Both the position numbers and the translations under genes were made by a program. Shown piece after piece: positions 1 through 64,000 of a stretch of 64,000 nt of DNA. The notes under the pieces were generated by a model. The model was not told the DNA's origin and ran no database searches. It was given only the letters and a program-made list of their open reading frames with translations. The stretch lies in NCBI RefSeq assembly GCF_019923725.1, contig NZ_JAHXRI010000025.1, positions 62,001 to 126,000 on the forward strand, in the 5' to 3' direction. Source of the stretch: Zwartia hollandica (GTDB lineage: Bacteria; Pseudomonadota; Gammaproteobacteria; Burkholderiales; Burkholderiaceae_B). Numbering within the stretch: the stretch's first letter is position 1; each line of letters opens with the position of its first letter.

Positions 1-473
1 GCGGCACCAATGTAGGCGTTTGCACTCACAACGCGCGAGGGGTCGATATCTGTACCGAGCTTTTTAAGTAGAAACTTCAGTTGTTCGGGTTGCGTTAAGT
101 CGTCACCGTGCACGACAGCAATACGTGGCACACGTAAACCTTGCATGCGCGCTAGCGCAAAGATCCTTTGGGCCGCTGCTTGCGGATTCGCGGCACCGAA
201 GTTGCTCACGATCTGTATGTTGTGCTCGAGGCAGCGTTTTAAGACTGGACCGACAAGATCGTCGAGCAGCGGCTCATAACCCATTTTTGGATTCTTGCGC
301 TTTTCAATTTGCGCAAGCGCAAGTGTGCGCTCGGCTAAAGTCTCGAAGTTGAGGACTCCGCCACCCAGCGCTATGAGTGTGTCCACGACCGGACCCGCAC
401 CGTCGGTTCGGTCGCCCGAGAAGCCAGTAGCACAGCCTACATATAGCGGCTTGTCTGTTTTGGTTTTGCTCAT
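1..473 (-). CDS. AtuA-like (DUF1446) protein, 3' part missing at window edge
   Basis: I translated this by eye from ATG at 473 on the minus strand; it stays open to base 1, giving about 157 residues of an incomplete protein. The start reads MSKTKTDKPLYVGCATGFSG, followed by a GDRTDGAG stretch, then Leu/Glu-rich helices (FETLAERTLALAQ) and GYEPLLDDL. This fits the N-terminus of the acyclic terpene utilization AtuA family (DUF1446), whose biochemical role is unsettled. It lies 19 bases downstream of the hydroxyacid dehydrogenase gene on the same strand, so the two are probably cotranscribed. Family assignment is from recognition of the N-terminal pattern; the C-terminal domain is outside the window. 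Confidence 0.7.
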   Translation of the reverse strand, partial: MSKTKTDKPLYVGCATGFSGDRTDGAGPVVDTLIALGGGVLNFETLAERTLALAQIEKRKNPKMGYEPLLDDLVGPVLKRCLEHNIQIVSNFGAANPQAAAQRIFALARMQGLRVPRIAVVHGDDLTQPEQLKFLLKKLGTDIDPSRVVSANAYIGA

Positions 474-492
474 AAATAGGCTCCAGTATTAA

Positions 493-1440
493 TCAGCTGA
501 CGACATTGATCGGTTTGCCTTGCACAAAAGCATTCAGATTTCCAAGAATGCCCTGCGTAAGCCGGGACATCCCATCTTCGTTTGCCCAAGTAATGTGGGG
601 CGTGATGATTAGATTAGGCAAGTGCATTTGTAATAGGGTGTGTTCGGCTGCAGGTGGTTCACTGGCTAAAACGTCTAGCGCGACGCCACCGAGATGGCCA
701 CTCAACAGGGCGTCGCCGACAGCACCCTCGTCAATCAGTGGACCTCGGGCTGTGTTGATCAGCATGGCACCAGGTTTCATCTGAGCAAGTTCTTTTGCAC
801 CAATCAATCCACGGGTATCGGGGGTCAAAGGGCAGTGCAGTGTAATCACGTCGCTTTGGGCGAGCAGTTCTTCAAAGGCGACGTAACCGGGTCGCACAAC
901 CTGGGCACCTCGGTGTTCACCGAACAGCACTTTCATTCCAAGCGCTTGGGCAAGCGTCGCAACCTCCGAGCCAATCGCGCCTTTGCCGAAAATACCTAAC
1001 GTGGCTCCTCTTATATTTAAAATAGGTGCGCCGTGCACGCAGAAGTGAGCAGAGGTTGGCCATTGTTGGCGTCCGTCGGTTTGATAAAAATACAGCGCAC
1101 GACGCAGCGCAAAAATAAACCCAATGACACCTTCCCCAACGCTTTGTCGTGAGTAGCCCGGCACATTGGATACGACAACGCCACGCGCGCGGCATGCATT
1201 CAGATCAATGCAGTCATAGCCCGTCGCCGCGACGCACACAAACTTAAGCCTGGGCGCACCCGCCAGAACCTCGGCGGTAATTTTTACTTTGTTTGTGATG
1301 CATATCTCGGCATCGCCCAGTGCTTGCAGGGTTGCTTGAGCTCCAGGACTGGTGGCTGGGCAGTTTTTCCATTGAGTAGCCCAAGCTGGCACGGTAAGCG
1401 GGTTTGGAATGGTGTCGCTATCTAAAAATACGATCTGCAT
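493..1440 (-). CDS. D-isomer-specific 2-hydroxyacid dehydrogenase
   Basis: A 315-residue NAD(P)-dependent oxidoreductase that should interconvert a 2-keto acid and a D-2-hydroxy acid. The Rossmann fingerprint is GKGAIG at residues 152-157. The catalytic triad of the family is visible as Arg232 (in NTARGPL), Glu261 (in LDVLASEPP) and His282 (in ITPHITW). The length matches glycerate/hydroxypyruvate reductases of the HprA type, which is my best guess for substrate, but sequence alone does not settle it. It starts with ATG at 1440 and is followed after 30 bases by the partial AtuA-like gene, suggesting a catabolic operon that runs off the left edge. It is divergent from the CorA gene. Confidence 0.88.
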   Translation of the reverse strand: MQIVFLDSDTIPNPLTVPAWATQWKNCPATSPGAQATLQALGDAEICITNKVKITAEVLAGAPRLKFVCVAATGYDCIDLNACRARGVVVSNVPGYSRQSVGEGVIGFIFALRRALYFYQTDGRQQWPTSAHFCVHGAPILNIRGATLGIFGKGAIGSEVATLAQALGMKVLFGEHRGAQVVRPGYVAFEELLAQSDVITLHCPLTPDTRGLIGAKELAQMKPGAMLINTARGPLIDEGAVGDALLSGHLGGVALDVLASEPPAAEHTLLQMHLPNLIITPHITWANEDGMSRLTQGILGNLNAFVQGKPINVVS

Positions 1441-1572
1441 GGTTAAACTTTGCTCGAATGTGGTCTGATATGCCTTGCGCGTTGGCTGGCGTGGTTTTTG
1501 TACATTAAATCATGCCGCACGACCTTTTAAATTGGTCTTGTAAGAGCTGGTTCCGCTGTTTTTTCTTTTGGG

Positions 1573-2589
1573 ATGTCTTTGATGATCGCTTCTTCTTCCG
1601 CCCTTGGTGTGTCGGCTTCTGTTGTCGCATCTGCCGTGTACGGCCGAGATGGTCAAAAACACGTCGTCGAGGTCACGCAGATTAGTGCCGTACTAAAGGC
1701 AGAAAATTCCCTTTTATGGGTGGGTCTACATGACCCAGCTCCGGACGTCATTGACATGATTGTGGCGCAGTTAGGGTTGGACGCTGCAGTTGGACAGGAT
1801 ATGGGCGCAACGCACCGAGTTCCCAAGGTGATGGATTATGGGACGGCTGTGCTGGTGGTCGCAATGACAGTCGAGGTGCGAAGCACTGATGGCTTGCCGG
1901 CTTTCGGCGAAACACAATTGCTTATCGGGTCAAACTACCTCATTACACTGCGTCGTGGTGCCATCGCCTCTCACACAGCGCTCAGGCACCGAATGGAGAG
2001 TCGGCCCGACCAGCTTGCTCTGGGCAGTGCTTTTGTCGCGTCTGAACTGCTGGATTTGTTGATCGATCGCTATAACCTCGCTCACGATATGTTCGAGCGC
2101 GCGGTCGAACCGATGGAACAAGCCATGATTTTGAGAGGTCTAGAAAAACTGAAAGTTCGGCGGCTCTATCAGTTGCGCAGAGATTTCCAGCGGATGCACA
2201 ATGCAATTGCGCCCCTCGGGGAGGTTTGTCGTCGTTTGTCGCATCGAGAGTTCCTGCCAATCAATGCGCAGGCGCGTCCGCTATTTGCCGACTTGGCTGA
2301 CCGCGTCTACCGCGTGGACCGCTTGCTCGACAACTTGGGTGATGGTCTCACCTTTGCGTTCGAGGCGGGCATGCTCATTGAGCAGGCTAAGCAAACTGAG
2401 ACAACACGTCGCCTTGCTGCGTGGGCAGCGATTCTTGCCGTTCCGACTGCCATTGCTGGGATTTATGGAATGAACTTTGAGTACATGCCCGAACTCCAAT
2501 GGAAGTATGGCTATTTGGTAATCCTAGGCTTAATGGGTACGATTTGCGGAACGCTGTTTTATAAATTCCGTCAGGCAAAATGGCTTTAA
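1573..2589 (+). CDS. CorA-family divalent metal ion transporter
   Basis: A 338-residue inner-membrane protein of the CorA Mg2+/Co2+ (or ZntB Zn2+) superfamily. The long N-terminal part is cytosolic and highly helical from about residue 160. Two transmembrane helices lie at the extreme C-terminus (about 279-298 and 312-331). Between them is the family signature YGMNF followed by MPEL, the periplasmic loop that forms the ion entrance. Family members work as pentamers. An alternative start two or three codons downstream (MIAS) is possible. Whether Mg2+, Co2+ or Zn2+ is transported cannot be decided from sequence. It appears monocistronic, 62 bases before the nuclease gene. Confidence 0.9.
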   Translation: MSLMIASSSALGVSASVVASAVYGRDGQKHVVEVTQISAVLKAENSLLWVGLHDPAPDVIDMIVAQLGLDAAVGQDMGATHRVPKVMDYGTAVLVVAMTVEVRSTDGLPAFGETQLLIGSNYLITLRRGAIASHTALRHRMESRPDQLALGSAFVASELLDLLIDRYNLAHDMFERAVEPMEQAMILRGLEKLKVRRLYQLRRDFQRMHNAIAPLGEVCRRLSHREFLPINAQARPLFADLADRVYRVDRLLDNLGDGLTFAFEAGMLIEQAKQTETTRRLAAWAAILAVPTAIAGIYGMNFEYMPELQWKYGYLVILGLMGTICGTLFYKFRQAKWL

Positions 2590-2651
2590 AGATATTCCCA
2601 CAGTGGTAAATTCAATTTTTTTTGAAATAATCAGATAAATCAAATACTTAT

Positions 2652-3236
2652 ATGAATAGCAGCTACCAAACTCTCTCGCGCCGCGCCGGGCGAACGCTCA
2701 CTCAGTCAGTGATTTCGATGGCCTTCCTTGGCCTCGTTGGTCTGACGGGTCCTGCCCTAGCGCAAGGCGTAGGGCAATATGCTTTAACCGGCAAGGTCGT
2801 GCAGGTTTCTGACGGGGACACGATCAACTTGCTGGTGGACAAGACGCAGCATCGTATTCGCCTGGCAAGCATTGATGCACCTGAAACGAGTCACGGTAGT
2901 GAGCGACCTGGCCAGCCGTTTGGCGAGGCTTCGCGCAAGAACCTGGCGGACTATGTGGCTGGTAAGACCTTGACTCTGACCTGTTACGAGAAGGACCACT
3001 ACGGGCGAGATGTCTGTGACGTGCCAGCAAATGGTACGACAGCGAATCGCTTGCAGGTGCAAGATGGCATGGCCTGGGCGAACCAACAGGCCAAGGGTAA
3101 GTTTTTGCGCGATAAGTCCTTGGTGGGAATTCAAAGTGATGCGCAAAAAAAGAAACTGGGGCTCTGGGCTGAAGCTGGCGCTGTCGCACCTTGGGAATGG
3201 CGTGTTGTGTGTTGGCAAAACAAAAAGTGCAAGTGA
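2652..3236 (+). CDS. Secreted thermonuclease-like (SNase) protein
   Basis: A 194-residue staphylococcal-nuclease-like protein. The N-terminus carries a signal peptide (hydrophobic residues about 18-36, cleavage likely after ALA in GPALAQ), so the product is probably periplasmic or secreted. Nuclease motifs are in order: VSDGDTI, RIRLASIDAPE (catalytic Arg and Glu) and DHYGRDV (second catalytic Arg). Family members are Ca2+-dependent phosphodiesterases that cleave DNA or RNA. Its TGA stop at 3234-3236 overlaps a GTG start at 3233 of the following ABC binding-protein gene, so the two should be translationally coupled, which is an unusual pairing. Confidence 0.87.
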   Translation: MNSSYQTLSRRAGRTLTQSVISMAFLGLVGLTGPALAQGVGQYALTGKVVQVSDGDTINLLVDKTQHRIRLASIDAPETSHGSERPGQPFGEASRKNLADYVAGKTLTLTCYEKDHYGRDVCDVPANGTTANRLQVQDGMAWANQQAKGKFLRDKSLVGIQSDAQKKKLGLWAEAGAVAPWEWRVVCWQNKKCK

Positions 3237-5461
3237 AAAAGCTCTGCCTGGCGATTGCTTGCTGTGCTGCGGTGGTTGGCTGTGGACCGCAAGGCGTTGA
3301 GTCGCCTATTAATAGCCCTTATGCGGCTGGCGCCGAGACTAAAAATGTGTTGTACACCGCCTTTACGCAGCGATCGCCGAAGTATCTTGATCCTGCGCGG
3401 TCCTACTCGACCGATGAAACACCTTATACCTATAACATTTACGAACCGCTGTATGGCTATCATTATCTCAAGCGGCCGTATGAGTTAATCCCGCGTACTG
3501 CGCTTGAGGTCGTTGAGCCAGTATTTGTAGATAAGCAAGGCAATAAGTTAAGCGCAGACGCTGCGGTCAAAGATATCGCAGAGAGTGTGTACGACATTCC
3601 TTTACGCAAGGGGATTCAGTATCAGCCACACCCTGTTTTTGCGCGCGAAGCAGATGGTCGTTTTAGCTATTGGCCGCTAACGTCAGAACAGCTGACTGAT
3701 AAATTTGTGATGAGTGACTTTGCGCAGCAAGGGGCGCGCGAGCTGACCGCACACGATTACGTCTATGCAATTCGGCGTTTAGCGAGCCCCCGCGTGGCGT
3801 CGCCAATTTTTTCAACACTTGCCCAGCATGTTGTGGGGATGAAAGAGTATGGCACCCGCTTGCGGGAGATAGATACTGCGCTACGCAAGGGCGTCTCTGT
3901 TGGTTCGCGCGATTTGCCTTGGTTAGATTTGCGTAGTGTTGGTTTTTCTGGAGTTGAGGCGCTCGATGAGCACACGCTACGAATTCGTGTCAAAGGTCTG
4001 TACCCTCAGTTCAAGTATTGGCTGGCGATGACCTTTGTTGCCCCGATTCCCTGGGAAGCAGATCGCTTCTACAGTCAACCGGGTATGGCTCAGCGCAACC
4101 TGACGCTTAATAATTGGCCTGTCGGGACAGGACCCTATATGTTGACTGAGTCAATTCAAAACCGGCGGCATGTGTTGGCGCGCAATCCTAATTTTCGAGG
4201 TGAACCTTATCCGTGTGAGGGTGAACCGGCTGATCGCGCAAAAGGTTTGTTAAACGATTGCGGCAAGATGACGCCCTTTATTGATCGCATCGTTTTCAAC
4301 ATTGAGAAGGAAAGCATTCCCTTGCAGGGAAAGTTCATGCAAGGCTATTACGACGTGCCGCAGGTTGACCGTGGCGATACGGGGGTCGCGATGCTTGTAG
4401 CAGCATCTGACTCAACAGAGAAAGCTGCGCTATATGCAAAGCATGGCATCCAGTTACCGACGACAGTCGAAGCACAAATGCAATACTTTGGATTTAACTG
4501 GCGCGATCCGGTCGTTGGGCGTGGAGATACCCCTGAACAGCAAGCACGTAATCAGAAACTGCGCCAAGCGCTGAGTATTGCGTTCAACTGGGAGGAGTTT
4601 GTTGCGATCTTCCAAAATGATCAGGCTCAGGTCGCCTATGGCCCTGTCCCTCCTGGAATTCTTGGCTATCAGTCGGGTATCTCGGGTATCAATCCTGTTG
4701 TCTATGATGTCGTCGGTGGTAACGCGCAGCGAAAGTCGCTTGAGCAGGCCCGTCAGCTGTTAGCCGAGGCAGGCTATCCAAATGGACGTCACGTAACGAC
4801 AGGCGAGCCTCTCGTGTTGTACTTCGATTCCGCGAGCGGAGGGGGTGGGTCTAGTCCAACGCTCGATTGGATGCGTCGCCAGTTCGCTCAGATCGGCGTG
4901 CAGCTCGACATCCGTTCCACTGACTACAACCGTTTTCAAGAGAAGATGGCGCGGGGTGTGGCGCAGATGTACATGTGGGGTTGGGTCGCTGACTATCCAG
5001 ATGCAGAGAATTTCTTGTTTTTGCTTTATGGGCCAAATGTGAAAGCTGAGAAGGGAGGCGAGAATGCATCAAACTATGTGAATCCGGAGTATGACGCGCT
5101 GTTTGAAAAGATGCGTGACTTACCGGATGGCCCTGAAAAAGAGCAGCTCATCGCGCAGATGATAAGAATTGTGCAAGAGGATGCCCCTTGGATGTTTGGT
5201 TTATTTCCCAAGTCAGGCGGAGCCTTTCAGCAATGGGTAGGTAACGCGAAGCCAACTCAAATGGTGCGTAACAGCTTGCAGTACATGAAGATTGATACTG
5301 AGTTGCGCAGTAAAAAAATAGCGGAATGGAACCCTCCTGTTTGGTGGCCACTGCTGGTGTTATTTGGTCTACTCGGCTTATTGGTTTGGCCAGCCTGGCG
5401 TGCGCTTCGCCAACAAGCGCAACAGAATGCTATGGGCGACGTTGTGGAGACGCCAAAATGA
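3233..5461 (+). CDS. ABC transporter substrate-binding lipoprotein with C-terminal TM helix
   Basis: A peptide/nickel-type (family 5, OppA/DppA-like) solute-binding protein. I chose the GTG at 3233 because it yields a clean lipoprotein signal, MKKLCLAIACCAAVVGCGPQ with lipobox VVGC and Cys17, and overlaps the previous stop as GTGA; a TTG at 3191 is in frame but lengthens the signal without need. The mature domain has SBP_bac_5 features such as SPKYLDPARSY, NWPVGTGPY and the late block AQMYMWGWVADYPDAENF. Length is 742 residues against a usual 530-600. The last 40 residues hold a hydrophobic helix (PLLVLFGLLGLLVWPAW) followed by a basic tail, so the protein may be anchored at both ends. The stop overlaps the permease start as ATGA. 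Confidence 0.88.
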   Translation: MKKLCLAIACCAAVVGCGPQGVESPINSPYAAGAETKNVLYTAFTQRSPKYLDPARSYSTDETPYTYNIYEPLYGYHYLKRPYELIPRTALEVVEPVFVDKQGNKLSADAAVKDIAESVYDIPLRKGIQYQPHPVFAREADGRFSYWPLTSEQLTDKFVMSDFAQQGARELTAHDYVYAIRRLASPRVASPIFSTLAQHVVGMKEYGTRLREIDTALRKGVSVGSRDLPWLDLRSVGFSGVEALDEHTLRIRVKGLYPQFKYWLAMTFVAPIPWEADRFYSQPGMAQRNLTLNNWPVGTGPYMLTESIQNRRHVLARNPNFRGEPYPCEGEPADRAKGLLNDCGKMTPFIDRIVFNIEKESIPLQGKFMQGYYDVPQVDRGDTGVAMLVAASDSTEKAALYAKHGIQLPTTVEAQMQYFGFNWRDPVVGRGDTPEQQARNQKLRQALSIAFNWEEFVAIFQNDQAQVAYGPVPPGILGYQSGISGINPVVYDVVGGNAQRKSLEQARQLLAEAGYPNGRHVTTGEPLVLYFDSASGGGGSSPTLDWMRRQFAQIGVQLDIRSTDYNRFQEKMARGVAQMYMWGWVADYPDAENFLFLLYGPNVKAEKGGENASNYVNPEYDALFEKMRDLPDGPEKEQLIAQMIRIVQEDAPWMFGLFPKSGGAFQQWVGNAKPTQMVRNSLQYMKIDTELRSKKIAEWNPPVWWPLLVLFGLLGLLVWPAWRALRQQAQQNAMGDVVETPK

Positions 5462-6435
5462 TCGGATACGTTTTGCGTCGAATGCTCTACGGTGTGCTGA
5501 TCCTGATAGGGGTTAACCTTTTTACCTTCGTGTTATTTTTTGCTGTGAACACGCCTGACGATATGGCTCGTCTTGCGATTGGTGGTCAGCGCGTAAGTGC
5601 TGATGCGATTACGAAGTGGAAGGTCGAACGCGGTTATGACAAGCCATTGTTCATCAATACACAAGCGCGTGGTTTAGAGCAATACACCGATACGATTTTC
5701 TATCAACGCTCGGTCCCCTTGCTGAGATTTGACTTTGGTGCCTCCGATGAGGGTAGAGACATTGGACGTGAAATTGGTAAGCGGATGTGGCCAAGTCTGG
5801 CGCTAGCGATTCCAACTTTTATCCTGGGTCTGCTGGTGAGTATTGCCTTCGCCTTGCTGCTTGTTTTTTTTAGAACAACGCACTTGGACTTTTGGGGAGT
5901 CGTGTTGTGTGTGGTGATGTTGTCAATCTCTGGGCTTTTCTACATTATCGCTGGGCAGTGGCTGTTTTCTAAATTACTACGTCTGGTGCCTTACTCTGGT
6001 TTTGCTGGGGGATGGGACGCCTTAAAATTTTTGGCTTTACCTATTTTGGTCGCCGTGATCGCTCGATTAGGTCCGGAGGCGCGATTTTTGCGTAGTCTTT
6101 TCTTAGAAGAAGTGGGTAAAGATTACGTTCGCACGGCGCGTGCTAAAGGCCTAAGTGAGCGCGTGGTGTTGTTCAAACACGTACTGCGTAATGCCATGCT
6201 TCCGATCCTAACGGGCGCGGTCTCGGCCCTACCATTACTCTTTATGGGAAGCTTGATTTCAGAGTCGTTCTTTGGAATCCCTGGGCTTGGAAGCTACACC
6301 ATCGACGCCATTAGTGGACAAGATTTTTCTGTCGTACGTGCGATGGTCTTTCTAGGCTCCGCGCTCTACATTCTGGGACTAATTTTGGCCGATATTTCTT
6401 ATACGCTCGCTGATCCGCGCGTACGTTTCGAGTGA
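5458..6435 (+). CDS. Peptide-type ABC transporter permease (DppB/OppB-like)
   Basis: A 325-residue inner-membrane permease. The start at 5458 (MIGYVLRRMLYGVL) is chosen over a longer in-frame extension because family members begin with exactly this helix and because ATG overlaps the upstream stop (ATGA). Hydrophobic helices occur near residues 9-30, 105-130, 140-165, 180-200, 245-270 and 290-315. The cytoplasmic EAA loop that docks on the ATPase is DYVRTARAKGLSERVVLFKH. It should form a heterodimeric channel with the permease domain of the next gene. The stop overlaps the next start as GTGA, completing a tightly coupled nuclease-binding protein-permease-permease/ATPase array. Confidence 0.9.
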   Translation: MIGYVLRRMLYGVLILIGVNLFTFVLFFAVNTPDDMARLAIGGQRVSADAITKWKVERGYDKPLFINTQARGLEQYTDTIFYQRSVPLLRFDFGASDEGRDIGREIGKRMWPSLALAIPTFILGLLVSIAFALLLVFFRTTHLDFWGVVLCVVMLSISGLFYIIAGQWLFSKLLRLVPYSGFAGGWDALKFLALPILVAVIARLGPEARFLRSLFLEEVGKDYVRTARAKGLSERVVLFKHVLRNAMLPILTGAVSALPLLFMGSLISESFFGIPGLGSYTIDAISGQDFSVVRAMVFLGSALYILGLILADISYTLADPRVRFE

Positions 6436-9400
6436 TCATGCCAAAATTTATTCTCCTCTGGACGGACGCTGCATTATTTGCTTTGCTTGCAGTGGTTTTC
6501 GGTTATGCCTGGCATGTATCGCGTTCGCGTACTCTTCGTGCGACTTGGGGGCGCGTTGCGCGCAATACGCCGGCGATGTGTTCGGCCGTTGTGCTGTCCT
6601 TATTTGTTGTGGTTGGGTTGTTGGACTCCATACATTTTCAGCCAAGATTGCCGCCTGCGCCAGGAGCTGCCAACCCGAGTGCAGTGGTGTATGCGCCCAA
6701 AGTCGTGTCCTTGTTAGATGTTTTGCTTGAGGACACGGCTTTTGTTCGACCTGAAAAAACCTACTCGTCACCCTTGTCCTGGCAGCAGTTCACAAAGGAA
6801 ACTATTTTGCAGGAAGGGGGCGCCCCGGTACGCGACTTTCCTCGGCTCCGTTTTGGGGGACGACATCTCGGTGAGCCGCAGGAGCAATGGTTCGTTGATG
6901 TGTTGAAGCGACTCTTGTTGGGGTTGGGTGGTGGTGCCTTGTTAGCGGCATTGCTAGTCGGCCTGCGGATGATTTGTGTCAAGCGTGGCGCGCGCCTTGA
7001 GTGTTGGCGACAGATGTTAAGCGGACAATCTGAGGTTCCTTGGCGTGCCATCTTGATCACGTCGACGACTGTTTGTTTGTTGCTCGGCATTGTCGTTGGG
7101 TTAGCCTCCGGCTATCACGTTCTTGGGACAGATCGCACGGGTAACGATGTTCTTTGGCAAGCGTTGAAGAGTGTACGTACCGCCTGGGTGATTGGTAGTC
7201 TAACCACGATTGCGATGCTTCCCCCCGCAATCGTGTTTGGCATTGCTGCGGGTTACTTTAAAGGCTGGATTGATGATGTCATTCAGTATGTCTACACGAC
7301 GTTGACGTCGATTCCCGGTGTGCTGTTGATTGCCGCCTGTGTCTTAATGATGCAGGTGTACATCGACACAAATCCTGGTTTGTTTCCGACCTCTGTTCAG
7401 CGGGCAGACTTGCGACTGTTTTTACTATGCATGATTTTAGGTCTTACCGGATGGGCCGGCTTATGTCGTTTGTTACGTGCGGAATCACTCAAACTGCGTG
7501 AGCTTGAGTATGTCCAGGCGGCCCGGGCATTTGGCATTTCTAACCTCCGTATTATGGGTCGACATCTGTTGCCCAATGTGATGCATATCGTGTTGATCAC
7601 GGTCGTGCTGGAGTTCTCTGGATTAGTGCTGTACGAAGCTGTCCTTTCTTATCTTGGTATCGGCGTGGATCCGAGTATGAATTCTTTCGGCTCGATGATC
7701 GAGAAAGCGCGGTTTGAAATGTCGCGCGATCCGATGATCTGGTGGAACTTGCTTGCTGCATTTCTATTCATGCTGGCTTTGGTGCTAGCGGCGAATTTGT
7801 TTGCAGACGCGGTTCGTGAAGCCTTCGACCCGCGATCTAGGTCGTTTCGAGTACGCCGTGGGACTACAGCCTTGCCCGAGGGAGGCGTCACGACAGCGCA
7901 CACAGCTCTTCCGACTGGCGTGCAAGGGCTTAAGCCTGTCCTTCAGCCAGTGTTGAAAGTGACAGACCTCGATGTTTCGATCGATACGCAAGAACGTTTT
8001 CAACTTGCTGTGAAGGCGTTGGCTTTAACCGTACAGCGCGGCGAAACCTTTGCGTTGGTCGGTGAATCTGGTTCCGGCAAAAGCATGACAGCGATGGCTT
8101 TACTTCGATTACTGCCCGAGGCCTTGCAGGTGACGCGTGGACGCGTTGTGTTGGAGGGCACAGAGTTGCTAGGCCTGCCTGAAGTGGCGATGCGGGACGT
8201 GCGTGGTGGGCGTGCGGGGATGATCTTCCAGGAGCCTGCGACCAGTCTGAACCCCGTGATGCGCATTGGTCAGCAAATTATTGAGGCAATCGAGGCGCAT
8301 ACAACGCTTCGCGGACAAGCTGCACGTGCAAGGGCGATCCAGTGGCTCGAGCGTGTCGGGATTCCGGACCCTGCGCGCCGAGTGGATGACTATCCTTTTC
8401 AGTTCTCTGGCGGACAAAAGCAGCGCGTCATGATCGCTATCGCTTTGGCGGCCGAACCCGAACTGTTGATCGCTGACGAGCCCACTACGGCGCTGGATGT
8501 GACGGTTCAGGCGCAGGTGTTGACGCTGTTGGCCGATATTCAGAAAGAGCTTGGAATGGCAGTTTTGTTGATTACGCATGATCTAGCTGTGGTAAAGGAT
8601 GTAGCAGATACCGTTGCCTTAATGCGTCATGGCGAGGTTGTTGAGACGGCTTCGGCTGAAAAGTTCTTTCGTGCGCCAGAGCATGCGTATGCGCGTGAAT
8701 TGTTCGACGCTATTCCGACCTTTAGCAAGCGCGGCAGACCGCTATCCGCTGCGGGACGTGAACGTTTGTTGGTATCTCAGCCTCCTACTTCGCCAGCGTT
8801 GGGGGGGCATGCTGTCTGCTTGGCTGTGCAGGACTTGCAGATTCGTTATGCGCAACGACAAGGTCTTTTGCGGCGTGTGTCGGGTCACAATAATGTTGTG
8901 CAAGGCGTGAGCTTTGAGTTGCGTGCGGGGGAAACACTTGCTTTGGTGGGTGCCTCTGGGTGCGGCAAGACAACGGTGGCTAAGGCGCTGCTTCGATTGC
9001 TCGATTCGAACGCTGAAGTATCCGGTAGCGCGATCATCAATAATTCGAATATTCTGACATGCTCGGGGCGTCAACTGCTCGCGTTGCGCCGGCAGATCCA
9101 GATCGTTTTTCAAGATCCCTACGCTTCTCTCGACCCAAGAATGCGAATTGGTGCGATTTTGCAGGAGGGTATTGAGGCGTTGCGCCCAGAGTGGAGTCGC
9201 GTTGAGCAAACGCGTCGCATCGCGTATTTGCTGGCAAGGGTAGGCTTGCCGAGCGATGCCTCGGATCGCTACCCGCATGAGTTCTCCGGCGGGCAGCGCC
9301 AACGTATTGCGATTGCGCGGGCGCTCGCCGTCGAGCCCGCTGTACTGATCTTGGATGAGCCTACCTCGGCACTTGATGTATCGGTGCAGGCGCAGATTCT

Positions 9401-9617
9401 GGATCTTTTGTCAGATCTACAGAAAGAAACCGGTATGGCGTATTTATTCATTACCCATAACTTTGGTGTCGTAGAGTATCTGGCAGACCGTGTCGCTGTG
9501 ATGGATTCGGGCGTGCTGGTTGAGATAGGGGATGCAGAGCAGGTGCTGCAGTCGCCCAGGCATCACATCACACGTGAGCTACTGGCGGCGGTTCCCCGTC
9601 TCGATCTAGTGGCTTAG
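6432..9617 (+). CDS. Fused ABC transporter permease plus two ATPase domains (DppC-DppD-DppF-like)
   Basis: One 1061-residue protein combines functions usually split over three genes. Residues 1-67 hold two membrane helices, 70-150 a likely periplasmic segment, and 205-465 a DppC-type permease domain with an EAA loop at 359-383 (EYVQAARAFGISNLRIMGRH). After a linker (about 470-505), ATPase 1 has Walker A GESGSGKS (544-551), signature FSGGQKQR (658-665) and Walker B LLIADEP (678-684). ATPase 2 has Walker A GASGCGKT (840-847), signature FSGGQRQR (951-958) and Walker B VLILDEP (971-977). H-loop histidines are at 716 and 1009. All catalytic motifs look intact. The GTG at 6432 overlaps the upstream stop; ATG at 6438 is an alternative start. 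Confidence 0.9.
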   Translation: MIMPKFILLWTDAALFALLAVVFGYAWHVSRSRTLRATWGRVARNTPAMCSAVVLSLFVVVGLLDSIHFQPRLPPAPGAANPSAVVYAPKVVSLLDVLLEDTAFVRPEKTYSSPLSWQQFTKETILQEGGAPVRDFPRLRFGGRHLGEPQEQWFVDVLKRLLLGLGGGALLAALLVGLRMICVKRGARLECWRQMLSGQSEVPWRAILITSTTVCLLLGIVVGLASGYHVLGTDRTGNDVLWQALKSVRTAWVIGSLTTIAMLPPAIVFGIAAGYFKGWIDDVIQYVYTTLTSIPGVLLIAACVLMMQVYIDTNPGLFPTSVQRADLRLFLLCMILGLTGWAGLCRLLRAESLKLRELEYVQAARAFGISNLRIMGRHLLPNVMHIVLITVVLEFSGLVLYEAVLSYLGIGVDPSMNSFGSMIEKARFEMSRDPMIWWNLLAAFLFMLALVLAANLFADAVREAFDPRSRSFRVRRGTTALPEGGVTTAHTALPTGVQGLKPVLQPVLKVTDLDVSIDTQERFQLAVKALALTVQRGETFALVGESGSGKSMTAMALLRLLPEALQVTRGRVVLEGTELLGLPEVAMRDVRGGRAGMIFQEPATSLNPVMRIGQQIIEAIEAHTTLRGQAARARAIQWLERVGIPDPARRVDDYPFQFSGGQKQRVMIAIALAAEPELLIADEPTTALDVTVQAQVLTLLADIQKELGMAVLLITHDLAVVKDVADTVALMRHGEVVETASAEKFFRAPEHAYARELFDAIPTFSKRGRPLSAAGRERLLVSQPPTSPALGGHAVCLAVQDLQIRYAQRQGLLRRVSGHNNVVQGVSFELRAGETLALVGASGCGKTTVAKALLRLLDSNAEVSGSAIINNSNILTCSGRQLLALRRQIQIVFQDPYASLDPRMRIGAILQEGIEALRPEWSRVEQTRRIAYLLARVGLPSDASDRYPHEFSGGQRQRIAIARALAVEPAVLILDEPTSALDVSVQAQILDLLSDLQKETGMAYLFITHNFGVVEYLADRVAVMDSGVLVEIGDAEQVLQSPRHHITRELLAAVPRLDLVA

Positions 9618-9688
9618 TCCTGCCTTGGTGGGGGCCTCCGGTATACTCAGGGTCTTGTATTTACCGGTTTAGCCTCAAGATAGACGGT

Positions 9689-10180
9689 ATGGGATTAAAA
9701 GTTTTCGATCTGCAGTGCGCGAATAGCCATCTTTTTGAAGGCTGGTTCGGCTCGCATGATGATTATGATGCCCAACAAGCGCGCGGTCTGGTGAGCTGTC
9801 CCATGTGTCAAGACACCACGATTACCAAGCGGCTGTCTGCGCCACGACTCAATGTGGGACACTTTTCAGACGCGCCCCCGGTTTCTGATACCCAAGCGTC
9901 TACGGCGGCCGGTTCGTCCAATGCAGTGGCGGTTTCTAACGAGTCAGGTCAGCTTCTGCAACTACAGGCGGCCCTAATGCAGCAGATGCGCGACTTCGTC
10001 AGTAAAACCGAAAACGTTGGCGATCGGTTTGCCGATGAAGCGCGTCGTATACATGAGGGCGAATCCGACGACCGACCTATTCGTGGCACCGCCACGCCGC
10101 AAGAGCGTGAGGCCTTAGCTGAAGAGGGCATCGCAGTCGTTGCCTTGCCAGAGTTTCTGGATACAGACCGACTGCAGTGA
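9689..10180 (+). CDS. DUF1178 family protein
   Basis: A 163-residue protein recognised as DUF1178 from its N-terminus: MGLKVFDLQC, then HLFEGWFGS, then a zinc-finger-like CPMC (Cys37, Cys40) that with Cys10 and His14 could bind a metal, followed by TITKRLSAP. The middle (about 55-85) is low-complexity and Ser/Ala-rich; the C-terminal half resembles the conserved helix and the RPIRGTATPQEREALAEEGI block of the family. Function is unknown. A TATACT -10-like box lies at 9642-9647, about 40 bases upstream, without a clear -35. The stop overlaps the next gene's GTG by 4 bases. Confidence 0.85.
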   Translation: MGLKVFDLQCANSHLFEGWFGSHDDYDAQQARGLVSCPMCQDTTITKRLSAPRLNVGHFSDAPPVSDTQASTAAGSSNAVAVSNESGQLLQLQAALMQQMRDFVSKTENVGDRFADEARRIHEGESDDRPIRGTATPQEREALAEEGIAVVALPEFLDTDRLQ

Positions 10181-10434
10181 AGTGTCGCCCCGATTGCGGT
10201 GCCTGTTGTGTGGCGCCCTCCATTACAAGCCCAATACCCGGAATGCCGCTTGGCAAGCCTGCAGGCGTCCCTTGTGTGCAGCTTTTGGCAGACTTTCGGT
10301 GTGCCTTATTTGGCAAGCCTGAGCGACCACATTTTTGCGGCGGCTTGCAGCCATCAGAAGAAATGTGTGGCACTGATCGAACCTATGCCATTGTCTGGCT
10401 CGCCGAGTTAGAGCAAAAAACTCGATACAACTAG
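10177..10434 (+). CDS. YkgJ-family cysteine-cluster protein
   Basis: An 85-residue protein starting at GTG 10177, overlapping the DUF1178 stop as GTGA. It carries the YkgJ (putative Fe-S or zinc) cysteine pattern: Cys3, Cys7, Cys10, Cys11 (CRPDCGACC) plus Cys33, Cys42, Cys54 and Cys64. Residues 12-32 are Pro/Gly-rich (SITSPIPGMPLGKPAG), typical of the short betaproteobacterial members. Biochemical function is not established. Overlap with the DUF1178 gene suggests coordinated translation. Confidence 0.82.
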   Translation: MKCRPDCGACCVAPSITSPIPGMPLGKPAGVPCVQLLADFRCALFGKPERPHFCGGLQPSEEMCGTDRTYAIVWLAELEQKTRYN

Positions 10435-10515
10435 TTACAAAATTCTTGCTCTTTGACCTAGCTTTGTCCTGCTTTTGCTCTTGTTCGTATCATCGTATTT
10501 GCTTAAGATGTGCGC

Positions 10516-10758
10516 ATGGAAAAACGCATCACAGTACTCGAAGTTTTAGTTCAGCAACACACAAAATCAATCGATCGTCTTGATCGTTCGATTACTGAAT
10601 TGCGATCTGATATGGATCACAGGTTTTCTGAGGTGAATCGCACACAGCAAGATTTCCGCGCTGACGTTGATCGCAAATTTGTCTGGGTCATCGGTATGCA
10701 GTTTACGAGTCTGATCGCAGTGCTTGGTGCAATCGCCAAACTTGCTAACTTGTTTTAG
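10516..10758 (+). CDS. Small coiled-coil protein with C-terminal TM helix
   Basis: An 80-residue protein of unknown function. I take ATG 10516 (MEKRITVLEV) rather than GTG 10510 because the heptad pattern begins there. Residues 1-55 form a polar coiled coil (ITVLEVLVQQHTKSIDRLDR, then ITELRSDMDHRF), followed by one hydrophobic helix at about 59-78. The layout recalls short phage XhlA/DUF1640-like membrane proteins, but I cannot assign a family. It is followed at once by a strong hairpin terminator shared with the convergent efp operon. Confidence 0.65.
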   Translation: MEKRITVLEVLVQQHTKSIDRLDRSITELRSDMDHRFSEVNRTQQDFRADVDRKFVWVIGMQFTSLIAVLGAIAKLANLF

Positions 10759-10773
10759 TGTTGCAGAGCAAAA

Positions 10774-10799
10774 AAAATAGCTCCCAAGGGAGCTATTTT
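10774..10799. terminator. Bidirectional intrinsic terminator
   Basis: A perfect 12-bp inverted repeat: arms AAAATAGCTCCC (10774-10785) and GGGAGCTATTTT (10788-10799) around an AA centre. A-rich sequence precedes it and T-rich follows, so it can end transcription of the small membrane-protein gene on plus and of efp on minus. Confidence 0.88.
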
Positions 10800-10817
10800 C
10801 TGATCAGCTTGTGATTT

Positions 10818-11375
10818 TTACATCACGCGGCTGCGGTACTCGCCAGTGCGTGTGTCGATTTCAATCTTGTCGCCAATTGCGCAAAAAAGCGGCACAGGCA
10901 GTTCATGGCCGGTATTGATTTTTGCGGGCTTCATGACCTTACCGGAAGTATCGCCACGTACAGCAGGTTCGGTGTAGACGATCTCGCGGACAACCATGGT
11001 GGGTAATTCAACAGAAATCGCACGGCCATCATAGAACACTGCTTCAACCGGCATGCCTTCTTCGAGGTAGTGCAGGGCGTCGCCCATGCTGTCTGCTTCG
11101 ATCTCATACTGGTTGAAATCGGCATCCATAAAAACGTACATAGGATCAGCAAAGTAAGAGTAGGTGCATTCTTTGCGATCAAGCACAACGACATCGTACT
11201 TTTCGTCGGCTTTGGACACGGTCTCACTGCCTGAGCCAGTCAGCAGGTTTTTAAATTTGAGTTTAACGACCGATGCGTTGCGGCCCGATTTGCTGTATTC
11301 GGCGCGCTGCACGACGACGGCATCTTTGCCAACCATCACGACGTTGCCTACGCGCAGCTCTTGTGCGGTTTTCAT
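10818..11375 (-). CDS. efp: Translation elongation factor P
   Basis: EF-P, 185 residues, relieves ribosome stalling at consecutive prolines by binding between the P and E sites. The three-barrel sequence is full length ([20 protein letters not shown] at the N-terminus; the C-terminal signature is TGEYRSRVM). The tip residue that enters the peptidyl-transferase centre is Arg32 (YSKSGRNAS), not Lys34 as in enterics, so activation is expected by arginine rhamnosylation. The matching enzyme gene, earP, lies immediately upstream on the same strand. A 6-bp inverted repeat (CTCCGG/CCGGAG, 11401-11422) lies in the 108-base gap before efp. Confidence 0.97.
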
Positions 11376-11483
11376 GCTTAAAACTCCGGTAACTTGGGGT
11401 CTCCGGGACTCGATTGCCGGAGCGGTTTTGTAAAAAAGCCCTCTATTCTAGCCTGTTCGAGACGCAACTGCTGTGAAACTCGC

Positions 11484-12584
11484 TTAAAGCGATCCTTTTG
11501 TCCGGCAAAAAAGGTCTAGTGAACAGGCCAAATCTTGGTTTTTAGCTAAATCGGCCGCGATTTCTTTGGCTGCCAACGTCCATGCGGTCAGGGACGCTGG
11601 TTCTAAAATTTGAGCGAAGGCGTTTGAAGACGCGGCTGAGGCATGCTCAAGGTTCCAGTTCCGGATGCAGGACTGTACGGGCGCGGGCAGCGCCGCACGT
11701 GCGAGCCAAGCATCGAGCTTGACCAGATGGGTCTCTTCCGTTTGCGGGTAGATGTGCCAGATGGAAGGTTTTGCGGCCCACAGTGCTCGCACAAAAGAGT
11801 CCTCGCCGCGAACAATATTGAGGTCAGCAGTCCAGAGCGTTTGGTCGTATTCTGGTTGCGTCGTGAACGGTATACGCGCGACGTGAAGATTGCCTTGCTG
11901 TCCTCTTGGGATGTCGCTAGCGATACCCTCAGGGATCAGAAGTAGCGTCGAAATAGACTCGTTCGCCAAGTGCTTACAAAATGCGCTGAGAGGAGCCTGT
12001 GGGTAACAGAAGGCTGAGATCAGTCGACCTGAACGCCAGGCTTGTAAGCCATCGGATGGCACGCCGAGGGACTTGATCCATTGGAACTGTCGATCAGGGT
12101 TGGCCTGCCAAGCATCTCGGACCTCAATCAAGCTTGATTCTTTGATTAAGCCACCTGTTTGCGAGGTAAAGCCAGGGAAAAAGAAGTTGGAGTGTAGGCC
12201 ATCCGAGCGCAGCGAAGGGAGTCCGTGACATCCCTCGACCCATGCTTCTGCACTGAGATACTCCAGATTAATCCAAAGTGTGTTGCCAGGAATCATCCGG
12301 GCCTGGAAAGCGGGTGGCAGCTCGCACGAGAAGCTAGCGATGACAACTGGACGGGGTACGAGGTCTGGCGCTGGGTTCGTCCAGTGAACAATCTCGATGT
12401 TGTCGATGAGCTGAATACTTTGCGCAGTGCTGACGCGCGCATCAAGTTTCTTGAAGCTGTCGAGTGCATCGACCCAAAGACGAATCGACCAACCGTGTTC
12501 GCTTTGCAGTTGACGCGTCAAGCGCCAAGTGACGCCGATGTCACCAAAGTTATCGACGACGCGGCAAAAAATATCCGCGCGCAT
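11484..12584 (-). CDS. earP: EF-P arginine 32 rhamnosyltransferase EarP
   Basis: A 366-residue GT-B glycosyltransferase that transfers rhamnose from dTDP-L-rhamnose to Arg32 of EF-P. Diagnostic stretches are the N-terminal DIFCRVVDNFGDIGVTWRL, with the family's catalytic aspartates (Asp11 and Asp15 here), and the C-terminal RGEDSFVRALWAAKPSIWHI nucleotide-sugar motif. Length is standard for the family. It lies between DUF2863 (2-base gap upstream) and efp (108-base gap downstream), all on minus. The partner residue in EF-P is present, so the modification system is complete apart from the rhamnose donor pathway, which is not in this window. Confidence 0.95.
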   Translation of the reverse strand: MRADIFCRVVDNFGDIGVTWRLTRQLQSEHGWSIRLWVDALDSFKKLDARVSTAQSIQLIDNIEIVHWTNPAPDLVPRPVVIASFSCELPPAFQARMIPGNTLWINLEYLSAEAWVEGCHGLPSLRSDGLHSNFFFPGFTSQTGGLIKESSLIEVRDAWQANPDRQFQWIKSLGVPSDGLQAWRSGRLISAFCYPQAPLSAFCKHLANESISTLLLIPEGIASDIPRGQQGNLHVARIPFTTQPEYDQTLWTADLNIVRGEDSFVRALWAAKPSIWHIYPQTEETHLVKLDAWLARAALPAPVQSCIRNWNLEHASAASSNAFAQILEPASLTAWTLAAKEIAADLAKNQDLACSLDLFCRTKGSL

Positions 12585-12586
12585 CG

Positions 12587-13801
12587 CTAATGAAAATGCG
12601 CAGGCGCCGTCTCGGCGTCTTCTGGTAGTTCGGCATGGACCATTTCACCAGAGGGGTTTGGGAAATGCGGTGCACCACAGTCTTCACAAAAGTCTGGTGG
12701 CAACGTGCCTGGTAGACGGCGAATGTCGGTTACGCCGCACTCTTTGAGTAAGCTTGCGATTTCATCGACCGTATCAATCGGTGTCGGTTCGCTGTCGAGC
12801 AAGGGTTGGTCGTCCTCGCGGCCATACAAGGGCCAAAGGCAACCATAGACGACTTCATTCTTATTTTTTTGTGTGAAGCCGATGCGGTATTCATCGATAC
12901 GCTGTTCGCCGCAGCCCGCCACAACAGCACGCAACTGGCTCGGTTCGATGTTCAGTGCTGAGCCCAACCAAGACACGGCAGCTTTAACCGAGAGTGGTCG
13001 AACGCGTCGGTCGGCTTCACGATTACTAACGTAGTAGGCATCAGGAACAAGTATTTCAAAGCCGCAGCCCGCCAAGAGCTCTGTAAACAAAGTCTGTGTT
13101 GCGTCACCCCAGTTCTCTAGGCACTTGACGCGTCCATTACCGAGTTCGCCGGGCTCTTCTTGCCAACGAAATAGCGGCTGCCCCTCTGGAATCGCGACGG
13201 CAGCCACTAAGTAGCGGGTATCGGCCAGCATATTGAAGGCGTCTGGCTCAGCGTGTAATTTTGGTAGTGCACCGGGTAAGCCGAGAGCGTGTGCGCCGAG
13301 TTTGAGTAGCCATTCCCATGTTTCACAAAAGCTGCGAGGCATTTGATCCAAACTTGCGAGCCTGGGCATTACTGCAACCTGTGTGTTCGCTGCGAGCACA
13401 TGCGCCTGTAAGTGACTTTGCAGTGAGGTGACCATGCTGGTCGGGAGATCGCAAGCGGGGATGCTGTAGCGCGTCCAGGCAACAATAGGGGCAACAATTA
13501 ACAATACATCGTAGCGCGCACCGTCCTTCTCAATCACGCAAGACTCCGACAGCGTCTCAGCTTGTTCAATTAACACTTCATAGCCACCAAGATTCGTCTT
13601 CGAGAGGTGATCTAGTGCAGAATCGATGATGGTGTCGTTGCCAGCGCGCATGAGCTTGTTCAGAAGCGCACCGAGCTCGTTTTCCCAGTACTGATCTTCT
13701 ACGCGACTTCCGGAGCTATGTAAGGCAAGTGCAAGCGATACCAAGCGGGTGGCATCACGGGTCAGACGGGTAGAAGAGGGGGTTGAGCGGGCACGAGCCA
13801 T
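12587..13801 (-). CDS. DUF2863 family protein
   Basis: A 404-residue protein of unknown function, recognised as DUF2863, which is largely confined to Burkholderiales. I use ATG 13801 (MARARSTPSS); a TTG five codons upstream is less likely. Near the C-terminus there is a CEDCGAP pair of cysteines and a FPNPSGEMVHAELPED block that is characteristic. No membrane helices or signal peptide are seen. It ends 2 bases before earP, so DUF2863-earP-efp may be one transcript. Function cannot be inferred beyond this linkage. Confidence 0.82.
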   Translation of the reverse strand: MARARSTPSSTRLTRDATRLVSLALALHSSGSRVEDQYWENELGALLNKLMRAGNDTIIDSALDHLSKTNLGGYEVLIEQAETLSESCVIEKDGARYDVLLIVAPIVAWTRYSIPACDLPTSMVTSLQSHLQAHVLAANTQVAVMPRLASLDQMPRSFCETWEWLLKLGAHALGLPGALPKLHAEPDAFNMLADTRYLVAAVAIPEGQPLFRWQEEPGELGNGRVKCLENWGDATQTLFTELLAGCGFEILVPDAYYVSNREADRRVRPLSVKAAVSWLGSALNIEPSQLRAVVAGCGEQRIDEYRIGFTQKNKNEVVYGCLWPLYGREDDQPLLDSEPTPIDTVDEIASLLKECGVTDIRRLPGTLPPDFCEDCGAPHFPNPSGEMVHAELPEDAETAPAHFH

Positions 13802-13889
13802 AACAGGGGGGAGCAAGCTGAGAGAACACTAGTGTAACGAACAATGGCCCGATCCCACTGTCAGGTTCGCTTGATCTGGTGAGATAAAA

Positions 13890-13928
13890 AAACACCCGTC
13901 AAGCGCACGAGGCGCAAGACGGGTGTTT
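13890..13928 (-). terminator. Intrinsic terminator of acnB
   Basis: Inverted repeat AAACACCCGTC (13890-13900) and GACGGGTGTTT (13918-13928), with an inner GCGC/GCGC pair in the loop. The A-run at 13886-13892 becomes a U-tract on the minus strand, directly downstream of acnB. Confidence 0.88.
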
Positions 13929-13950
13929 GTGGTGTTACGAACAGCAGTGC

Positions 13951-16530
13951 TTAAACTGCGTCGGCAACATCCTTGTAGTCAGGAATTTGATCAAAGTTAA
14001 GATACTTGTAGATATCCTTACTGCTTTCTTTGATCACACCCATGTCGGCCATGTACTCTTCTTTGGTCGGGATGCGGCCAAGTTTCGAGCAAATCGCGGC
14101 GAGCTCAGCTGAGCCAAGGTACACATTCGTGTTCTTACCCAAACGGTTGGGAAAGTTACGTGTACTGGTTGACATGACCGTCGCGCCTTCGCGTACTTGT
14201 GCTTGGTTGCCCATGCACAAAGAGCATCCTGGCATTTCGGTACGTGCACCGGCTACACCGAACACGCCGTAGTGACCTTCCTCAGTGAGTTGGGCTGCAT
14301 CCATCTTGGTTGGCGGAGCAATCCACAACTTAACGGGCATATCACGCTTACCCTCAAGTAACTTCGAAGCGGCGCGGAAGTGACCGATGTTGGTCATGCA
14401 GCTACCGATAAACACTTCGTCAATCTTGGAGCCAGCGACTTCAGACAGGAACTTCACGTCATCAGGATCGTTCGGGCAAGCAACAATTGGCTCGTGGATA
14501 TCAGCGAGATCGATCTCGATCACGGCTGCGTATTCTGCATCAGCGTCAGGCTGGAGCAACTGTGGGTTGGCCAGCCATGCTTCCATTGCTTCAATGCGAC
14601 GACGGATGCTGCGCTCGTCGTCGTAGCCATTGGCAATCATCCACTTCAACATCACGATGTTGCTGTTGATGTATTCAATGACGGGCTCTTTGTTCAGGCG
14701 AACCGTACAGCCAGCCGCGGAGCGTTCAGCCGAAGCGTCTGACAGTTCGAACGCCTGTTCGGCTTTGAGATCTGGCAAGCCTTCGATTTCAAGAATACGA
14801 CCCGAGAAAATGTTTTTCTTGTTTTGCTTCTCGACAGTCAGCAGGCCCGCTTTGATTGCATACAGCGGAATCGCGCTGACCAAATCACGCAGGGTGACGC
14901 CAGGCTGCATTTTGCCCTTGAAGCGCACTAGTACAGATTCTGGCATGTCGAGTGGCATGACCCCCGTCGCTGCAGCAAACGCCACCAGACCTGAGCCTGC
15001 TGGGAAGCTGATGCCAATTGGGAATCGGGTGTGCGAATCGCCGCCCGTGCCAACTGTGTCAGGCAAGAGCATGCGGTTGAGCCAAGAGTGAATCACGCCG
15101 TCGCCTGGGCGCAGCGAAATACCGCCACGGTTGCTCATGAATTGCGGCAACGTGTGCTGGGTCTTCACGTCGACCGGTTTCGGATAGGCTGCGGTGTGGC
15201 AGAACGACTGCATAACCAAATCAGCAGAGAAGCCCAAACATGCGAGGTCTTTTAGTTCGTCGCGTGTCATCGGACCCGTTGTATCCTGGCTCCCAACGGA
15301 TGTCATCAGTGGCTCACAGTAGGCGCCAGGACGAACGCCGTGGCCCTCTGGCAAGCCACAAGCACGACCCACCATTTTCTGGGCAAGTGTGAAGCCTTTT
15401 TTGCTCTCAGCCGGCTTGGTTGGCAAGCGGAAGAGGGTTGACGCAGGCAAACCGAGTGCCTCGCGCGCCTTGGCAGTCAATCCGCGACCGATAATTAGCG
15501 GAATACGACCGCCAGCACGAACTTCGTCGAACAGAACGTCAGATTTGACTTCAAACTTCGAAATCACTTTGCCATCTTTCAGGGCTTGGCCCTCGTAGGG
15601 ACGCAGTTCAACGACGTCGCCCATATTCATGTTGGAGACATCCAATTCGATTGGCAGGGCTCCAGCATCTTCCATCGTGTTGTAGAAGATCGGTGCAATC
15701 TTGTTGCCCAAACATACGCCACCAAAACGCTTGTTCGGTACGAAAGGAATGTCTTCGCCCGTAAACCATAGAACAGAGTTTGTCGCCGATTTGCGCGACG
15801 AGCCCGTGCCAACGACGTCGCCAACGTAGGCGACGAGGTGGCCCTTCTTCTTTAAATCGTTGATGAACTTGATCGGTCCAATTTTGCCGGGTTCTTGCGG
15901 TTCAATTCCAGGACGCGGGTTCTTGAGCATCGCCAGGGCGTGCAAGGGAATGTCAGGACGGCTCCAAGCATCCGGAGCGGGAGAGAGGTCATCCGTGTTT
16001 GTTTCGCCAGTCACTTTGAGAATCGTGACTGTCAAGCTCTTGGGGACTTCAGGACGGCTAGTAAACCATTCGGCATCAGCCCAGCTTTGCATGACAGCTT
16101 TCGCGTTTGCATTGCCTTTAGCGGCCTTTTCTTTGACGTCATGGAATGCGTCAAACATCAGTAGTGTCTTCTTCAGGCCTTCTGCTGCGATCTTGCCTAC
16201 TTCGGCATCGTCGAGCAATTCGACCATTGGGCCGATGTTGTAGCCGCCAAGCATGGTGCCCAATAACTCAGTTGCTTTGGCACGCGAGATGAGGGAGCAC
16301 TTTTCTTTGCCGCTCGCCACTGCGGCAAGATAGGCTGCCTTCACCTTCGCTGCCTCGTCTACGCCCGCTGGCACGCGATGCGTAATGAGTTCAACCAGCG
16401 CTTCGCCCTGACCGGCCGGAGGCGATTGCAGCAGAGCAATCAGATCTGCTGTTTGTTGAGCTGATAAGGGAAGAGGAGGAATGCCGAGGGCTGCGCGTTC
16501 GGCAACATGTTGGCGATAGGCTTCGAGCAT
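13951..16530 (-). CDS. acnB: Bifunctional aconitate hydratase 2 / 2-methylisocitrate dehydratase
   Basis: AcnB, 859 residues, interconverts citrate and isocitrate in the TCA cycle and can hydrate 2-methyl-cis-aconitate. The architecture is the B type: N-terminal HEAT-like domain ([20 protein letters not shown]), swivel domain, then the catalytic domains. Likely [4Fe-4S] ligands are in [12 protein letters not shown] and [10 protein letters not shown] near the C-terminus. It is a separate unit with its own promoter (-10 at 16568-16573) and terminator, and the promoter carries the palindromic operator also found before mdh. No acnA is seen; the second aconitase-family gene here is acnD. Confidence 0.97.
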
Positions 16531-16567
16531 GGGAGCGCCTTTGAGGTGAGGAAGATAAGTAAATTAG

Positions 16568-16596
16568 ATTGTAAAGTGAAGCGGGTCCAGCGGCAA
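16568..16596 (-). promoter_or_regulatory. Sigma-70 promoter of acnB
   Basis: On the minus strand, TTGCCG (16596-16591) and TACAAT (16573-16568) are separated by 17 bases. The predicted start near 16561 leaves a leader of about 30 bases before the acnB ATG at 16530. The 21-bp palindrome at 16599-16619 begins 2 bp upstream of the -35 box. Confidence 0.75.
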
Positions 16597-16598
16597 GT

Positions 16599-16619
16599 GT
16601 CTTATATCTTATATAAGAC
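16599..16619. promoter_or_regulatory. Palindromic operator upstream of acnB
   Basis: Arms GTCTTATAT and ATATAAGAC are perfect complements around a CTT centre. The same element (one outer mismatch) lies at 24463-24483 before mdh, at the same 2-bp distance from the -35 box. Binding by the GntR-family protein encoded at 24551 is inference. Confidence 0.75.
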
Positions 16620-16662
16620 TTAAGTTAAAGCAGGTCTTAGCTCTAACTAGCTGATCGTGGAT

Positions 16663-16935
16663 TTAGGCTACCAAAACTGCATATTCCGGATGACGTTGGA
16701 TGTATACCGCAGCATAGCTGCAGCGTGGGACAACCTTCCAGCCCTGTTGCTTTGCGTGTTCCAACGCAAAGCGTGTGATCTCGCCCGCCAAGCCGCGCCC
16801 TCCCAAGGCCTCTGGGACCCCAGTGTGCGTAATGGTCATGGTGTCGTTTGTCAGTGCATAGTCTAGAACGCAGCGATGACCTTCGATCATGAGAGAAAAG
16901 CGGTTTGCTGCAGAGTCGTGTTGGATGTCATACAT
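16663..16935 (-). CDS. Small GNAT-family N-acetyltransferase (COG2388-like)
   Basis: A 90-residue minimal GNAT protein. The start MYDIQHDSAANRF at 16935 overlaps the stop of the upstream membrane-protein gene (TAATG). The acetyl-CoA motif is PEALGGRGLAGEITRFALEHA, followed by WKVVPRCSYAAVYIQRHPEY, the strand-helix pattern typical of the YjdJ-like single-domain group. The substrate is unknown. It is the last gene of the mdh-prp array before the acnB promoter; no clear terminator separates them, so read-through into acnB is possible. Confidence 0.82.
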   Translation of the reverse strand: MYDIQHDSAANRFSLMIEGHRCVLDYALTNDTMTITHTGVPEALGGRGLAGEITRFALEHAKQQGWKVVPRCSYAAVYIQRHPEYAVLVA

Positions 16936-17327
16936 TATTTGGATCCCAAGATGAGCGTCGCCCAAAGTGTCACCATCGAGACGAGTCCAATGATACAACT
17001 GCCCCAAAGCCCAACAATGGGCCAACGCACACTCATCGGGAGCTCTTTGGGGTCTACGTGCGATAGCAGTTGATTGGCGTTCTTTGCAAACCAAAGATTG
17101 GTACGTGAAAACAGCGTACGCAAAAAATAATCCAGAACAATGGTGAGGCGGATGCTGATCGTGAATTGGTTAAAGTTCTTTTCGCGAAGGTAGGGGTGTT
17201 TATACAGTTGATTCGCTTCTTTGATTTTGAAGAGAAACAAATAGACACCCGAGATCACAAAGACAAAACTGCAGGCAATAAAGAGGCTGAAACTAAAGGT
17301 TAGTGCAACGGCAATGTACTCAGACAT
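16935..17327 (-). CDS. Membrane protein of unknown function
   Basis: A 130-residue protein starting MSEYIAVALTFSFSLFIAC. Hydrophobic helices are at about 5-32 and 105-127, with a weaker segment near 55-72; the middle is polar (KIKEANQLYKHPYLREKNF). I do not recognise a family. It overlaps prpF by 8 bases and the GNAT gene by 1 base, so it is embedded in the prp operon and translationally linked to it, but its part in propionate metabolism is unproven. Confidence 0.7.
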   Translation of the reverse strand: MSEYIAVALTFSFSLFIACSFVFVISGVYLFLFKIKEANQLYKHPYLREKNFNQFTISIRLTIVLDYFLRTLFSRTNLWFAKNANQLLSHVDPKELPMSVRWPIVGLWGSCIIGLVSMVTLWATLILGSK

Positions 17328-18507
17328 AGTGCGGCACCCGAACCCAGCCTTCCATTAAAACGCGTGCGCTGCGACTCATGATTGCTTTGGTAACTTTCCA
17401 TTCGCCATCGATCAGTGCCGCTTCCGCGCCAACCCGTAATGCGCCGGACGGATGACCAAAGCGTACGGCATCACGTTTGCCGCCGCCGGCCGCCAGGTTG
17501 ACGGTCGTACCTGGTATGGCGGCCGCAGCGCTAATGGAGACTGCAACCGTTCCCATCATCGCGTGATGTAACTTGCCCATCGATAGAGCGCGCACCAACA
17601 CATTTACATCGCTTGCAGCAACCAGTTTCCCACTGGAGGAAACGTAGTCGGTCGGCTTGGCGACAAAGGCGACTTTCGGTGTGTGTTGACGCTTCGCTGC
17701 TTCGTCCAGGTGTTGGATCAGACCCATACGCAAAGCACCGTAAGCGCGTATTTTTTCAAACATGGCGAGCTTTTCAGAGTCGCTATTGATGTCGTCTTGC
17801 AACTCAGTCCCCGTAAATCCAACTGCGGCAGCATCCACAAAAATGGTGGGTATGCCTGCGTTAATCATGGTGGCCTTGAGAGTTCCCACCCCAGGCACCT
17901 CAAGGTCATCGATCAAGTTACCTGTTGGGAACATGGAGCCGCCCGCACCTTCCTCGTCAGCGGCTGGATCCATGAATTCAAGTTGCACCTCTGCGGCAGG
18001 GAAGGTGACACCGTCGAGCTCAAAGTCGCCGGTCTCTTGCACAGCACCGTTAGTCATCGGAACATGGGCGATGATAGTCTTGCCGATGTTCGCCTGCCAA
18101 ACGCGCACAGTACAGGTGCCATTTTGTGGAATGCGGCTGGGATCGATTAAACCGTTGCTAATCGCGAACGGACCCACTGCAGAAGAGAGATTGCCGCAGT
18201 TACCGGTCCAGTCAATAAATGGCTTGTCGATGGACACTTGACCAAACAGATAGTCGATGTCGTGATCAGGACGGGTACTTTTTGAGAGGATGACGGTCTT
18301 GCTCGTGCTCGAGGTCGCTGCACCCATGCCGTCGGTTTGCTTGCCGTAGGGGTCTGGGCTGCCAATCACGCGCATCAGAAATGCATCGCGAGCGGCACCT
18401 GGAACTTGTGCGTCTTTGGGCATATCCTGAAGACGAAAAAACACACCTTTACTTGTACCGCCGCGCATGTAGGTTGCAGGAACTTTTATTTGTGGTGCAT
18501 GGGACAT
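17320..18507 (-). CDS. prpF: 2-methylaconitate cis-trans isomerase
   Basis: PrpF, 395 residues, isomerises the trans-2-methylaconitate made by AcnD into the cis form used by AcnB. The family opening is visible as YMRGGTSKGVFF, followed by GSPDPYGKQTDGMGAATSST and WTGNCGNLSSAVGPFA, which carries the catalytic cysteine region of the diaminopimelate-epimerase-like fold. Length is normal. It sits directly after acnD, as in all acnD/prpF-type methylcitrate clusters, and overlaps the next small membrane-protein gene by 8 bases. Confidence 0.96.
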   Translation of the reverse strand: MSHAPQIKVPATYMRGGTSKGVFFRLQDMPKDAQVPGAARDAFLMRVIGSPDPYGKQTDGMGAATSSTSKTVILSKSTRPDHDIDYLFGQVSIDKPFIDWTGNCGNLSSAVGPFAISNGLIDPSRIPQNGTCTVRVWQANIGKTIIAHVPMTNGAVQETGDFELDGVTFPAAEVQLEFMDPAADEEGAGGSMFPTGNLIDDLEVPGVGTLKATMINAGIPTIFVDAAAVGFTGTELQDDINSDSEKLAMFEKIRAYGALRMGLIQHLDEAAKRQHTPKVAFVAKPTDYVSSSGKLVAASDVNVLVRALSMGKLHHAMMGTVAVSISAAAAIPGTTVNLAAGGGKRDAVRFGHPSGALRVGAEAALIDGEWKVTKAIMSRSARVLMEGWVRVPHYV

Positions 18508-18552
18508 GTCATAACTTCCTGAAAAAGATTCTTTGTGCGGTTGCTTTCTGCT

Positions 18553-21147
18553 TTAAGCGGCTGCTGTGGATTCAAGAAAATCCTGCGCAAAACGCTGCAA
18601 CACACCGCCGGCTTCATAAATCGAGACTTCTTCGGCCGTATCCAGTCGACAGGTCACGGGGACCTCAATTCGCTCACCGTTCTTGCGAGTGATGACGAGC
18701 GTCAGGGTCGCAAGTGGTACGCGTTGACCGATCACGTCGTACATTTCTGTACCATCTAATTTTAGTGTGTTGCGATCGACGCCAGACTTGAATTCCAGGG
18801 GCAGAACGCCCATGCCCACGAGGTTCGTGCGGTGGATACGCTCAAAGCCCTCTGCCACAATCGCTTCAACGCCTGCGAGGCGAACACCTTTGGCCGCCCA
18901 GTCACGCGACGAGCCTTGTCCGTAGTCAGCGCCTGCAACGATGATCAGAGGCTGCTTGCGCTCCATGTAGGTTTCAATCGCTTCCCACATGCGTGTTACC
19001 TTACCCTCGGGTTCAATGCGCGCGAGTGAGCCTTGCTTGACCTTGCCGTTCTCTACGGCCATCTCATTGATGAGCTTAGGGTTGGCGAAGGTTGCACGCT
19101 GCGCGGTGAGGTGATCTCCCCGATGCGTGGCGTACGAGTTAAAGTCTTCCTCAGGCAGGCCCATCTTGTGTAGATACTCACCAGCGGCGCTGTCCATCAT
19201 GATGGCGTTCGAGGGTGACAAGTGGTCTGTGGTGATGTTGTCGCCAAGCAGAGCCAGCGGACGCATGCCTTTCAGAGTCCGTTCTCCAGCAAGCGCACCT
19301 TCCCAATAGGGCGGGCGACGAATGTAGGTGCTCTGTGCTCGCCAGTCGTAAAGGGGGCTCAACTTTTCGCCGGTATCGACGGTCGCAGCGAACATAGGCT
19401 CGTAGACTTTACGGAATTGTGCTGGCTTGACGCTCGACGCGACGATTGCGTCGATCTCTGCATCTGTTGGCCAGATGTCTTTGAGCGTCACGGGCTTGCC
19501 TAGCTGATCGATGCCCAAGATATCTTTTTCAATATCAAAGCGAATGGTGCCAGCGATCGCATACGCCACAACAAGTGGGGGCGAAGCTAGAAACGCTTGC
19601 TTCGCATACGGGTGAATACGACCGTCGAAGTTACGGTTGCCAGACAGCACCGCAGTCGCGTACAAGTCGCGATCAATGATCTCTTGCTGAATCACGGGAT
19701 CAAGTGCACCGCTCATACCGTTACACGTTGTACAAGCAAAAGCGACGATACCAAAACCGAGCTTCTCTAGCTCTGAGAGGAGCTGTGCGTCTTGCAGGTA
19801 GAGCTCGACTGTCTTTGATCCTGGCGCTAATGAACTCTTCACCCAAGGCTTACGTGTGAGTCCACGGGCATTCGCATTGCGCGCGAGCAGGCCTGCTGCG
19901 ATCACATTGCGGGGGTTGCTGGTGTTTGTGCAGCTGGTGATGGCGGCGATGATGACTGCGCCATCGGGCATCAAACCAGGCTCGTTCTCGACTTTACCCG
20001 AGATACCGAGGGCTTTGAGCTCTGTTGTCGGCACACGTCGGTGCGGGTTCGATGGGCCTGCGATATTGCGCACAACAGTCGACAGGTCAAAACGCAGTGT
20101 ACGCTCGTACTCGGCACCCTTGAGGCTATCTGCCCACAGGCCAGCTTGCTTAGCGTAAGTCTCGACCAGCTTCACTTGAGCCTCTTCACGCCCTGTGAGG
20201 GTGAGGTAGTCAATGGTTTGTTGATCGATGTAGAACATGGCGGCTGTTGCGCCATACTCAGGTGTCATGTTCGAAATCGTCGCGCGATCACCGAGCGTTA
20301 AGTGCGAAGCGCCTTCGCCAAAAAACTCCAGGTAGGACGACACGACTTTTTGGTTGCGCAAGAATTCAGTTAGAGCTAATACGAGGTCAGTAGCCGTAAT
20401 ATTGGGCTGAAGCTTGCCCGTGAGCTCTACGCCAATGATGTCAGGCAGGCGCATCCAGGAGGCGCGGCCGAGCATAACGCTTTCTGCTTCCAAGCCACCT
20501 ACACCGATTGCGATGACGCCCAAAGCGTCTACGTGTGGTGTGTGGCTATCTGTGCCAACTAGTGTGTCAGGGAAAGCCACGCCATCCAGCGCATGGATCA
20601 CTGGCGACATACGCTCCAAGTTGATCTGATGCATGATGCCATTACCTGGGGGGATGACATCTACGTTCTTGAATGTCTTCTTGGTCCAGCTAATAAAATG
20701 AAACCGATCTTCGTTGCGTCGATCTTCGATCGCGCGGTTCTTTTCAAACGCATCAGGATCAAAGCCACCGCACTCCACCGCCAGCGAGTGGTCAACGATC
20801 AGCTGTGTGGGCACAACGGGATTGACTAAAGCAGGGTCGCCGCCTTGTGCTGCAATCGCATCCCGCAAGCCTGCCAGGTCAACTAAAGCAGTTTGACCCA
20901 AAATGTCGTGACAAACGACGCGAGCAGGAAACCACGGAAAGTCGAGGTCGCGCTTGCGTTCGATAATTTGCGACAGCGATGCGGTCAGCGTGGCTGGGTC
21001 GCATCGACGTACAAGGTTCTCGGCAAATACACGCGAGGTGTAAGGGAGCTTGTCATAGGCGCCTGGTTTGATTGCATCAACGGCGGCACGCGTGTCAAAG
21101 TAATCAAGTTTGGTGCCCGGCAGGGGCTTGCGGTTTGCAGAGTTCAT
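18553..21147 (-). CDS. acnD: Fe/S-dependent 2-methylisocitrate dehydratase AcnD
   Basis: AcnD, 864 residues from ATG 21147 (MNSANRKPLPGTKL), dehydrates 2-methylcitrate in the methylcitrate cycle. An in-frame extension to 21186 runs into prpC and is not needed. Aconitase A-type features: VGTDSHTPHVDALG, the Fe-S cysteines in ITSCTNTSNP and FACTTCNGMSG, and the swivel-domain GADYGQGSSRDWAAKG. The paired prpF gene is 45 bases downstream, which distinguishes AcnD from AcnA. The start lies 1 base after the prpC stop. Confidence 0.95.
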   Translation of the reverse strand: MNSANRKPLPGTKLDYFDTRAAVDAIKPGAYDKLPYTSRVFAENLVRRCDPATLTASLSQIIERKRDLDFPWFPARVVCHDILGQTALVDLAGLRDAIAAQGGDPALVNPVVPTQLIVDHSLAVECGGFDPDAFEKNRAIEDRRNEDRFHFISWTKKTFKNVDVIPPGNGIMHQINLERMSPVIHALDGVAFPDTLVGTDSHTPHVDALGVIAIGVGGLEAESVMLGRASWMRLPDIIGVELTGKLQPNITATDLVLALTEFLRNQKVVSSYLEFFGEGASHLTLGDRATISNMTPEYGATAAMFYIDQQTIDYLTLTGREEAQVKLVETYAKQAGLWADSLKGAEYERTLRFDLSTVVRNIAGPSNPHRRVPTTELKALGISGKVENEPGLMPDGAVIIAAITSCTNTSNPRNVIAAGLLARNANARGLTRKPWVKSSLAPGSKTVELYLQDAQLLSELEKLGFGIVAFACTTCNGMSGALDPVIQQEIIDRDLYATAVLSGNRNFDGRIHPYAKQAFLASPPLVVAYAIAGTIRFDIEKDILGIDQLGKPVTLKDIWPTDAEIDAIVASSVKPAQFRKVYEPMFAATVDTGEKLSPLYDWRAQSTYIRRPPYWEGALAGERTLKGMRPLALLGDNITTDHLSPSNAIMMDSAAGEYLHKMGLPEEDFNSYATHRGDHLTAQRATFANPKLINEMAVENGKVKQGSLARIEPEGKVTRMWEAIETYMERKQPLIIVAGADYGQGSSRDWAAKGVRLAGVEAIVAEGFERIHRTNLVGMGVLPLEFKSGVDRNTLKLDGTEMYDVIGQRVPLATLTLVITRKNGERIEVPVTCRLDTAEEVSIYEAGGVLQRFAQDFLESTAAA

Positions 21148-21148
21148 A

Positions 21149-22357
21149 TCAGCGACGTTTGGCGAGTGGTACAAATTTTTGATCATCGGGTCCGACGTAG
21201 TTGGCGGCTGGGCGAATAATCTTGTTGTCGATGCGCTGTTCGATAATGTGTGCGGACCAACCAGCGGTGCGCGCGATCACAAAAAGCGGTGTGAACATTG
21301 CTGTGGGTACACCCATCATGTGATACGACACTGCCGAGAACCAGTCGAGGTTCGCGAACATTTTCTTGGCATCCCACATCACACCCTCGAGACGGTCCGC
21401 GATGTCATACATCTTGGTCGTGCCGGCCTTCTTCGATAAGCGCAGGGCAACGTCTTTGATGACCTTGTTGCGAGGATCGGAGATGGTGTAGACAGGGTGG
21501 CCAAAGCCGATAACGACTTCTTTGTTCTCGACGCGCGCACGAATGTCTGCCTCTGCTTCATCCGGCGTTTCGTAACGCTTCTGAACTTCGAAGGCGACTT
21601 CGTTCGCACCGCCATGCTTGGGTCCGCGCAGTGCGCCGATACCGCCCGAGATAGCGGAGTACATATCCGAGCCTGTTCCTGCGATGACACGGCAGGTGAA
21701 GGTTGAAGCGTTGAACTCGTGCTCTGCATAAAGAATCAAAGACGTGTGCATCGCGCGAACCCAGTCTTCATTGGGTTTCTTGCCATGTAGCAGGTGCAGG
21801 AAGTGTGCGCCAATTGAGTCGTCGTCAGTTTGTACGTCAATGACACGACCGTTGTGGCTGTAGTGGTACCAGTAAAGCAGAGCCGAACCCAGATTGGCCA
21901 TGAGGCGGTCGGCGATGTCGCGTGCGTCGGGAATGTTGTGGTCGTCTTTCTCTGGCAGGATGCAGCCCAGTGTCGAGGCAGCTGTGCGCATGACATCCAT
22001 TGGATGGCTGGCAGCAGGCAATGACTCGAGCACCGTTTGCAATTGTGCGGGCAAGCCGCGCAGTGAGCGCAGCTTTGCTTTGTATGCAGCGAGTTCGGCT
22101 TTGTTCGGAAGCTTGCCGTGAATCAACAGGTGGGCAATTTCTTCGAACTCGCTCGTGTCAGCAAAGTCGAGAATGTCGTAGCCGCGATAGTGCAGGTCAT
22201 TGCCGCTGCGACCAACGGTGCACAGGGCAGTGTTTCCGGCAGTCACGCCTGATAAGGCGACTGACTTCTTTGGCTTGAAGGTGGGTGCAGCTGCGGGGGC
22301 GGCTGCCGCGACAGACTTCGCTGCCGATGCTGTGACGGGTTTCTTTTTGCTTGCCAT
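21149..22357 (-). CDS. prpC: 2-methylcitrate synthase
   Basis: PrpC, 402 residues, condenses propionyl-CoA with oxaloacetate. The citrate-synthase catalytic residues are in EHEFNAST (His), GFGHPVY (His) and [13 protein letters not shown] (Asp). The conserved core begins near residue 36 ([18 protein letters not shown]). The first 35 residues are an Ala/Lys/Pro-rich, low-complexity extension ([15 protein letters not shown] and onward), longer than the usual PrpC N-terminus. The extension is preceded by a good Shine-Dalgarno (AAAGGAAT) at ATG 22357, so it appears to be translated. Confidence 0.96.
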
Positions 22358-22375
22358 GAGGTATTCCTTTCGAAA

Positions 22376-23269
22376 TTATTTGGACTTGCCTTGCGCGAAT
22401 AAAGTGTCGATGCTGCTTTCAAATGCGTGATAGTTGATACGATCGTACAGCTCGTCACGCGTTTGCATGATGTCGATTACGTTGCGTTGGTGCCCATCGC
22501 GCCTGACGGCTTGATACACCGTCTCTGCAGCCTTGTTCATTGCACGGAAGGCTGAAAGTGGGTACAGGACCATATTGACGCCCACTGATTTGAGCTCTTC
22601 GACTGAAAACAACGGTGTCTTGCCAAACTCGGTGATGTTCGCGAGCAAAGGGGCGCCCGTGGCTTTCTTGAATTTTGCAAAAGTCTCGAGGTCATAGGCA
22701 GCTTCTGCAAAGACCGCATCGGCACCGGCTTCCATGCAAGCTAAGCCGCGCTCGATCCCAGCTTCAACACCGTGCGAAGCAATTGCGTCCGTACGGGCAA
22801 TGATGTAGAAGCTGTCATCGGTACGTGCGTCAACGGCTGCTTTGACGCGGTCGCGCATTTCTTCGGTTGAGACCACCTCTTTGCCTGGACGGTGACCGCA
22901 ACGCTTGGCGCCCACTTGATCCTCGATGTGGCATCCTGCTGCGCCAAATTTTGTCAGGCCTTTGATTGTGCGTGCAATGTTGAAAGCCGACGGGCCAAAA
23001 CCTGTGTCGATATCAACGATCAGTGGCGTGTCGCACACGTCGGTAATACGGCGAACGTCTGTGAGTACGTCGTCCAAAGAGATGATGCCCAGGTCTGGCA
23101 TGCCCAACGACCCAGCGGCGACACCGCCACCGGAGAGATAGATGGCCTTAAAGCCGGCACGCTTAGCAAGTAGTGCATGGTTGGCATTAATCGCGCCAAT
23201 AATTTGCAGTGGTTGTTCTGCTGCGAGAGCCTCGCGAAAACGCTGGCCTGCTGTGGTTAATTTGGACAT
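22376..23269 (-). CDS. prpB: 2-methylisocitrate lyase
   Basis: PrpB, 297 residues, cleaves 2-methylisocitrate to pyruvate and succinate. It belongs to the isocitrate lyase/PEP mutase superfamily: [19 protein letters not shown] near the N-terminus, metal-binding IVDIDTGFG, and the catalytic-loop cysteine in [11 protein letters not shown]. Length matches other PrpB proteins. It is 18 bases upstream of prpC and 64 bases downstream of mdh, with an intrinsic terminator in that gap, so it may receive only read-through from the mdh promoter or use a promoter of its own. Confidence 0.97.
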
Positions 23270-23300
23270 GCTTGTCTCCGGAACAAAGCTTTAAAAAAAA

Positions 23301-23322
23301 ACGGGCCCTTGCATGGGCCCGT
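23301..23322 (-). terminator. Intrinsic terminator after mdh
   Basis: Arms ACGGGCCC (23301-23308) and GGGCCCGT (23315-23322) around a 6-base loop; an A-run at 23293-23301 gives a U-tract on the minus strand. It lies between mdh and prpB and may attenuate the prp genes. Confidence 0.85.
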
Positions 23323-23333
23323 TGCTGCAGTAG

Positions 23334-24323
23334 TTACTTCAGAAGGTGTGCGACAGCGTCGCGCTCTTCGATGAGCTCTTTGAGCGTCAGATCCATGCGC
23401 TCTCGTGAGAAGGCATCGACTGCGAGATCTTTTACGCGATGGTATTCGCCGCCTTCGCAGGTAACTGGTACGCCGTACATGGTGCCCTCTGGAATTCCGT
23501 AGGAGCCGTCTGAGGGGACTCCCATCGTGACCCATTTACCGTTTGTGCCCAACACCCAGTCGCGAATATGGTCGATGGCTGCGTTGGCAGCCGAGGCTGC
23601 TGAGGATAAGCCACGCGCTTCGATAATCGCTGCACCACGCTTGCCAACTGTGGGCAAGAACACATCCCGATTCCAGGCAGCGTCGTTAATTAGTTTCTCG
23701 ACGCTCTGGCCGCCAATGGTTGCAAAGCGGTAGTCTGCATACATAGTGGGTGAGTGGTTGCCCCAGACGGCGAGCTTCTGGATGTCGGCAACAGGCTTAC
23801 CCATCTTGGTGGCGAGTTGCGACAATGCGCGGTTGTGGTCGAGACGCAGCATGGCGGTGAAGTTCTTCGCAGGCAGGTCTGGTGCGGACTTCATGGCGAT
23901 GTATGCGTTGGTGTTGGCGGGGTTGCCCACGACCAATACTTTAACGTTACGCTTGGCAGCCTGGTTCAGTGCTTTACCTTGAGCGGTAAAGATTGCGGCA
24001 TTAACAGCGAGTAAGTCAGCGCGCTCCATGCCTGGGCCGCGAGGACGCGAACCGACTAGCAGGGCAACTTCTACGTCTTTAAAGGCTTCGACAGGGTCGC
24101 TGTGCGCGGTCATGGACTGCAGCAGAGGAAACGCGCAGTCATCTAGTTCCATCATGACGCCCTTGAGTGCTTTTTGGGCCTTTTCGTCAGGAATTTCGAG
24201 TAACTGCAAAATTACCGGCTGATCTTTGCCGAGCATTTCACCCGAAGCGATACGGAACAAGAGGGCGTAACCGATCTGGCCTGCGGCGCCAGTGACCGCA
24301 ACACGCACGGCGGGTTTGGACAT
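23334..24323 (-). CDS. mdh: Malate dehydrogenase
   Basis: NAD-dependent malate dehydrogenase, 329 residues, oxidises malate to oxaloacetate in the cytosol. The Rossmann motif is [13 protein letters not shown], and the catalytic Asp/His pair is in [10 protein letters not shown] and [13 protein letters not shown]. The long insert and [20 protein letters not shown] are features of the LDH-like MDH type 2 group common in betaproteobacteria. It is first in the mdh-prpBC-acnD-prpF array and has a strong promoter with the palindromic operator, divergent from gntR. Confidence 0.97.
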
Positions 24324-24431
24324 AACTATCTCCGAAAGAACTGAGAGGATTGTGGGGATGGATTAATAGCGAGTTTAGCTTTTTTGCTGTCCCGCTAACC
24401 TCGTCGGCGAGACAACTGAAATCTGCGTCGA

Positions 24432-24460
24432 ATGCTAGTCCAAATTGTGCAAAGCGTCAA
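24432..24460 (-). promoter_or_regulatory. Sigma-70 promoter of mdh
   Basis: On the minus strand, TTGACG (24460-24455) and TAGCAT (24437-24432) are separated by exactly 17 bases. The predicted start near 24425 leaves a leader of about 100 bases. The palindrome at 24463-24483 starts 2 bp upstream of the -35, the same geometry as at acnB. Confidence 0.75.
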
Positions 24461-24462
24461 TA

Positions 24463-24483
24463 ATCTTATATCTTATATAAGAC
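24463..24483. promoter_or_regulatory. Palindromic operator between mdh and gntR
   Basis: Reads ATCTTATAT, CTT, ATATAAGAC: the same element as at 16599-16619 with one outer-base change, 19 contiguous bases being identical. It lies 68 bases upstream of the gntR ATG and immediately upstream of the mdh -35, so it could serve both directions. Confidence 0.75.
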
Positions 24484-24550
24484 ACAAGAGTAGTGGACTT
24501 GTGGGGCAGGCTATGTCACAATATTGCTATGAATTTTTACGTCTCCTGTC

Positions 24551-25318
24551 ATGTCTGACTCCGCACGCGGTCGAAATCTCCCATTGGGGCAGGTCGCGAG
24601 TGCGGCGGCTTTTAGTCCGCTTTACCAGCAGATTAAAGCCCTCCTGGTGCAGGCGCTTGACGCCGGCGAATGGAAGCCTGGCGAATCGATCCCCAGCGAA
24701 ATTGAGTTAGCTTCGCGGTTTCAGGTTAGCCAAGGCACTGTGCGAAAGGCTGTAGACGAACTTGCGGCAGAGCATCTGCTGACGCGCAGGCAGGGAAAAG
24801 GTACGTTTGTCTCGACCCACCATGAGCCCCGCGTCCGATTCAGGTTTCTGCGCCTCGCTTCCAACGAAGGTGAGCCCCAGCCCGCTGAGAGCCGGGTGCT
24901 TGACTGTCGGCGGATCCGGGCGAATGCCGAAATGGCTCGGGCGTTAGAGCTGAAGTCAGGAGATCCCATTGTGGCGATTCGCAGACTGCTGTCGTTTGCA
25001 GGTACGCCAACGGTGGTGGACGACATATATTTACCCGGTGCGCTGTTTAAAGGGCTTAGTGCAGATTTACTCAACGGGTACTCAGGGCCTCTTTACGGAA
25101 TGTTCGAGTCTGAGTTCGGAATTAGTATGGTGCGCGCTGAAGAAAAGCTGCGCGCCGAGCTCGCTGAAATCGAAATCGCAAAGTGCCTCGGTGTTGAACC
25201 TGGAATACCCTTACTTTGCGTGGAGCGGATTTCTTATACGTACGCGAATCGTCCAGTAGAATTGCGCGTTGGGCACTATGTGACCAGTCAGTATTATTAC
25301 CGTAATAGCTTGAATTAA
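24551..25318 (+). CDS. GntR/HutC-family transcriptional regulator
   Basis: A 255-residue repressor/activator. The N-terminal winged helix (about residues 22-90) has the GntR signature: LYQQIKALLVQALDAGEW, SEIELASRFQVSQGTVRKAV and RRQGKGTFVS. The rest (about 100-240) is a UTRA ligand-binding domain with the HutC-type GDPIVAIRRL and ERISYTYANRPVELRVGHY strands; this domain usually senses a small organic acid, sugar or amino acid. It is divergent from mdh and directly upstream of sdhCDAB, pointing to control of TCA genes. Ligand and target are inferred only. It should bind the palindrome at 24463 and possibly the one at 16599. Confidence 0.9.
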   Translation: MSDSARGRNLPLGQVASAAAFSPLYQQIKALLVQALDAGEWKPGESIPSEIELASRFQVSQGTVRKAVDELAAEHLLTRRQGKGTFVSTHHEPRVRFRFLRLASNEGEPQPAESRVLDCRRIRANAEMARALELKSGDPIVAIRRLLSFAGTPTVVDDIYLPGALFKGLSADLLNGYSGPLYGMFESEFGISMVRAEEKLRAELAEIEIAKCLGVEPGIPLLCVERISYTYANRPVELRVGHYVTSQYYYRNSLN

Positions 25319-25409
25319 AAGAAGTTTGTAGTTGATTTAATCGCAAGGCTCGCGTTAAGCGAAAGTAGAGTGTTTATCCCTAGTTAATTGTTTTTTCGTC
25401 GAGGTCGTT

Positions 25410-25820
25410 ATGTCTGACTCAGCTGCTAAGCCGCGTCCTCAGTTCCGCAATATCGGAATCACCGATTTGATGGCGTATCGCTTGCCAATGGCTGGCAAAG
25501 TGTCAATTCTGCATCGCGTGAGCGGTGCCCTCTTGTTCCTCTGCTTGCCGGGCTTGATTGCCCTGTTTGCCATGAGCTTCTCGTCTGAGGCGGGGTTCAA
25601 AGCGATGTCGACAGTCGTCGGCTTCCCATTAGTCAAGCTCATTTTGCTGGTGTTGATCTGGGGTTACCTGCATCACTTCTGTGCGGGCATACGCTACCTC
25701 GTGCTCGACATGCACATCGGAGTCGATAAAGAGTCCGCTGCCAAAAGCGCCAGTCTGGTCTTGGGCGTCAGCCTCGCGCTGACGGTTGTCTTTGCACTCA
25801 AACTATTCGGAGTCTGGTAA
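25410..25820 (+). CDS. sdhC: Succinate dehydrogenase cytochrome b556 subunit
   Basis: SdhC, 136 residues, is one of two membrane anchors of complex II; it holds haem b and the ubiquinone site. The family signature VSILHRVSGALLF is at residues 31-43, and the candidate haem ligand is in HHFCAGIRYL (His88/His89). Three transmembrane helices are at about 38-57, 72-95 and 113-133. The stop overlaps sdhD by one base (TAATG). I see no confident promoter in the 91-base gap after gntR. Confidence 0.95.
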   Translation: MSDSAAKPRPQFRNIGITDLMAYRLPMAGKVSILHRVSGALLFLCLPGLIALFAMSFSSEAGFKAMSTVVGFPLVKLILLVLIWGYLHHFCAGIRYLVLDMHIGVDKESAAKSASLVLGVSLALTVVFALKLFGVW

Positions 25821-26203
25821 TGGTTCCCGTTGAAAAAATTGGTCCCAAGCGCTTGGTTGTTGGTGCGCATTACGGAACAAGCGAATTCATTATCCAGCGC
25901 GTGACCGCCATTATCTTGGCTGTTTACACGCTTGTGCTACTTGTGGGCATCTTAACGATGTCCGGGTTCACCTACGCTGGTTGGAAAAATCTTTTCACGT
26001 TCACCTGTTTCTTCATTCCGATGGGGCAGATTCTGGCAACGCTCGCGATGATCTCTCTCGCGTGGCATGCCTGGATTGGTGTGCGTGACATTTGGATGGA
26101 CTACGTTAAGCCCGTAGGCCTTCGCCTCTTTTTACTGGTTCTGACTATTTTGTGGTTGGTCGGATCGGTCGTGTACTTCGTACACATCCTCTGGAGAAAT
26201 TAA
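25820..26203 (+). CDS. sdhD: Succinate dehydrogenase membrane anchor subunit
   Basis: SdhD, 127 residues with three predicted transmembrane helices (about 25-47, 56-85 and 100-124). The motif WHAWIGVRDIWMDYV carries the conserved His and Asp region of SdhD involved in haem and quinone binding. The N-terminal KRLVVGAHYGTSEFIIQR is typical of the betaproteobacterial form. It overlaps sdhC by one base and is followed by sdhA after three bases, so the operon is tightly packed. Confidence 0.95.
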   Translation: MVPVEKIGPKRLVVGAHYGTSEFIIQRVTAIILAVYTLVLLVGILTMSGFTYAGWKNLFTFTCFFIPMGQILATLAMISLAWHAWIGVRDIWMDYVKPVGLRLFLLVLTILWLVGSVVYFVHILWRN

Positions 26204-26206
26204 GCC

Positions 26207-27985
26207 GTGGCTGCTGTCAAATCTTCTTTACCGCGCCGTCAGTTTGATGTGGTGGTCGTGGGTGCCGGCGGTGCCGGTATGCGTTGTTCGTTGCAGCTCG
26301 CAAATGCGGGACTGTCCGTGGCTGTGTTGTCCAAAGTGTTCCCAACCCGTTCGCACACGGTTGCCGCTCAGGGTGGTATCGGTGCTTCGCTTGGCAACAT
26401 GAGTGAGGACAACTGGTACTGGCACATGTATGACACAGTGAAAGGATCGGATTGGTTAGGTGACCAGGATGCGATCGAGTTCATGTGTCGTGAGGCGCCT
26501 AACGCCGTCTACGAGCTTGAGCATTTTGGTATGCCCTTTGACCGTAACCCTGATGGCACGATTTATCAGCGTCCGTTCGGTGGTCATACCGCTAACTTTG
26601 GCGAAAAGCCTGTCCAGCGCGCCTGTGCGGCGGCTGACCGTACCGGTCATGCTTTGTTGCACACGCTCTATCAGCGCAACGTCGCGTCGCGCACGCAGTT
26701 TTTCGTTGAGTGGATGGCCCTTGATTTGATTCGTAACGATGCGGGTGATGTTTTGGGTGTGACCGCACTCGAGATGGAAACCGGCGAAATTTATATTTTT
26801 GAAGCCAAGACCACCGTGATCGCAACCGGCGGTGCTGGACGTATTTGGGCGGCTTCGACCAACGCCTTTATCAATACAGGCGATGGCATGGGCATGGCTG
26901 CTCGAGCAGGCATCCCGATGATGGATATGGAGTTCTGGCAGTTTCACCCAACGGGGGTGGCGGGCGCAGGCGTGCTCATCACGGAAGGTGTGCGCGGCGA
27001 AGGCGGCATCTTGTTGAATAAAGATGGTGAGCGCTTCATGGAGCGCTACGCACCAACTCTTAAGGACTTGGCGCCACGCGACTTTATTTCGCGTTGTATG
27101 GACCAGGAAATCAAAGAGGGGCGTGGCTGCGGTCCGGACGGTGCTTATGTGCACTTGAAGCTGGATCACTTGGGTGCTGACGTCATTAACAAGCGTTTGC
27201 CTTCTATTCTCGAAATTGGTCACAAGTTTGCCAACGTCGATGCAACGAAAGAGCCTATTCCGGTTGTTCCAACCATTCACTATCAGATGGGTGGCATTCC
27301 TTGCAACTACCACGGTCAAGTGACGGTTTGGGATGGTAAAGAGGCTCAAATCGTTAATGGTCTATATGCGATTGGCGAGTGCTCGGCCACGTCTGTCCAC
27401 GGTGCAAACCGTCTGGGTACAAACTCCCTGCTTGATTTGATCGTGTTTGGTCGCGCTGCGGGCAATCACATTGTTGCTGCGCATCCAGAACGTCAGCGTT
27501 CACATCAGCCGCTGCCACAGGCATCAGTGGATTTCTCCTTGGATCGCGTCAACAAGCTTGAGTCGCGTACGAAGGGTGAGCGCACTCAGGTGGTAGGGAA
27601 CGAAATTCGTAACGCGATGCAGCAGCACTGCGGCGTCTTTCGCACCATGGCTTCGCTCAAGGAAGGTGTCAACAAGATCGATGCGTTGGCTGAGAAAGTC
27701 GATAACATCGCTTTCCAAGACAAGTCGAAGGTGTTCAACACTGCCCGTATCGAAGCGCTTGAGCTGAGCAACATGATCGAAGTAGCACGCTCGACGATTC
27801 ACTCTGCGGCTGCCCGCACAGAAAGTCGTGGTGCGCATGCGTTGGATGACTTCCCCACACGCGACGATGACAACTGGATCAAGCACACGCTCTGGTATTC
27901 GAAAGGTAACCGCCTCGACTACAAACCCGTGCAGATGCAGCCACTCACTGTTGAGAGCTTTCCTCCCAAGACGCGTACATTCTAA
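26207..27985 (+). CDS. sdhA: Succinate dehydrogenase flavoprotein subunit
   Basis: SdhA, 592 residues, oxidises succinate to fumarate and passes electrons to SdhB. It starts at GTG 26207. The FAD-binding motif is VVVVGAGGAGMRCSL; the histidine that carries FAD covalently is in RSHTVAAQGGIGASLGN. Substrate-site residues are seen in FHPTGVAGAGVLITEGVRGEGG and in NSLLDLIVFGRAAG. Its flavinylation factor sdhE lies in the same operon. A large antisense open frame over this gene is a codon-bias shadow. Confidence 0.98.
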   Translation: MAAVKSSLPRRQFDVVVVGAGGAGMRCSLQLANAGLSVAVLSKVFPTRSHTVAAQGGIGASLGNMSEDNWYWHMYDTVKGSDWLGDQDAIEFMCREAPNAVYELEHFGMPFDRNPDGTIYQRPFGGHTANFGEKPVQRACAAADRTGHALLHTLYQRNVASRTQFFVEWMALDLIRNDAGDVLGVTALEMETGEIYIFEAKTTVIATGGAGRIWAASTNAFINTGDGMGMAARAGIPMMDMEFWQFHPTGVAGAGVLITEGVRGEGGILLNKDGERFMERYAPTLKDLAPRDFISRCMDQEIKEGRGCGPDGAYVHLKLDHLGADVINKRLPSILEIGHKFANVDATKEPIPVVPTIHYQMGGIPCNYHGQVTVWDGKEAQIVNGLYAIGECSATSVHGANRLGTNSLLDLIVFGRAAGNHIVAAHPERQRSHQPLPQASVDFSLDRVNKLESRTKGERTQVVGNEIRNAMQQHCGVFRTMASLKEGVNKIDALAEKVDNIAFQDKSKVFNTARIEALELSNMIEVARSTIHSAAARTESRGAHALDDFPTRDDDNWIKHTLWYSKGNRLDYKPVQMQPLTVESFPPKTRTF

Positions 27986-28008
27986 GATCAGGACACCTGG
28001 AACACATC

Positions 28009-28725
28009 ATGAGCACTAAACGCATCGTGAAGTTTGAAATCTACCGCTACGATCCAGACAAGGACGAGCGCCCTTATATGCAAAAGCTTGAAGTCGAGCT
28101 GCAGCCCACAGACAAAATGTTGCTTGATGCGCTCATGCGTATCAAGATGGACGTGGATGACAGCTTGGCCCTGCGTCGCTCCTGCCGTGAAGGTGTGTGC
28201 GGCTCAGATGCCATGAACATCAATGGCAAAAACGGCTTGGCTTGTACGACCAACATGCTCGAACTGACCGAGCCCGTTGTGTTGCGTCCGTTGCCTGGCT
28301 TGCCAGTCATTCGCGACCTGATTGTCGACATGACGCACTTCTTCAATCAGTATCATTCAATTCGTCCGTACCTGATCAACGATACGCCTCCTCCTGAGAA
28401 AGAGCGCTTGCAAACGCCTGCTGCTCGTGAAGAGCTCGATGGCTTGTACGAATGCATCTTGTGCGCATGCTGTTCAACGTCGTGCCCATCATTCTGGTGG
28501 AACCCGGACAAGTTTGTGGGCCCGGCTGGCTTGTTGCAGGCTTACCGCTTTATTGCTGACACGCGTGATCACGCAACCGGCGAGCGTCTGGACAACCTTG
28601 AAGACCCTTACCGCTTGTTCCGTTGTCACACCATCATGAACTGTGTGGATGTGTGCCCGAAAGGGTTGAACCCAACGCGCGCAATCGGCAAGATCAAAGA
28701 AATGCTTGTGCGACGCACGGTATAG
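28009..28725 (+). CDS. sdhB: Succinate dehydrogenase iron-sulfur subunit
   Basis: SdhB, 238 residues, links SdhA to the membrane quinone site with three clusters. The [2Fe-2S] ligands are in RRSCREGVCGSDAM and the Cys in GLACTT; the [4Fe-4S] and [3Fe-4S] ligands are in CILCACCSTSCPSF and CHTIMNCVDVCPKGLNP. The WWNPDKFVGPAGLLQAYRF region contributes to the ubiquinone pocket. Length and motif order are normal. It lies 23 bases after sdhA. Confidence 0.98.
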   Translation: MSTKRIVKFEIYRYDPDKDERPYMQKLEVELQPTDKMLLDALMRIKMDVDDSLALRRSCREGVCGSDAMNINGKNGLACTTNMLELTEPVVLRPLPGLPVIRDLIVDMTHFFNQYHSIRPYLINDTPPPEKERLQTPAAREELDGLYECILCACCSTSCPSFWWNPDKFVGPAGLLQAYRFIADTRDHATGERLDNLEDPYRLFRCHTIMNCVDVCPKGLNPTRAIGKIKEMLVRRTV

Positions 28726-28738
28726 GATCGTTTAAGAA

Positions 28739-28999
28739 ATGAGCAAACTTTCAGACCTCGATCGCACACGCCTACGTTGGCGTGCACGCCGCGGTCTGTT
28801 AGAAAACGATCTCATCATCACGAGATATCTGGATGCGCACGAGACCGACTTGACCGACCTTGACGTCAGTGCGCTGACCCAGCTTTTTGAGTTGGGTGAT
28901 AATGAATTGTTAGACTTGATTTTGGCCCGAACCGAACCCGAAGGTGCGCTCGACAAGCCAGAGGTTAAATCTGTATTAACGCAGTTGCGTGCGGCTTAG
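28739..28999 (+). CDS. sdhE: FAD assembly factor SdhE
   Basis: An 86-residue SdhE/SDHAF2/YgfY protein that promotes covalent FAD attachment to SdhA. The key motif is RGLLE in RWRARRGLLENDLII, the RGxxE sequence essential for flavinylation. The remainder is the expected five-helix small fold (LTDLDVSALTQLFELGDNEL). Placement between sdhB and gltA supports the assignment. Confidence 0.92.
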   Translation: MSKLSDLDRTRLRWRARRGLLENDLIITRYLDAHETDLTDLDVSALTQLFELGDNELLDLILARTEPEGALDKPEVKSVLTQLRAA

Positions 29000-29057
29000 A
29001 TAGGTCACGACCGCTAGCCTTGTATTGAATTGAGAACTTTACTGAAGGAACCCAACG

Positions 29058-30359
29058 ATGAAACTGTCCGACAAAAAAGCTACGCTCTCGTTCTCTGACG
29101 GCAGTCCCTCCGTCGATTTTCCAATGTACGACGGTTCGGTGGGCCCTCAGGTCATCGATATCCGTAAGCTCTATGGTCAAACGGGTTTGTTTACCTATGA
29201 CCCTGGCTTTCTTTCGACAGCGTCATGTTCGTCCGACATTACCTACATCGATGGCGACAAGGGTGAGTTGTTGTATCGCGGCTACCCAATCGAAGAGCTT
29301 GCTGTTAACTGCGACTTCATGGATATCAGCTACCTGATCCTGAACGGCGAACTGCCAGACGGCACGCAGAAAAAAGAGTTCGATAGTCTCGTGATGCACC
29401 ACACAATGGTCAACGAGCAGATGCATTTCTTCCTGCGCGGTTTCCGTCGCGATGCACACCCCATGGCTGTGTTGACGGGCTTGGTCGGTGCATTGTCTGC
29501 GTTCTATCATGACTCGACAGACATCACGAATGCGCATCATCGTCATGTATCCGCTATTCGTTTGATCGCTAAGATGCCAACGCTTGTTGCGATGGCCTAT
29601 AAGTATTCACAAGGTCAGCCTTACATCTACCCGCAAAACAATTTGTCGTACACCGGTAACTTTTTGCGCATGATGTTTGCGACACCTTGCGAAGAGTATG
29701 TGGTGAACCCAGTTGTTGAGCGCGCACTCGACCGCATCTTTATTTTGCACGCAGATCACGAGCAGAATGCGTCGACCTCAACGGTTCGTCTGTGCGGTTC
29801 GTCCGGCACCAATCCATTCGCAGCGATTGCGTCGGGTGTGGCGTGTTTGTGGGGCCCTGCTCACGGTGGCGCAAACGAAGCCTGCTTGCAGATGCTAGAA
29901 GAATTGCAGGCCAAAGGTGGCATGGCTAAAGTCGGCGAGTTCATGGAGCAAGTTAAAGACAAGAACTCTGGCGTACGTCTGATGGGCTTTGGACACCGTG
30001 TCTACAAGAACTACGATCCACGCGCAAAACTGATGCAGCAGACTTGCAAAGAAGTACTTGCAGCGTTGGGTCTTGAAAACGATCCACTGTTCAAGCTTGC
30101 GATGGAAGTGGAGCGTATCGCACTTGAAGACAAGTACTTCGTCGATCGTAAGTTGTATCCGAACGTTGACTTCTACTCGGGTATTGTTCAGCGAGCAATT
30201 GGTGTGCCGACAGCCTTGTTCACAGCAATTTTCGCCCTGGCTCGTACAGTGGGTTGGATTGCTCAGTGGAACGAGATGATCTCTGATCCTGAATACAAGA
30301 TTGGCCGTCCACGTCAGTTGTATCAAGGCTCAGTATCGCGCCACGTGCCAAAGCGCTAG
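29058..30359 (+). CDS. gltA: Type II citrate synthase
   Basis: GltA, 433 residues, condenses acetyl-CoA and oxaloacetate. The length and N-terminal beta-domain ([20 protein letters not shown]) mark the hexameric, NADH-sensitive Gram-negative type. Catalytic residues lie in [11 protein letters not shown] (His), [13 protein letters not shown] (His) and NVDFYSGIV (Asp). It is the last gene of sdhCDAB-sdhE-gltA and is followed by a bidirectional terminator. It is clearly distinct from PrpC at 21149. Confidence 0.98.
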
Positions 30360-30396
30360 ACACAGTACGATGTGGTTGTCGTGACGTGACTGCCGA

Positions 30397-30428
30397 AAAA
30401 AAAGACTGCCAAGTGGCAGTCTTTTTTT
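30397..30428. terminator. Bidirectional terminator between gltA and maeB
   Basis: Inverted repeat of 14 bp: A-run plus GACTGCC (30397-30410), loop AAGT, then GGCAGTC plus T-run (30415-30428). The two tracts allow termination from both strands, fitting the convergent gltA and maeB. Confidence 0.92.
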
Positions 30429-30443
30429 ATCTGGAGGCTCTGT

Positions 30444-32729
30444 CTATCTTTTCTCTGCTTCCATTTGTGCGTTAACCACGGCAAGTGCGGTCATGTTGAT
30501 GACACGTCGTACCGTTGCACTGGTTGTGAGGATATGGACCGGACGTGCAGCACCCAACAACACAGGACCCATGGCGATGCCATTACTGCCTGTCATCTTC
30601 AATAGGTTGTAGGTCACGTTGCCGGTATCCAGATTGGGCGTGATCAGCAAGTTCGCTGAGCCTTTCAATGTGCTGTCTGGATAACTTGCCATACGGATGC
30701 TTTCGGACAATGCAGAGTCAGCGTGCATCTCTCCGTCGACTTCAAGCGTTGGTGCACGCTCTGTAATCATCTTGCGCGCATGGGCCATTTTGCGGGATGA
30801 ATCAGTTGGCCTGCTGCCAAAGTTAGAGTGGGATAGCAGGGCGACCTTTGGCACAATCCCGAAGCGACGCACTTCAGCAGCTGCTTGAATCGTCATCTCT
30901 GCAACCTGTTCAGCGCTCGGATTCTCATTGACATGGGTATCGCAGATGAACAAGGTCTGGTCCGGGAGCATCAACACATTCATTGTGGCAAAGGTGGAGG
31001 CACCGGGCTGCAGACCAATGACGTCTTCGACATACTTCAGCTGGTTGTCAAAGCGGCTAGTCACGCCACACAGCACAGCATCCGCATCGCCACGCTTGAG
31101 GAGTAGTACAGCTATCAAGGTGTTGTGCTTGCGAACCATGGCCTTCGCAATCGTGGGCGTAATGCCGTCACGCCCCTTGAGTCGATAATATTCGGTCCAA
31201 GACTCAGTGAAGCGCACGTCATCTTCCGGATCGACAATCTCGAAATTTTTACCAGCCTCAAGGCGCAAGCCCATTTTCTTGATTCGCATATTGATCACGG
31301 AAGGGCGACCAATCAGAATTGGGTGAGCGATCTTTTCATCGGAGACGGTTTGTGCGGCGCGCAGTACGCGTTCGTCTTCACCGTCGGCATAGATCACGCG
31401 CTTGGGCGCGCGTTTAGCCTGCGTAAAGAGCGGGCTCATCAGTTGACCAGAGTGATAGACCATCGCGAGCAACTTTTGCTTGTAGGCCTCCATATCTTTA
31501 ATCGGTCGGCGAGCAACGCCTGAGTCTGCTGCAGCTTGCGCGACAGCTGGAGCGATTTGTACGATTAGTCTTGGGTCAAACGGTTTCGGAATGATGTAGT
31601 CTGGACCGAAGGTTAAGTCTTGTCCTGCATAGGCTTGTGCGACCTCGTCGCTTTGTTCTGCTTCGGCGAGTTCGGCGATTGCTTTGACGCAAGCGAGTTT
31701 CATCTCTTCGGTGATGCGGCTTGCACCAGCGTCGAGCGCCCCACGGAAAATAAAGGGGAAGCACAGTACGTTGTTGACTTGGTTCGGGTAGTCAGAGCGG
31801 CCTGTTGCGATGATGCAGTCTGGGCGGGCAGCCTTTGCGATTTCTGGACGAATCTCGGGCTCGGGGTTAGCTAGCGCCAAAATCAATGGCTGCGTCCCCA
31901 TGCTTTTGACCATTTCAGCGTTGACGACACCAGCGGCTGAGCAGCCCAGGAAAACATCTGCACCCACCATCGCCTCGGCGAGTGTGCGTAGCGAGGTTTG
32001 CTGCGCGTAGCGCTTTTTGTTTTCTTCCATGTCTGTTTCACGACCTTCCCAGATCACACCACGGGAGTCGCAAACAAAAATGTTTTTCTTGGAAATACCC
32101 AAGTGCACAAGCAAATCGAGGCATGCAATCGCCGCAGCGCCAGCGCCCGACACCACAAGCTTGACCTGCTCCATGCGCTTGCCGACAACCTTTAAGCCGT
32201 TCATGATGGCTGCGGAAGAAATGATCGCTGTCCCGTGCTGGTCGTCATGGAAGACCGGGATCTTCATACGTTCGCGCAGTTTGCGCTCAATGTAGAAGCA
32301 CTCCGGTGCCTTGATGTCCTCAAGGTTGATACCGCCCAGCGTAGGCTCCAGCGCGGCAATGATGTCCACGAGCTTGTCGGGATCCGTCTCAGCGAGTTCG
32401 ATATCGAAAACATCGATACCTGCAAACTTTTTAAAGAGACACCCTTTACCTTCCATCACGGGCTTAGCCGCGAGGGGACCAATGTTCCCTAAGCCAAGAA
32501 CTGCCGTGCCGTTGGTGACCACAGCAACCAGATTGGAGCGGGACGTATATTTTGCAGCCGCCTCATCGCCTTCTGCGTAAATTGCCATGCACGCTGCGGC
32601 CACGCCGGGCGAGTACGCCAAGGACAGGTCGTCCTGGTTTGCCAAGGGTTTGGTGGGCGTAACAGAGATTTTGCCAGGCGTAGGGTAGGCGTGATAGTCG
32701 AGGGCCAGTTTGGAGAGGTTTTCGTCCAT
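30444..32729 (-). CDS. maeB: NADP-dependent malic enzyme with phosphotransacetylase-like domain
   Basis: MaeB, 761 residues, decarboxylates malate to pyruvate with NADP+. Residues 1-420 form the malic enzyme: [28 protein letters not shown], and metal/substrate motif [11 protein letters not shown], then the NAD-binding segment [16 protein letters not shown]. Residues about 430-761 are a phosphotransacetylase-like domain ([37 protein letters not shown]), normally regulatory and sensing acetyl-CoA rather than catalytic. It provides an anaplerotic exit from the TCA genes around it. Confidence 0.96.
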
Positions 32730-32836
32730 GATTCACTTTAGTAGGATTGTGTGAGACAGCTCTATGTAAGCTTACCGCCCTGAGCCCCTCACAGCACCAC
32801 ATTTTGGACTCTTTCGATTTTGCACTGCAACATCGG

Positions 32837-32878
32837 TTCAGCAAAACTTCAGCAAATTTAAGGGCTTAAGGGTATACT
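32837..32878 (+). promoter_or_regulatory. Candidate sucA promoter with tandem direct repeat
   Basis: A TATACT -10 box at 32873-32878 has no good -35. The -35 position is instead occupied by the second of two direct repeats, TTCAGCAAA at 32837 and 32848, spaced 11 bp (one helical turn). The remaining leader (32879-33004) holds a small hairpin CGAGTG/CACTCG (32973-32987) just before the Shine-Dalgarno AGGTGA. Confidence 0.45.
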
Positions 32879-33004
32879 TTCGTGCCGGCTCTTAAGGCTC
32901 CTATAACCGCCTTCTGCCCCGCTATCCGCCCATCGGTTTGGCCGAAAAACGGAAGGTATTCCTGCATCGTAACGAGTGAAGCACTCGAATAGGTGAAGCG
33001 CTAA

Positions 33005-35872
33005 ATGTCATCAGAACTTGAATCACTACAGAACTCCTATCTCTTTGGCGGCAATGCGCCGTACGTAGAAGAACTCTACGAGGCCTACCTGGACAACCCA
33101 GGCTCGGTTCCAGATAACTGGCGAAACTATTTCGATCAGTTGCAGCACATGCCTGCAACCGATGGTCAAGAAGCCACGCGCGACCAAGCGCACGCTCCAA
33201 TTGTTGAGTCCTTTGCCCTGCGCGCTAAAGCGAATGCTTTTGTGCAGCGTGGCCAAGAGCCTGACCTTGCCGTTGCAATGAAACAAGTGCACGTGCAGTC
33301 ACTGATTGCGGCGTACCGCTCCTTGGGTTCGCGCTGGGCCGATTTAGATCCGCTCAAGCGTCAAGATCGCCCCGGTATCCCCGAGCTTGATCCAGCGTTT
33401 TACGGGTTGACCGAAGCGGATCTTGATCAAGTGTTCTCAGCCACGAATACTTATTTCAGCAAAGCAACGACGATGACGTTGCGCGACATCATCAAGGCAT
33501 TAAAAGACACGTACTGCCGCTCGATTGGTGCTGAATTCATGCATGCCTCTGACCCTGCCGTAAAACGCTGGGTACAAGAGCGCCTAGAGTCCTCACTCAG
33601 CGCACCGACCGTCACGCCTGACCGCAAAAAACATATCTTGCAGCAGTTGACCGAGGCCGAAGGCCTTGAGCGTTATCTCCATACAAAGTACGTGGGACAA
33701 AAGCGTTTTTCACTTGAAGGCGGTGAGAGCTTTATCGCCTCGATGGACGAGCTTGTGAACCATGCCGGTGAATCCGGCGTGCAAGAAATCGTGGTGGGGA
33801 TGGCACACCGTGGTCGCCTCAACATGCTTGTGAACATCATGGGCAAGATGCCTGGTGATTTGTTCGCCGAGTTTGAAGGTCATCACGCTGAAGGACTGAC
33901 CGACGGCGACGTCAAATACCACAACGGTTTCTCCAGTGACTTGTCGACGCGTGGTGGTCCCATGCACTTGTCATTGGCGTTTAACCCCTCACACCTTGAG
34001 ATCGTGAACCCTGTCGTCGAAGGCAGTGTGCGCGCACGTCAAGAGCGCCGCGGTGCCGATGGCTACAAGCAAGTATTGCCTGTGTTGGTGCACGGTGATG
34101 CGGCCTTTGCAGGCCAAGGTGTTGTGATGGAAACCTTAAACCTTGCTGAAACACGCGGCTACGGTACGGGCGGCACAGTGCATCTGGTGATTAACAACCA
34201 GATCGGTTTTACAACCTCCGATCCACGTGACACCCGCTCGACAATCTATTGCACAGACGTTTCAAAAATGATCGAAGCGCCAGTGTTCCACGTGAACGGC
34301 GATGATCCTGAGGCAGTCGTTTTTGCAACGCGTTTAGCGCTCGATTTCCGCATGCAGTTTGGTCGCGATGTCGTGGTTGATATTGTCTGCTTCCGCAAGC
34401 TTGGTCACAACGAACAAGATACGCCATCCCTGACACAGCCGCTGATGTACAAGCGTATTGGCGCGCATCCTGGCACACGTCAGTTCTATTCAGACAAACT
34501 GACAGCGCAAGGTGTATTGCAGGCAGGCGAGGGTGATCAGCTCGTTAAGGACTATCGTCGTTACATGGAAGACGGTCGTCGTACGATCGAACCCGTGCTG
34601 ACGAACTACAAGAGCAAGTACGCGATTGACTGGACACCTTACCTGAGTGCAAAGTGGACGGACCAGGCAGATACGGCCGTGCCTGCTGCTGAACTCAAGC
34701 GGATTGGTGAAAAGCTCACAACTGTGCCTGAAGGTTTCACTCCGCACTCCTTGGTCAACAAGCTTTTGAATGATCGTCGCGCCATGGCGCGCGGTGAACA
34801 GAATCTTGACTGGGGGATGGGCGAGCACCTCGCGTTTGCGACGCTCGTGGCTTCGGGCTATGCCGTGCGCATCACTGGCCAAGATTCTGGTCGCGGCACG
34901 TTCACCCACCGCCATGCCGTGTTACATGATCAGAATCGTGAGCGCTGGAATGATGGCACGTACCTTCCTTTGCAAAACGTAAGCGAAGGACAGGCACCCT
35001 TCACCGTGATTGACTCGGTCTTGTCTGAAGAGGCGGTCTTGGGCTTTGAGTACGGTTATTCGTGCGCAGACCCAAATACCTTGACGATCTGGGAAGCGCA
35101 GTTCGGCGACTTTGTAAACGGCGCTCAAGTTGTGATCGATCAGTTCATCGTGTCAGGTGAGGCAAAGTGGGGGCGTCAGTCTGGCCTCACAATGATGTTG
35201 CCTCACGGCTACGAAGGTCAGGGCCCAGAGCACTCGTCGGCGCGTATTGAGCGTTTCTTGCAGCTTTGCGCAGACAACAACATTCAGGTTGTTCAGCCAA
35301 CCTCCGCTGCGCAGATTTTCCATTTGTTGCGTCGTCAGATGGTGCGTCAGTTCCGCAAGCCGCTGGTTATTTTGACGCCTAAGTCGCTCCTGCGTAACAA
35401 AGATGCGGGCTCACCGATGTCTGACTTGTCGAGCGGTCGTTTCCGTCCGATCATTGGCGAAGTCGATGAGAAGATCAATCCCGCTTCGGTCAATCGTGTG
35501 TTGGTCTGCTCGGGCAAGGTTTACTACGATCTGGTCAATGCGCGCAAAGAGCGCAAGGACAATACGGTTGCGATCGTGCGTGCGGAGCAGTTATACCCGT
35601 TCGCTCACAAAACGTTTGAGGCTGAACTACGCAAGTATCCAAAGGCTACCGAAGTGGTGTGGGTTCAAGATGAACCACAAAACCAAGGCTCATGGTTCTA
35701 CGTGCAGCATCACCTCTATCAGAATATGTCGAGCGGTCAAAAACTCGGTTACGCGGGACGTGTTGCTTCGGCTTCGCCCGCTGTCGGTTATTTGGCTAAG
35801 CACCTTGAACAACAGAAGGCCCTGATTGAACAAGCCTTCGGTAAGTTCAAGTCCTTCATGCTGACCAAATAA
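33005..35872 (+). CDS. sucA: 2-oxoglutarate dehydrogenase E1 component
   Basis: The E1 subunit (also called OdhA), 955 residues, decarboxylates 2-oxoglutarate with thiamine diphosphate and transfers the succinyl group to E2 lipoate. The N-terminal E2-docking helix is SYLFGGNAPYVEELYEAYL. Active-site motifs include EIVVGMAHRGRLNMLVN, FHVNGDDPEAVV (ThDP/Mg2+) and RGTFTHRHAVLHDQ. Length is normal for the family. It leads the sucA-sucB-lpdA operon and has its own promoter region after the divergent maeB. Confidence 0.98.
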   Translation: MSSELESLQNSYLFGGNAPYVEELYEAYLDNPGSVPDNWRNYFDQLQHMPATDGQEATRDQAHAPIVESFALRAKANAFVQRGQEPDLAVAMKQVHVQSLIAAYRSLGSRWADLDPLKRQDRPGIPELDPAFYGLTEADLDQVFSATNTYFSKATTMTLRDIIKALKDTYCRSIGAEFMHASDPAVKRWVQERLESSLSAPTVTPDRKKHILQQLTEAEGLERYLHTKYVGQKRFSLEGGESFIASMDELVNHAGESGVQEIVVGMAHRGRLNMLVNIMGKMPGDLFAEFEGHHAEGLTDGDVKYHNGFSSDLSTRGGPMHLSLAFNPSHLEIVNPVVEGSVRARQERRGADGYKQVLPVLVHGDAAFAGQGVVMETLNLAETRGYGTGGTVHLVINNQIGFTTSDPRDTRSTIYCTDVSKMIEAPVFHVNGDDPEAVVFATRLALDFRMQFGRDVVVDIVCFRKLGHNEQDTPSLTQPLMYKRIGAHPGTRQFYSDKLTAQGVLQAGEGDQLVKDYRRYMEDGRRTIEPVLTNYKSKYAIDWTPYLSAKWTDQADTAVPAAELKRIGEKLTTVPEGFTPHSLVNKLLNDRRAMARGEQNLDWGMGEHLAFATLVASGYAVRITGQDSGRGTFTHRHAVLHDQNRERWNDGTYLPLQNVSEGQAPFTVIDSVLSEEAVLGFEYGYSCADPNTLTIWEAQFGDFVNGAQVVIDQFIVSGEAKWGRQSGLTMMLPHGYEGQGPEHSSARIERFLQLCADNNIQVVQPTSAAQIFHLLRRQMVRQFRKPLVILTPKSLLRNKDAGSPMSDLSSGRFRPIIGEVDEKINPASVNRVLVCSGKVYYDLVNARKERKDNTVAIVRAEQLYPFAHKTFEAELRKYPKATEVVWVQDEPQNQGSWFYVQHHLYQNMSSGQKLGYAGRVASASPAVGYLAKHLEQQKALIEQAFGKFKSFMLTK

Positions 35873-35912
35873 TCTTAATAATCGAATCTATCCAATTACG
35901 GAAAAAAATATA

Positions 35913-37142
35913 ATGGCAATCACTGACGTCGTTGTTCCGCAGTTATCTGAATCGGTGTCCGAAGCGACGCTGCTCACCTGGAAAAAACAACCTGGCCAAG
36001 CCGTTCAGGCAGACGAAATTCTGATCGAAGTTGAAACGGATAAAGTCGTACTTGAAGTGCCTGCTCCTGCTTCAGGCGTGTTGTCTGAAATCGTCAAGGC
36101 CGATGGCAGCCTTGTCACCTCGGGTGAAGTTCTCGCACGCATTGATACGGAAGGCAAGGCCGCCGCTGCTCCCGCAGCTGCTGCACCGGCAGCGGCTCCT
36201 GCTGCTGCAGCGCCCGCCGCAGCGCCAGCGCCAGCATCAGCCTCGGGTGCAATCGCCTCGCCAGCCGCTTCAAAAATTCTGGCTGATAAGGGCATGTCGG
36301 CAGCGTCGGTTACTGGCACAGGCCGTGATGGCCGCATCACCAAAGGCGATGCACTCGGTGCATCGACTGCCCCCGCTGCGCCTGCTGCGAAAGCTGCGCC
36401 ATTGGCAAACCCAAGTGTGCCCATGACCCAGTCGCTGGATGGTCGCCCAGAGCAGCGCGTGCCGATGAGCCGTTTGCGTGCGCGCGTCGCCGAGCGTTTG
36501 CTGCAATCGCAGCAAGACAACGCGATCTTGACGACGTTCAACGAAGTCAACATGCAAGGCGTGATTGATCTGCGCAATTTGTACAAAGACAAGTTCGAAA
36601 AAGAACACGGTGTGAAGCTCGGCTTCATGTCATTCTTTGTGAAAGCGGCCGTTGCTGCGCTCAAGCGCTACCCTGTATTGAATGCCTCCGTTGATGGCAA
36701 AGACATCATCTACCACGGCTACTTTGATATTGGCATCGCGGTGGGTAGTCCACGTGGTTTGGTGGTGCCGATCCTGCGCAATGCCGATCAACTTTCAATT
36801 GCAGAAATTGAAAAGACCATCGCTGACTTCGGTAAGCGTGCCGGTGAAGGTAAGTTGGGCATTGAAGAAATGACTGGCGGTACGTTCTCAATCTCGAACG
36901 GCGGTGTGTTCGGCTCAATGTTGTCGACCCCGATTATCAACCCACCTCAGTCGGCTATTTTGGGTGTGCATGCAACGAAAGAGCGTGCTGTGGTTGAGAA
37001 GGGTCAGATTGTGATTCGTCCAATCAACTATTTGGCAATGTCTTACGACCACCGCATTATCGACGGTCGCGAGGCTGTGTTGGGTCTGGTCGCGATGAAA
37101 GAAGCGCTCGAAGATCCACAGCGCATGCTGCTCGAAATCTAA
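35913..37142 (+). CDS. sucB: Dihydrolipoamide succinyltransferase (E2)
   Basis: The E2 core (also OdhB), 409 residues. A single lipoyl domain covers 1-78 with the lipoylated Lys44 in [11 protein letters not shown] flexible Ala/Pro linker (about 85-115, almost only A and P) is followed by the E3/E1-binding domain ([19 protein letters not shown]) and the acyltransferase domain (185-409), with catalytic His in [12 protein letters not shown]. The Ala-rich linker explains the repetitive DNA at about 36160-36240 and a long spurious antisense frame. Confidence 0.98.
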
Positions 37143-37155
37143 GCTTGGGATACTT

Positions 37156-38586
37156 ATGTCTTCAAATCAATTTGATGTAGTCGTTATTGGCGCAGGACCT
37201 GGCGGCTATATCGCCGCGATTCGCGCAGCGCAGCTCGGCATGTCGGTCGCGTGTATTGATGCATGGCAAAACGGCAATGGCGGTCCTGCACCTGGTGGCA
37301 CTTGCACGAACGTTGGTTGTATTCCTTCCAAAGCATTGTTGCAGTCGTCCGAGCACTTTGAGCAGGCGAATCACCATTTTGCTGAACACGGCATCGAAGT
37401 CAAAGGTGTGTCGCTCAAGCTCGACAAAATGGTTGGTCGCAAAAATGATGTCGTGAAGCAAAATAACGACGGTATTTTGTATTTGTTCAAAAAGAACAAA
37501 GTCACTTTCTTCCATGGCAAAGGCGCTTTTGCTGGCCAAGTCGATGGCGGCTGGGCAATCAAAGTGTCAGGAACGACAACCGCTGACCTCGTTGGTAAGC
37601 ATGTGGTGATCGCCACGGGCTCGTCTGCGCGTGAATTGCCAGGCACACCTTTTGATGAACAGCAGATTCTGTCTAACGACGGCGCACTGAATATCGGCGC
37701 AGTACCAAAGAAGCTCGGCGTGATTGGTGCGGGCGTGATTGGTTTGGAAATGGGTAGCGTCTGGCGCCGCCTCGGTGCGGAAGTGACCGTACTCGAAGCG
37801 ATGCCTGAGTTTCTCGCTGCTGTCGATACGCAAGTCGCAAAAGAGGCGCACAAGATTTTCACCAAGCAAGGTCTGTCGATTCACATGGGCGTCAAGCTCG
37901 GTGAAATCAAGTCGACAGCCAAGCAAGTGACGGTGCCCTACACCGATGCGGCGGGTGCTGCGCAAAAGTTGGTGGTTGATAAGCTAATCGTATCGATCGG
38001 TCGCGTGCCTTACACCGGCGGCTTGAATCCTGACTCGGTTGGCTTAAAGCTCGATGAGCGCGGCTTTGTTGTCGTTGACGGTGATTGCAAAACCAACTTG
38101 CCAAACGTTTGGGCAGTGGGTGATGTGGTACGTGGACCCATGCTCGCCCACAAGGCCGAGGAAGAGGGCGTTGCGGTTGCTGAGCGTATCGGCGGGCAAC
38201 ACGGCCATGTCAACTTCAACACGATTCCTTGGGTGATCTATACCTCGCCTGAGATTTCGTGGGTCGGTCAGACCGAGCAACAGTTAAAAGCGTCTGGTCG
38301 TGCTTATAAGGCTGGTAGCTTCCCTTTCTTGGCGAATGGACGCGCACGCGCTCTGGGCGACACAACAGGTTTTGTGAAGATCCTAGCTGATGCCGCGACA
38401 GACGAAGTGCTAGGCGTGCATATCATTGGCCCGATGGCATCCGAGTTGATCGCAGAAGCTGTCACCATCATGGAGTTCCGTGGTGCGGCTGAAGATATCG
38501 CTCGTATTTGTCATGCGCATCCTACTTTGTCGGAATCGATGAAAGAAGCGGCTTTGGCCGTGGATAAACGCGCGCTTAACTTCTGA
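37156..38586 (+). CDS. lpdA: Dihydrolipoamide dehydrogenase (E3)
   Basis: The E3 flavoprotein, 476 residues, reoxidises dihydrolipoamide with NAD+. The FAD motif is [15 protein letters not shown], the redox disulfide Cys50/Cys55 is in [15 protein letters not shown], the NAD motif is [13 protein letters not shown], and the catalytic His-Glu pair is in [13 protein letters not shown]. An insertion between residues 35 and 48 ([14 protein letters not shown]) is typical of the betaproteobacterial OdhL form. It lies 13 bases after sucB. Confidence 0.97.
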
Positions 38587-38593
38587 AGCTTTC

Positions 38594-39685
38594 TTGAACG
38601 TCCTTCAATACTATGAGAGCAGTCTGGCTGAACGTGGTTATCAGCCAGACCATGCGCAACGCGCGGCCATTGAGCGCCTGCAAAAATACTTTGACGACTG
38701 GATCGCCTTTAAAGGGGATCGGTCTAGTGCGCTTAAACGCTTGATCAAACGTCCTGAAGTGCCTCGTGGTGTATATCTGTGGGGTGGGGTCGGGCGTGGC
38801 AAGAGTTTTTTGATGGATGCGTTTTATGCAACTGTCCCGGTCACGCGTAAGACGCGATTGCACTTTCATGAGTTCATGCGCAGCGTGCATCGGCAGCTCG
38901 ATGAAGTCAAAGGGCGGCAGGACCCACTGGATGAAGTCGCCAAACGTATATCAAAGCGTTATCGCCTAATTTGTTTTGATGAGTTTCACGTATCAGATGT
39001 CGCAGACGCGATGATCTTGTACCGATTGCTGCTGAAGTTTTTTGAATACGGCACGTCTTTTGTCATGACGTCCAATTACGAACCATCAACGCTATACCCC
39101 GATGGTTTGCATCGTGATCGGATTTTGCCAGCGATCGAGTTGATTGAAGATCGCATGGACATCCTGAACGTTGATGCTGGCATTGACTATCGTCGTCGCA
39201 CACTTGAACAAGTGAAGTGTTATCACACACCGCTCGATGCGACGGCAGAGTCTGCGCTCGAGCAAGCTTTTCTGCAGCTGTCCGATACGCCACCCCAAGA
39301 TCCCGTGCTGTTGATTGAGCATCGTGAGATCACCGCCAAAAAACGTGCTGGCAGTGTGGTCTGGTTTGATTTTGCCACCTTGTGTGGTGGGCCTCGCTCG
39401 CAGAACGACTACCTTGAAATCGCCAGCCGTTTCCATGCAGTCATCTTGTCGGGTGTGCCGAAGATGGGTCCTAAGCACGCGTCTGAGGCGCGGCGCTTCA
39501 CCTGGTTGATTGATGTCTTCTACGATCACAAGGTAAAGCTATTGATGTCGGCCGAGTGCGAGCCCGAAGAGCTCTACACTTCGGGTCCTATGTCAAACGA
39601 GTTCCATCGCACCGTTTCCCGTATTCTTGAAATGCAGTCCAAAGAGTATTTGGACTCTGAACAGCGCGACACCGTTAGTCTTTAA
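38594..39685 (+). CDS. zapE: Cell division ATPase ZapE (AFG1-like)
   Basis: A 363-residue AFG1/ZapE-type P-loop ATPase that modulates Z-ring constriction in gammaproteobacteria. Walker A is GGVGRGKS (64-71), with Walker B in [17 protein letters not shown]; the AFG1 signature [21 protein letters not shown] is present. The start is TTG at 38594, 7 bases after the lpdA stop; there is no in-frame ATG nearby and [16 protein letters not shown] matches the family N-terminus. The short gap suggests transcription with the 2-oxoglutarate dehydrogenase operon. Confidence 0.93.
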
Positions 39686-39708
39686 GCAAGTCTCGGAGCT
39701 TTTACGCC

Positions 39709-41088
39709 ATGAATACCCGCGTTCTCACTGGTATTACCACCTCGGGTACACCTCACCTGGGTAATTATGTTGGCGCCATTCGTCCAGCAATTCAGGCCAG
39801 TAACGAGGTGAAGGTGGATGCCTTCTTTTTTCTGGCGGACTATCATGCGTTGATCAAGTGCGAAGACGCGAACTTGATTGCACGCTCACGCTTGGAGATT
39901 GCAGCCACCTGGCTCGCGTGTGGACTCGACCCCGCACGGGTGACGTTTTATCGTCAATCCGATGTACCAGAAATCCCCGAACTGTCCTGGATGCTGACCT
40001 GCGTCACAGCCAAGGGTTTGATGAACCGGGCGCATGCCTATAAAGCCTCTGTCGATCAAAATACTGCCAAAGGCGTGGAAGGTGACGATGGGATCACGAT
40101 GGGGTTGTTTTCTTACCCTATCCTGATGGCTGCCGACATTTTGATGTTCAACGCCCACAAGGTTCCGGTCGGACGCGATCAAACACAGCACCTTGAGATG
40201 GCGCGTGATATTGCTCAGCGGTTCAACCACTTGTTTGGTCAGGGCAAAGAGTTTTTTGTCTTGCCGGAGGCAGTGATCTCAGAGGATGTTGCAACCTTGC
40301 CAGGCTTAGACGGTCGCAAGATGTCTAAAAGCTACAACAACACCGTTCCTCTTTTTGAGGGCGGTTCGAAAGCCTTAAAGTCGGCTGTTGCGCGCATCGT
40401 GACCGATTCGCGGGGTCCGGGCGAGCCGAAAGACGCGGAGGCATCACACCTCTATTTAATTTATAAAGCGTTCGCACAGCCCGCTGAAACGGCTGCGTTC
40501 CGCAAGGAGCTCGAAGCGGGACTGGGTTGGGGAGATGCCAAGCAGCGCTTATGCGAGCGCGTCGAGCAAGAGCTTGGTCCTATGCGTGCGAACTATCAAG
40601 ACTTAATGTCTAACCCTGCGCGTATCGAAGAGATTCTGCAAGAGGGTGCACGCAAAGCGCGTGCGATTGCGACACCGTTTATCAAAGAGTTACGTCAGGC
40701 GGTTGGCTTGCGTTCCTTGGGCGCTGCTGCTTCCTCAGAGCAGATAGGTAAATCAGCTGGTAAGTCCGCTAAATCAGGTAAAGCCGCACGCTTTGTGAGC
40801 TTTCGCGATGAGGCGGGTCAGTTCCGTTTCCGCTTCTTGGCAGCGGACGGGACCGAGCTCTTTTGTTCAGTTGCCTTTGCAGATCCCAAGTTGGCTGGGG
40901 CGGCCATGCGCAAGTTCCAACTGACAGACGTGGATGCTTGTATCAAATTGGAAGGTGAGCTCGGATTTTCGATCCTGCTCGATGGGCAATTTCTCGCAGC
41001 CCAGCGGGATAATGAATCGTCGCAGCGACGTGATGAACATGTCGCGTTGCTGCAGGCTGCGCATGCCTCGCTTGCCGAGGCTACCTGA
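39709..41088 (+). CDS. trpS: Tryptophanyl-tRNA synthetase with extra C-terminal domain
   Basis: TrpS charges tRNA-Trp. The class I signatures are [10 protein letters not shown] (HIGH-like) and [10 protein letters not shown] (KMSKS). The synthetase core ends near residue 335; the usual bacterial length is 330-340, but this protein has 459. After a Lys/Ser/Gly linker ([17 protein letters not shown]) comes a domain of about 85 residues, [20 protein letters not shown] to [18 protein letters not shown], which resembles the DUF1508/YegP small beta domain. The role of that domain is unknown. It is 23 bases after zapE. Confidence 0.95.
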
Positions 41089-41104
41089 TTCGGGAAGGCG
41101 CTCT

Positions 41105-41120
41105 CCCTGCGAATGCAGGG
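41105..41120 (+). terminator. Possible terminator hairpin after trpS
   Basis: Arms CCCTGC (41105-41110) and GCAGGG (41115-41120) with a GAAT loop, 16 bases past the trpS stop. Only a weak T-rich stretch (TATCTTT) follows, so efficiency is doubtful. Confidence 0.4.
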
Positions 41121-41218
41121 TATCTTTGAGCGGCGCACTTTGGCATGATCGGGTGTTGTGAGATTCAGCTGATCTTACATTCGACAGTAGATAAATGACC
41201 TTATCTGGAAGATTATCC

Positions 41219-41902
41219 ATGCCGCAGTCCACAAATCGGCCCTCCGGTGACACACAAAATCCTGGCTGCGTATTTCTTGTAGAAGACGATCAAGAGCTTC
41301 GTACCAGTATTTGTGAAGTGTTGCGTTTCGTTGGTTACAAAGTGCAGGCTTATGCAAACCCTCAGGAATTCTTGCATGACTTCACCAACGTTGTCCCCGC
41401 GGTACTCGTGACGGACGTGCGCATGCCGGGAATGTCCGGTGTGGATCTTCAAGAGAAGCTCCTGAGCCATGGCAGACAAATGCCTATTATTTTTATTAGT
41501 GGCGAAAGCACCATTTCAGAAGCTGTTAAGGCTATGTCGAATGGAGCAATCGAATTTTTACTTAAGCCGTTTAGTCGCGAAAACCTGCTGTCAGCCGTAT
41601 CGAAAGCACTGGCGCTTGACGCTCAATTGATGCGTGATTTAATCAAGCAGGTAGAGTTTGAACAAAAACTAAAAGTACTCTCTCCCAGAGAGCGCGAGGT
41701 ATTCAAATTAATGACTAAAGGATATGGCAATGCCGAGCTCGCCAATGAGTTAGGTGTAGCGCTATCAACAGTCAAAGAGTACAAATCGGAGATGATGTAT
41801 AAACTGCGTTTGCGTTCATTGTCTGAACTTATCGCTCTAAGCGAGTCCGCTGAGCGTCGCTCAGCTAGCAAATTAGATGAATCTCCACGATCGAAGAGTT
41901 AA
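41219..41902 (+). CDS. FixJ/TodT-type response regulator
   Basis: A 227-residue DNA-binding response regulator. The start MPQSTNRPSG at 41219 is preferred because GGAAG lies 7 bases upstream; an in-frame ATG at 41195 has no Shine-Dalgarno. The receiver domain has the acidic pair Glu22/Asp23, phospho-acceptor Asp66 in VLVTDVRMPGMSG, and the conserved Lys in FLLKPF. The C-terminal LuxR-type helix-turn-helix is LSPREREVFKLMTKGYGNAE to STVKEYKSEMMYKL. It pairs with the histidine kinase 96 bases downstream. The regulon is unknown. Confidence 0.92.
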   Translation: MPQSTNRPSGDTQNPGCVFLVEDDQELRTSICEVLRFVGYKVQAYANPQEFLHDFTNVVPAVLVTDVRMPGMSGVDLQEKLLSHGRQMPIIFISGESTISEAVKAMSNGAIEFLLKPFSRENLLSAVSKALALDAQLMRDLIKQVEFEQKLKVLSPREREVFKLMTKGYGNAELANELGVALSTVKEYKSEMMYKLRLRSLSELIALSESAERRSASKLDESPRSKS

Positions 41903-41998
41903 TTATCCAATAGTCGCGACACTAGTTCCTGAGTCTTCGTGCTGGTTGCGCGCGGCGTCTATCTTGAGATTCATTGACATACGGTGTAGCGTTCTAGT

Positions 41999-43468
41999 AT
42001 GAATGAATATCTCATCCCGATACACATACTACTGGCTACCGCTTCGATGGCCATGATCTTCGTGTTGGTAGTGTCGACCTCACCGAACGATCGAAACGCG
42101 TCTTATTCTATTTTTGTAACCCTTTTGGTTCTAACCTTTCTTGCTTATGCAGGGAGAGGCGGGTTGTTCGCTTTTGACATTGTTGAGATTAACGAGGCTA
42201 TCGATCGCACACAAGTCGGTGGCACTCCAGCGTTTGTTTTCGTCAGCACCATCATTGGTATCTCTATCTACTTAAGGGTCGTATTAATCAGAAACCTCAT
42301 CGACAAGAGCATTGTATGGGGGCGCGATCTGCTTATGCTTCTAGTCATTATTTTTCTGTCCATTGCACCTATCCATTTTTTTGCTACGAGCATCGACAGC
42401 CTTGTCCGTTTATCTACCGCTACAATTTTTTATTTGCTTTGTGCAGCCATCATTTTTTTTATTCTTCATGGCGTACGACAACGGTCTGGAATGTTGTTGG
42501 GGCACTTGATATATCTGCTTTCCATAGCTCTGATCATTATTAATGTTGTGGCCTTGATCGTCCTTGCGTATATGCTTCCCGGGATCGATGCTGCGGGTAC
42601 TAAATTTATAAATGTTGCGGATTTATGGTTACGTGGCATTAGGATTTCACTCCTTTTTTGTATCGATATCGCACTTTTATATTATTGGTTACAGAACTGT
42701 TCCACCGCTGCCTTGCGTGCCGCCGCCGATAGGATTCGTCTTGAATCTTTGCTTGAGGAGAAAGAGATACTTGTACGTAACCTCCTGGATGCGGATGCTC
42801 TAACGCACACAGGCGCCTTGGCGGGTGGACTATCGCACGAACTCAATCAGTTTTTGGCTCGAATCCAACTCGACGCTGAGTCTGCAAAGTCATACGTGCT
42901 GGCAAACCAGAGTCCCGATAGAATTGTTTCAATACTCGACCGGCTAACGCAAGCAAATCAAGAGGCTGCCAAATTGATCGGGAGCCTGAAGAAGTTGTTT
43001 GTCAAGCGTGCCGAGGAGCGCACGCTCTGCGAGCTAGATACGCTGGTCGAGACCGTCGTGTCGCTCTACGCGAGCCGCATTAAACAATCCGGGATCGATT
43101 TTGAGTGTCACGCACAAACTGGCGCTAAAGCCATGTTGGACGATGGTTTGATCCGGCGCGTGATATCTAACCTGTTGGCAAATGCGATGGACGCTTGCAA
43201 TGCCACGGGTCGCAAGGATTTAAAGGTACGCGTCATCAGTCAGATTGAAAGAGGTTCTTGGGTATTCACTGTTTCTGACAATGCCATGGGCGTACATCCA
43301 AGCGTCATCCGCAAGGTGTTTAGTTTGTTTGCTACTACAAAATCTGAGGGCACTGGCGTTGGTTTATGGTTGAGTCAGCATATCGTTGAAATCCATGCTG
43401 GTTCAATCCGCTTTGAAAATCTTGACGCAGGTGGCGTCAAGTTTTCTTTCCGGATCCCCGTGGCTTAG
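41999..43468 (+). CDS. Multi-span membrane sensor histidine kinase
   Basis: A 489-residue kinase. About seven transmembrane helices fill residues 4-232 with only short loops, so sensing is probably within or near the membrane. The H-box is LAGGLSHELNQFLARIQ with phospho-acceptor His280; the usual HELNQPLA proline is Phe here. The ATPase domain has N-box LISNLLANAMDACNATG, G1-like FTVSDNAMGVHPSV (one Gly replaced) and G2 GTGVGLWLSQHIVE. The membrane part is visibly more AT-rich than neighbouring genes. It is 3 bases from the convergent tex stop. The signal is unknown. Confidence 0.9.
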   Translation: MNEYLIPIHILLATASMAMIFVLVVSTSPNDRNASYSIFVTLLVLTFLAYAGRGGLFAFDIVEINEAIDRTQVGGTPAFVFVSTIIGISIYLRVVLIRNLIDKSIVWGRDLLMLLVIIFLSIAPIHFFATSIDSLVRLSTATIFYLLCAAIIFFILHGVRQRSGMLLGHLIYLLSIALIIINVVALIVLAYMLPGIDAAGTKFINVADLWLRGIRISLLFCIDIALLYYWLQNCSTAALRAAADRIRLESLLEEKEILVRNLLDADALTHTGALAGGLSHELNQFLARIQLDAESAKSYVLANQSPDRIVSILDRLTQANQEAAKLIGSLKKLFVKRAEERTLCELDTLVETVVSLYASRIKQSGIDFECHAQTGAKAMLDDGLIRRVISNLLANAMDACNATGRKDLKVRVISQIERGSWVFTVSDNAMGVHPSVIRKVFSLFATTKSEGTGVGLWLSQHIVEIHAGSIRFENLDAGGVKFSFRIPVA

Positions 43469-43471
43469 CCC

Positions 43472-45838
43472 TTACCGCTTCAACTTCGCAAACGCCGCAG
43501 CCATCGCACCCTGGCCCAGCGGCTCTGGTGCAGCGCCTTTGTTTTGCTTGCTAGCAGATTGCCCGCCGCTAGAACGATTGCTAGAAGCAGGCGCACCACC
43601 TGCGCTGCGTGCGGGTGGTGTCTCATCATTCAAACGCATCGTTAGTGCAATACGCTTGCGCGGAATATCGACTTCCTGCACGCGAACTTTCACGGTCTGG
43701 CCAACACGCACCACATCGCGCGGATCAGAGACGAACTTTTCTGCAAGGGCCGAGATGTGCACTAGGCCATCTTGATGCACGCCGATATCCACAAAGGCGC
43801 CGAAGTTTGCGACGTTGGTGACAACGCCCTCAAGCAGCATACCGGGTAATAAGTCGTTGAGTGTTTCGACGCCTTCTTTGAAAGTCGCGGTTGTGAACTC
43901 TGGTCGTGGGTCGCGGCCAGGTTTTTCGAGCTCAAGTAAGATGTCGCGCACGGTGGGCACACCGAAGCGTTCATCGGTGAACTCCGAGGGCGATAAGCCT
44001 TTGAGCTTGTCGCGATTGCCAATCACTTCTTTCATGTCGGCCGCAATTTTCTTCAAAATCCGTTCGACAACTGGATACGCTTCGGGGTGCACAGAGGAGG
44101 CGTCTAGCGGATTGTCACCATTTGGAATTCTCAGAAAACCTGCTGCTTGTTCAAAGGCTTTTTCACCGAAGCGTGGGACTTCTTTTAGTGCGCTACGATT
44201 TGGAAACACACCTTTAGCATCGCGATACGAGACGATGTTTTTGGCTAATGTGCTGTTAAGCCCTGATACGCGCGTCAAGAGCGCTGCAGAAGCGGTGTTT
44301 ACATCGACGCCGACAGCATTCACGCAATCTTCGACAACCGCATCGAGTGAACGTGCTAACTCGCGCTGATTAAGGTCGTGTTGATACTGACCGACTCCAA
44401 TCGCTTTCGGCTCGATCTTTACGAGTTCTGCGAGGGGATCTTGCAGGCGCCGCGCAATCGAGGCGGCACCCCGCAAGCTCACATCCAGATCGGGGAATTC
44501 AAGTGCAGCCAACTCAGATGCTGAATAGACCGAGGCGCCAGCTTCTGAGACCACGACACGTGTCAGCTTTAAATCGGGTTGCGCAGCCATGAGGTCTGCA
44601 ACGAGCTTTTCCGTTTCGCGTGAGGCGGTACCGTTGCCGATCGCGACCAGTTCAATCTTGTGACGACGCGCGATTGTGGCAAGCGTCGTTAGCGAACCCA
44701 CGCGATCACGACGCGGTTCAAAGGGATAGATGGTGGCCGTTTCAACGACCTTGCCAGTGTGGTCGATCGCGGCAATTTTGACGCCTGTGCGAATACCTGG
44801 ATCCAAGCCAAGCACAGCTTTAGGGCCCGCCGGTGCGGCAAGCAGCAAATCCTTCAGGTTGGCTGCAAACACGCGAATGGCTTCAGCTTCAGCCGTTTCG
44901 CGTAAGCGCGTCAACATTTCTGTTTCGAACATCGTGAGTAGTTTCACGCGCCACGTCCAGCGCGCAATATCTGCGAGCCACTTCGCGCGTGGTGTTGGGG
45001 CAGCATCAAACAAGCCTTTACCAAGCTCTAAGAACCGTGCTACCCGTTCTACACAAGGGTGCGGTACCAGTATGTCTTGCGACGCTTCTATTCCAATACG
45101 CAGCTCAAGCGCACCTTGTTGACGTCCGCGTAACATGGCAAGAATACGATGCGAGGGGAGGGTGCGAAGCGGTTCATTAAAGTCAAACCAGTCACGAAAG
45201 TTTGCGCCTTCGGCTTCCTTGCCATCAGCGACTTTTGAATACAGATAACCTTGTGTCCAGAGATGATTGCGCATGTCCGCCAAGAGATCGGCGTTTTCTG
45301 CATAACGCTCGGCCAGAATATCGCGGGCACCATCGAGCGCAGCTTTAGGCTCCGTGATGCCAGCCTCTGCATTCAAATATTGTGCAGCAAGCGTCAGCGG
45401 ATCGCATTGCAAGTCGGCCAGAATGCCGTCTGCCAGAGGCTCTAGGCCCGCTTCTCGGGCGATTTGTGCGCGAGTGCGACGCTTGACCTTAAATGGTGCA
45501 TAGAGATCTTCTAGGCGCTGTTTGGTGTCGGCTTGCTTGATGGCCAGTTCGAGTTCTGGTGTCAGTTTATTTTGTTCGGTGATTGAGCTCAAAATTGCAG
45601 CGCGGCGGTCCTCGAGATCGCGCAAGTAGAGCAGACGCGTGTCCAGGTTGCGCAGCACGGTGTCGTCGAGCCCGCCAGTTGCTTCTTTGCGATAGCGCGC
45701 AATAAACGGCACGGTTGCGCCGTCTTTCAGCAACTCAATCACGGCTGCCACTTGTTGTGGACGAACACTTAACTCTTCTGCGAGCTGGGCAATGATGCGC
45801 AGTTCGGTGTCTGACGTGGTAAGACTTAAATCACTCAT
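43472..45838 (-). CDS. tex: Tex-family transcription accessory / RNA-binding protein
   Basis: Tex, 788 residues from ATG 45838 ([20 protein letters not shown]); a longer frame from 45886 is possible but family members start as chosen. Order of domains: N-terminal helical Tex domain with [19 protein letters not shown], YqgF-type RNase H fold ([18 protein letters not shown]), helix-hairpin-helix ([20 protein letters not shown]) and a C-terminal S1 domain ([20 protein letters not shown]). The tail is Ser/Gly/Ala-rich. Tex binds nucleic acid and affects transcription; in Bordetella it was linked to toxin expression. Confidence 0.96.
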
Positions 45839-45943
45839 TTGATCAAACGCTTCTTGTAAGGCGACAAACGGACGATTTTGCCACATGTCGAGAGTGTCCT
45901 CAGTTCAGGCGGTATGATCCGGCATGCTTCGTTGGTATTTGAT

Positions 45944-47920
45944 ATGCAAGAACCCCTGATTTCTGAGATTTTTTCCCTAGATGGGCCGCTTGCGGCGATG
46001 TCGCCAGGATTTCGTGTCCGGACGACACAAATTGAGCTTGCGCAGGCCGTTGAACGCACGATTGCAGAGCGTTCTACCCTAATTGCTGAGGCAGGTACTG
46101 GCACGGGCAAGACGTGGGCCTACCTCGTTCCTGCGTTACTCGGCGGGGGTAAGGTGTTAGTGTCAACCGGCACCCGAACCTTACAAGATCAATTGTTTTC
46201 TCGAGATCTTCCCCGCGTGCGCGAAGCGCTTAGTATCCCGGCCACGATTGCTTTGCTCAAAGGGCGGGGTAATTATGTTTGTCATTACCACCTTGAGAGA
46301 CTTCAGGGAGAAGACCGAGCCCTTAAATCCCGTGGCGAAGTGCATCAGTTACGTAACATCCAGACCTTTGCCCAACAAAGTGCCACGGGAGATCGAGCGG
46401 ATTTGCCGACCGTTCCTGAGGATGCGGAAATCTGGCAACGTGTGACCTCGACGCGCGAGAACTGCCTGGGGCAAGATTGTCCGAATGTGCGCGATTGTTT
46501 TGTATTGAAGGCGCGTCGACAGGCGCAGGAGGCCGATGTAGTTGTGATCAACCACGCCTTATTCATGGCAGACCTCATGCTGCGCGAAGAGGGGGTTACC
46601 GATCTATTGCCTGCGGCCGACACGGTTGTGTTTGATGAAGCCCATCAGTTGCCCGATACGGCGACACGTTTCTTAGGCTCGAGCGTATCGACGCATCAAT
46701 TGCTTGATTTGGGGCGCTTGATTGAGACGGCAGGCTTAGCCCATGCACGCGAGCTTACGAACTGGTCTGAGCAAGCACGGGCGCTCGAACAAGCAACACG
46801 TGAGTTGCGCCTTAGTTGTGCTGCGCTGGAGAACATGCCTTCGCGCCGTGTGACGTTCGAGGCGTTCCCTGAGCCCGCTGCGTTTGATATTGCCCGAAAG
46901 GCGTTGCAGACCTCGCTTGATGCAGTGGGGCAGTTGCTCGCAAGTGTTGAAGAGAAGCATCCCGATCTTGCGACGGCTGCGCGCACGGCACGTGAGTTGT
47001 CTGAGCGACTAGCCGAGTGGGGGCAACCCGCAAGAGGCTTGCGCTCTGATGCGCAAGATCTGCATCAAATCGTTCGCTGGGTTGAGTTGGGTCTGCATCA
47101 TGTGCGGCTGCATGCAGCGCCTTTGTCTGTGGCGGAGGCCTTCTCTCGCTATCGGCAAGGGGGGCAGGCATGGATTTTTACCTCGGCGACGCTGTCGGTG
47201 CATGGTGACTTTTCTCACTTCACCGAGCGACTGGGTTTGCAGAATGCCGAGACGGTACGTATGGAGTCTCCCTTCGACTATGCCAAGCAGGCGATGCTGT
47301 TCGTGCCGCAAAGTCTGCCTGTACCACAGTCGTCAGAGTTCTTGCCTGCCTTCGTTGAGCAACTGATGCCACTGATTCAGGCGAGCCAAGGTGGTGCGTT
47401 AGTTTTATGTACGACGTTGCGAGCGGTCGAGCGCGTCGCGGCCTTGTTGGCTGACGCCTATGATCGCATGGGCTTGAGCTGGCCGATCATGCGCCAGGGT
47501 AATGGCACCCGCCGCGATTTACTAGAGAGATTTCGAACACTCGACCATGCTGTGTTGGTGGGTAGCGCAAGTTTTTGGGAAGGCATCGATGTGGCGGGTG
47601 ATCGTCTGACGTTGGTTGCCATCGATAAACTGCCGTTTGCACCGCCGGATGATCCGGTGCTTGAGGCGCGCTTACGCGCATGTCGCAGTCGTGGGGGAAA
47701 CCCCTTTATGGAATACCAACTACCCGAGGCGGCCATTGCGCTCAAGCAAGGTGCAGGACGTTTAATTCGTAGTGAAACGGATTGGGGGGTCTTGATGGTT
47801 GGGGACACGCGCTTAGTCGATAAACCTTATGGCAAGCAACTCTGGCGCGGGTTGCCGCCGTTTGCGCGTACCCGCGTGCTTGAAGAAGCCGTTGAGTTCT
47901 TGACCTTAAAACAGGCGTAG
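45944..47920 (+). CDS. ATP-dependent DNA helicase, DinG/YoaA-like
   Basis: A 658-residue superfamily 2 XPD-like helicase. I use ATG 45944 (MQEPLISEIFSLDGPLAA); ATG 45914 and TTG 45878 are in frame but lack conserved residues. Walker A is LIAEAGTGTGKTWAYL, Walker B is VFDEAHQLPD. Four cysteines for a [4Fe-4S] cluster are visible: one in NYVCHYH and three in NCLGQDCPNVRDC with the C-x4-C-x5-C spacing of DinG. The C-terminal motifs include SATLSVHGDF, GSASFWEGIDVAGD and QGAGRLIRSE. It should unwind damaged or R-loop DNA. It overlaps bamD by 15 bases at the 3' end. Confidence 0.93.
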   Translation: MQEPLISEIFSLDGPLAAMSPGFRVRTTQIELAQAVERTIAERSTLIAEAGTGTGKTWAYLVPALLGGGKVLVSTGTRTLQDQLFSRDLPRVREALSIPATIALLKGRGNYVCHYHLERLQGEDRALKSRGEVHQLRNIQTFAQQSATGDRADLPTVPEDAEIWQRVTSTRENCLGQDCPNVRDCFVLKARRQAQEADVVVINHALFMADLMLREEGVTDLLPAADTVVFDEAHQLPDTATRFLGSSVSTHQLLDLGRLIETAGLAHARELTNWSEQARALEQATRELRLSCAALENMPSRRVTFEAFPEPAAFDIARKALQTSLDAVGQLLASVEEKHPDLATAARTARELSERLAEWGQPARGLRSDAQDLHQIVRWVELGLHHVRLHAAPLSVAEAFSRYRQGGQAWIFTSATLSVHGDFSHFTERLGLQNAETVRMESPFDYAKQAMLFVPQSLPVPQSSEFLPAFVEQLMPLIQASQGGALVLCTTLRAVERVAALLADAYDRMGLSWPIMRQGNGTRRDLLERFRTLDHAVLVGSASFWEGIDVAGDRLTLVAIDKLPFAPPDDPVLEARLRACRSRGGNPFMEYQLPEAAIALKQGAGRLIRSETDWGVLMVGDTRLVDKPYGKQLWRGLPPFARTRVLEEAVEFLTLKQA

Positions 47921-48751
47921 AGGATTCCAGATGCTGTAGCGATCGGGGAAGCCTTCGCTAATTAGTTTGGTTTTGGGAAAGTTTTGCAACAAAACACGCT
48001 CCGTGTCGTCACGCATGTCTTTCATACCCAGCTTTTCGTAAGACTTCATCATCACATAGAGCGCAACCTCGGCTGACGGTACACCTTGAAAGTCTGTGAT
48101 TACTGTTTGTGCTCGGTTGATCGCAGCGACGTAAGCGTAACGTTCGTAGTAGTAACGTGCGACAGCAGCTTCGTTTTCTGCCATCGTCGCCACAAGCCAC
48201 ACCATACGCTTGCGTGCATCAGGTGTATAGCGGCTGTCGGGGAAGAGGGTGATGAGTTCGTTAAATGACGTATACGATTGACGCAACGCACGGGGGTCGC
48301 GTTCGCCAGGCCTCTGACCAGTAATCGATGAGAAAACGGCACTTGGAGGTGTGAAGTTGATCAGCCCCTTGAGATACAGTGCGTAGTCTGTCACTGGACT
48401 GCCAGGATATTGTTGCTGAAATCTGCCAAGGGTTGCTAGCGCAAGTTCGGGTTCTTTGTCTTTCCAGTAACAGTAAGCCAAGTTGATAAGTGACTGTTGC
48501 GCGTAAACACCAAAGGGGAAGCGGGATTCGATCGCTAAAAAGCGTTCTTTAGCGACGCGCCAGTTTGCCGCATTCATTTCAGTCTTACCGTCTTGGAATA
48601 GGCGCTCGGCATTCCAGTTGGCGGTGGGATCATATTCGGGCTGCGTCGAGCCGCAGCCTGCTAGCGCCACCACAGCAAATACCAACAACAGGCGGCTGAG
48701 TAAGGTGGTGGCTCGGGAGGTCCAGAGCAAAGAAAAAGTGGGCAGACCCAT
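47906..48751 (-). CDS. bamD: Outer membrane assembly lipoprotein BamD
   Basis: BamD, 281 residues from ATG 48751, is an essential part of the beta-barrel assembly complex. The lipoprotein signal ends in VVALAGC. The mature part is built of TPR repeats: DPTANWNAERLFQDGKTEM, RVAKERFLAIESRFPFGVYA, ALATLGRFQQQYPGSPVTDY, TSFNELITLFPDSRYTPDA. Length is as expected. It is divergent from rluD and convergent with the helicase gene, whose last 15 bases it overlaps, leaving no room for a terminator between them. Confidence 0.95.
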   Translation of the reverse strand: MGLPTFSLLWTSRATTLLSRLLLVFAVVALAGCGSTQPEYDPTANWNAERLFQDGKTEMNAANWRVAKERFLAIESRFPFGVYAQQSLINLAYCYWKDKEPELALATLGRFQQQYPGSPVTDYALYLKGLINFTPPSAVFSSITGQRPGERDPRALRQSYTSFNELITLFPDSRYTPDARKRMVWLVATMAENEAAVARYYYERYAYVAAINRAQTVITDFQGVPSAEVALYVMMKSYEKLGMKDMRDDTERVLLQNFPKTKLISEGFPDRYSIWNPLRLF

Positions 48752-48764
48752 CACAAAATGATCC

Positions 48765-48794
48765 TTGGTGTTAGCATTCTCTGCTGATTATAAG
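48765..48794. promoter_or_regulatory. Overlapping divergent -10 boxes for rluD and bamD
   Basis: Plus strand: TTGGTG (48765-48770), 18 bases, TATAAG (48789-48794), which would start rluD transcription only a few bases before its ATG. Minus strand: TATAAT (48792-48787) for bamD, without a clear -35. The two -10 boxes share bases in the 53-base gap. Confidence 0.4.
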
Positions 48795-48804
48795 ACGAGT
48801 CCCA

Positions 48805-49761
48805 ATGCCTGATACGCCTATTTCTGATGATGTGCTGCCCGACGATGAACCGCAGTTATTTCAAGTCACGGATAACCAAGCGCTGGAGCGGCTGGATAAG
48901 GTCTTGGCGCAGCTCGTTCCGCGCCATTCCCGTAGTCGCTTGCAAACTTGGATTGAGCGTGGCCATGTGCTGGTAAACGGTAAACCTGCCAAGATTCGCC
49001 AGACCCTGCATGAGGACGATGTGATTACCGTCTATGAGCAGGAGTCCCCTGAGGATCAAGCATTTACGCCCGAGCAGATCGATTTTGAGGTTGTGGGCGA
49101 GAGCATGGATTGGGTGGTCGTGAACAAGCCGGTCGGCCTAGTGACGCACCCTGGCGCCGGTAACTGGGGTGGGACGCTGCTAAATGGCTTGCTTTACCGG
49201 TACCCAGAGCTTGCGCATGTAGCCCGCGCGGGTATCGTGCACCGACTAGATAAAGACACCTCGGGTTTGCTCGTTGTTGCCCGCAACGAGGTGGCTCAGA
49301 CGCATTTGGTTCGGCAATTACAGGCCCGCACCATGGGGCGAGAGTATCTGGCCTTGGCGCACGGCCGCATGTTGAGCGCAGGAACCGTGGATCGCCCCAT
49401 CGGACGTGATCCGCGTGTGCCAGTGCGTATGTCGGTCGAGCGACCCAATGCTCCCAAAGCGGCTATTACGCACTACAGCTTGTTACGCGGTGGCCAATAT
49501 ATGGACTCCAATATTTCAGAGGTGAGTTGTCGCTTGGAGACAGGTCGCACGCACCAGATTCGTGTGCACTTGGCGAGCCTTGGGCATCCTTTACTTGGCG
49601 ATACCCAGTATGGTGGGCGAGTGCTCGGTGACGCACAGCGGCAAATGCTGCATGCGCATCGCTTGCGTTTTGATGACCCGAGTACTGATACTGAGGTGTC
49701 GTTTGTTGCGCCGGTCCCAGAGGATATGCGTAAGGTGTTAGAGGGGATCCAGTGGAAATAA
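48805..49761 (+). CDS. rluD: 23S rRNA pseudouridine synthase RluD
   Basis: A 318-residue RluA-family enzyme that makes pseudouridines in helix 69 of 23S rRNA. The N-terminal S4 RNA-binding domain (LERLDKVLAQLVPRHSRSRL) is followed by the catalytic domain with the active Asp in IVHRLDKDTSGLLVVA and the C-terminal ETGRTHQIRVHLASLGHPL. The neighbours bamD and pgeF are the same as in many proteobacteria, supporting RluD over RluC. It overlaps pgeF by 10 bases. Confidence 0.94.
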   Translation: MPDTPISDDVLPDDEPQLFQVTDNQALERLDKVLAQLVPRHSRSRLQTWIERGHVLVNGKPAKIRQTLHEDDVITVYEQESPEDQAFTPEQIDFEVVGESMDWVVVNKPVGLVTHPGAGNWGGTLLNGLLYRYPELAHVARAGIVHRLDKDTSGLLVVARNEVAQTHLVRQLQARTMGREYLALAHGRMLSAGTVDRPIGRDPRVPVRMSVERPNAPKAAITHYSLLRGGQYMDSNISEVSCRLETGRTHQIRVHLASLGHPLLGDTQYGGRVLGDAQRQMLHAHRLRFDDPSTDTEVSFVAPVPEDMRKVLEGIQWK

Positions 49762-50558
49762 AAGTAGCGCCAGACTTGCAGCTTGTGTTGCCACATACGC
49801 CGTGGATGGGTGTGCAAATGTTTTGCACCACAAGGGCAGGCGGAGTGGGTAGTGCACCTTATGAAAACTTTAACCTAGGCTTGGGTGCAGGAGATATCCC
49901 AGAAGTTGTTCATAAAAACCGACAGATCCTGCGGGGATTGTTACCGGCGGATCCCGTCTGGCTTAATCAGGTGCATGGCATTCGGGTGATTGATGCCGAT
50001 GATCCCGCGCAATGCCAGGAGCAGGGCGCAGCACCTCGTGCCGATGCGAGCGTGACCTCACAACCAGGACGCGTTCTTGCGGTGCTAACTGCGGATTGCC
50101 TATCTGTTGTGATCGCAGATGACGCAGGGAGCGTTGTGGGAGCAGCCCATGCTGGCTGGAAAGGCTTGGCGGGCGGCGTACTCGAAGCAATGTTTGGACA
50201 ACTGCTGCGTAAGCGCCAGATACTGGGCCGCAGCGGCGTTTGTAACTGGCGCGCATGGATCGGTCCTGGCATCGGTGCTCGTGCGTTTCAGGTGGGCGAG
50301 GATGTGCGGCTCGCTTTTGGGCAGGATGGGGATCCTAGTACAGGCCTTTTTGTGGTTGATCCGGTCGAGCTCGGCAAATGGCGTGCCGATTTAGCGGGTT
50401 TGGCTGAGCGACGATTATTACGTCTAGGCATCCAGCAGGTCGAGAGGTCTGACTGTTGCACTGTGACAGATCAGACTCTCGATGGGGCTAAGAAATTCTT
50501 TTCTTATCGACGGGATCGCCAGACGGGACGTATGGCGACACTTGTTTGGCTTGGCTAA
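49752..50558 (+). CDS. pgeF: Laccase-domain protein PgeF (YfiH), peptidoglycan editing factor
   Basis: A 268-residue YfiH/DUF152 protein. The zinc/copper-site residues are His in LNQVHGIRVID, Cys in VLTADCLSVVIAD and His in GAAHAGWKGLAGG. Homologues are described as multi-copper polyphenol oxidases, purine nucleoside hydrolases/phosphorylases or, in E. coli, as an enzyme that corrects misincorporated residues in muropeptides. The GTG start at 49752 overlaps the rluD stop, so it is translationally coupled to rluD. Confidence 0.9.
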   Translation: MEIKVAPDLQLVLPHTPWMGVQMFCTTRAGGVGSAPYENFNLGLGAGDIPEVVHKNRQILRGLLPADPVWLNQVHGIRVIDADDPAQCQEQGAAPRADASVTSQPGRVLAVLTADCLSVVIADDAGSVVGAAHAGWKGLAGGVLEAMFGQLLRKRQILGRSGVCNWRAWIGPGIGARAFQVGEDVRLAFGQDGDPSTGLFVVDPVELGKWRADLAGLAERRLLRLGIQQVERSDCCTVTDQTLDGAKKFFSYRRDRQTGRMATLVWLG

Positions 50559-50571
50559 GCAAATAACCCCA

Positions 50572-50616
50572 TTGACAATCATCATATTGCAGCGCACGAT
50601 TCTTATTGCGCTGCAA
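50572..50616 (+). promoter_or_regulatory. phaC promoter region with 10-bp inverted repeat
   Basis: A consensus -35 TTGACA (50572-50577) is followed by a weak -10 (CACGAT, 50595-50600). A perfect inverted repeat, TTGCAGCGCA (50587-50596) and TGCGCTGCAA (50607-50616), covers the -10 region. Its TGC-rich symmetry suits the PHA regulator PhaR, encoded at 53092; the binding is inferred. Confidence 0.5.
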
Positions 50617-50649
50617 AATGAAGTCAAAACCGTCCCATAGGATTTTGAA

Positions 50650-52272
50650 TTGAACTTTCCTTTCCCAGAAGGTTGGCAAATCCCAACCGGGGTGCCCTCC
50701 GAGACACTCACAAAAATCCAGCAAGACTTTATGCAAGGCTGGCAACAACTCTCCCAGGATGCTGCGACCGGTCATTTGGCTCCAATTAAAGACCGACGCT
50801 TTGCTGCACCCGCTTGGGCGAGTAGTCCCGCGCATTTGATGATGGCGCATTTGTACCTTTTGTCGGCGAATGCCATGGGCAAAATGGTCGAGGCTTCTGA
50901 TGTGACGCCTGACGTGAAGGACCGTTTGCAGTTTTCAGTTATGCAGTGGGTCGATGCGTTATCTCCCGCTAATTTTTTTGCCACAAATCCTGACGCGCAG
51001 GCTGCTTTAGTCGATTCGGGTGGCGAAAGCTTAGTCGCAGGCTTAAAGAATTTGTTATCAGATGTGCAGCGGGGGCGTATCACTCAGACCGATGAAACAA
51101 AGTTTCAGGTTGGTGAGAACGTCGCGACGACTCAGGGTGCCGTGGTGTTTCAGAATCGGTTCTTTCAACTGATTCAATACGCACCATCCACCGCCACTGT
51201 ATTTCAGCGTCCGATCCTGTTGGTACCACCCTGCATCAACAAGTTTTACATTTTAGATCTCCAGCCCGAGAACTCGTTCGTTCGTCATGCGGTAGAGCAA
51301 GGCTTTACGGTATTTCTGGTGTCCTGGCGCAATCCCTTAGAGCAAGACAAGGATGGTATCGATCGCGCAACATGGGATGATTATTTAGAAGAGGGCGTTC
51401 TCAAAGCCATTGACGTGACGCGTGAAATCTCCGGTCAAAAGCAGATCAATGCGCTGGGCTTTTGCGTCGGGGGGACGGTATTGGCCACAGCGCTGGCAGT
51501 CGCCGCAGCGCGTGGCGAACAACCGGTCGCCGCTTTAACCATGCTGACTTCAATGGTTGATTTTAAAGACACTGGGGCACTCGGCGTCTTTGTCGATGAG
51601 CAACATGCCAAGTTGCGCGAGCAGCAAATTGGTCAAGGCGGCTTGATGTCTGCGCGTGAGCTCGGCGCAACATTCTCATTTTTACGTCCGAATGAATTGG
51701 TGTGGAACTATGTGGTTTCCAACTATTTGAAAGGTGAAACGCCTGCAGCGTTTGACCTGTTGTTCTGGAACGGCGATAGCACGAATTTGCCCGGGCCCTT
51801 CTTCACTTGGTATTTCCGTAATACCTACCTCGAAAACAAGTTGCGCTTACCAAATAAGCTGACTTGTTGTGGAGAGCGCATCGATCTACGCAAGCTGAAT
51901 ATGCCCACCTATATTTATGCGTCGCGGGAAGATCATATTGTTCCCTGGCGCTCGGCCTTCGCCTCGATGTCTTTGTTCTCAGGCGATAACCGTTTTGTGC
52001 TCGGTGCATCTGGCCATATCGCAGGAGTGATCAATCCGCCTGCTAAGAAAAAGCGCAATTATTGGGTCGCTAGTGATAAGGCCTCGCACACCGATCCAGC
52101 GAAGTGGGAAGCGCAGGCTGCTGAAGTACCAGGAAGTTGGTGGCCGGATTGGTACGAATGGTTGGCCGCGCATAGCGGCAAGAAGATCAAAACGGCCAAG
52201 TCCTTGGGAAATACTCAGCACAAGGTGATCGAGGCAGCGCCTGGGTCCTATGTAAAGGTTAGAGCAGTTTAG
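50650..52272 (+). CDS. phaC: Class I poly(3-hydroxyalkanoate) synthase
   Basis: PhaC, 540 residues, polymerises 3-hydroxyacyl-CoA into storage granules. The lipase-like box is GFCVGG with nucleophile Cys272. The catalytic Asp lies in YASREDHIVPWRSAF and the catalytic His in LGASGHIAGVINPP; NPLEQDKDGIDRATWDDYL is also conserved. It is somewhat shorter than the common 560-590. The start is TTG 50650, with AGGA about 8 bases upstream; no ATG in frame precedes it. phaB and phaR follow on the same strand, but phaA is absent between them. Confidence 0.95.
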   Translation: MNFPFPEGWQIPTGVPSETLTKIQQDFMQGWQQLSQDAATGHLAPIKDRRFAAPAWASSPAHLMMAHLYLLSANAMGKMVEASDVTPDVKDRLQFSVMQWVDALSPANFFATNPDAQAALVDSGGESLVAGLKNLLSDVQRGRITQTDETKFQVGENVATTQGAVVFQNRFFQLIQYAPSTATVFQRPILLVPPCINKFYILDLQPENSFVRHAVEQGFTVFLVSWRNPLEQDKDGIDRATWDDYLEEGVLKAIDVTREISGQKQINALGFCVGGTVLATALAVAAARGEQPVAALTMLTSMVDFKDTGALGVFVDEQHAKLREQQIGQGGLMSARELGATFSFLRPNELVWNYVVSNYLKGETPAAFDLLFWNGDSTNLPGPFFTWYFRNTYLENKLRLPNKLTCCGERIDLRKLNMPTYIYASREDHIVPWRSAFASMSLFSGDNRFVLGASGHIAGVINPPAKKKRNYWVASDKASHTDPAKWEAQAAEVPGSWWPDWYEWLAAHSGKKIKTAKSLGNTQHKVIEAAPGSYVKVRAV

Positions 52273-52312
52273 TGTGGTGCCAAGCCGATAAATTCGGCAA
52301 AGGGAGAAGACG

Positions 52313-53050
52313 ATGAGTACAAAGATTGCTTACGTAACTGGCGGTATGGGTGGCATCGGTACCGCAATTTGTCAAAGATTGTCGAAAGAAGGAATGACTG
52401 TGATCGCTGGTTGCGGCCCTAGCCGTGATCATCAGCAGTGGATTGATGAGCAGGCAGCCTTGGGTTACACGTTTTTCGCATCGGTGGGTAACGTCTCGGA
52501 TTGGGACTCCTGCTCTGCGGCCTTCAAAAAGGTGCGCGACGAGCATGGTCCGGTGGATGTCTTGGTAAACAACGCAGGTATCACGCGTGACGGTGTGTTT
52601 CGTAAAATGACGGCGGACGATTGGCGCGCCGTGATGGATACAAACTTGAATAGTTTGTTCAATGTGACGAAACAAGTCATTGATGGGATGGCTGATCGCG
52701 GTTTTGGTCGCATCGTCAATATCAGCTCTGTGAACGGGCAAAAGGGCCAGTTTGGTCAGTGTAATTACGCGACAGCAAAAGCAGGCATCCATGGTTTTAC
52801 AATGTCTTTGGCCCTTGAGGTTGCCAGCAAGGGCGTGACGGTGAATACCGTATCGCCTGGCTATATCGGGACCGATATGGTTCGTGCGATTCGGCCGGAT
52901 GTGCTTGAAAAAATCGTGTCGACCATCCCGGTCAAGCGTTTGGGACGTCCTGAAGAAATCGCATCGATTGTGGCGTGGATCGCCTCGGAAGAATCGGGCT
53001 TTTCCACCGGTGCAGACTTCTCGTTAAATGGTGGTTTGCATATGGGCTAA
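52313..53050 (+). CDS. phaB: Acetoacetyl-CoA reductase
   Basis: PhaB, 245 residues, reduces acetoacetyl-CoA to (R)-3-hydroxybutyryl-CoA with NADPH for PHB synthesis. It is a short-chain dehydrogenase: cofactor motif TGGMGGIG, NNAGITRD, and the catalytic Ser-Tyr-Lys in NISSVNGQKGQFGQCNYATAKAG. The substrate-specific stretch TVSPGYIGTDMV and tail FSLNGGLHMG match PhaB/PhbB rather than FabG. It lies 40 bases after phaC, with a strong Shine-Dalgarno GGGAGAAG. Confidence 0.95.
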   Translation: MSTKIAYVTGGMGGIGTAICQRLSKEGMTVIAGCGPSRDHQQWIDEQAALGYTFFASVGNVSDWDSCSAAFKKVRDEHGPVDVLVNNAGITRDGVFRKMTADDWRAVMDTNLNSLFNVTKQVIDGMADRGFGRIVNISSVNGQKGQFGQCNYATAKAGIHGFTMSLALEVASKGVTVNTVSPGYIGTDMVRAIRPDVLEKIVSTIPVKRLGRPEEIASIVAWIASEESGFSTGADFSLNGGLHMG

Positions 53051-53091
53051 GCCCACTGTAGTTAAAATTAAAACAAGTATTGGGGAATGTA

Positions 53092-53616
53092 ATGACTGAA
53101 GCAGCAGATGCAACCGTGCGGTTGATTAAGAAGTATCCCAACCGTCGGTTGTACGATACACAAACGAGCACCTACATTACCTTGGCTGATGTCAAGCAAT
53201 TGGTACTCGAGAACGAATCATTCAAAGTAGTCGATGCGAAGTCTGCTGAAGACCTCACACGCAGCATTTTGTTGCAGATTATTCTGGAAGAAGAAAGCGG
53301 TGGCGTACCAATGTTTTCTTCAACGATGCTTGCCCAAGTGATTCGCTTTTATGGCCACGCCATGCAAGGGATGATGGGCTCGTATCTCGAGAAAAACATC
53401 CAAGTCTTTATGGAGGTGCAAGACCGAATGAGTGAGCAGTCAAAAGGTCTTTATGGTGGCGCGAATCAATTCTCGCCCGAGGCTTGGACGCAATTAATGA
53501 CTGCTCAAACGCCTGCCTTGCAAAACATGATGAATAGTTATGTGGAGCAAAGTAAAAATTTATTTTCCGCTTTCCCGTTTGCACCAACTGGCGCAAACGA
53601 GAAAAGTAAGAGCTAG
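53092..53616 (+). CDS. phaR: PHA synthesis repressor PhaR
   Basis: PhaR, 174 residues from ATG 53092 (GGGGA Shine-Dalgarno), senses PHA granules and represses phasin and other pha genes. The N-terminal DNA-binding domain has the hallmark RLIKKYPNRRLYDTQTSTYI, then the PHB accumulation domain (SILLQIILEEESGGVPMFS, RFYGHAMQGMMGSYLEKN). The C-terminal third is Gln/Ala/Met-rich with PFAPTGANE. It ends in a 4-base overlap with the convergent cphA. Confidence 0.95.
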   Translation: MTEAADATVRLIKKYPNRRLYDTQTSTYITLADVKQLVLENESFKVVDAKSAEDLTRSILLQIILEEESGGVPMFSSTMLAQVIRFYGHAMQGMMGSYLEKNIQVFMEVQDRMSEQSKGLYGGANQFSPEAWTQLMTAQTPALQNMMNSYVEQSKNLFSAFPFAPTGANEKSKS

Positions 53617-56183
53617 GCTTCAGCGATACGTTTGGCTAGGTGATCAAGTGCTTCTTGCACTTGGTCCACTAGTATCAAACAGAGGTGCCCTGGCTGCATT
53701 TTTGCTAGCGCCGTATCAATGGCAATAAACTCGCCACGGATCTCTATGATTTCCTTTGTGCGCGTCGCGTTTTTCAGGCCCAACTGCAGCAGCGCCAATA
53801 CCTCACCGTCTTCGCGTCCGCGCTGGCACTGGTCTTGATAAAGAATCGCTTGATCGAAGGCTTGTCCTAGGATTTCCGTTTGCTGGATGATGTCTTCATC
53901 GCGACGATCTCCTGCGCCGCTAATGACAACCATACGTTTGTTTGCGGGGATGGTTTCGATCGCTTGGATAAGTGCCAGAATCGCATCGGGGTTATGGCCA
54001 TAGTCGGCGATGACCGTTGCACCACGGTAGTCAAAGACATTGAAGCGTCCGGGGGCGGTTTGGGCGTCATTCACAAAAGTGGCTAAGCCCATTTCAATGA
54101 TGCTCCAGTCCAGCCCGAGTGCCCAAGCTGCAGCGATAGACGCCATCGCATTTTCTGTTTGAAACGTGATCGTACCGTTTCGTGTTAGTGGGATGGCTTT
54201 CAGAGGAATTCGGTGCTCTTTGCCGGCCTCGCTGCAGACGATGTGCTCTCCATCAACAAACACGACACGCTTACCTTGGGCGCGATGCGTGTTCAAAGCA
54301 GGTAATAGCTTGTCGTGTGAGAAGAAGGTGACCGAGCCCGGGCACGCGTCCGTCATCCCCACAACCATTGGGTCTGCAGCATTGAGCACGGCACTGCCAT
54401 GCGGTGCAACGTTCTGAACGATGACGCGCTTCACGAGAGCAATCCCGTCTGTGGTGTTGATGAAGTTCATCCCGAGGTGATCGCCGATGCCAATGTTCGT
54501 GACGATCGCGACATCGCATTGATCAAAAGCGAGGCCTTCGCGCAAGATGCCTCCACGCGCAGTTTCCAATACTGCGGCATCGACATCTGGATGCATTAGT
54601 ACGTTACGGGCACTGCGTGGCCCACTGCAATCCCCAGTGTCGATGCAGCGTTGTTCAATATAGACGCCATCAGAGTTTGTCATGCCAGTGCGTTTGCCGC
54701 TTGTTCTGAGTAAATGGGCTGTCAGCCGTACAGTGGTCGTTTTGCCATTCGTTCCTGTCACGGCTACCACTGGTATGCGTGCATTGTCGCCGTCGCTGAA
54801 CATGGTTGAGACGATCGCCTCGCCCACGGGACGTGCCTTACCAAAAGAGGGGCTTAAGTGCATACGCAAGCCAGGTGCCGCATTGATCTCAACGATACCG
54901 GCGCGTTGCTCTTCCATTGGTTTAGCGACGGTTTCAGCCACCAGGTCGACTCCAGCGATGTCGAGGCCCACCATTTGCGCTGCCGTGACAATGCGTGCCG
55001 CTAATTCTGGATGTACCTCGTCGGTGACATCTGTCGCGCTTCCACCCGTACTTAGGTTTGCGTTGTTACGCAACAGAATCCGGCTACCTTTCTCAGGGAC
55101 GGATTGGGAGGTCAAACCTTGGTTAGCCAGCGTCGCAATCGCGATATCGTCAAAGCGAATTTTGGTGAGCGCTGTCGCGTGACCGTCGCCGCGCAAGGGG
55201 TCCTGATTTACTTGCTCCACGAGTTGTGCAATTGTGTGTACGCCGTCACCAATGACATTTGGAGGGTCTCTACGTGCTGCAGCGATTAATTTGTTGCCAA
55301 TCACGAGCATCCGGAAGTCGTGACCTGGAATGTATTGCTCCACAATTACATCGCGACTGATCTCGCTTGCCACGCCAAAGGCTTTTGCTAGCTGGTCCCT
55401 TGTCTCGATGTTGACTGCAACACCTTTGCCCTGATTGCCATCCCGCGGTTTAACTACAACGGGTAGTCCAATTCTGTTTGCGATTTCCCAAGCGCGCTCT
55501 TCGTCAGATACCACGAAGCCTGTTGGCACAGGAACGCCCGCAGCCTCAAGGAGCATCTTCGTCAGATCTTTATCTTGCGCGATCGCTTCAGCGATCGCAC
55601 TGGTATTGCTTGTCTCTGCCGCTTGAATGCGTCGCTGTTTACTACCCCAACCGAACTGCACAAGACTACCTTCTGTTAGGCGGCGATAGGGCACACCACG
55701 CGCAAGCGCCGCGTCAACGATTGAGCCGGTGCTGGGCCCAAGACGCACATCCTCATCGAGTTCGCGTAGTTTGGACAAGGCGAGTTTGATGTCAAAGGGT
55801 TCGTCGCTTAGGGCGGCCAGGCAAAGAGCCTCGGCTAGATCCATCGCTAGACGGCCCACAGGTTCTTCGGTGTACTGAAACACAATTTGGTAAACACCCG
55901 GTTCAGGTGTCGCAATCGTTCGCCCGAACGCAACGGGGCAACCAGCGGCAGCTTGCAGGCCTAAGCCGACGGCTTCCAGAGCGTGTGCGACGCTGATCGG
56001 CTCTTTATGGCCAAAGGGCCGCAAGGGTTTAACGTCTGGGAAGCGTGCGCGTAGACGCGTGACAAATTCGGGGATCTGGTCGAGATCGGCTTCTGGACCG
56101 ACGCAGGTAACGACCGCTTCGATCGCAGTATGTTTACTCCACAAATTAGGGCCACGCAACGCACGAATACGAGAAACTTCCAT
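53613..56183 (-). CDS. cphA: Cyanophycin synthetase CphA
   Basis: CphA, 856 residues, makes multi-L-arginyl-poly-L-aspartate in two ATP-dependent steps. It has the three expected parts: N-terminal domain (1-160), ATP-grasp domain that adds Asp (about 215-460; PVVVKPRDGNQGKGVAV, GIVEINAAPGLRMHLSP), and a full Mur-ligase-like domain that adds Arg (470-856), with P-loop GTNGKTTT (477-484) and C-terminal GRFNVFDYRGATVIADYGHN. The gene is 66 bases downstream of cphA-prime on the same strand and converges on phaR with a 4-base overlap. Confidence 0.96.
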   Translation of the reverse strand: MEVSRIRALRGPNLWSKHTAIEAVVTCVGPEADLDQIPEFVTRLRARFPDVKPLRPFGHKEPISVAHALEAVGLGLQAAAGCPVAFGRTIATPEPGVYQIVFQYTEEPVGRLAMDLAEALCLAALSDEPFDIKLALSKLRELDEDVRLGPSTGSIVDAALARGVPYRRLTEGSLVQFGWGSKQRRIQAAETSNTSAIAEAIAQDKDLTKMLLEAAGVPVPTGFVVSDEERAWEIANRIGLPVVVKPRDGNQGKGVAVNIETRDQLAKAFGVASEISRDVIVEQYIPGHDFRMLVIGNKLIAAARRDPPNVIGDGVHTIAQLVEQVNQDPLRGDGHATALTKIRFDDIAIATLANQGLTSQSVPEKGSRILLRNNANLSTGGSATDVTDEVHPELAARIVTAAQMVGLDIAGVDLVAETVAKPMEEQRAGIVEINAAPGLRMHLSPSFGKARPVGEAIVSTMFSDGDNARIPVVAVTGTNGKTTTVRLTAHLLRTSGKRTGMTNSDGVYIEQRCIDTGDCSGPRSARNVLMHPDVDAAVLETARGGILREGLAFDQCDVAIVTNIGIGDHLGMNFINTTDGIALVKRVIVQNVAPHGSAVLNAADPMVVGMTDACPGSVTFFSHDKLLPALNTHRAQGKRVVFVDGEHIVCSEAGKEHRIPLKAIPLTRNGTITFQTENAMASIAAAWALGLDWSIIEMGLATFVNDAQTAPGRFNVFDYRGATVIADYGHNPDAILALIQAIETIPANKRMVVISGAGDRRDEDIIQQTEILGQAFDQAILYQDQCQRGREDGEVLALLQLGLKNATRTKEIIEIRGEFIAIDTALAKMQPGHLCLILVDQVQEALDHLAKRIAEA

Positions 56184-56249
56184 TTATTTTCCTGTGGAAA
56201 AACGATGCTCACCGCAATGGCAGAATATTAGCGCAGTGAGGGCAATTGA

Positions 56250-58421
56250 TCATGAAGGGAGGGCTGTATTTGGATCAAAGCTCAAGAGTCCAGCTTCGAT
56301 TAGTTCAAGCGAAACACCGAGTGCCCAAGCCGCCGCAGCAGCAGCCAGAACATTACAGATTTGTTGATGATTTCGAGCTTGTTCGGTACATCCGATCGCC
56401 GACACATTGCAGAGGTTATAGCGTCGAGCACCCTCGGCCATGACAAGTTGTCCGTGATCGATAAACACCCCTCTGTGACCGGCGGCAACATGTTCCACCA
56501 GGGTGGGTGTCGCCGCAGATTTGCTAAACAGTGTGACTTGTCCATCGCAGTACTGGGCTAACGCAAGCAATTTCGGATCATCGGCCAGAAGAACCGCCAT
56601 GCCTGAGGGCAAGACCACATCCATCTGTGTGCGGTAGACGTCACTGCGCTCAAGAGGTGAGTGGATATTGAACTCAGATAAGTCCTGGTCCCAGTCAATA
56701 TTGGTGATGATGCCGACTTCGCAACGCTCGTAGGTCAGGCCTTCGCTCAGAATTTGCTTTGCGCCGTTTTCTAGCACGACTGCTTGCACTTCACGGTTGA
56801 GTAACACACGTCTCGCGTTTTCGTGGTTGGCACTGTTGCCGGCGTGAAGCTTGCGCCGCTGCACGAACAACCCCTCTGTGGTGGACAAGCCTGTATTCCA
56901 TCCATGCAGACATAAGAGGTGATAGAGAATTTTCCCCACCATGCTTTTGCCGTAGGTGCCGGTAATGCCGACCACCGGCACGCGAGCCATGTCACCAGGG
57001 GGAAAGGTATAGCCAACGATATCGCGACCGACTTGGCGTGCCTGGCCGACTGCCGGTTTTAAATGCATGAGTAAACCTGGTCCCGCATTGACCTCTACAA
57101 TCGCCCCTTGCTGTTCGATAAGTGGCTTGGAAATGTCTTGGACGACGAGATCAATGCCGGCGATGTCTAAACCAACAATACGGGCAGCAGTACAAGCGGT
57201 TGACGCGATATCTGGATGCACTTCCTCTGTGCAGTCAATGGCAACATTACCGTTACGCTGAATGACGACCGTCTGCCCTAGCGCAGGAATAGATTCCCAA
57301 GACAGTCCTTGCCGTGCGATTTCCAGCTCTACAACAGAGTCGAGCTTGATGTAATTGAGCGGAAGGTCTTCTTCGCGTCCGCGTAAGGGGTCTGCATTGA
57401 GTTGTGATTCAATTAAGGTGCGGATGCCGCTTTTGCCATCGCCGGTGACACAGGCATATTGCCCGCGTGCAGCCGCAATGAGTTTCCCCCCCACGATGAG
57501 CAGGCGATGTTCAAAGCCCGCAATGAAGCGCTCAACAAGCACACCGGAGCCCTCTTGCTCGGCCAAGGGGTAGGCGGCAAGAATTTCTGCTTGGGTCGAC
57601 AAGTTGGTGAAAACGCCTCGGCCATGATTGCCATCACTCGGTTTGACGACAACGGGTAAGCCTAGCTCTTGAGCGACTTCCCAAGCTTGGGCGGCGCTGT
57701 CGACCGCTTGACCGACTGGTACAGGTACGCCACAAGATTGCAAAAGCGATTTCGTCAAATCCTTATCGCGTGAGATGGTCTCAGCAATCGCACCGGTATT
57801 GTCGGTTTCTGCGGTCCAGATACGGCGCTGGTTGATGCCATACCCTAATTGCAGCAGATTGCCGGCACTGAGCCTGATGGCTGGGATGTCACGGTCATCT
57901 GCGGCGTCGACAATACAGGCCGTGCTCGGCCCCAAGCAATGCTTGATTCTAAGCGTGTGTAATGTATCCACGAAGGGCCCAACCGGAGGGACGGACCCAT
58001 CGACTGCACCGCAAATTAGCGCGATAGATGACTCAAGCGCTTTGTGCGTGACGATCTCATGCCAGGCGCGCACAACGACCTTAAACAAACCAGGCGTGTC
58101 GGTCGCTCGAGTCTCACCGAAGCCGCCCGGGAGGCCTGCGAGCTGTTGTAAGGCAAGCGTAACGTGTTCAACCGTCGCAGGGGTCCACTGACCATTTTCA
58201 AACAGCTTGGCAAAGCCTTTCGACGCTTCGATGCCTGCACCTGGGCTTAGCAAGGTCGGTAGTGCCTCTCTTAGACGCGCATAGGTCTCGTCGAGGCGTT
58301 GTGGTGATAGCTTGATTAGTTCGCCGAAATCGATCCATGCCTCGAGAACGGGCCGATAGGTCCAGATGTTTGGCCCTTTTAGGTTAACCAGACGCTGGAT
58401 CGTAATGTGGCGTTGACTCAT
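56250..58421 (-). CDS. Second cyanophycin synthetase-like protein (CphA-prime), lacking the C-terminal Mur domain
   Basis: A 723-residue CphA paralogue (start MSQRHITIQRL at 58421; a longer frame to 58454 is less likely). The N-terminal and ATP-grasp parts are intact (PVVVKPSDGNHGRGVFTN, AIVEVNAGPGLLMHLKP). The Mur-ligase part is altered: its P-loop is GTYGKSMV rather than GTNGKTTT, and the protein stops at SFDPNTALPS, before the whole C-terminal Mur subdomain present in CphA. Paired cphA and cphA-prime genes are known in betaproteobacteria; the function of the second copy is unsettled. It may lack full Arg-adding activity or use a different substrate. Confidence 0.9.
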   Translation of the reverse strand: MSQRHITIQRLVNLKGPNIWTYRPVLEAWIDFGELIKLSPQRLDETYARLREALPTLLSPGAGIEASKGFAKLFENGQWTPATVEHVTLALQQLAGLPGGFGETRATDTPGLFKVVVRAWHEIVTHKALESSIALICGAVDGSVPPVGPFVDTLHTLRIKHCLGPSTACIVDAADDRDIPAIRLSAGNLLQLGYGINQRRIWTAETDNTGAIAETISRDKDLTKSLLQSCGVPVPVGQAVDSAAQAWEVAQELGLPVVVKPSDGNHGRGVFTNLSTQAEILAAYPLAEQEGSGVLVERFIAGFEHRLLIVGGKLIAAARGQYACVTGDGKSGIRTLIESQLNADPLRGREEDLPLNYIKLDSVVELEIARQGLSWESIPALGQTVVIQRNGNVAIDCTEEVHPDIASTACTAARIVGLDIAGIDLVVQDISKPLIEQQGAIVEVNAGPGLLMHLKPAVGQARQVGRDIVGYTFPPGDMARVPVVGITGTYGKSMVGKILYHLLCLHGWNTGLSTTEGLFVQRRKLHAGNSANHENARRVLLNREVQAVVLENGAKQILSEGLTYERCEVGIITNIDWDQDLSEFNIHSPLERSDVYRTQMDVVLPSGMAVLLADDPKLLALAQYCDGQVTLFSKSAATPTLVEHVAAGHRGVFIDHGQLVMAEGARRYNLCNVSAIGCTEQARNHQQICNVLAAAAAAWALGVSLELIEAGLLSFDPNTALPS

Positions 58422-58588
58422 GGTGAAATAATAAGCGATGCTGCGCCGCAGCAATTGCGGCTTTGTCTCATTATCGCAGTAAAAACATGGCTTGGTGCAA
58501 TTAGCTAGGCTCGGTCAGTCTCTAGGTTGCGGGTTGGTCGTTATACTTGCGCTGTTTAATGATAATCCGAGCTAGCCAAATTCATCCG

Positions 58589-58651
58589 ATGAACCGCTTT
58601 TTGTTGAAGTGGGTGGTCTTTGAGCCTGGGCATACCGAGCCGCTGACATGA
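58589..58651 (+). CDS. Possible 20-codon leader ORF before the ABC transporter gene
   Basis: A short frame, MNRFLLKWVVFEPGHTEPLT, ends in a TGA that overlaps the ATG of the ABC transporter gene (ATGA at 58648-58651). That overlap would allow translational coupling. No Shine-Dalgarno is visible and the peptide matches nothing I know, so it may be chance. Confidence 0.25.
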   Translation: MNRFLLKWVVFEPGHTEPLT

Positions 58652-60933
58652 CGCCACTCTCAACTGCAGAGTCCCCGCTCAACTTAACGTTGCCAAGTGG
58701 CTGGTCTAGCGCCGCAAGGGCTTTGCTCGAGCCCGATGAGCAAGTATTAGCCTGGCTAGAGCCCGATCTGGACGAGAAGCTTTATTTCACTACAGGCGCC
58801 ATCGTACTGACGTCACGACGCCTCCTGTCACGAGCACCGAACGGCGTGGACTGGCTCACTTGGAACATATCGGCAGGCCACACTCTGCAACATCGCGATC
58901 ACGCTGGTGTTGGCACAATCGAACTTTTTAAGGAAGGACATCGACTCGCCGCTTGGCGACATACTTTGGGCATGGCGCCTGCCGTGAGCCGACTCACCGA
59001 TTCCTTCGGTTTTGTGCAGCAAAAGCTGGTGAACCCCGATGCTGCTGTTGTGGTCGATGCAGCTTCCTGTCCGACGTGTGGCACGCCTTATGCGCCGGAT
59101 CAAGACGAGTGCGCCGTGTGTGACGATGACCCGGTCGGCCCTACCGATACCTGGGCGCTCCTGCGACTTGCGCGATTTGCCGCACCCTACCGTGGCGCAC
59201 TGATTGTTGGTTTGATTCTGACGTTGCTGTCCACTGCGGCAACGCTCGTTCCGCCGTACCTAACCATGCCGTTAATGGACGACGTCTTGATTCCGTTTCA
59301 AAACGGCAAGCCGATCGATTATGACTTGGTCGCGTTTTATTTGACGGGTGTTGTCGTTGCTGCATTACTGGCCTGGTTACTTGGCTGGGCTCGCACTTAT
59401 TTATTAGCGTGGGTGAGCGAACGTATCGGCGCCGATCTACGCACTACAACCTTCAGGCACTTACAGACGTTGTCCCTACAGTATTTCGGTGGAAAACGTA
59501 CCGGCGACTTGATGGCGCGGATTGGTGCAGAGACGGATCGCATCAATTTATTTTTATCCCTCCATTTGCTCGACTTCTTAAATGATGTGCTCATGATCGT
59601 CATGACAGCCGTCATTTTGATTTCGATTGATCCGTGGTTGGCTATGACCACGCTGATTCCTTTGCCTTTAATTATCTGGCTGATTCACCTAGTCCGGGAT
59701 CGCTTGCGCTTCGGCTTTGAGAAGGTAGATAGGTCTTGGAGCGAATTGACCAATGTGCTCGCGGATACGATCCCAGGGATTCGTGTGGTGAAAGCCTTTG
59801 CACAAGAGAATCGAGAAGTTGGACGTTTTCGTGAAGCCAATGATCGCTACTTAACTGTGAATGATCGCATCAACAAAGTTTGGGCGCTTTTTGCACCGAC
59901 GGTGACGCTGCTGACGGAAGTGGGTTTGTTGGTTGTGTGGATCTTTGGTATTTCGCAAGTGGCGTCAAGCGCTATCACAGTTGGTGTGCTTGCCGCCTTC
60001 CTCGCGTACATTGCACGCTTTTATACGCGACTTGACTCAATGAGTCGTATCGTTTCCCACACCCAACAGGCCGCAGCGGGCGCAAAGCGCATTTTCGATA
60101 TTCTCGATCACGTATCCAGCGTCCCGGACGCGCAGCGTCCAGTCCCGCTAGAGCGTATGGAGGGCAAGATCGAAATTCGTAATATTGGATTTCGCTATGG
60201 AAGTCGCAGTGTGCTCAAGAACGTCAGTCTCGATATTGGTGCTGGAGAGATGATTGGTTTAGTCGGACATAGCGGTTCGGGTAAGAGTTCGCTAGTGAAT
60301 TTGATCTGTCGTTTTTATGATGTGACTGAAGGTGGTATTCGAGTTGACGGAGTGGATATTCGTTCTTATTCCTTGAATTCTTACCGCCGCAACATTGGTC
60401 TTGTTTTGCAAGAGCCGTTCTTGTTCTTCGGTACGATTGCGGAAAACATTGCGTATGGCAAGCCCGAGGCCTCCCGCGAGGAGATCATCGCTGCCGCACG
60501 TGCCGCACGTGCGCATGACTTTATTTTGCGTCTACCGCAAGGCTATGACTCGTTGGTGGGGGAGCGTGGACAGGCGTTGTCTGGTGGTGAGCGCCAGCGT
60601 ATCTCGATCGCACGTGCGCTGCTAATTGATCCACGGATCCTCATTTTGGATGAGGCAACCTCCTCGGTCGACACCACAACTGAAATGGAAATTCAAGAGG
60701 CACTCGACAATCTCATACAAGGCCGAACGACGATTGCGATTGCACACAGGCTAAGCACGCTACGCAAAGCCGACAGGCTCGTCGTGCTAGACCGCGGCGC
60801 AATTGTAGAAATTGGAAATCACGAAGACTTGATGGCCAGAGGCGGTGCTTACTACGATCTTTATGAAGCCCAGACCCGCCAAGTCGATGCAGAGCCCCCC
60901 CTTGAGAGTCCTGGATCTGGGGGTAAAGTCTGA
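58648..60933 (+). CDS. Cyanophycin metabolism-associated ABC transporter
   Basis: A 761-residue half-exporter with unusual N-terminal additions. Residues 20-125 form a PH-like beta domain (KLYFTTGAIVLTSRRLLSRA); 141-158 form a zinc ribbon CPTC with CAVC; about 175-470 is a six-helix ABC exporter domain; 505-745 is the ATPase with Walker A GHSGSGKS (540-547), signature LSGGERQR and Walker B ILILDEA. The family is known next to cyanophycin synthetase genes, as here, but its cargo is not established. It is divergent from cphA-prime and overlaps the DUF1854 gene by one base (TGATG). Confidence 0.9.
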   Translation: MTPLSTAESPLNLTLPSGWSSAARALLEPDEQVLAWLEPDLDEKLYFTTGAIVLTSRRLLSRAPNGVDWLTWNISAGHTLQHRDHAGVGTIELFKEGHRLAAWRHTLGMAPAVSRLTDSFGFVQQKLVNPDAAVVVDAASCPTCGTPYAPDQDECAVCDDDPVGPTDTWALLRLARFAAPYRGALIVGLILTLLSTAATLVPPYLTMPLMDDVLIPFQNGKPIDYDLVAFYLTGVVVAALLAWLLGWARTYLLAWVSERIGADLRTTTFRHLQTLSLQYFGGKRTGDLMARIGAETDRINLFLSLHLLDFLNDVLMIVMTAVILISIDPWLAMTTLIPLPLIIWLIHLVRDRLRFGFEKVDRSWSELTNVLADTIPGIRVVKAFAQENREVGRFREANDRYLTVNDRINKVWALFAPTVTLLTEVGLLVVWIFGISQVASSAITVGVLAAFLAYIARFYTRLDSMSRIVSHTQQAAAGAKRIFDILDHVSSVPDAQRPVPLERMEGKIEIRNIGFRYGSRSVLKNVSLDIGAGEMIGLVGHSGSGKSSLVNLICRFYDVTEGGIRVDGVDIRSYSLNSYRRNIGLVLQEPFLFFGTIAENIAYGKPEASREEIIAAARAARAHDFILRLPQGYDSLVGERGQALSGGERQRISIARALLIDPRILILDEATSSVDTTTEMEIQEALDNLIQGRTTIAIAHRLSTLRKADRLVVLDRGAIVEIGNHEDLMARGGAYYDLYEAQTRQVDAEPPLESPGSGGKV

Positions 60934-61394
60934 TGGATTTCCAGTTGACGCGTAATCAAGCAGGTCGCTTGGTTCTTACTCTTTCCGATGGAGTAGTGCA
61001 TGAAGGCGTGTTGCCGGTTCGTGCTTTTCCGGTGCACGCACCCGACGATTACGTTGCACTTGTGGGTGTTCAAGGCAAGGAGCTTGTTTGGATCGACCAC
61101 TTAGAGGAGCTCACAGAGGATGTCCGCAGTCTGATTTTGGAGGAGATCGCGTCGCGTGAAGTGATGCCAACTATTTTGAGTATTGCCAACGTGTCGACCT
61201 ATTCGACGCCGAGTACGTGGGATGTTGTGACCGATCGCGGAACCACGAGGTTCGTGCTCAAGGGGGAAGAGGATATTCGGCGCTTAGCCAGTGCAGCTTT
61301 GATTATTACGGATAGTCACGGGATGCGTTTTTATTTGGCCGACATGCTGCAACTCGATAAGAATAGTCGCCGAATACTTGATCGATTTTTATGA
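60933..61394 (+). CDS. DUF1854 family protein, cyanophycin-associated
   Basis: A 153-residue cytosolic protein recognised as DUF1854 from VLPVRAFPVHAPDDYVALVG, GKELVWIDHLEEL and the late FYLADMLQLDKNSRRILDRF. No catalytic motif is evident. It overlaps the ABC transporter stop (TGATG) and the GDT1 start (ATGA), so all three are one translational unit. Members of this family occur next to cyanophycin genes; it may be a regulatory or accessory subunit of the transporter, which is inference. Confidence 0.87.
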   Translation: MDFQLTRNQAGRLVLTLSDGVVHEGVLPVRAFPVHAPDDYVALVGVQGKELVWIDHLEELTEDVRSLILEEIASREVMPTILSIANVSTYSTPSTWDVVTDRGTTRFVLKGEEDIRRLASAALIITDSHGMRFYLADMLQLDKNSRRILDRFL

Positions 61395-61966
61395 TTGAAG
61401 CCTTTTTGATGTCAACGGGGATTGTGGCCCTTGCCGAAATGGGCGACAAAACCCAGCTGCTTTCTTTAGTGTTGGCAGCACGTTATCGCAAGCCTGTACC
61501 GATCATTTTGGGTATTTTTGTCGCGACGCTCTTGAATCATGCTGTGGCGGGGGCGCTTGGCTCGTGGCTCATGCACTGGTTTGGACCCTCAGTGATGCGC
61601 TGGGTGTTGGGTGTTTCGTTTTTAGGTATGGCAGTTTGGATCTTGATTCCAGACAAGCTCGATGACACGGATGCTGCTCCTAAGGGTGGTATTTTTTTAA
61701 CGACCGTCGTTGCCTTTTTCTTGGCAGAGATGGGTGATAAGACGCAGTTCGCGACGGTGGCGCTTGCCGCGCAGTATTCGTCTCTCTGGGCTGTTGTGAT
61801 GGGGACAACAGCCGGAATGATGCTGGCTAACGCACCCGCAGTGCTGCTCGGTGACCGCATCACCCGCGCAGTGCCCATGCGCACTGTGCATATTGTTGCC
61901 GCGATTCTATTTGCGATTCTTGGTTTGCTCGCTTTATTTGATGTGGGTTCGCTCACCACAGGGTAG
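61391..61966 (+). CDS. GDT1/TMEM165 (UPF0016) cation transporter
   Basis: A 191-residue membrane protein with six helices arranged as two repeats. Each repeat carries the family motif E-x-G-D-K-T-Q: ALAEMGDKTQLL (residues 13-24) and FLAEMGDKTQFA (second half). Bacterial and eukaryotic homologues move Mn2+ or Ca2+, often as H+ antiporters. It overlaps the DUF1854 gene by 4 bases, linking a cation transporter to the cyanophycin-associated operon. No metal riboswitch can precede it, because the start lies inside the upstream gene. Confidence 0.9.
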   Translation: MIEAFLMSTGIVALAEMGDKTQLLSLVLAARYRKPVPIILGIFVATLLNHAVAGALGSWLMHWFGPSVMRWVLGVSFLGMAVWILIPDKLDDTDAAPKGGIFLTTVVAFFLAEMGDKTQFATVALAAQYSSLWAVVMGTTAGMMLANAPAVLLGDRITRAVPMRTVHIVAAILFAILGLLALFDVGSLTTG

Positions 61967-61982
61967 CGAAGCTTTTAAACCT

Positions 61983-62975
61983 TCACCGTAGCTTGACTAA
62001 CTGCTTGCCGAAGTTTTCACCTCGCAGCAAACCGACGAAAGCTTGAGGCGCAGTCTCCAAGCCTTCCACGACCGATTCTTTAAATTTTAGCTGGCCACTC
62101 ACGACGCGGTCGATCAGCTGCGCGCGAATCGCGGGCCACGTATCGAGTTTGTCCGAGACGATGAAGCCTTGCACCCGAATACGATTGATCAGGATAGATC
62201 TCAATGTGCGATGCGCGTGGGGCTCTCGATTGAATTCGGATACCATTCCACACAATGCGACGCGCGAGAAAACATTCATGCGTGCAAGCAGAGTCTCAAA
62301 AATTTCGCCCCCAACATTTTCAAAAAGACAGTCAATGCCATTGGGAAGTAGCGCGTCAAGCTGAGCGTGAAAGTCTGTTGCGCGGTGATCGACGCAGGCG
62401 TCAAAGCCTAATTCGTTGACCACATATTCACATTTTGCTCGCCCTCCCGCTACGCCCACAACGCGGCAGCCCACTTGTTTGGCGAGTTGGCCCACCACAC
62501 TTCCTACAGCCCCAGAAGCGGCATCGACGACGACCGTCTCGCCCAGTTTGGGCTGACAGATATCGATCAGTCCAGTCCAGGCTGTAATGCCTGGCATACC
62601 AAGAACGCCAAGATAGGCAGAGGCGCGAACGCGGGAGGCGTCTATTTTTGTGACAGCTTGAGCCGGCATCGTTGCGTAGAGTCGCCAGCCGCTCGCTGCC
62701 AGTACAGTGTCCCCCACCGCAAATGCGCTCGAGCGAGATTCGACGACGGTGCCGACCGCTCCGCCGACCATCACATCCCCTGGATTGACGCCCTTGGCGT
62801 AAGACTTTGCGTCTGATATACGACTGCGCATATAGGGATCTAAAGACAGCCAGTCGTTTTGAATCAGCACCTCGCCCTCGAGTGGCGCCGGCATTGGCGC
62901 CTCGACAAGTTCGAAGTTGTCAGCGCGCACCCAGCCGGTTGGGCGGCTAGCGAGTCTTACAAGTTTGTTTTGCAT
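61983..62975 (-). CDS. Zinc-independent MDR oxidoreductase (CurA-like)
   Basis: A 330-residue NADP-dependent reductase of the medium-chain dehydrogenase/reductase group, close to curcumin reductase CurA and leukotriene-B4 dehydrogenases. Signatures: SLDPYMRSRI, LGMPGITAWTGL, VVDAASGAVGSVVGQLAK and the GVDCLFENVGGE-like NGIDCLFENVGGE. Catalytic zinc ligands are absent, as in the family. It would reduce an alpha,beta-unsaturated carbonyl; the natural substrate is unknown. It converges on the GDT1 gene with a 16-base gap and is divergent from the iorA-like gene. Confidence 0.9.
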   Translation of the reverse strand: MQNKLVRLASRPTGWVRADNFELVEAPMPAPLEGEVLIQNDWLSLDPYMRSRISDAKSYAKGVNPGDVMVGGAVGTVVESRSSAFAVGDTVLAASGWRLYATMPAQAVTKIDASRVRASAYLGVLGMPGITAWTGLIDICQPKLGETVVVDAASGAVGSVVGQLAKQVGCRVVGVAGGRAKCEYVVNELGFDACVDHRATDFHAQLDALLPNGIDCLFENVGGEIFETLLARMNVFSRVALCGMVSEFNREPHAHRTLRSILINRIRVQGFIVSDKLDTWPAIRAQLIDRVVSGQLKFKESVVEGLETAPQAFVGLLRGENFGKQLVKLR

Positions 62976-63152
62976 GGGCTCGACAAAGTTTAGTTAATTA
63001 GGGTAAATGCTCATAAAGGAATCCTTTTTGCAGTTGCTTAGTAAGCCCCAGTTTTCAAGGCTTAATTGCAGTAAGGATCTCGTGACTGCGGTGTTTACCT
63101 CAGTTACTATCGGATCAGTTTATTCCTACTTTCCACCTGCGGGAGCACCCAA

Positions 63153-63605
63153 ATGGCGATACAGCTAAAAGTTAATGGTAAAGATCACAGCGTCGATGTC
63201 GACCCCACCACGCCTCTGCTTTGGGTGATTCGCGAGCAAGTTGGTTTGACAGGTACGAAGTACGGTTGCGGTATCGCGCAGTGCGGTTCCTGTACCGTCA
63301 TGTTGGAAGGGCAGGCTATTCGCTCGTGTGTGATTCCTGTGTCTGCAGCCGCAGGCAAAAATGTGCAGACCGTTGAGGGTCTCGCGACAAATGGCAAGCT
63401 GACGAAATTGCAACAAGCCTGGATCGATCATCAAGTGCCACAGTGCGGCTTTTGTCAGTCAGGTATGTTGATGGCTGCGACTGATTTGTTGGCGAAGAAG
63501 TCAAAACCAACTGACGCGGATATTGATGCCGCGATGACAAATATTTGCCGCTGCGGAAGCTTCCAAGAAGTCCGCGCTGCGATCCACTCTGTTGCTAAAG
63601 CCTAA
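63153..63605 (+). CDS. (2Fe-2S) subunit of a molybdenum hydroxylase (IorA-like)
   Basis: A 150-residue small subunit. The N-terminal plant-type ferredoxin cluster is YGCGIAQCGSCTVMLEGQAI with a further Cys in IRSCVIP; the second, all-helical [2Fe-2S] domain has CGFCQSGM and NICRCG. Length and layout match isoquinoline 1-oxidoreductase alpha and related aldehyde or nicotinate-type hydroxylases. It has a Shine-Dalgarno GGGAG about 8 bases before ATG 63153 and is followed by the large subunit 11 bases downstream. Substrate is not determinable. Confidence 0.93.
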   Translation: MAIQLKVNGKDHSVDVDPTTPLLWVIREQVGLTGTKYGCGIAQCGSCTVMLEGQAIRSCVIPVSAAAGKNVQTVEGLATNGKLTKLQQAWIDHQVPQCGFCQSGMLMAATDLLAKKSKPTDADIDAAMTNICRCGSFQEVRAAIHSVAKA

Positions 63606-63616
63606 GGGGTCTTCAC

Positions 63617-64000
63617 ATGAATGCACGCGTCCCGAATCCTTCCCGCAGACAGTTTATTGTTGGCTCGACTGCAGTCAGCACAGGTCTTGCAATTGGTTTG
63701 CAGTTTCCCTTCATCAGCTCCGCACAATCGGTCGCCGCGACACCTGAGATCGGTGTGTGGGTGGTTGTGAAGCCTGACGACACCGTTGTCGTGCGTGTTG
63801 TGCGCTCAGAAATGGGGCAGGGCACGATCACTGGTCTAGCGCAGATGGTCGCCGAAGAGCTTGAGTGCGACTGGAAAAAAGTCACGACTGAATATCCAAC
63901 TCCCGGTCAAAGCTTGGCTCGCAAGCGTCCTTGGGGTGACTTCTCCACTGGCGGTAGCCGTGGTATCCGCACCTCTGAACAATACGTGCGCAAGGGTGGG
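63617..64000 (+). CDS. Molybdopterin-binding large subunit (IorB-like), 5' part only
   Basis: Translated by eye from ATG 63617: 128 codons, open at the right edge. The N-terminus MNARVPNPSRRQFIVGSTAV has a twin-arginine (SRRQFIVG) export motif followed by a hydrophobic stretch, so the enzyme is probably periplasmic. The following VWVVVKPDDTVVVRVVRSEM, GQGTITGLAQMVAEELECDW and TGGSRGIRTSEQYVRKG are the start of the xanthine dehydrogenase family, IorB type. It should pair with the small subunit just upstream. Confidence 0.9.
   Translation, partial: MNARVPNPSRRQFIVGSTAVSTGLAIGLQFPFISSAQSVAATPEIGVWVVVKPDDTVVVRVVRSEMGQGTITGLAQMVAEELECDWKKVTTEYPTPGQSLARKRPWGDFSTGGSRGIRTSEQYVRKGG

Follow-up and report, generated by a model that had tools for sequence, protein, structure and literature searches.

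The window analysed here, a stretch of 64,000 nucleotides from Zwartia hollandica, carries acnB and mdh on the reverse strand and, divergent from mdh, a gntR gene with sdhCDAB and gltA downstream of it in the same orientation. The positions of these genes and of the promoters, operators and terminator associated with them are collected in Table 1.

Table 1. Genes and predicted regulatory features of the acnB and mdh/gntR regions, in window positions
Feature	Position	Strand	Basis or remark
acnB, aconitate hydratase B	13951–16530	-	TIGR00117, 1505 bits
acnB -10, TACAAT	16568–16573	-	promoter scan and placement by operator
acnB -35, TTGCCG	16591–16596	-	promoter scan and placement by operator
SdhR operator of acnB (predicted)	16600–16625	.	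26 bp; core intact, as is the promoter-proximal outer half; the distal one is degenerate
intrinsic terminator directly after mdh, ahead of prpB	23300–23323	-	strong; hairpin also in many relatives
mdh, malate dehydrogenase	23334–24323	-	profile/protein match
mdh -10, TAGCAT	24432–24437	-	promoter scan and placement by operator
mdh -35, TTGACG	24455–24460	-	promoter scan and placement by operator
SdhR operator of mdh/gntR (predicted)	24464–24489	.	26 bp, both outer halves there
putative gntR -35, TGGACT	24494–24499	+	mirrors mdh -35; absent from general promoter scan list
putative gntR -10, CACAAT, preceded by TGT	24517–24522	+	alignment of relatives; absent from promoter scan list
gntR, proposed sdhR	24551–25318	+	GntR HTH and UTRA, HutC subfamily
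sdhC, sdhD, sdhA, sdhB (sdhCDAB)	25410–25820, 25820–26203, 26207–27985, 28009–28725	+	run spans 25410–28725
gltA, citrate synthase	29058–30359	+	

A preliminary description of this DNA had reported the same palindrome in the acnB and mdh promoters. Both copies of the 21-mer were recovered, the first exactly at 16599–16619 and the second, with its single outer-base change, at 24463–24483. No further copy with up to three mismatches is present in the rest of the window, and none arose in 100 dinucleotide shuffles. When the draft genome of the organism itself (3,221,261 bases in 25 contigs, 99.7% complete) was scanned with the 19-mer TCTTATRTCTTATATAAGA, again permitting three mismatches, the acnB and mdh/gntR sites were the only matches, and the reversed control of this 19-mer returned none in the same scan. 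Given the empty shuffles and a reversed control that was blank genome-wide, a chance origin of the repeat was rejected. A less strict search, with 8-bp arms around an arbitrary 3-bp centre and three mismatches, gave nine matches, four on the two known sites and five elsewhere, and four with its reversed control.

The repeat is thus real, but it is not a simple palindrome: the 21-mer is most of a 26-bp compound element, which is the full operator. The available text of Suvorova, Korostelev & Gelfand (2015, PMC4494728) gives the 26-bp site TCTTATGTCTTATATAAGACATAAGA for SdhR, a regulator of the HutC subfamily within the GntR family, and credits the motif to Suvorova, Ravcheev & Gelfand (2012, 10.1128/JB.00163-12). 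The acnB operator departs from this consensus, which has an additional symmetry, at three of 26 positions and the mdh/gntR operator at two. Judged by this match, the repeated palindrome is very probably the operator of the previously predicted TCA regulator SdhR.

The product of the gntR gene contains a GntR domain (73.9 bits, E 8.1e-21) and a UTRA domain (111.2 bits, E 4.7e-32), the latter of which would bind a ligand. It scored 106.4 bits against the HutC equivalog TIGR02018 (cut-off 220), as a relative and not HutC itself, and 114.2 bits against the PhnF equivalog TIGR02325 (cut-off 156.8). Like SdhR it combines a GntR helix-turn-helix with UTRA and falls in the HutC subfamily, and its gene precedes sdhCDAB, a linkage to succinate dehydrogenase that we expected from the name SdhR. 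The gene is likely sdhR, and motif and linkage suggest that its product is orthologous to the published protein. Nothing here contradicts such membership as SdhR is characterized in the available text of PMC4494728. The proposal of a dedicated regulon with fixed geometry was correct, and so was naming the divergent GntR/HutC gene the candidate for its regulator, motif and gene co-occurring and mostly lying side by side. The motif and the regulator are not new, both having appeared as SdhR in PMC4494728. Searches of the open-licence literature by gene and pathway names, SdhR and PrpQ returned nothing on this regulator beyond that paper, and no SdhR ligand or binding experiment was found in the same literature.

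The promoter geometry noted earlier for acnB and mdh was borne out, with a spacer of 17 in both and the 21-mer separated from the -35 by 2 bp; the 26-bp operators both end 3 bp ahead of the -35. The hexamers themselves are fair (9/12 match). Because a general promoter scan found nine candidates against a shuffle mean of 10.7, no excess, they count solely through their conserved placement. On the gntR side of the operator TGGAC is conserved in relatives at about the same distance.

Among the related loci (35 non-redundant of 81) the conserved footprint is 26 bp with sharp edges, and mirrored promoters stand on both sides of it. The usual gap from operator to -35 is 3–4 bp, at mdh and at gntR-sdh alike. 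Counting identical flanks once, dropping L080, skipping the upstream site of L098 and counting L106 twice as two overlapping sites passed, we obtained 77 of 79 rows with the best-scoring mdh -35 at a distance of 3–6 bp from the operator; the gntR-side -35 lay at 3–4 bp in 63 of the 79 and at 7 bp in seven more. The acnB rows of this tabulation have a gap of 3 in nine of 11 cases, and in the other two (L046 and L056), where the scan chose another pair, a TTG nevertheless stands at 3.

We suggest that the 26-bp operator is built from a fixed core, TCTTATATAAGA, and an outer half-site TCTTAT on each side in a 7-bp register. The working unit would be the core with one outer half, 19 bp in all and corresponding to the palindrome first described, and the -10 would begin about 26–28 bp past the last intact half-site of the unit. 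The divergent operator would comprise a pair of these units, overlapped head to head, and would serve back-to-back promoters, mdh one way and gntR-sdhCDAB-gltA the other; the second operator, that serving acnB, would be a single unit. Distinct acnB upstreams with an operator numbered 29, of which 28 retain only the promoter-proximal outer half, and TANAAT follows 26–28 bp past that half in 27 of these 28. Where the other half is retained the -10 is shifted by about the same seven bases: this holds for the exceptional acnB operator of L098, which has kept the distal half and whose -10 is about seven bases closer, and for the aceA operators of L128 and L131. The asymmetry at acnB is not a search artefact, since the patterns permitted either orientation. 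Across the fetched loci that include an acnB start, distinct acnB upstreams number 40, and in 11 of them no operator was found, so that membership varies and acnB is not a universal target. The share with an operator is not an unbiased rate, as many loci were fetched for matching the motif. In other families the aceA and icd sites are of mixed geometry, and those assigned to icd in L130, L136 and L137 lack a clear promoter where the usual spacing would place one, the assignment of L136 being a guess. In L131, L134 and L135 the site is labelled aceA from a match of 28–32% to prpB, and in L123 and L126 it is labelled acnA from one of 41–42% to acnD.

An operator that ends only a few bases short of the -35, on its upstream side, most likely marks SdhR as an activator, a reading which we consider probable. 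SdhR would act through contact with RNA polymerase, and would control its own operon as well. A more specific proposal is made tentatively, namely that for this TCA activator the "palindrome with additional symmetry" amounts to two overlapping directional 19-bp operators, one for each divergent promoter and each at a fixed distance from its -10. If true, the symmetry of a site tells the number of promoters served, the mdh/gntR site having both its outer halves and the acnB site a single one. Characterised HutC-subfamily proteins usually repress until a ligand releases them. SdhR as a repressor would use the same operators to keep acnB, mdh and gntR-sdh off until such release, and the fair hexamers of mdh and acnB favour this, as do two better-scoring relatives that are named repressors (histidine utilization HutC and trehalose operon repressor); as a general point, repressors too can act from upstream positions. 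The operator, however, overlaps neither the -35 nor the -10 at acnB or mdh in the window, in most relatives its place upstream of the -35 varies by no more than a few bases, and a directional half-site facing the promoter fits polymerase contact better than blocking. Repression is on balance rather unlikely.

Comparison with related Burkholderiales genomes, suggested in the preliminary description, gave a positive outcome, the motif tracking gntR. A search with the GntR protein found 91 relatives, of which 80 were kept; 79 of these have a site with at most six mismatches in 26, and L108 has none within that limit. Among 300 genomes of the order, with gntR taken as present at E <= 1e-40, motif and gntR occur together in 99, the motif alone in 30, gntR alone in 50 and neither in 121; a Fisher test on this co-occurrence ignores relatedness. 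All motif-only genomes except G097, G140 and G208 were fetched, and 26 of these 27 have a gntR of 33–38% identity beside the site, together with mdh and sdhC. Near the site of the other, G182 (L151), nothing matched gntR, mdh, sdhC, acnB, acnD, prpB or gltA. Twenty of the 50 gntR-only genomes were fetched, and 19 bear a diverged operator upstream of gntR (the control shuffles there preserving base composition only), none being found in G040; the 30 left unfetched may include paralogues among those at about 39–44% identity. The sites of L151 and of L120, the latter with six mismatches and lying between gene ends, look like chance.

In 60 of the 99 co-occurrence genomes the distance was checked, using the site nearest to gntR where there were several, and motif and gene lie within 400 bp in 55; the others are G112, G259 and G067, all of one genus, G330 and G298. 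It might be argued that another protein binds the site and that gntR, being part of a conserved TCA cluster, is merely a neighbour whose co-occurrence is partly synteny. The adjacency persists, however, even where the protein has drifted as far as in the motif-only genomes, and acnB sites away from gntR bear the same motif. An unrelated regulator is accordingly rejected as very improbable. That the second copy is a recent functionless duplication, as near-identical 21-mers 7.9 kb apart could indicate, is rejected as scarcely credible, both operators being conserved across genera and families with differing flanks.

In 79 loci the gntR and sdhC matches lie 84–307 bp apart on one strand, and the same-strand order suggests that gntR, sdhCDAB and gltA form one transcript. 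A separate site ahead of sdhC or gltA, where the preliminary description had found none, would not be needed if these genes are transcribed together. The inclusion of the methylcitrate genes in the regulon is weak in view of the strong intrinsic terminator between mdh and prpB, which makes a single SdhR-controlled mdh-prpBC-acnD-prpF transcript doubtful. Of 79 relative loci with a full mdh end, 63 have a perfect stem of at least 7 bp in the 100 nt that follow the gene; only 16 of these 63 stems have at least five T in the next 10 bases, so that read-through is possible.

Overall, it is highly probable that the palindromes are SdhR operators, that SdhR is likely the gntR product, and that mdh, gntR-sdhCDAB-gltA and acnB are served, most likely by activation. 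The system resembles SdhR of PMC4494728 in subfamily, in the 26-bp operator with additional symmetry and in the link to sdh; the mirrored placement of promoters and the one-sided acnB operator were seen here and not found in the available text of that paper. What is new in this otherwise largely known finding is the promoter architecture. PdhR and PsrA of the Shewanellaceae (PMC5343134, available text) are likewise local regulators that were recruited to TCA genes, sdh and gltA among them, but they are other proteins (GntR and TetR family, respectively) in other taxa, and SdhR is not named in that text. NagQ and FarR, according to the available text of PMC4494728, also belong to the HutC subfamily and also have unusual sites, with direct repeats. 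Their motif is different; NagQ controls N-acetylglucosamine genes, and FarR is the fatty acyl responsive regulator.

With a geometry conserved in this way, activation could be tested directly and simply. SdhR, a little-studied regulator, is found in many families of the Burkholderiales, where it is tied to core genes of the TCA cycle: mdh, sdhCDAB, gltA and acnB here, and aceA, icd and acnA in some relatives.

The two palindromes lie where the preliminary description had placed them, and the promoter hexamers, the 17-bp spacers and the 2-bp gaps agree with it as well. The 21-mers are not chance occurrences; no further copy with up to three mismatches is found elsewhere in the window, nor did any appear in 100 shuffles. 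Searched with up to three mismatches, the 19-mer TCTTATRTCTTATATAAGA matches just the two window sites in the whole of the window's own genome (25 contigs, 3.22 Mb), and a reversed control matches nothing. Suvorova et al. 2015 (PMC4494728) give a 26-mer operator for SdhR among HutC sites; the acnB site differs from it at three positions and the mdh site at two. The 21-mer first described comprises 20 bp of this operator and one flanking base, the 6 bp outside it being the outer half on the side away from mdh and acnB. The palindromes are a real, strongly conserved regulatory element belonging to the published SdhR system, so that the discovery itself is not new.

Features of the window bearing on the SdhR operators
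Feature	Position	Strand	Remarks
acnB operator, 26-mer	16600-16625		
mdh/gntR operator, 26-mer	24464-24489		
Small GNAT-type protein	16663-17094	-	prpF/acnB interval; Pfam Acetyltransf_CG, E 2.5e-25
Intrinsic terminator	23300-23323	-	strong; directly after mdh, before prpB; 9-bp stem and T tract
gntR	24551-25318	+	
mdh, prpB, prpC, acnD, prpF, small GNAT-type protein, acnB		-	
gntR, sdhC, sdhD, sdhA, sdhB, short ORF, gltA		+	no family match found for the short ORF between sdhB and gltA

The product of gntR, the candidate regulator, contains GntR HTH and UTRA domains. It matches 24 NCBIfam families, under the cut-off in 24/24, and therefore receives no NCBIfam function assignment. Proteins from metagenome-assembled genomes, at 93-95%, and that of Zwartia panacis, at 81%, are its closest relatives in a protein search.

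That the motif tracks with gntR in Burkholderiales, a check proposed at the outset, is borne out. With one mismatch allowed the 19-mer is present in 129 of 300 genomes of the order (one control match, in genome G076, is tabulated), and a gntR match (E <= 1e-40) in 149; both occur in 99, the motif only in 30, gntR only in 50 and neither in 121, the genomes being related and the counts not independent events. Among the genomes inspected the two discordant classes mostly dissolve: in 26 of the 27 motif-only genomes fetched a diverged gntR (33-38% identity), accompanied by mdh and sdhC, starts next to the site, and in 19 of the 20 gntR-only genomes fetched a diverged operator lies upstream of gntR, where no more than 1 of 200 shuffles did as well. 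The motif is within 400 bp of gntR in 55 of the 60 genomes in which the two positions were compared. The gntR protein search supplied 80 relatives for analysis, and 79 have a site with at most six mismatches. A scan of 61 near genomes (8-bp arms, any 3-bp centre, one mismatch) found the motif in 43, namely 32/32 of the genus, 5/5 others of the family and 6/24 elsewhere in the order; its control matched one genome. At locus L158 (genome G112), from a small-genome genus, the site upstream of gntR is seemingly cut down to the core GTCTTATATAAGAC, without outer halves.

In 35 non-redundant loci (of 81) the edges of conservation roughly coincide with those of the 26-mer. Nine columns from -6 to +3, plus +6 and +8, are invariant, and weaker peaks lie beyond the 26-mer at mirrored distances. 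For the most part the divergent operator has a promoter on either side, the two standing back to back and about equally far from it. Towards mdh the clearance between operator and best-scoring -35 is 3-6 bp in 77 of 79 rows (3-4 bp in 68). Towards gntR the best hexamer is mostly TGGAC-like, with a clearance of 3-4 bp in 63 of 79 and of 7 bp in seven more, and a CACAAT-like -10 comes after it near +27. Two rows on the mdh side and nine on the gntR side fall outside these spacings.

The acnB operators are one-sided. An acnB start preceded by 150 bp or more of sequence is present in 47 fetched loci; these give 40 distinct upstreams, 29 with the operator core and 11 without. The promoter-proximal outer half alone accompanies the core in 28 of the 29, the distal half alone in one (locus L098) and both in none. 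Among the 28, TANAAT starts 26-28 bp past the 26-mer in 27, and TTG stands 3 bp past it in 25. The last intact half-site seems to be the point that sets the promoter distance, since at the distal-half sites the hexamer starts at 20: TAAAAT in L098, 27 bp past the end of that half-site, and TACCAT and TACAAT at the aceA sites of L128 and L131 (one family). At the other aceA and icd sites no clear spacing rule was found.

On a parsimonious reading the core and one outer half (19 bp) would form a directional unit at a fixed distance from its promoter, and the 26-bp palindrome would combine a pair of these units, overlapping head to head, one per divergent promoter. Sites just upstream of the -35 are mostly activator sites. 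SdhR is predicted to bind there, and at acnB, mdh and gntR the spacing varies by no more than a few bases, which makes it probable that SdhR is an activator; less probably, it may act as a repressor at these operators. The portions of the literature covered contained neither the mirrored promoter architecture, nor the one-sided acnB operators, nor the motif/gntR distribution test.

The preliminary description had proposed a regulon of TCA and methylcitrate genes. Its TCA part stands, the predicted targets in the window being mdh, gntR-sdhCDAB-gltA and acnB; as gntR-sdhCDAB-gltA would be served from one site, neither sdhC nor gltA needs a copy of its own. For the prp genes the case is weak, because a terminator-like stem separates mdh and prpB. 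In 63 of 79 relatives a stem of at least 7 bp follows mdh, with a T-rich tail in 16 of the 63. Achromobacter and Bordetella loci (e.g. L057, L060) carry an inverted repeat, about ATAAACCTGTCCCTT ... AGGGGACAGATTTAT, before prpB, which may serve a separate propionate regulator as its operator. When searched for with a simple pattern, the repeat turns up in 17 of the 68 loci with an mdh-prpB gap below 400 bp, and by eye it is absent from the window's 64-bp gap.

Further genes have the motif upstream in other families: icd (L130 and L137, by NCBIfam), aceA (L133 by NCBIfam, L128 by Pfam; L131, L134 and L135 by weak similarity), acnA (L121 by NCBIfam; L123 and L126 by similarity) and, in one case, acnD (L125). 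The 11 distinct acnB upstreams without operator belong to loci (L102, L109-L115, L118, L154, L157) that do carry a site, but next to gntR; acnB was gained or lost as a target. Since the motif also stands upstream of glyoxylate-shunt genes and additional TCA genes in other genera and families, the make-up of the regulon varies from lineage to lineage.
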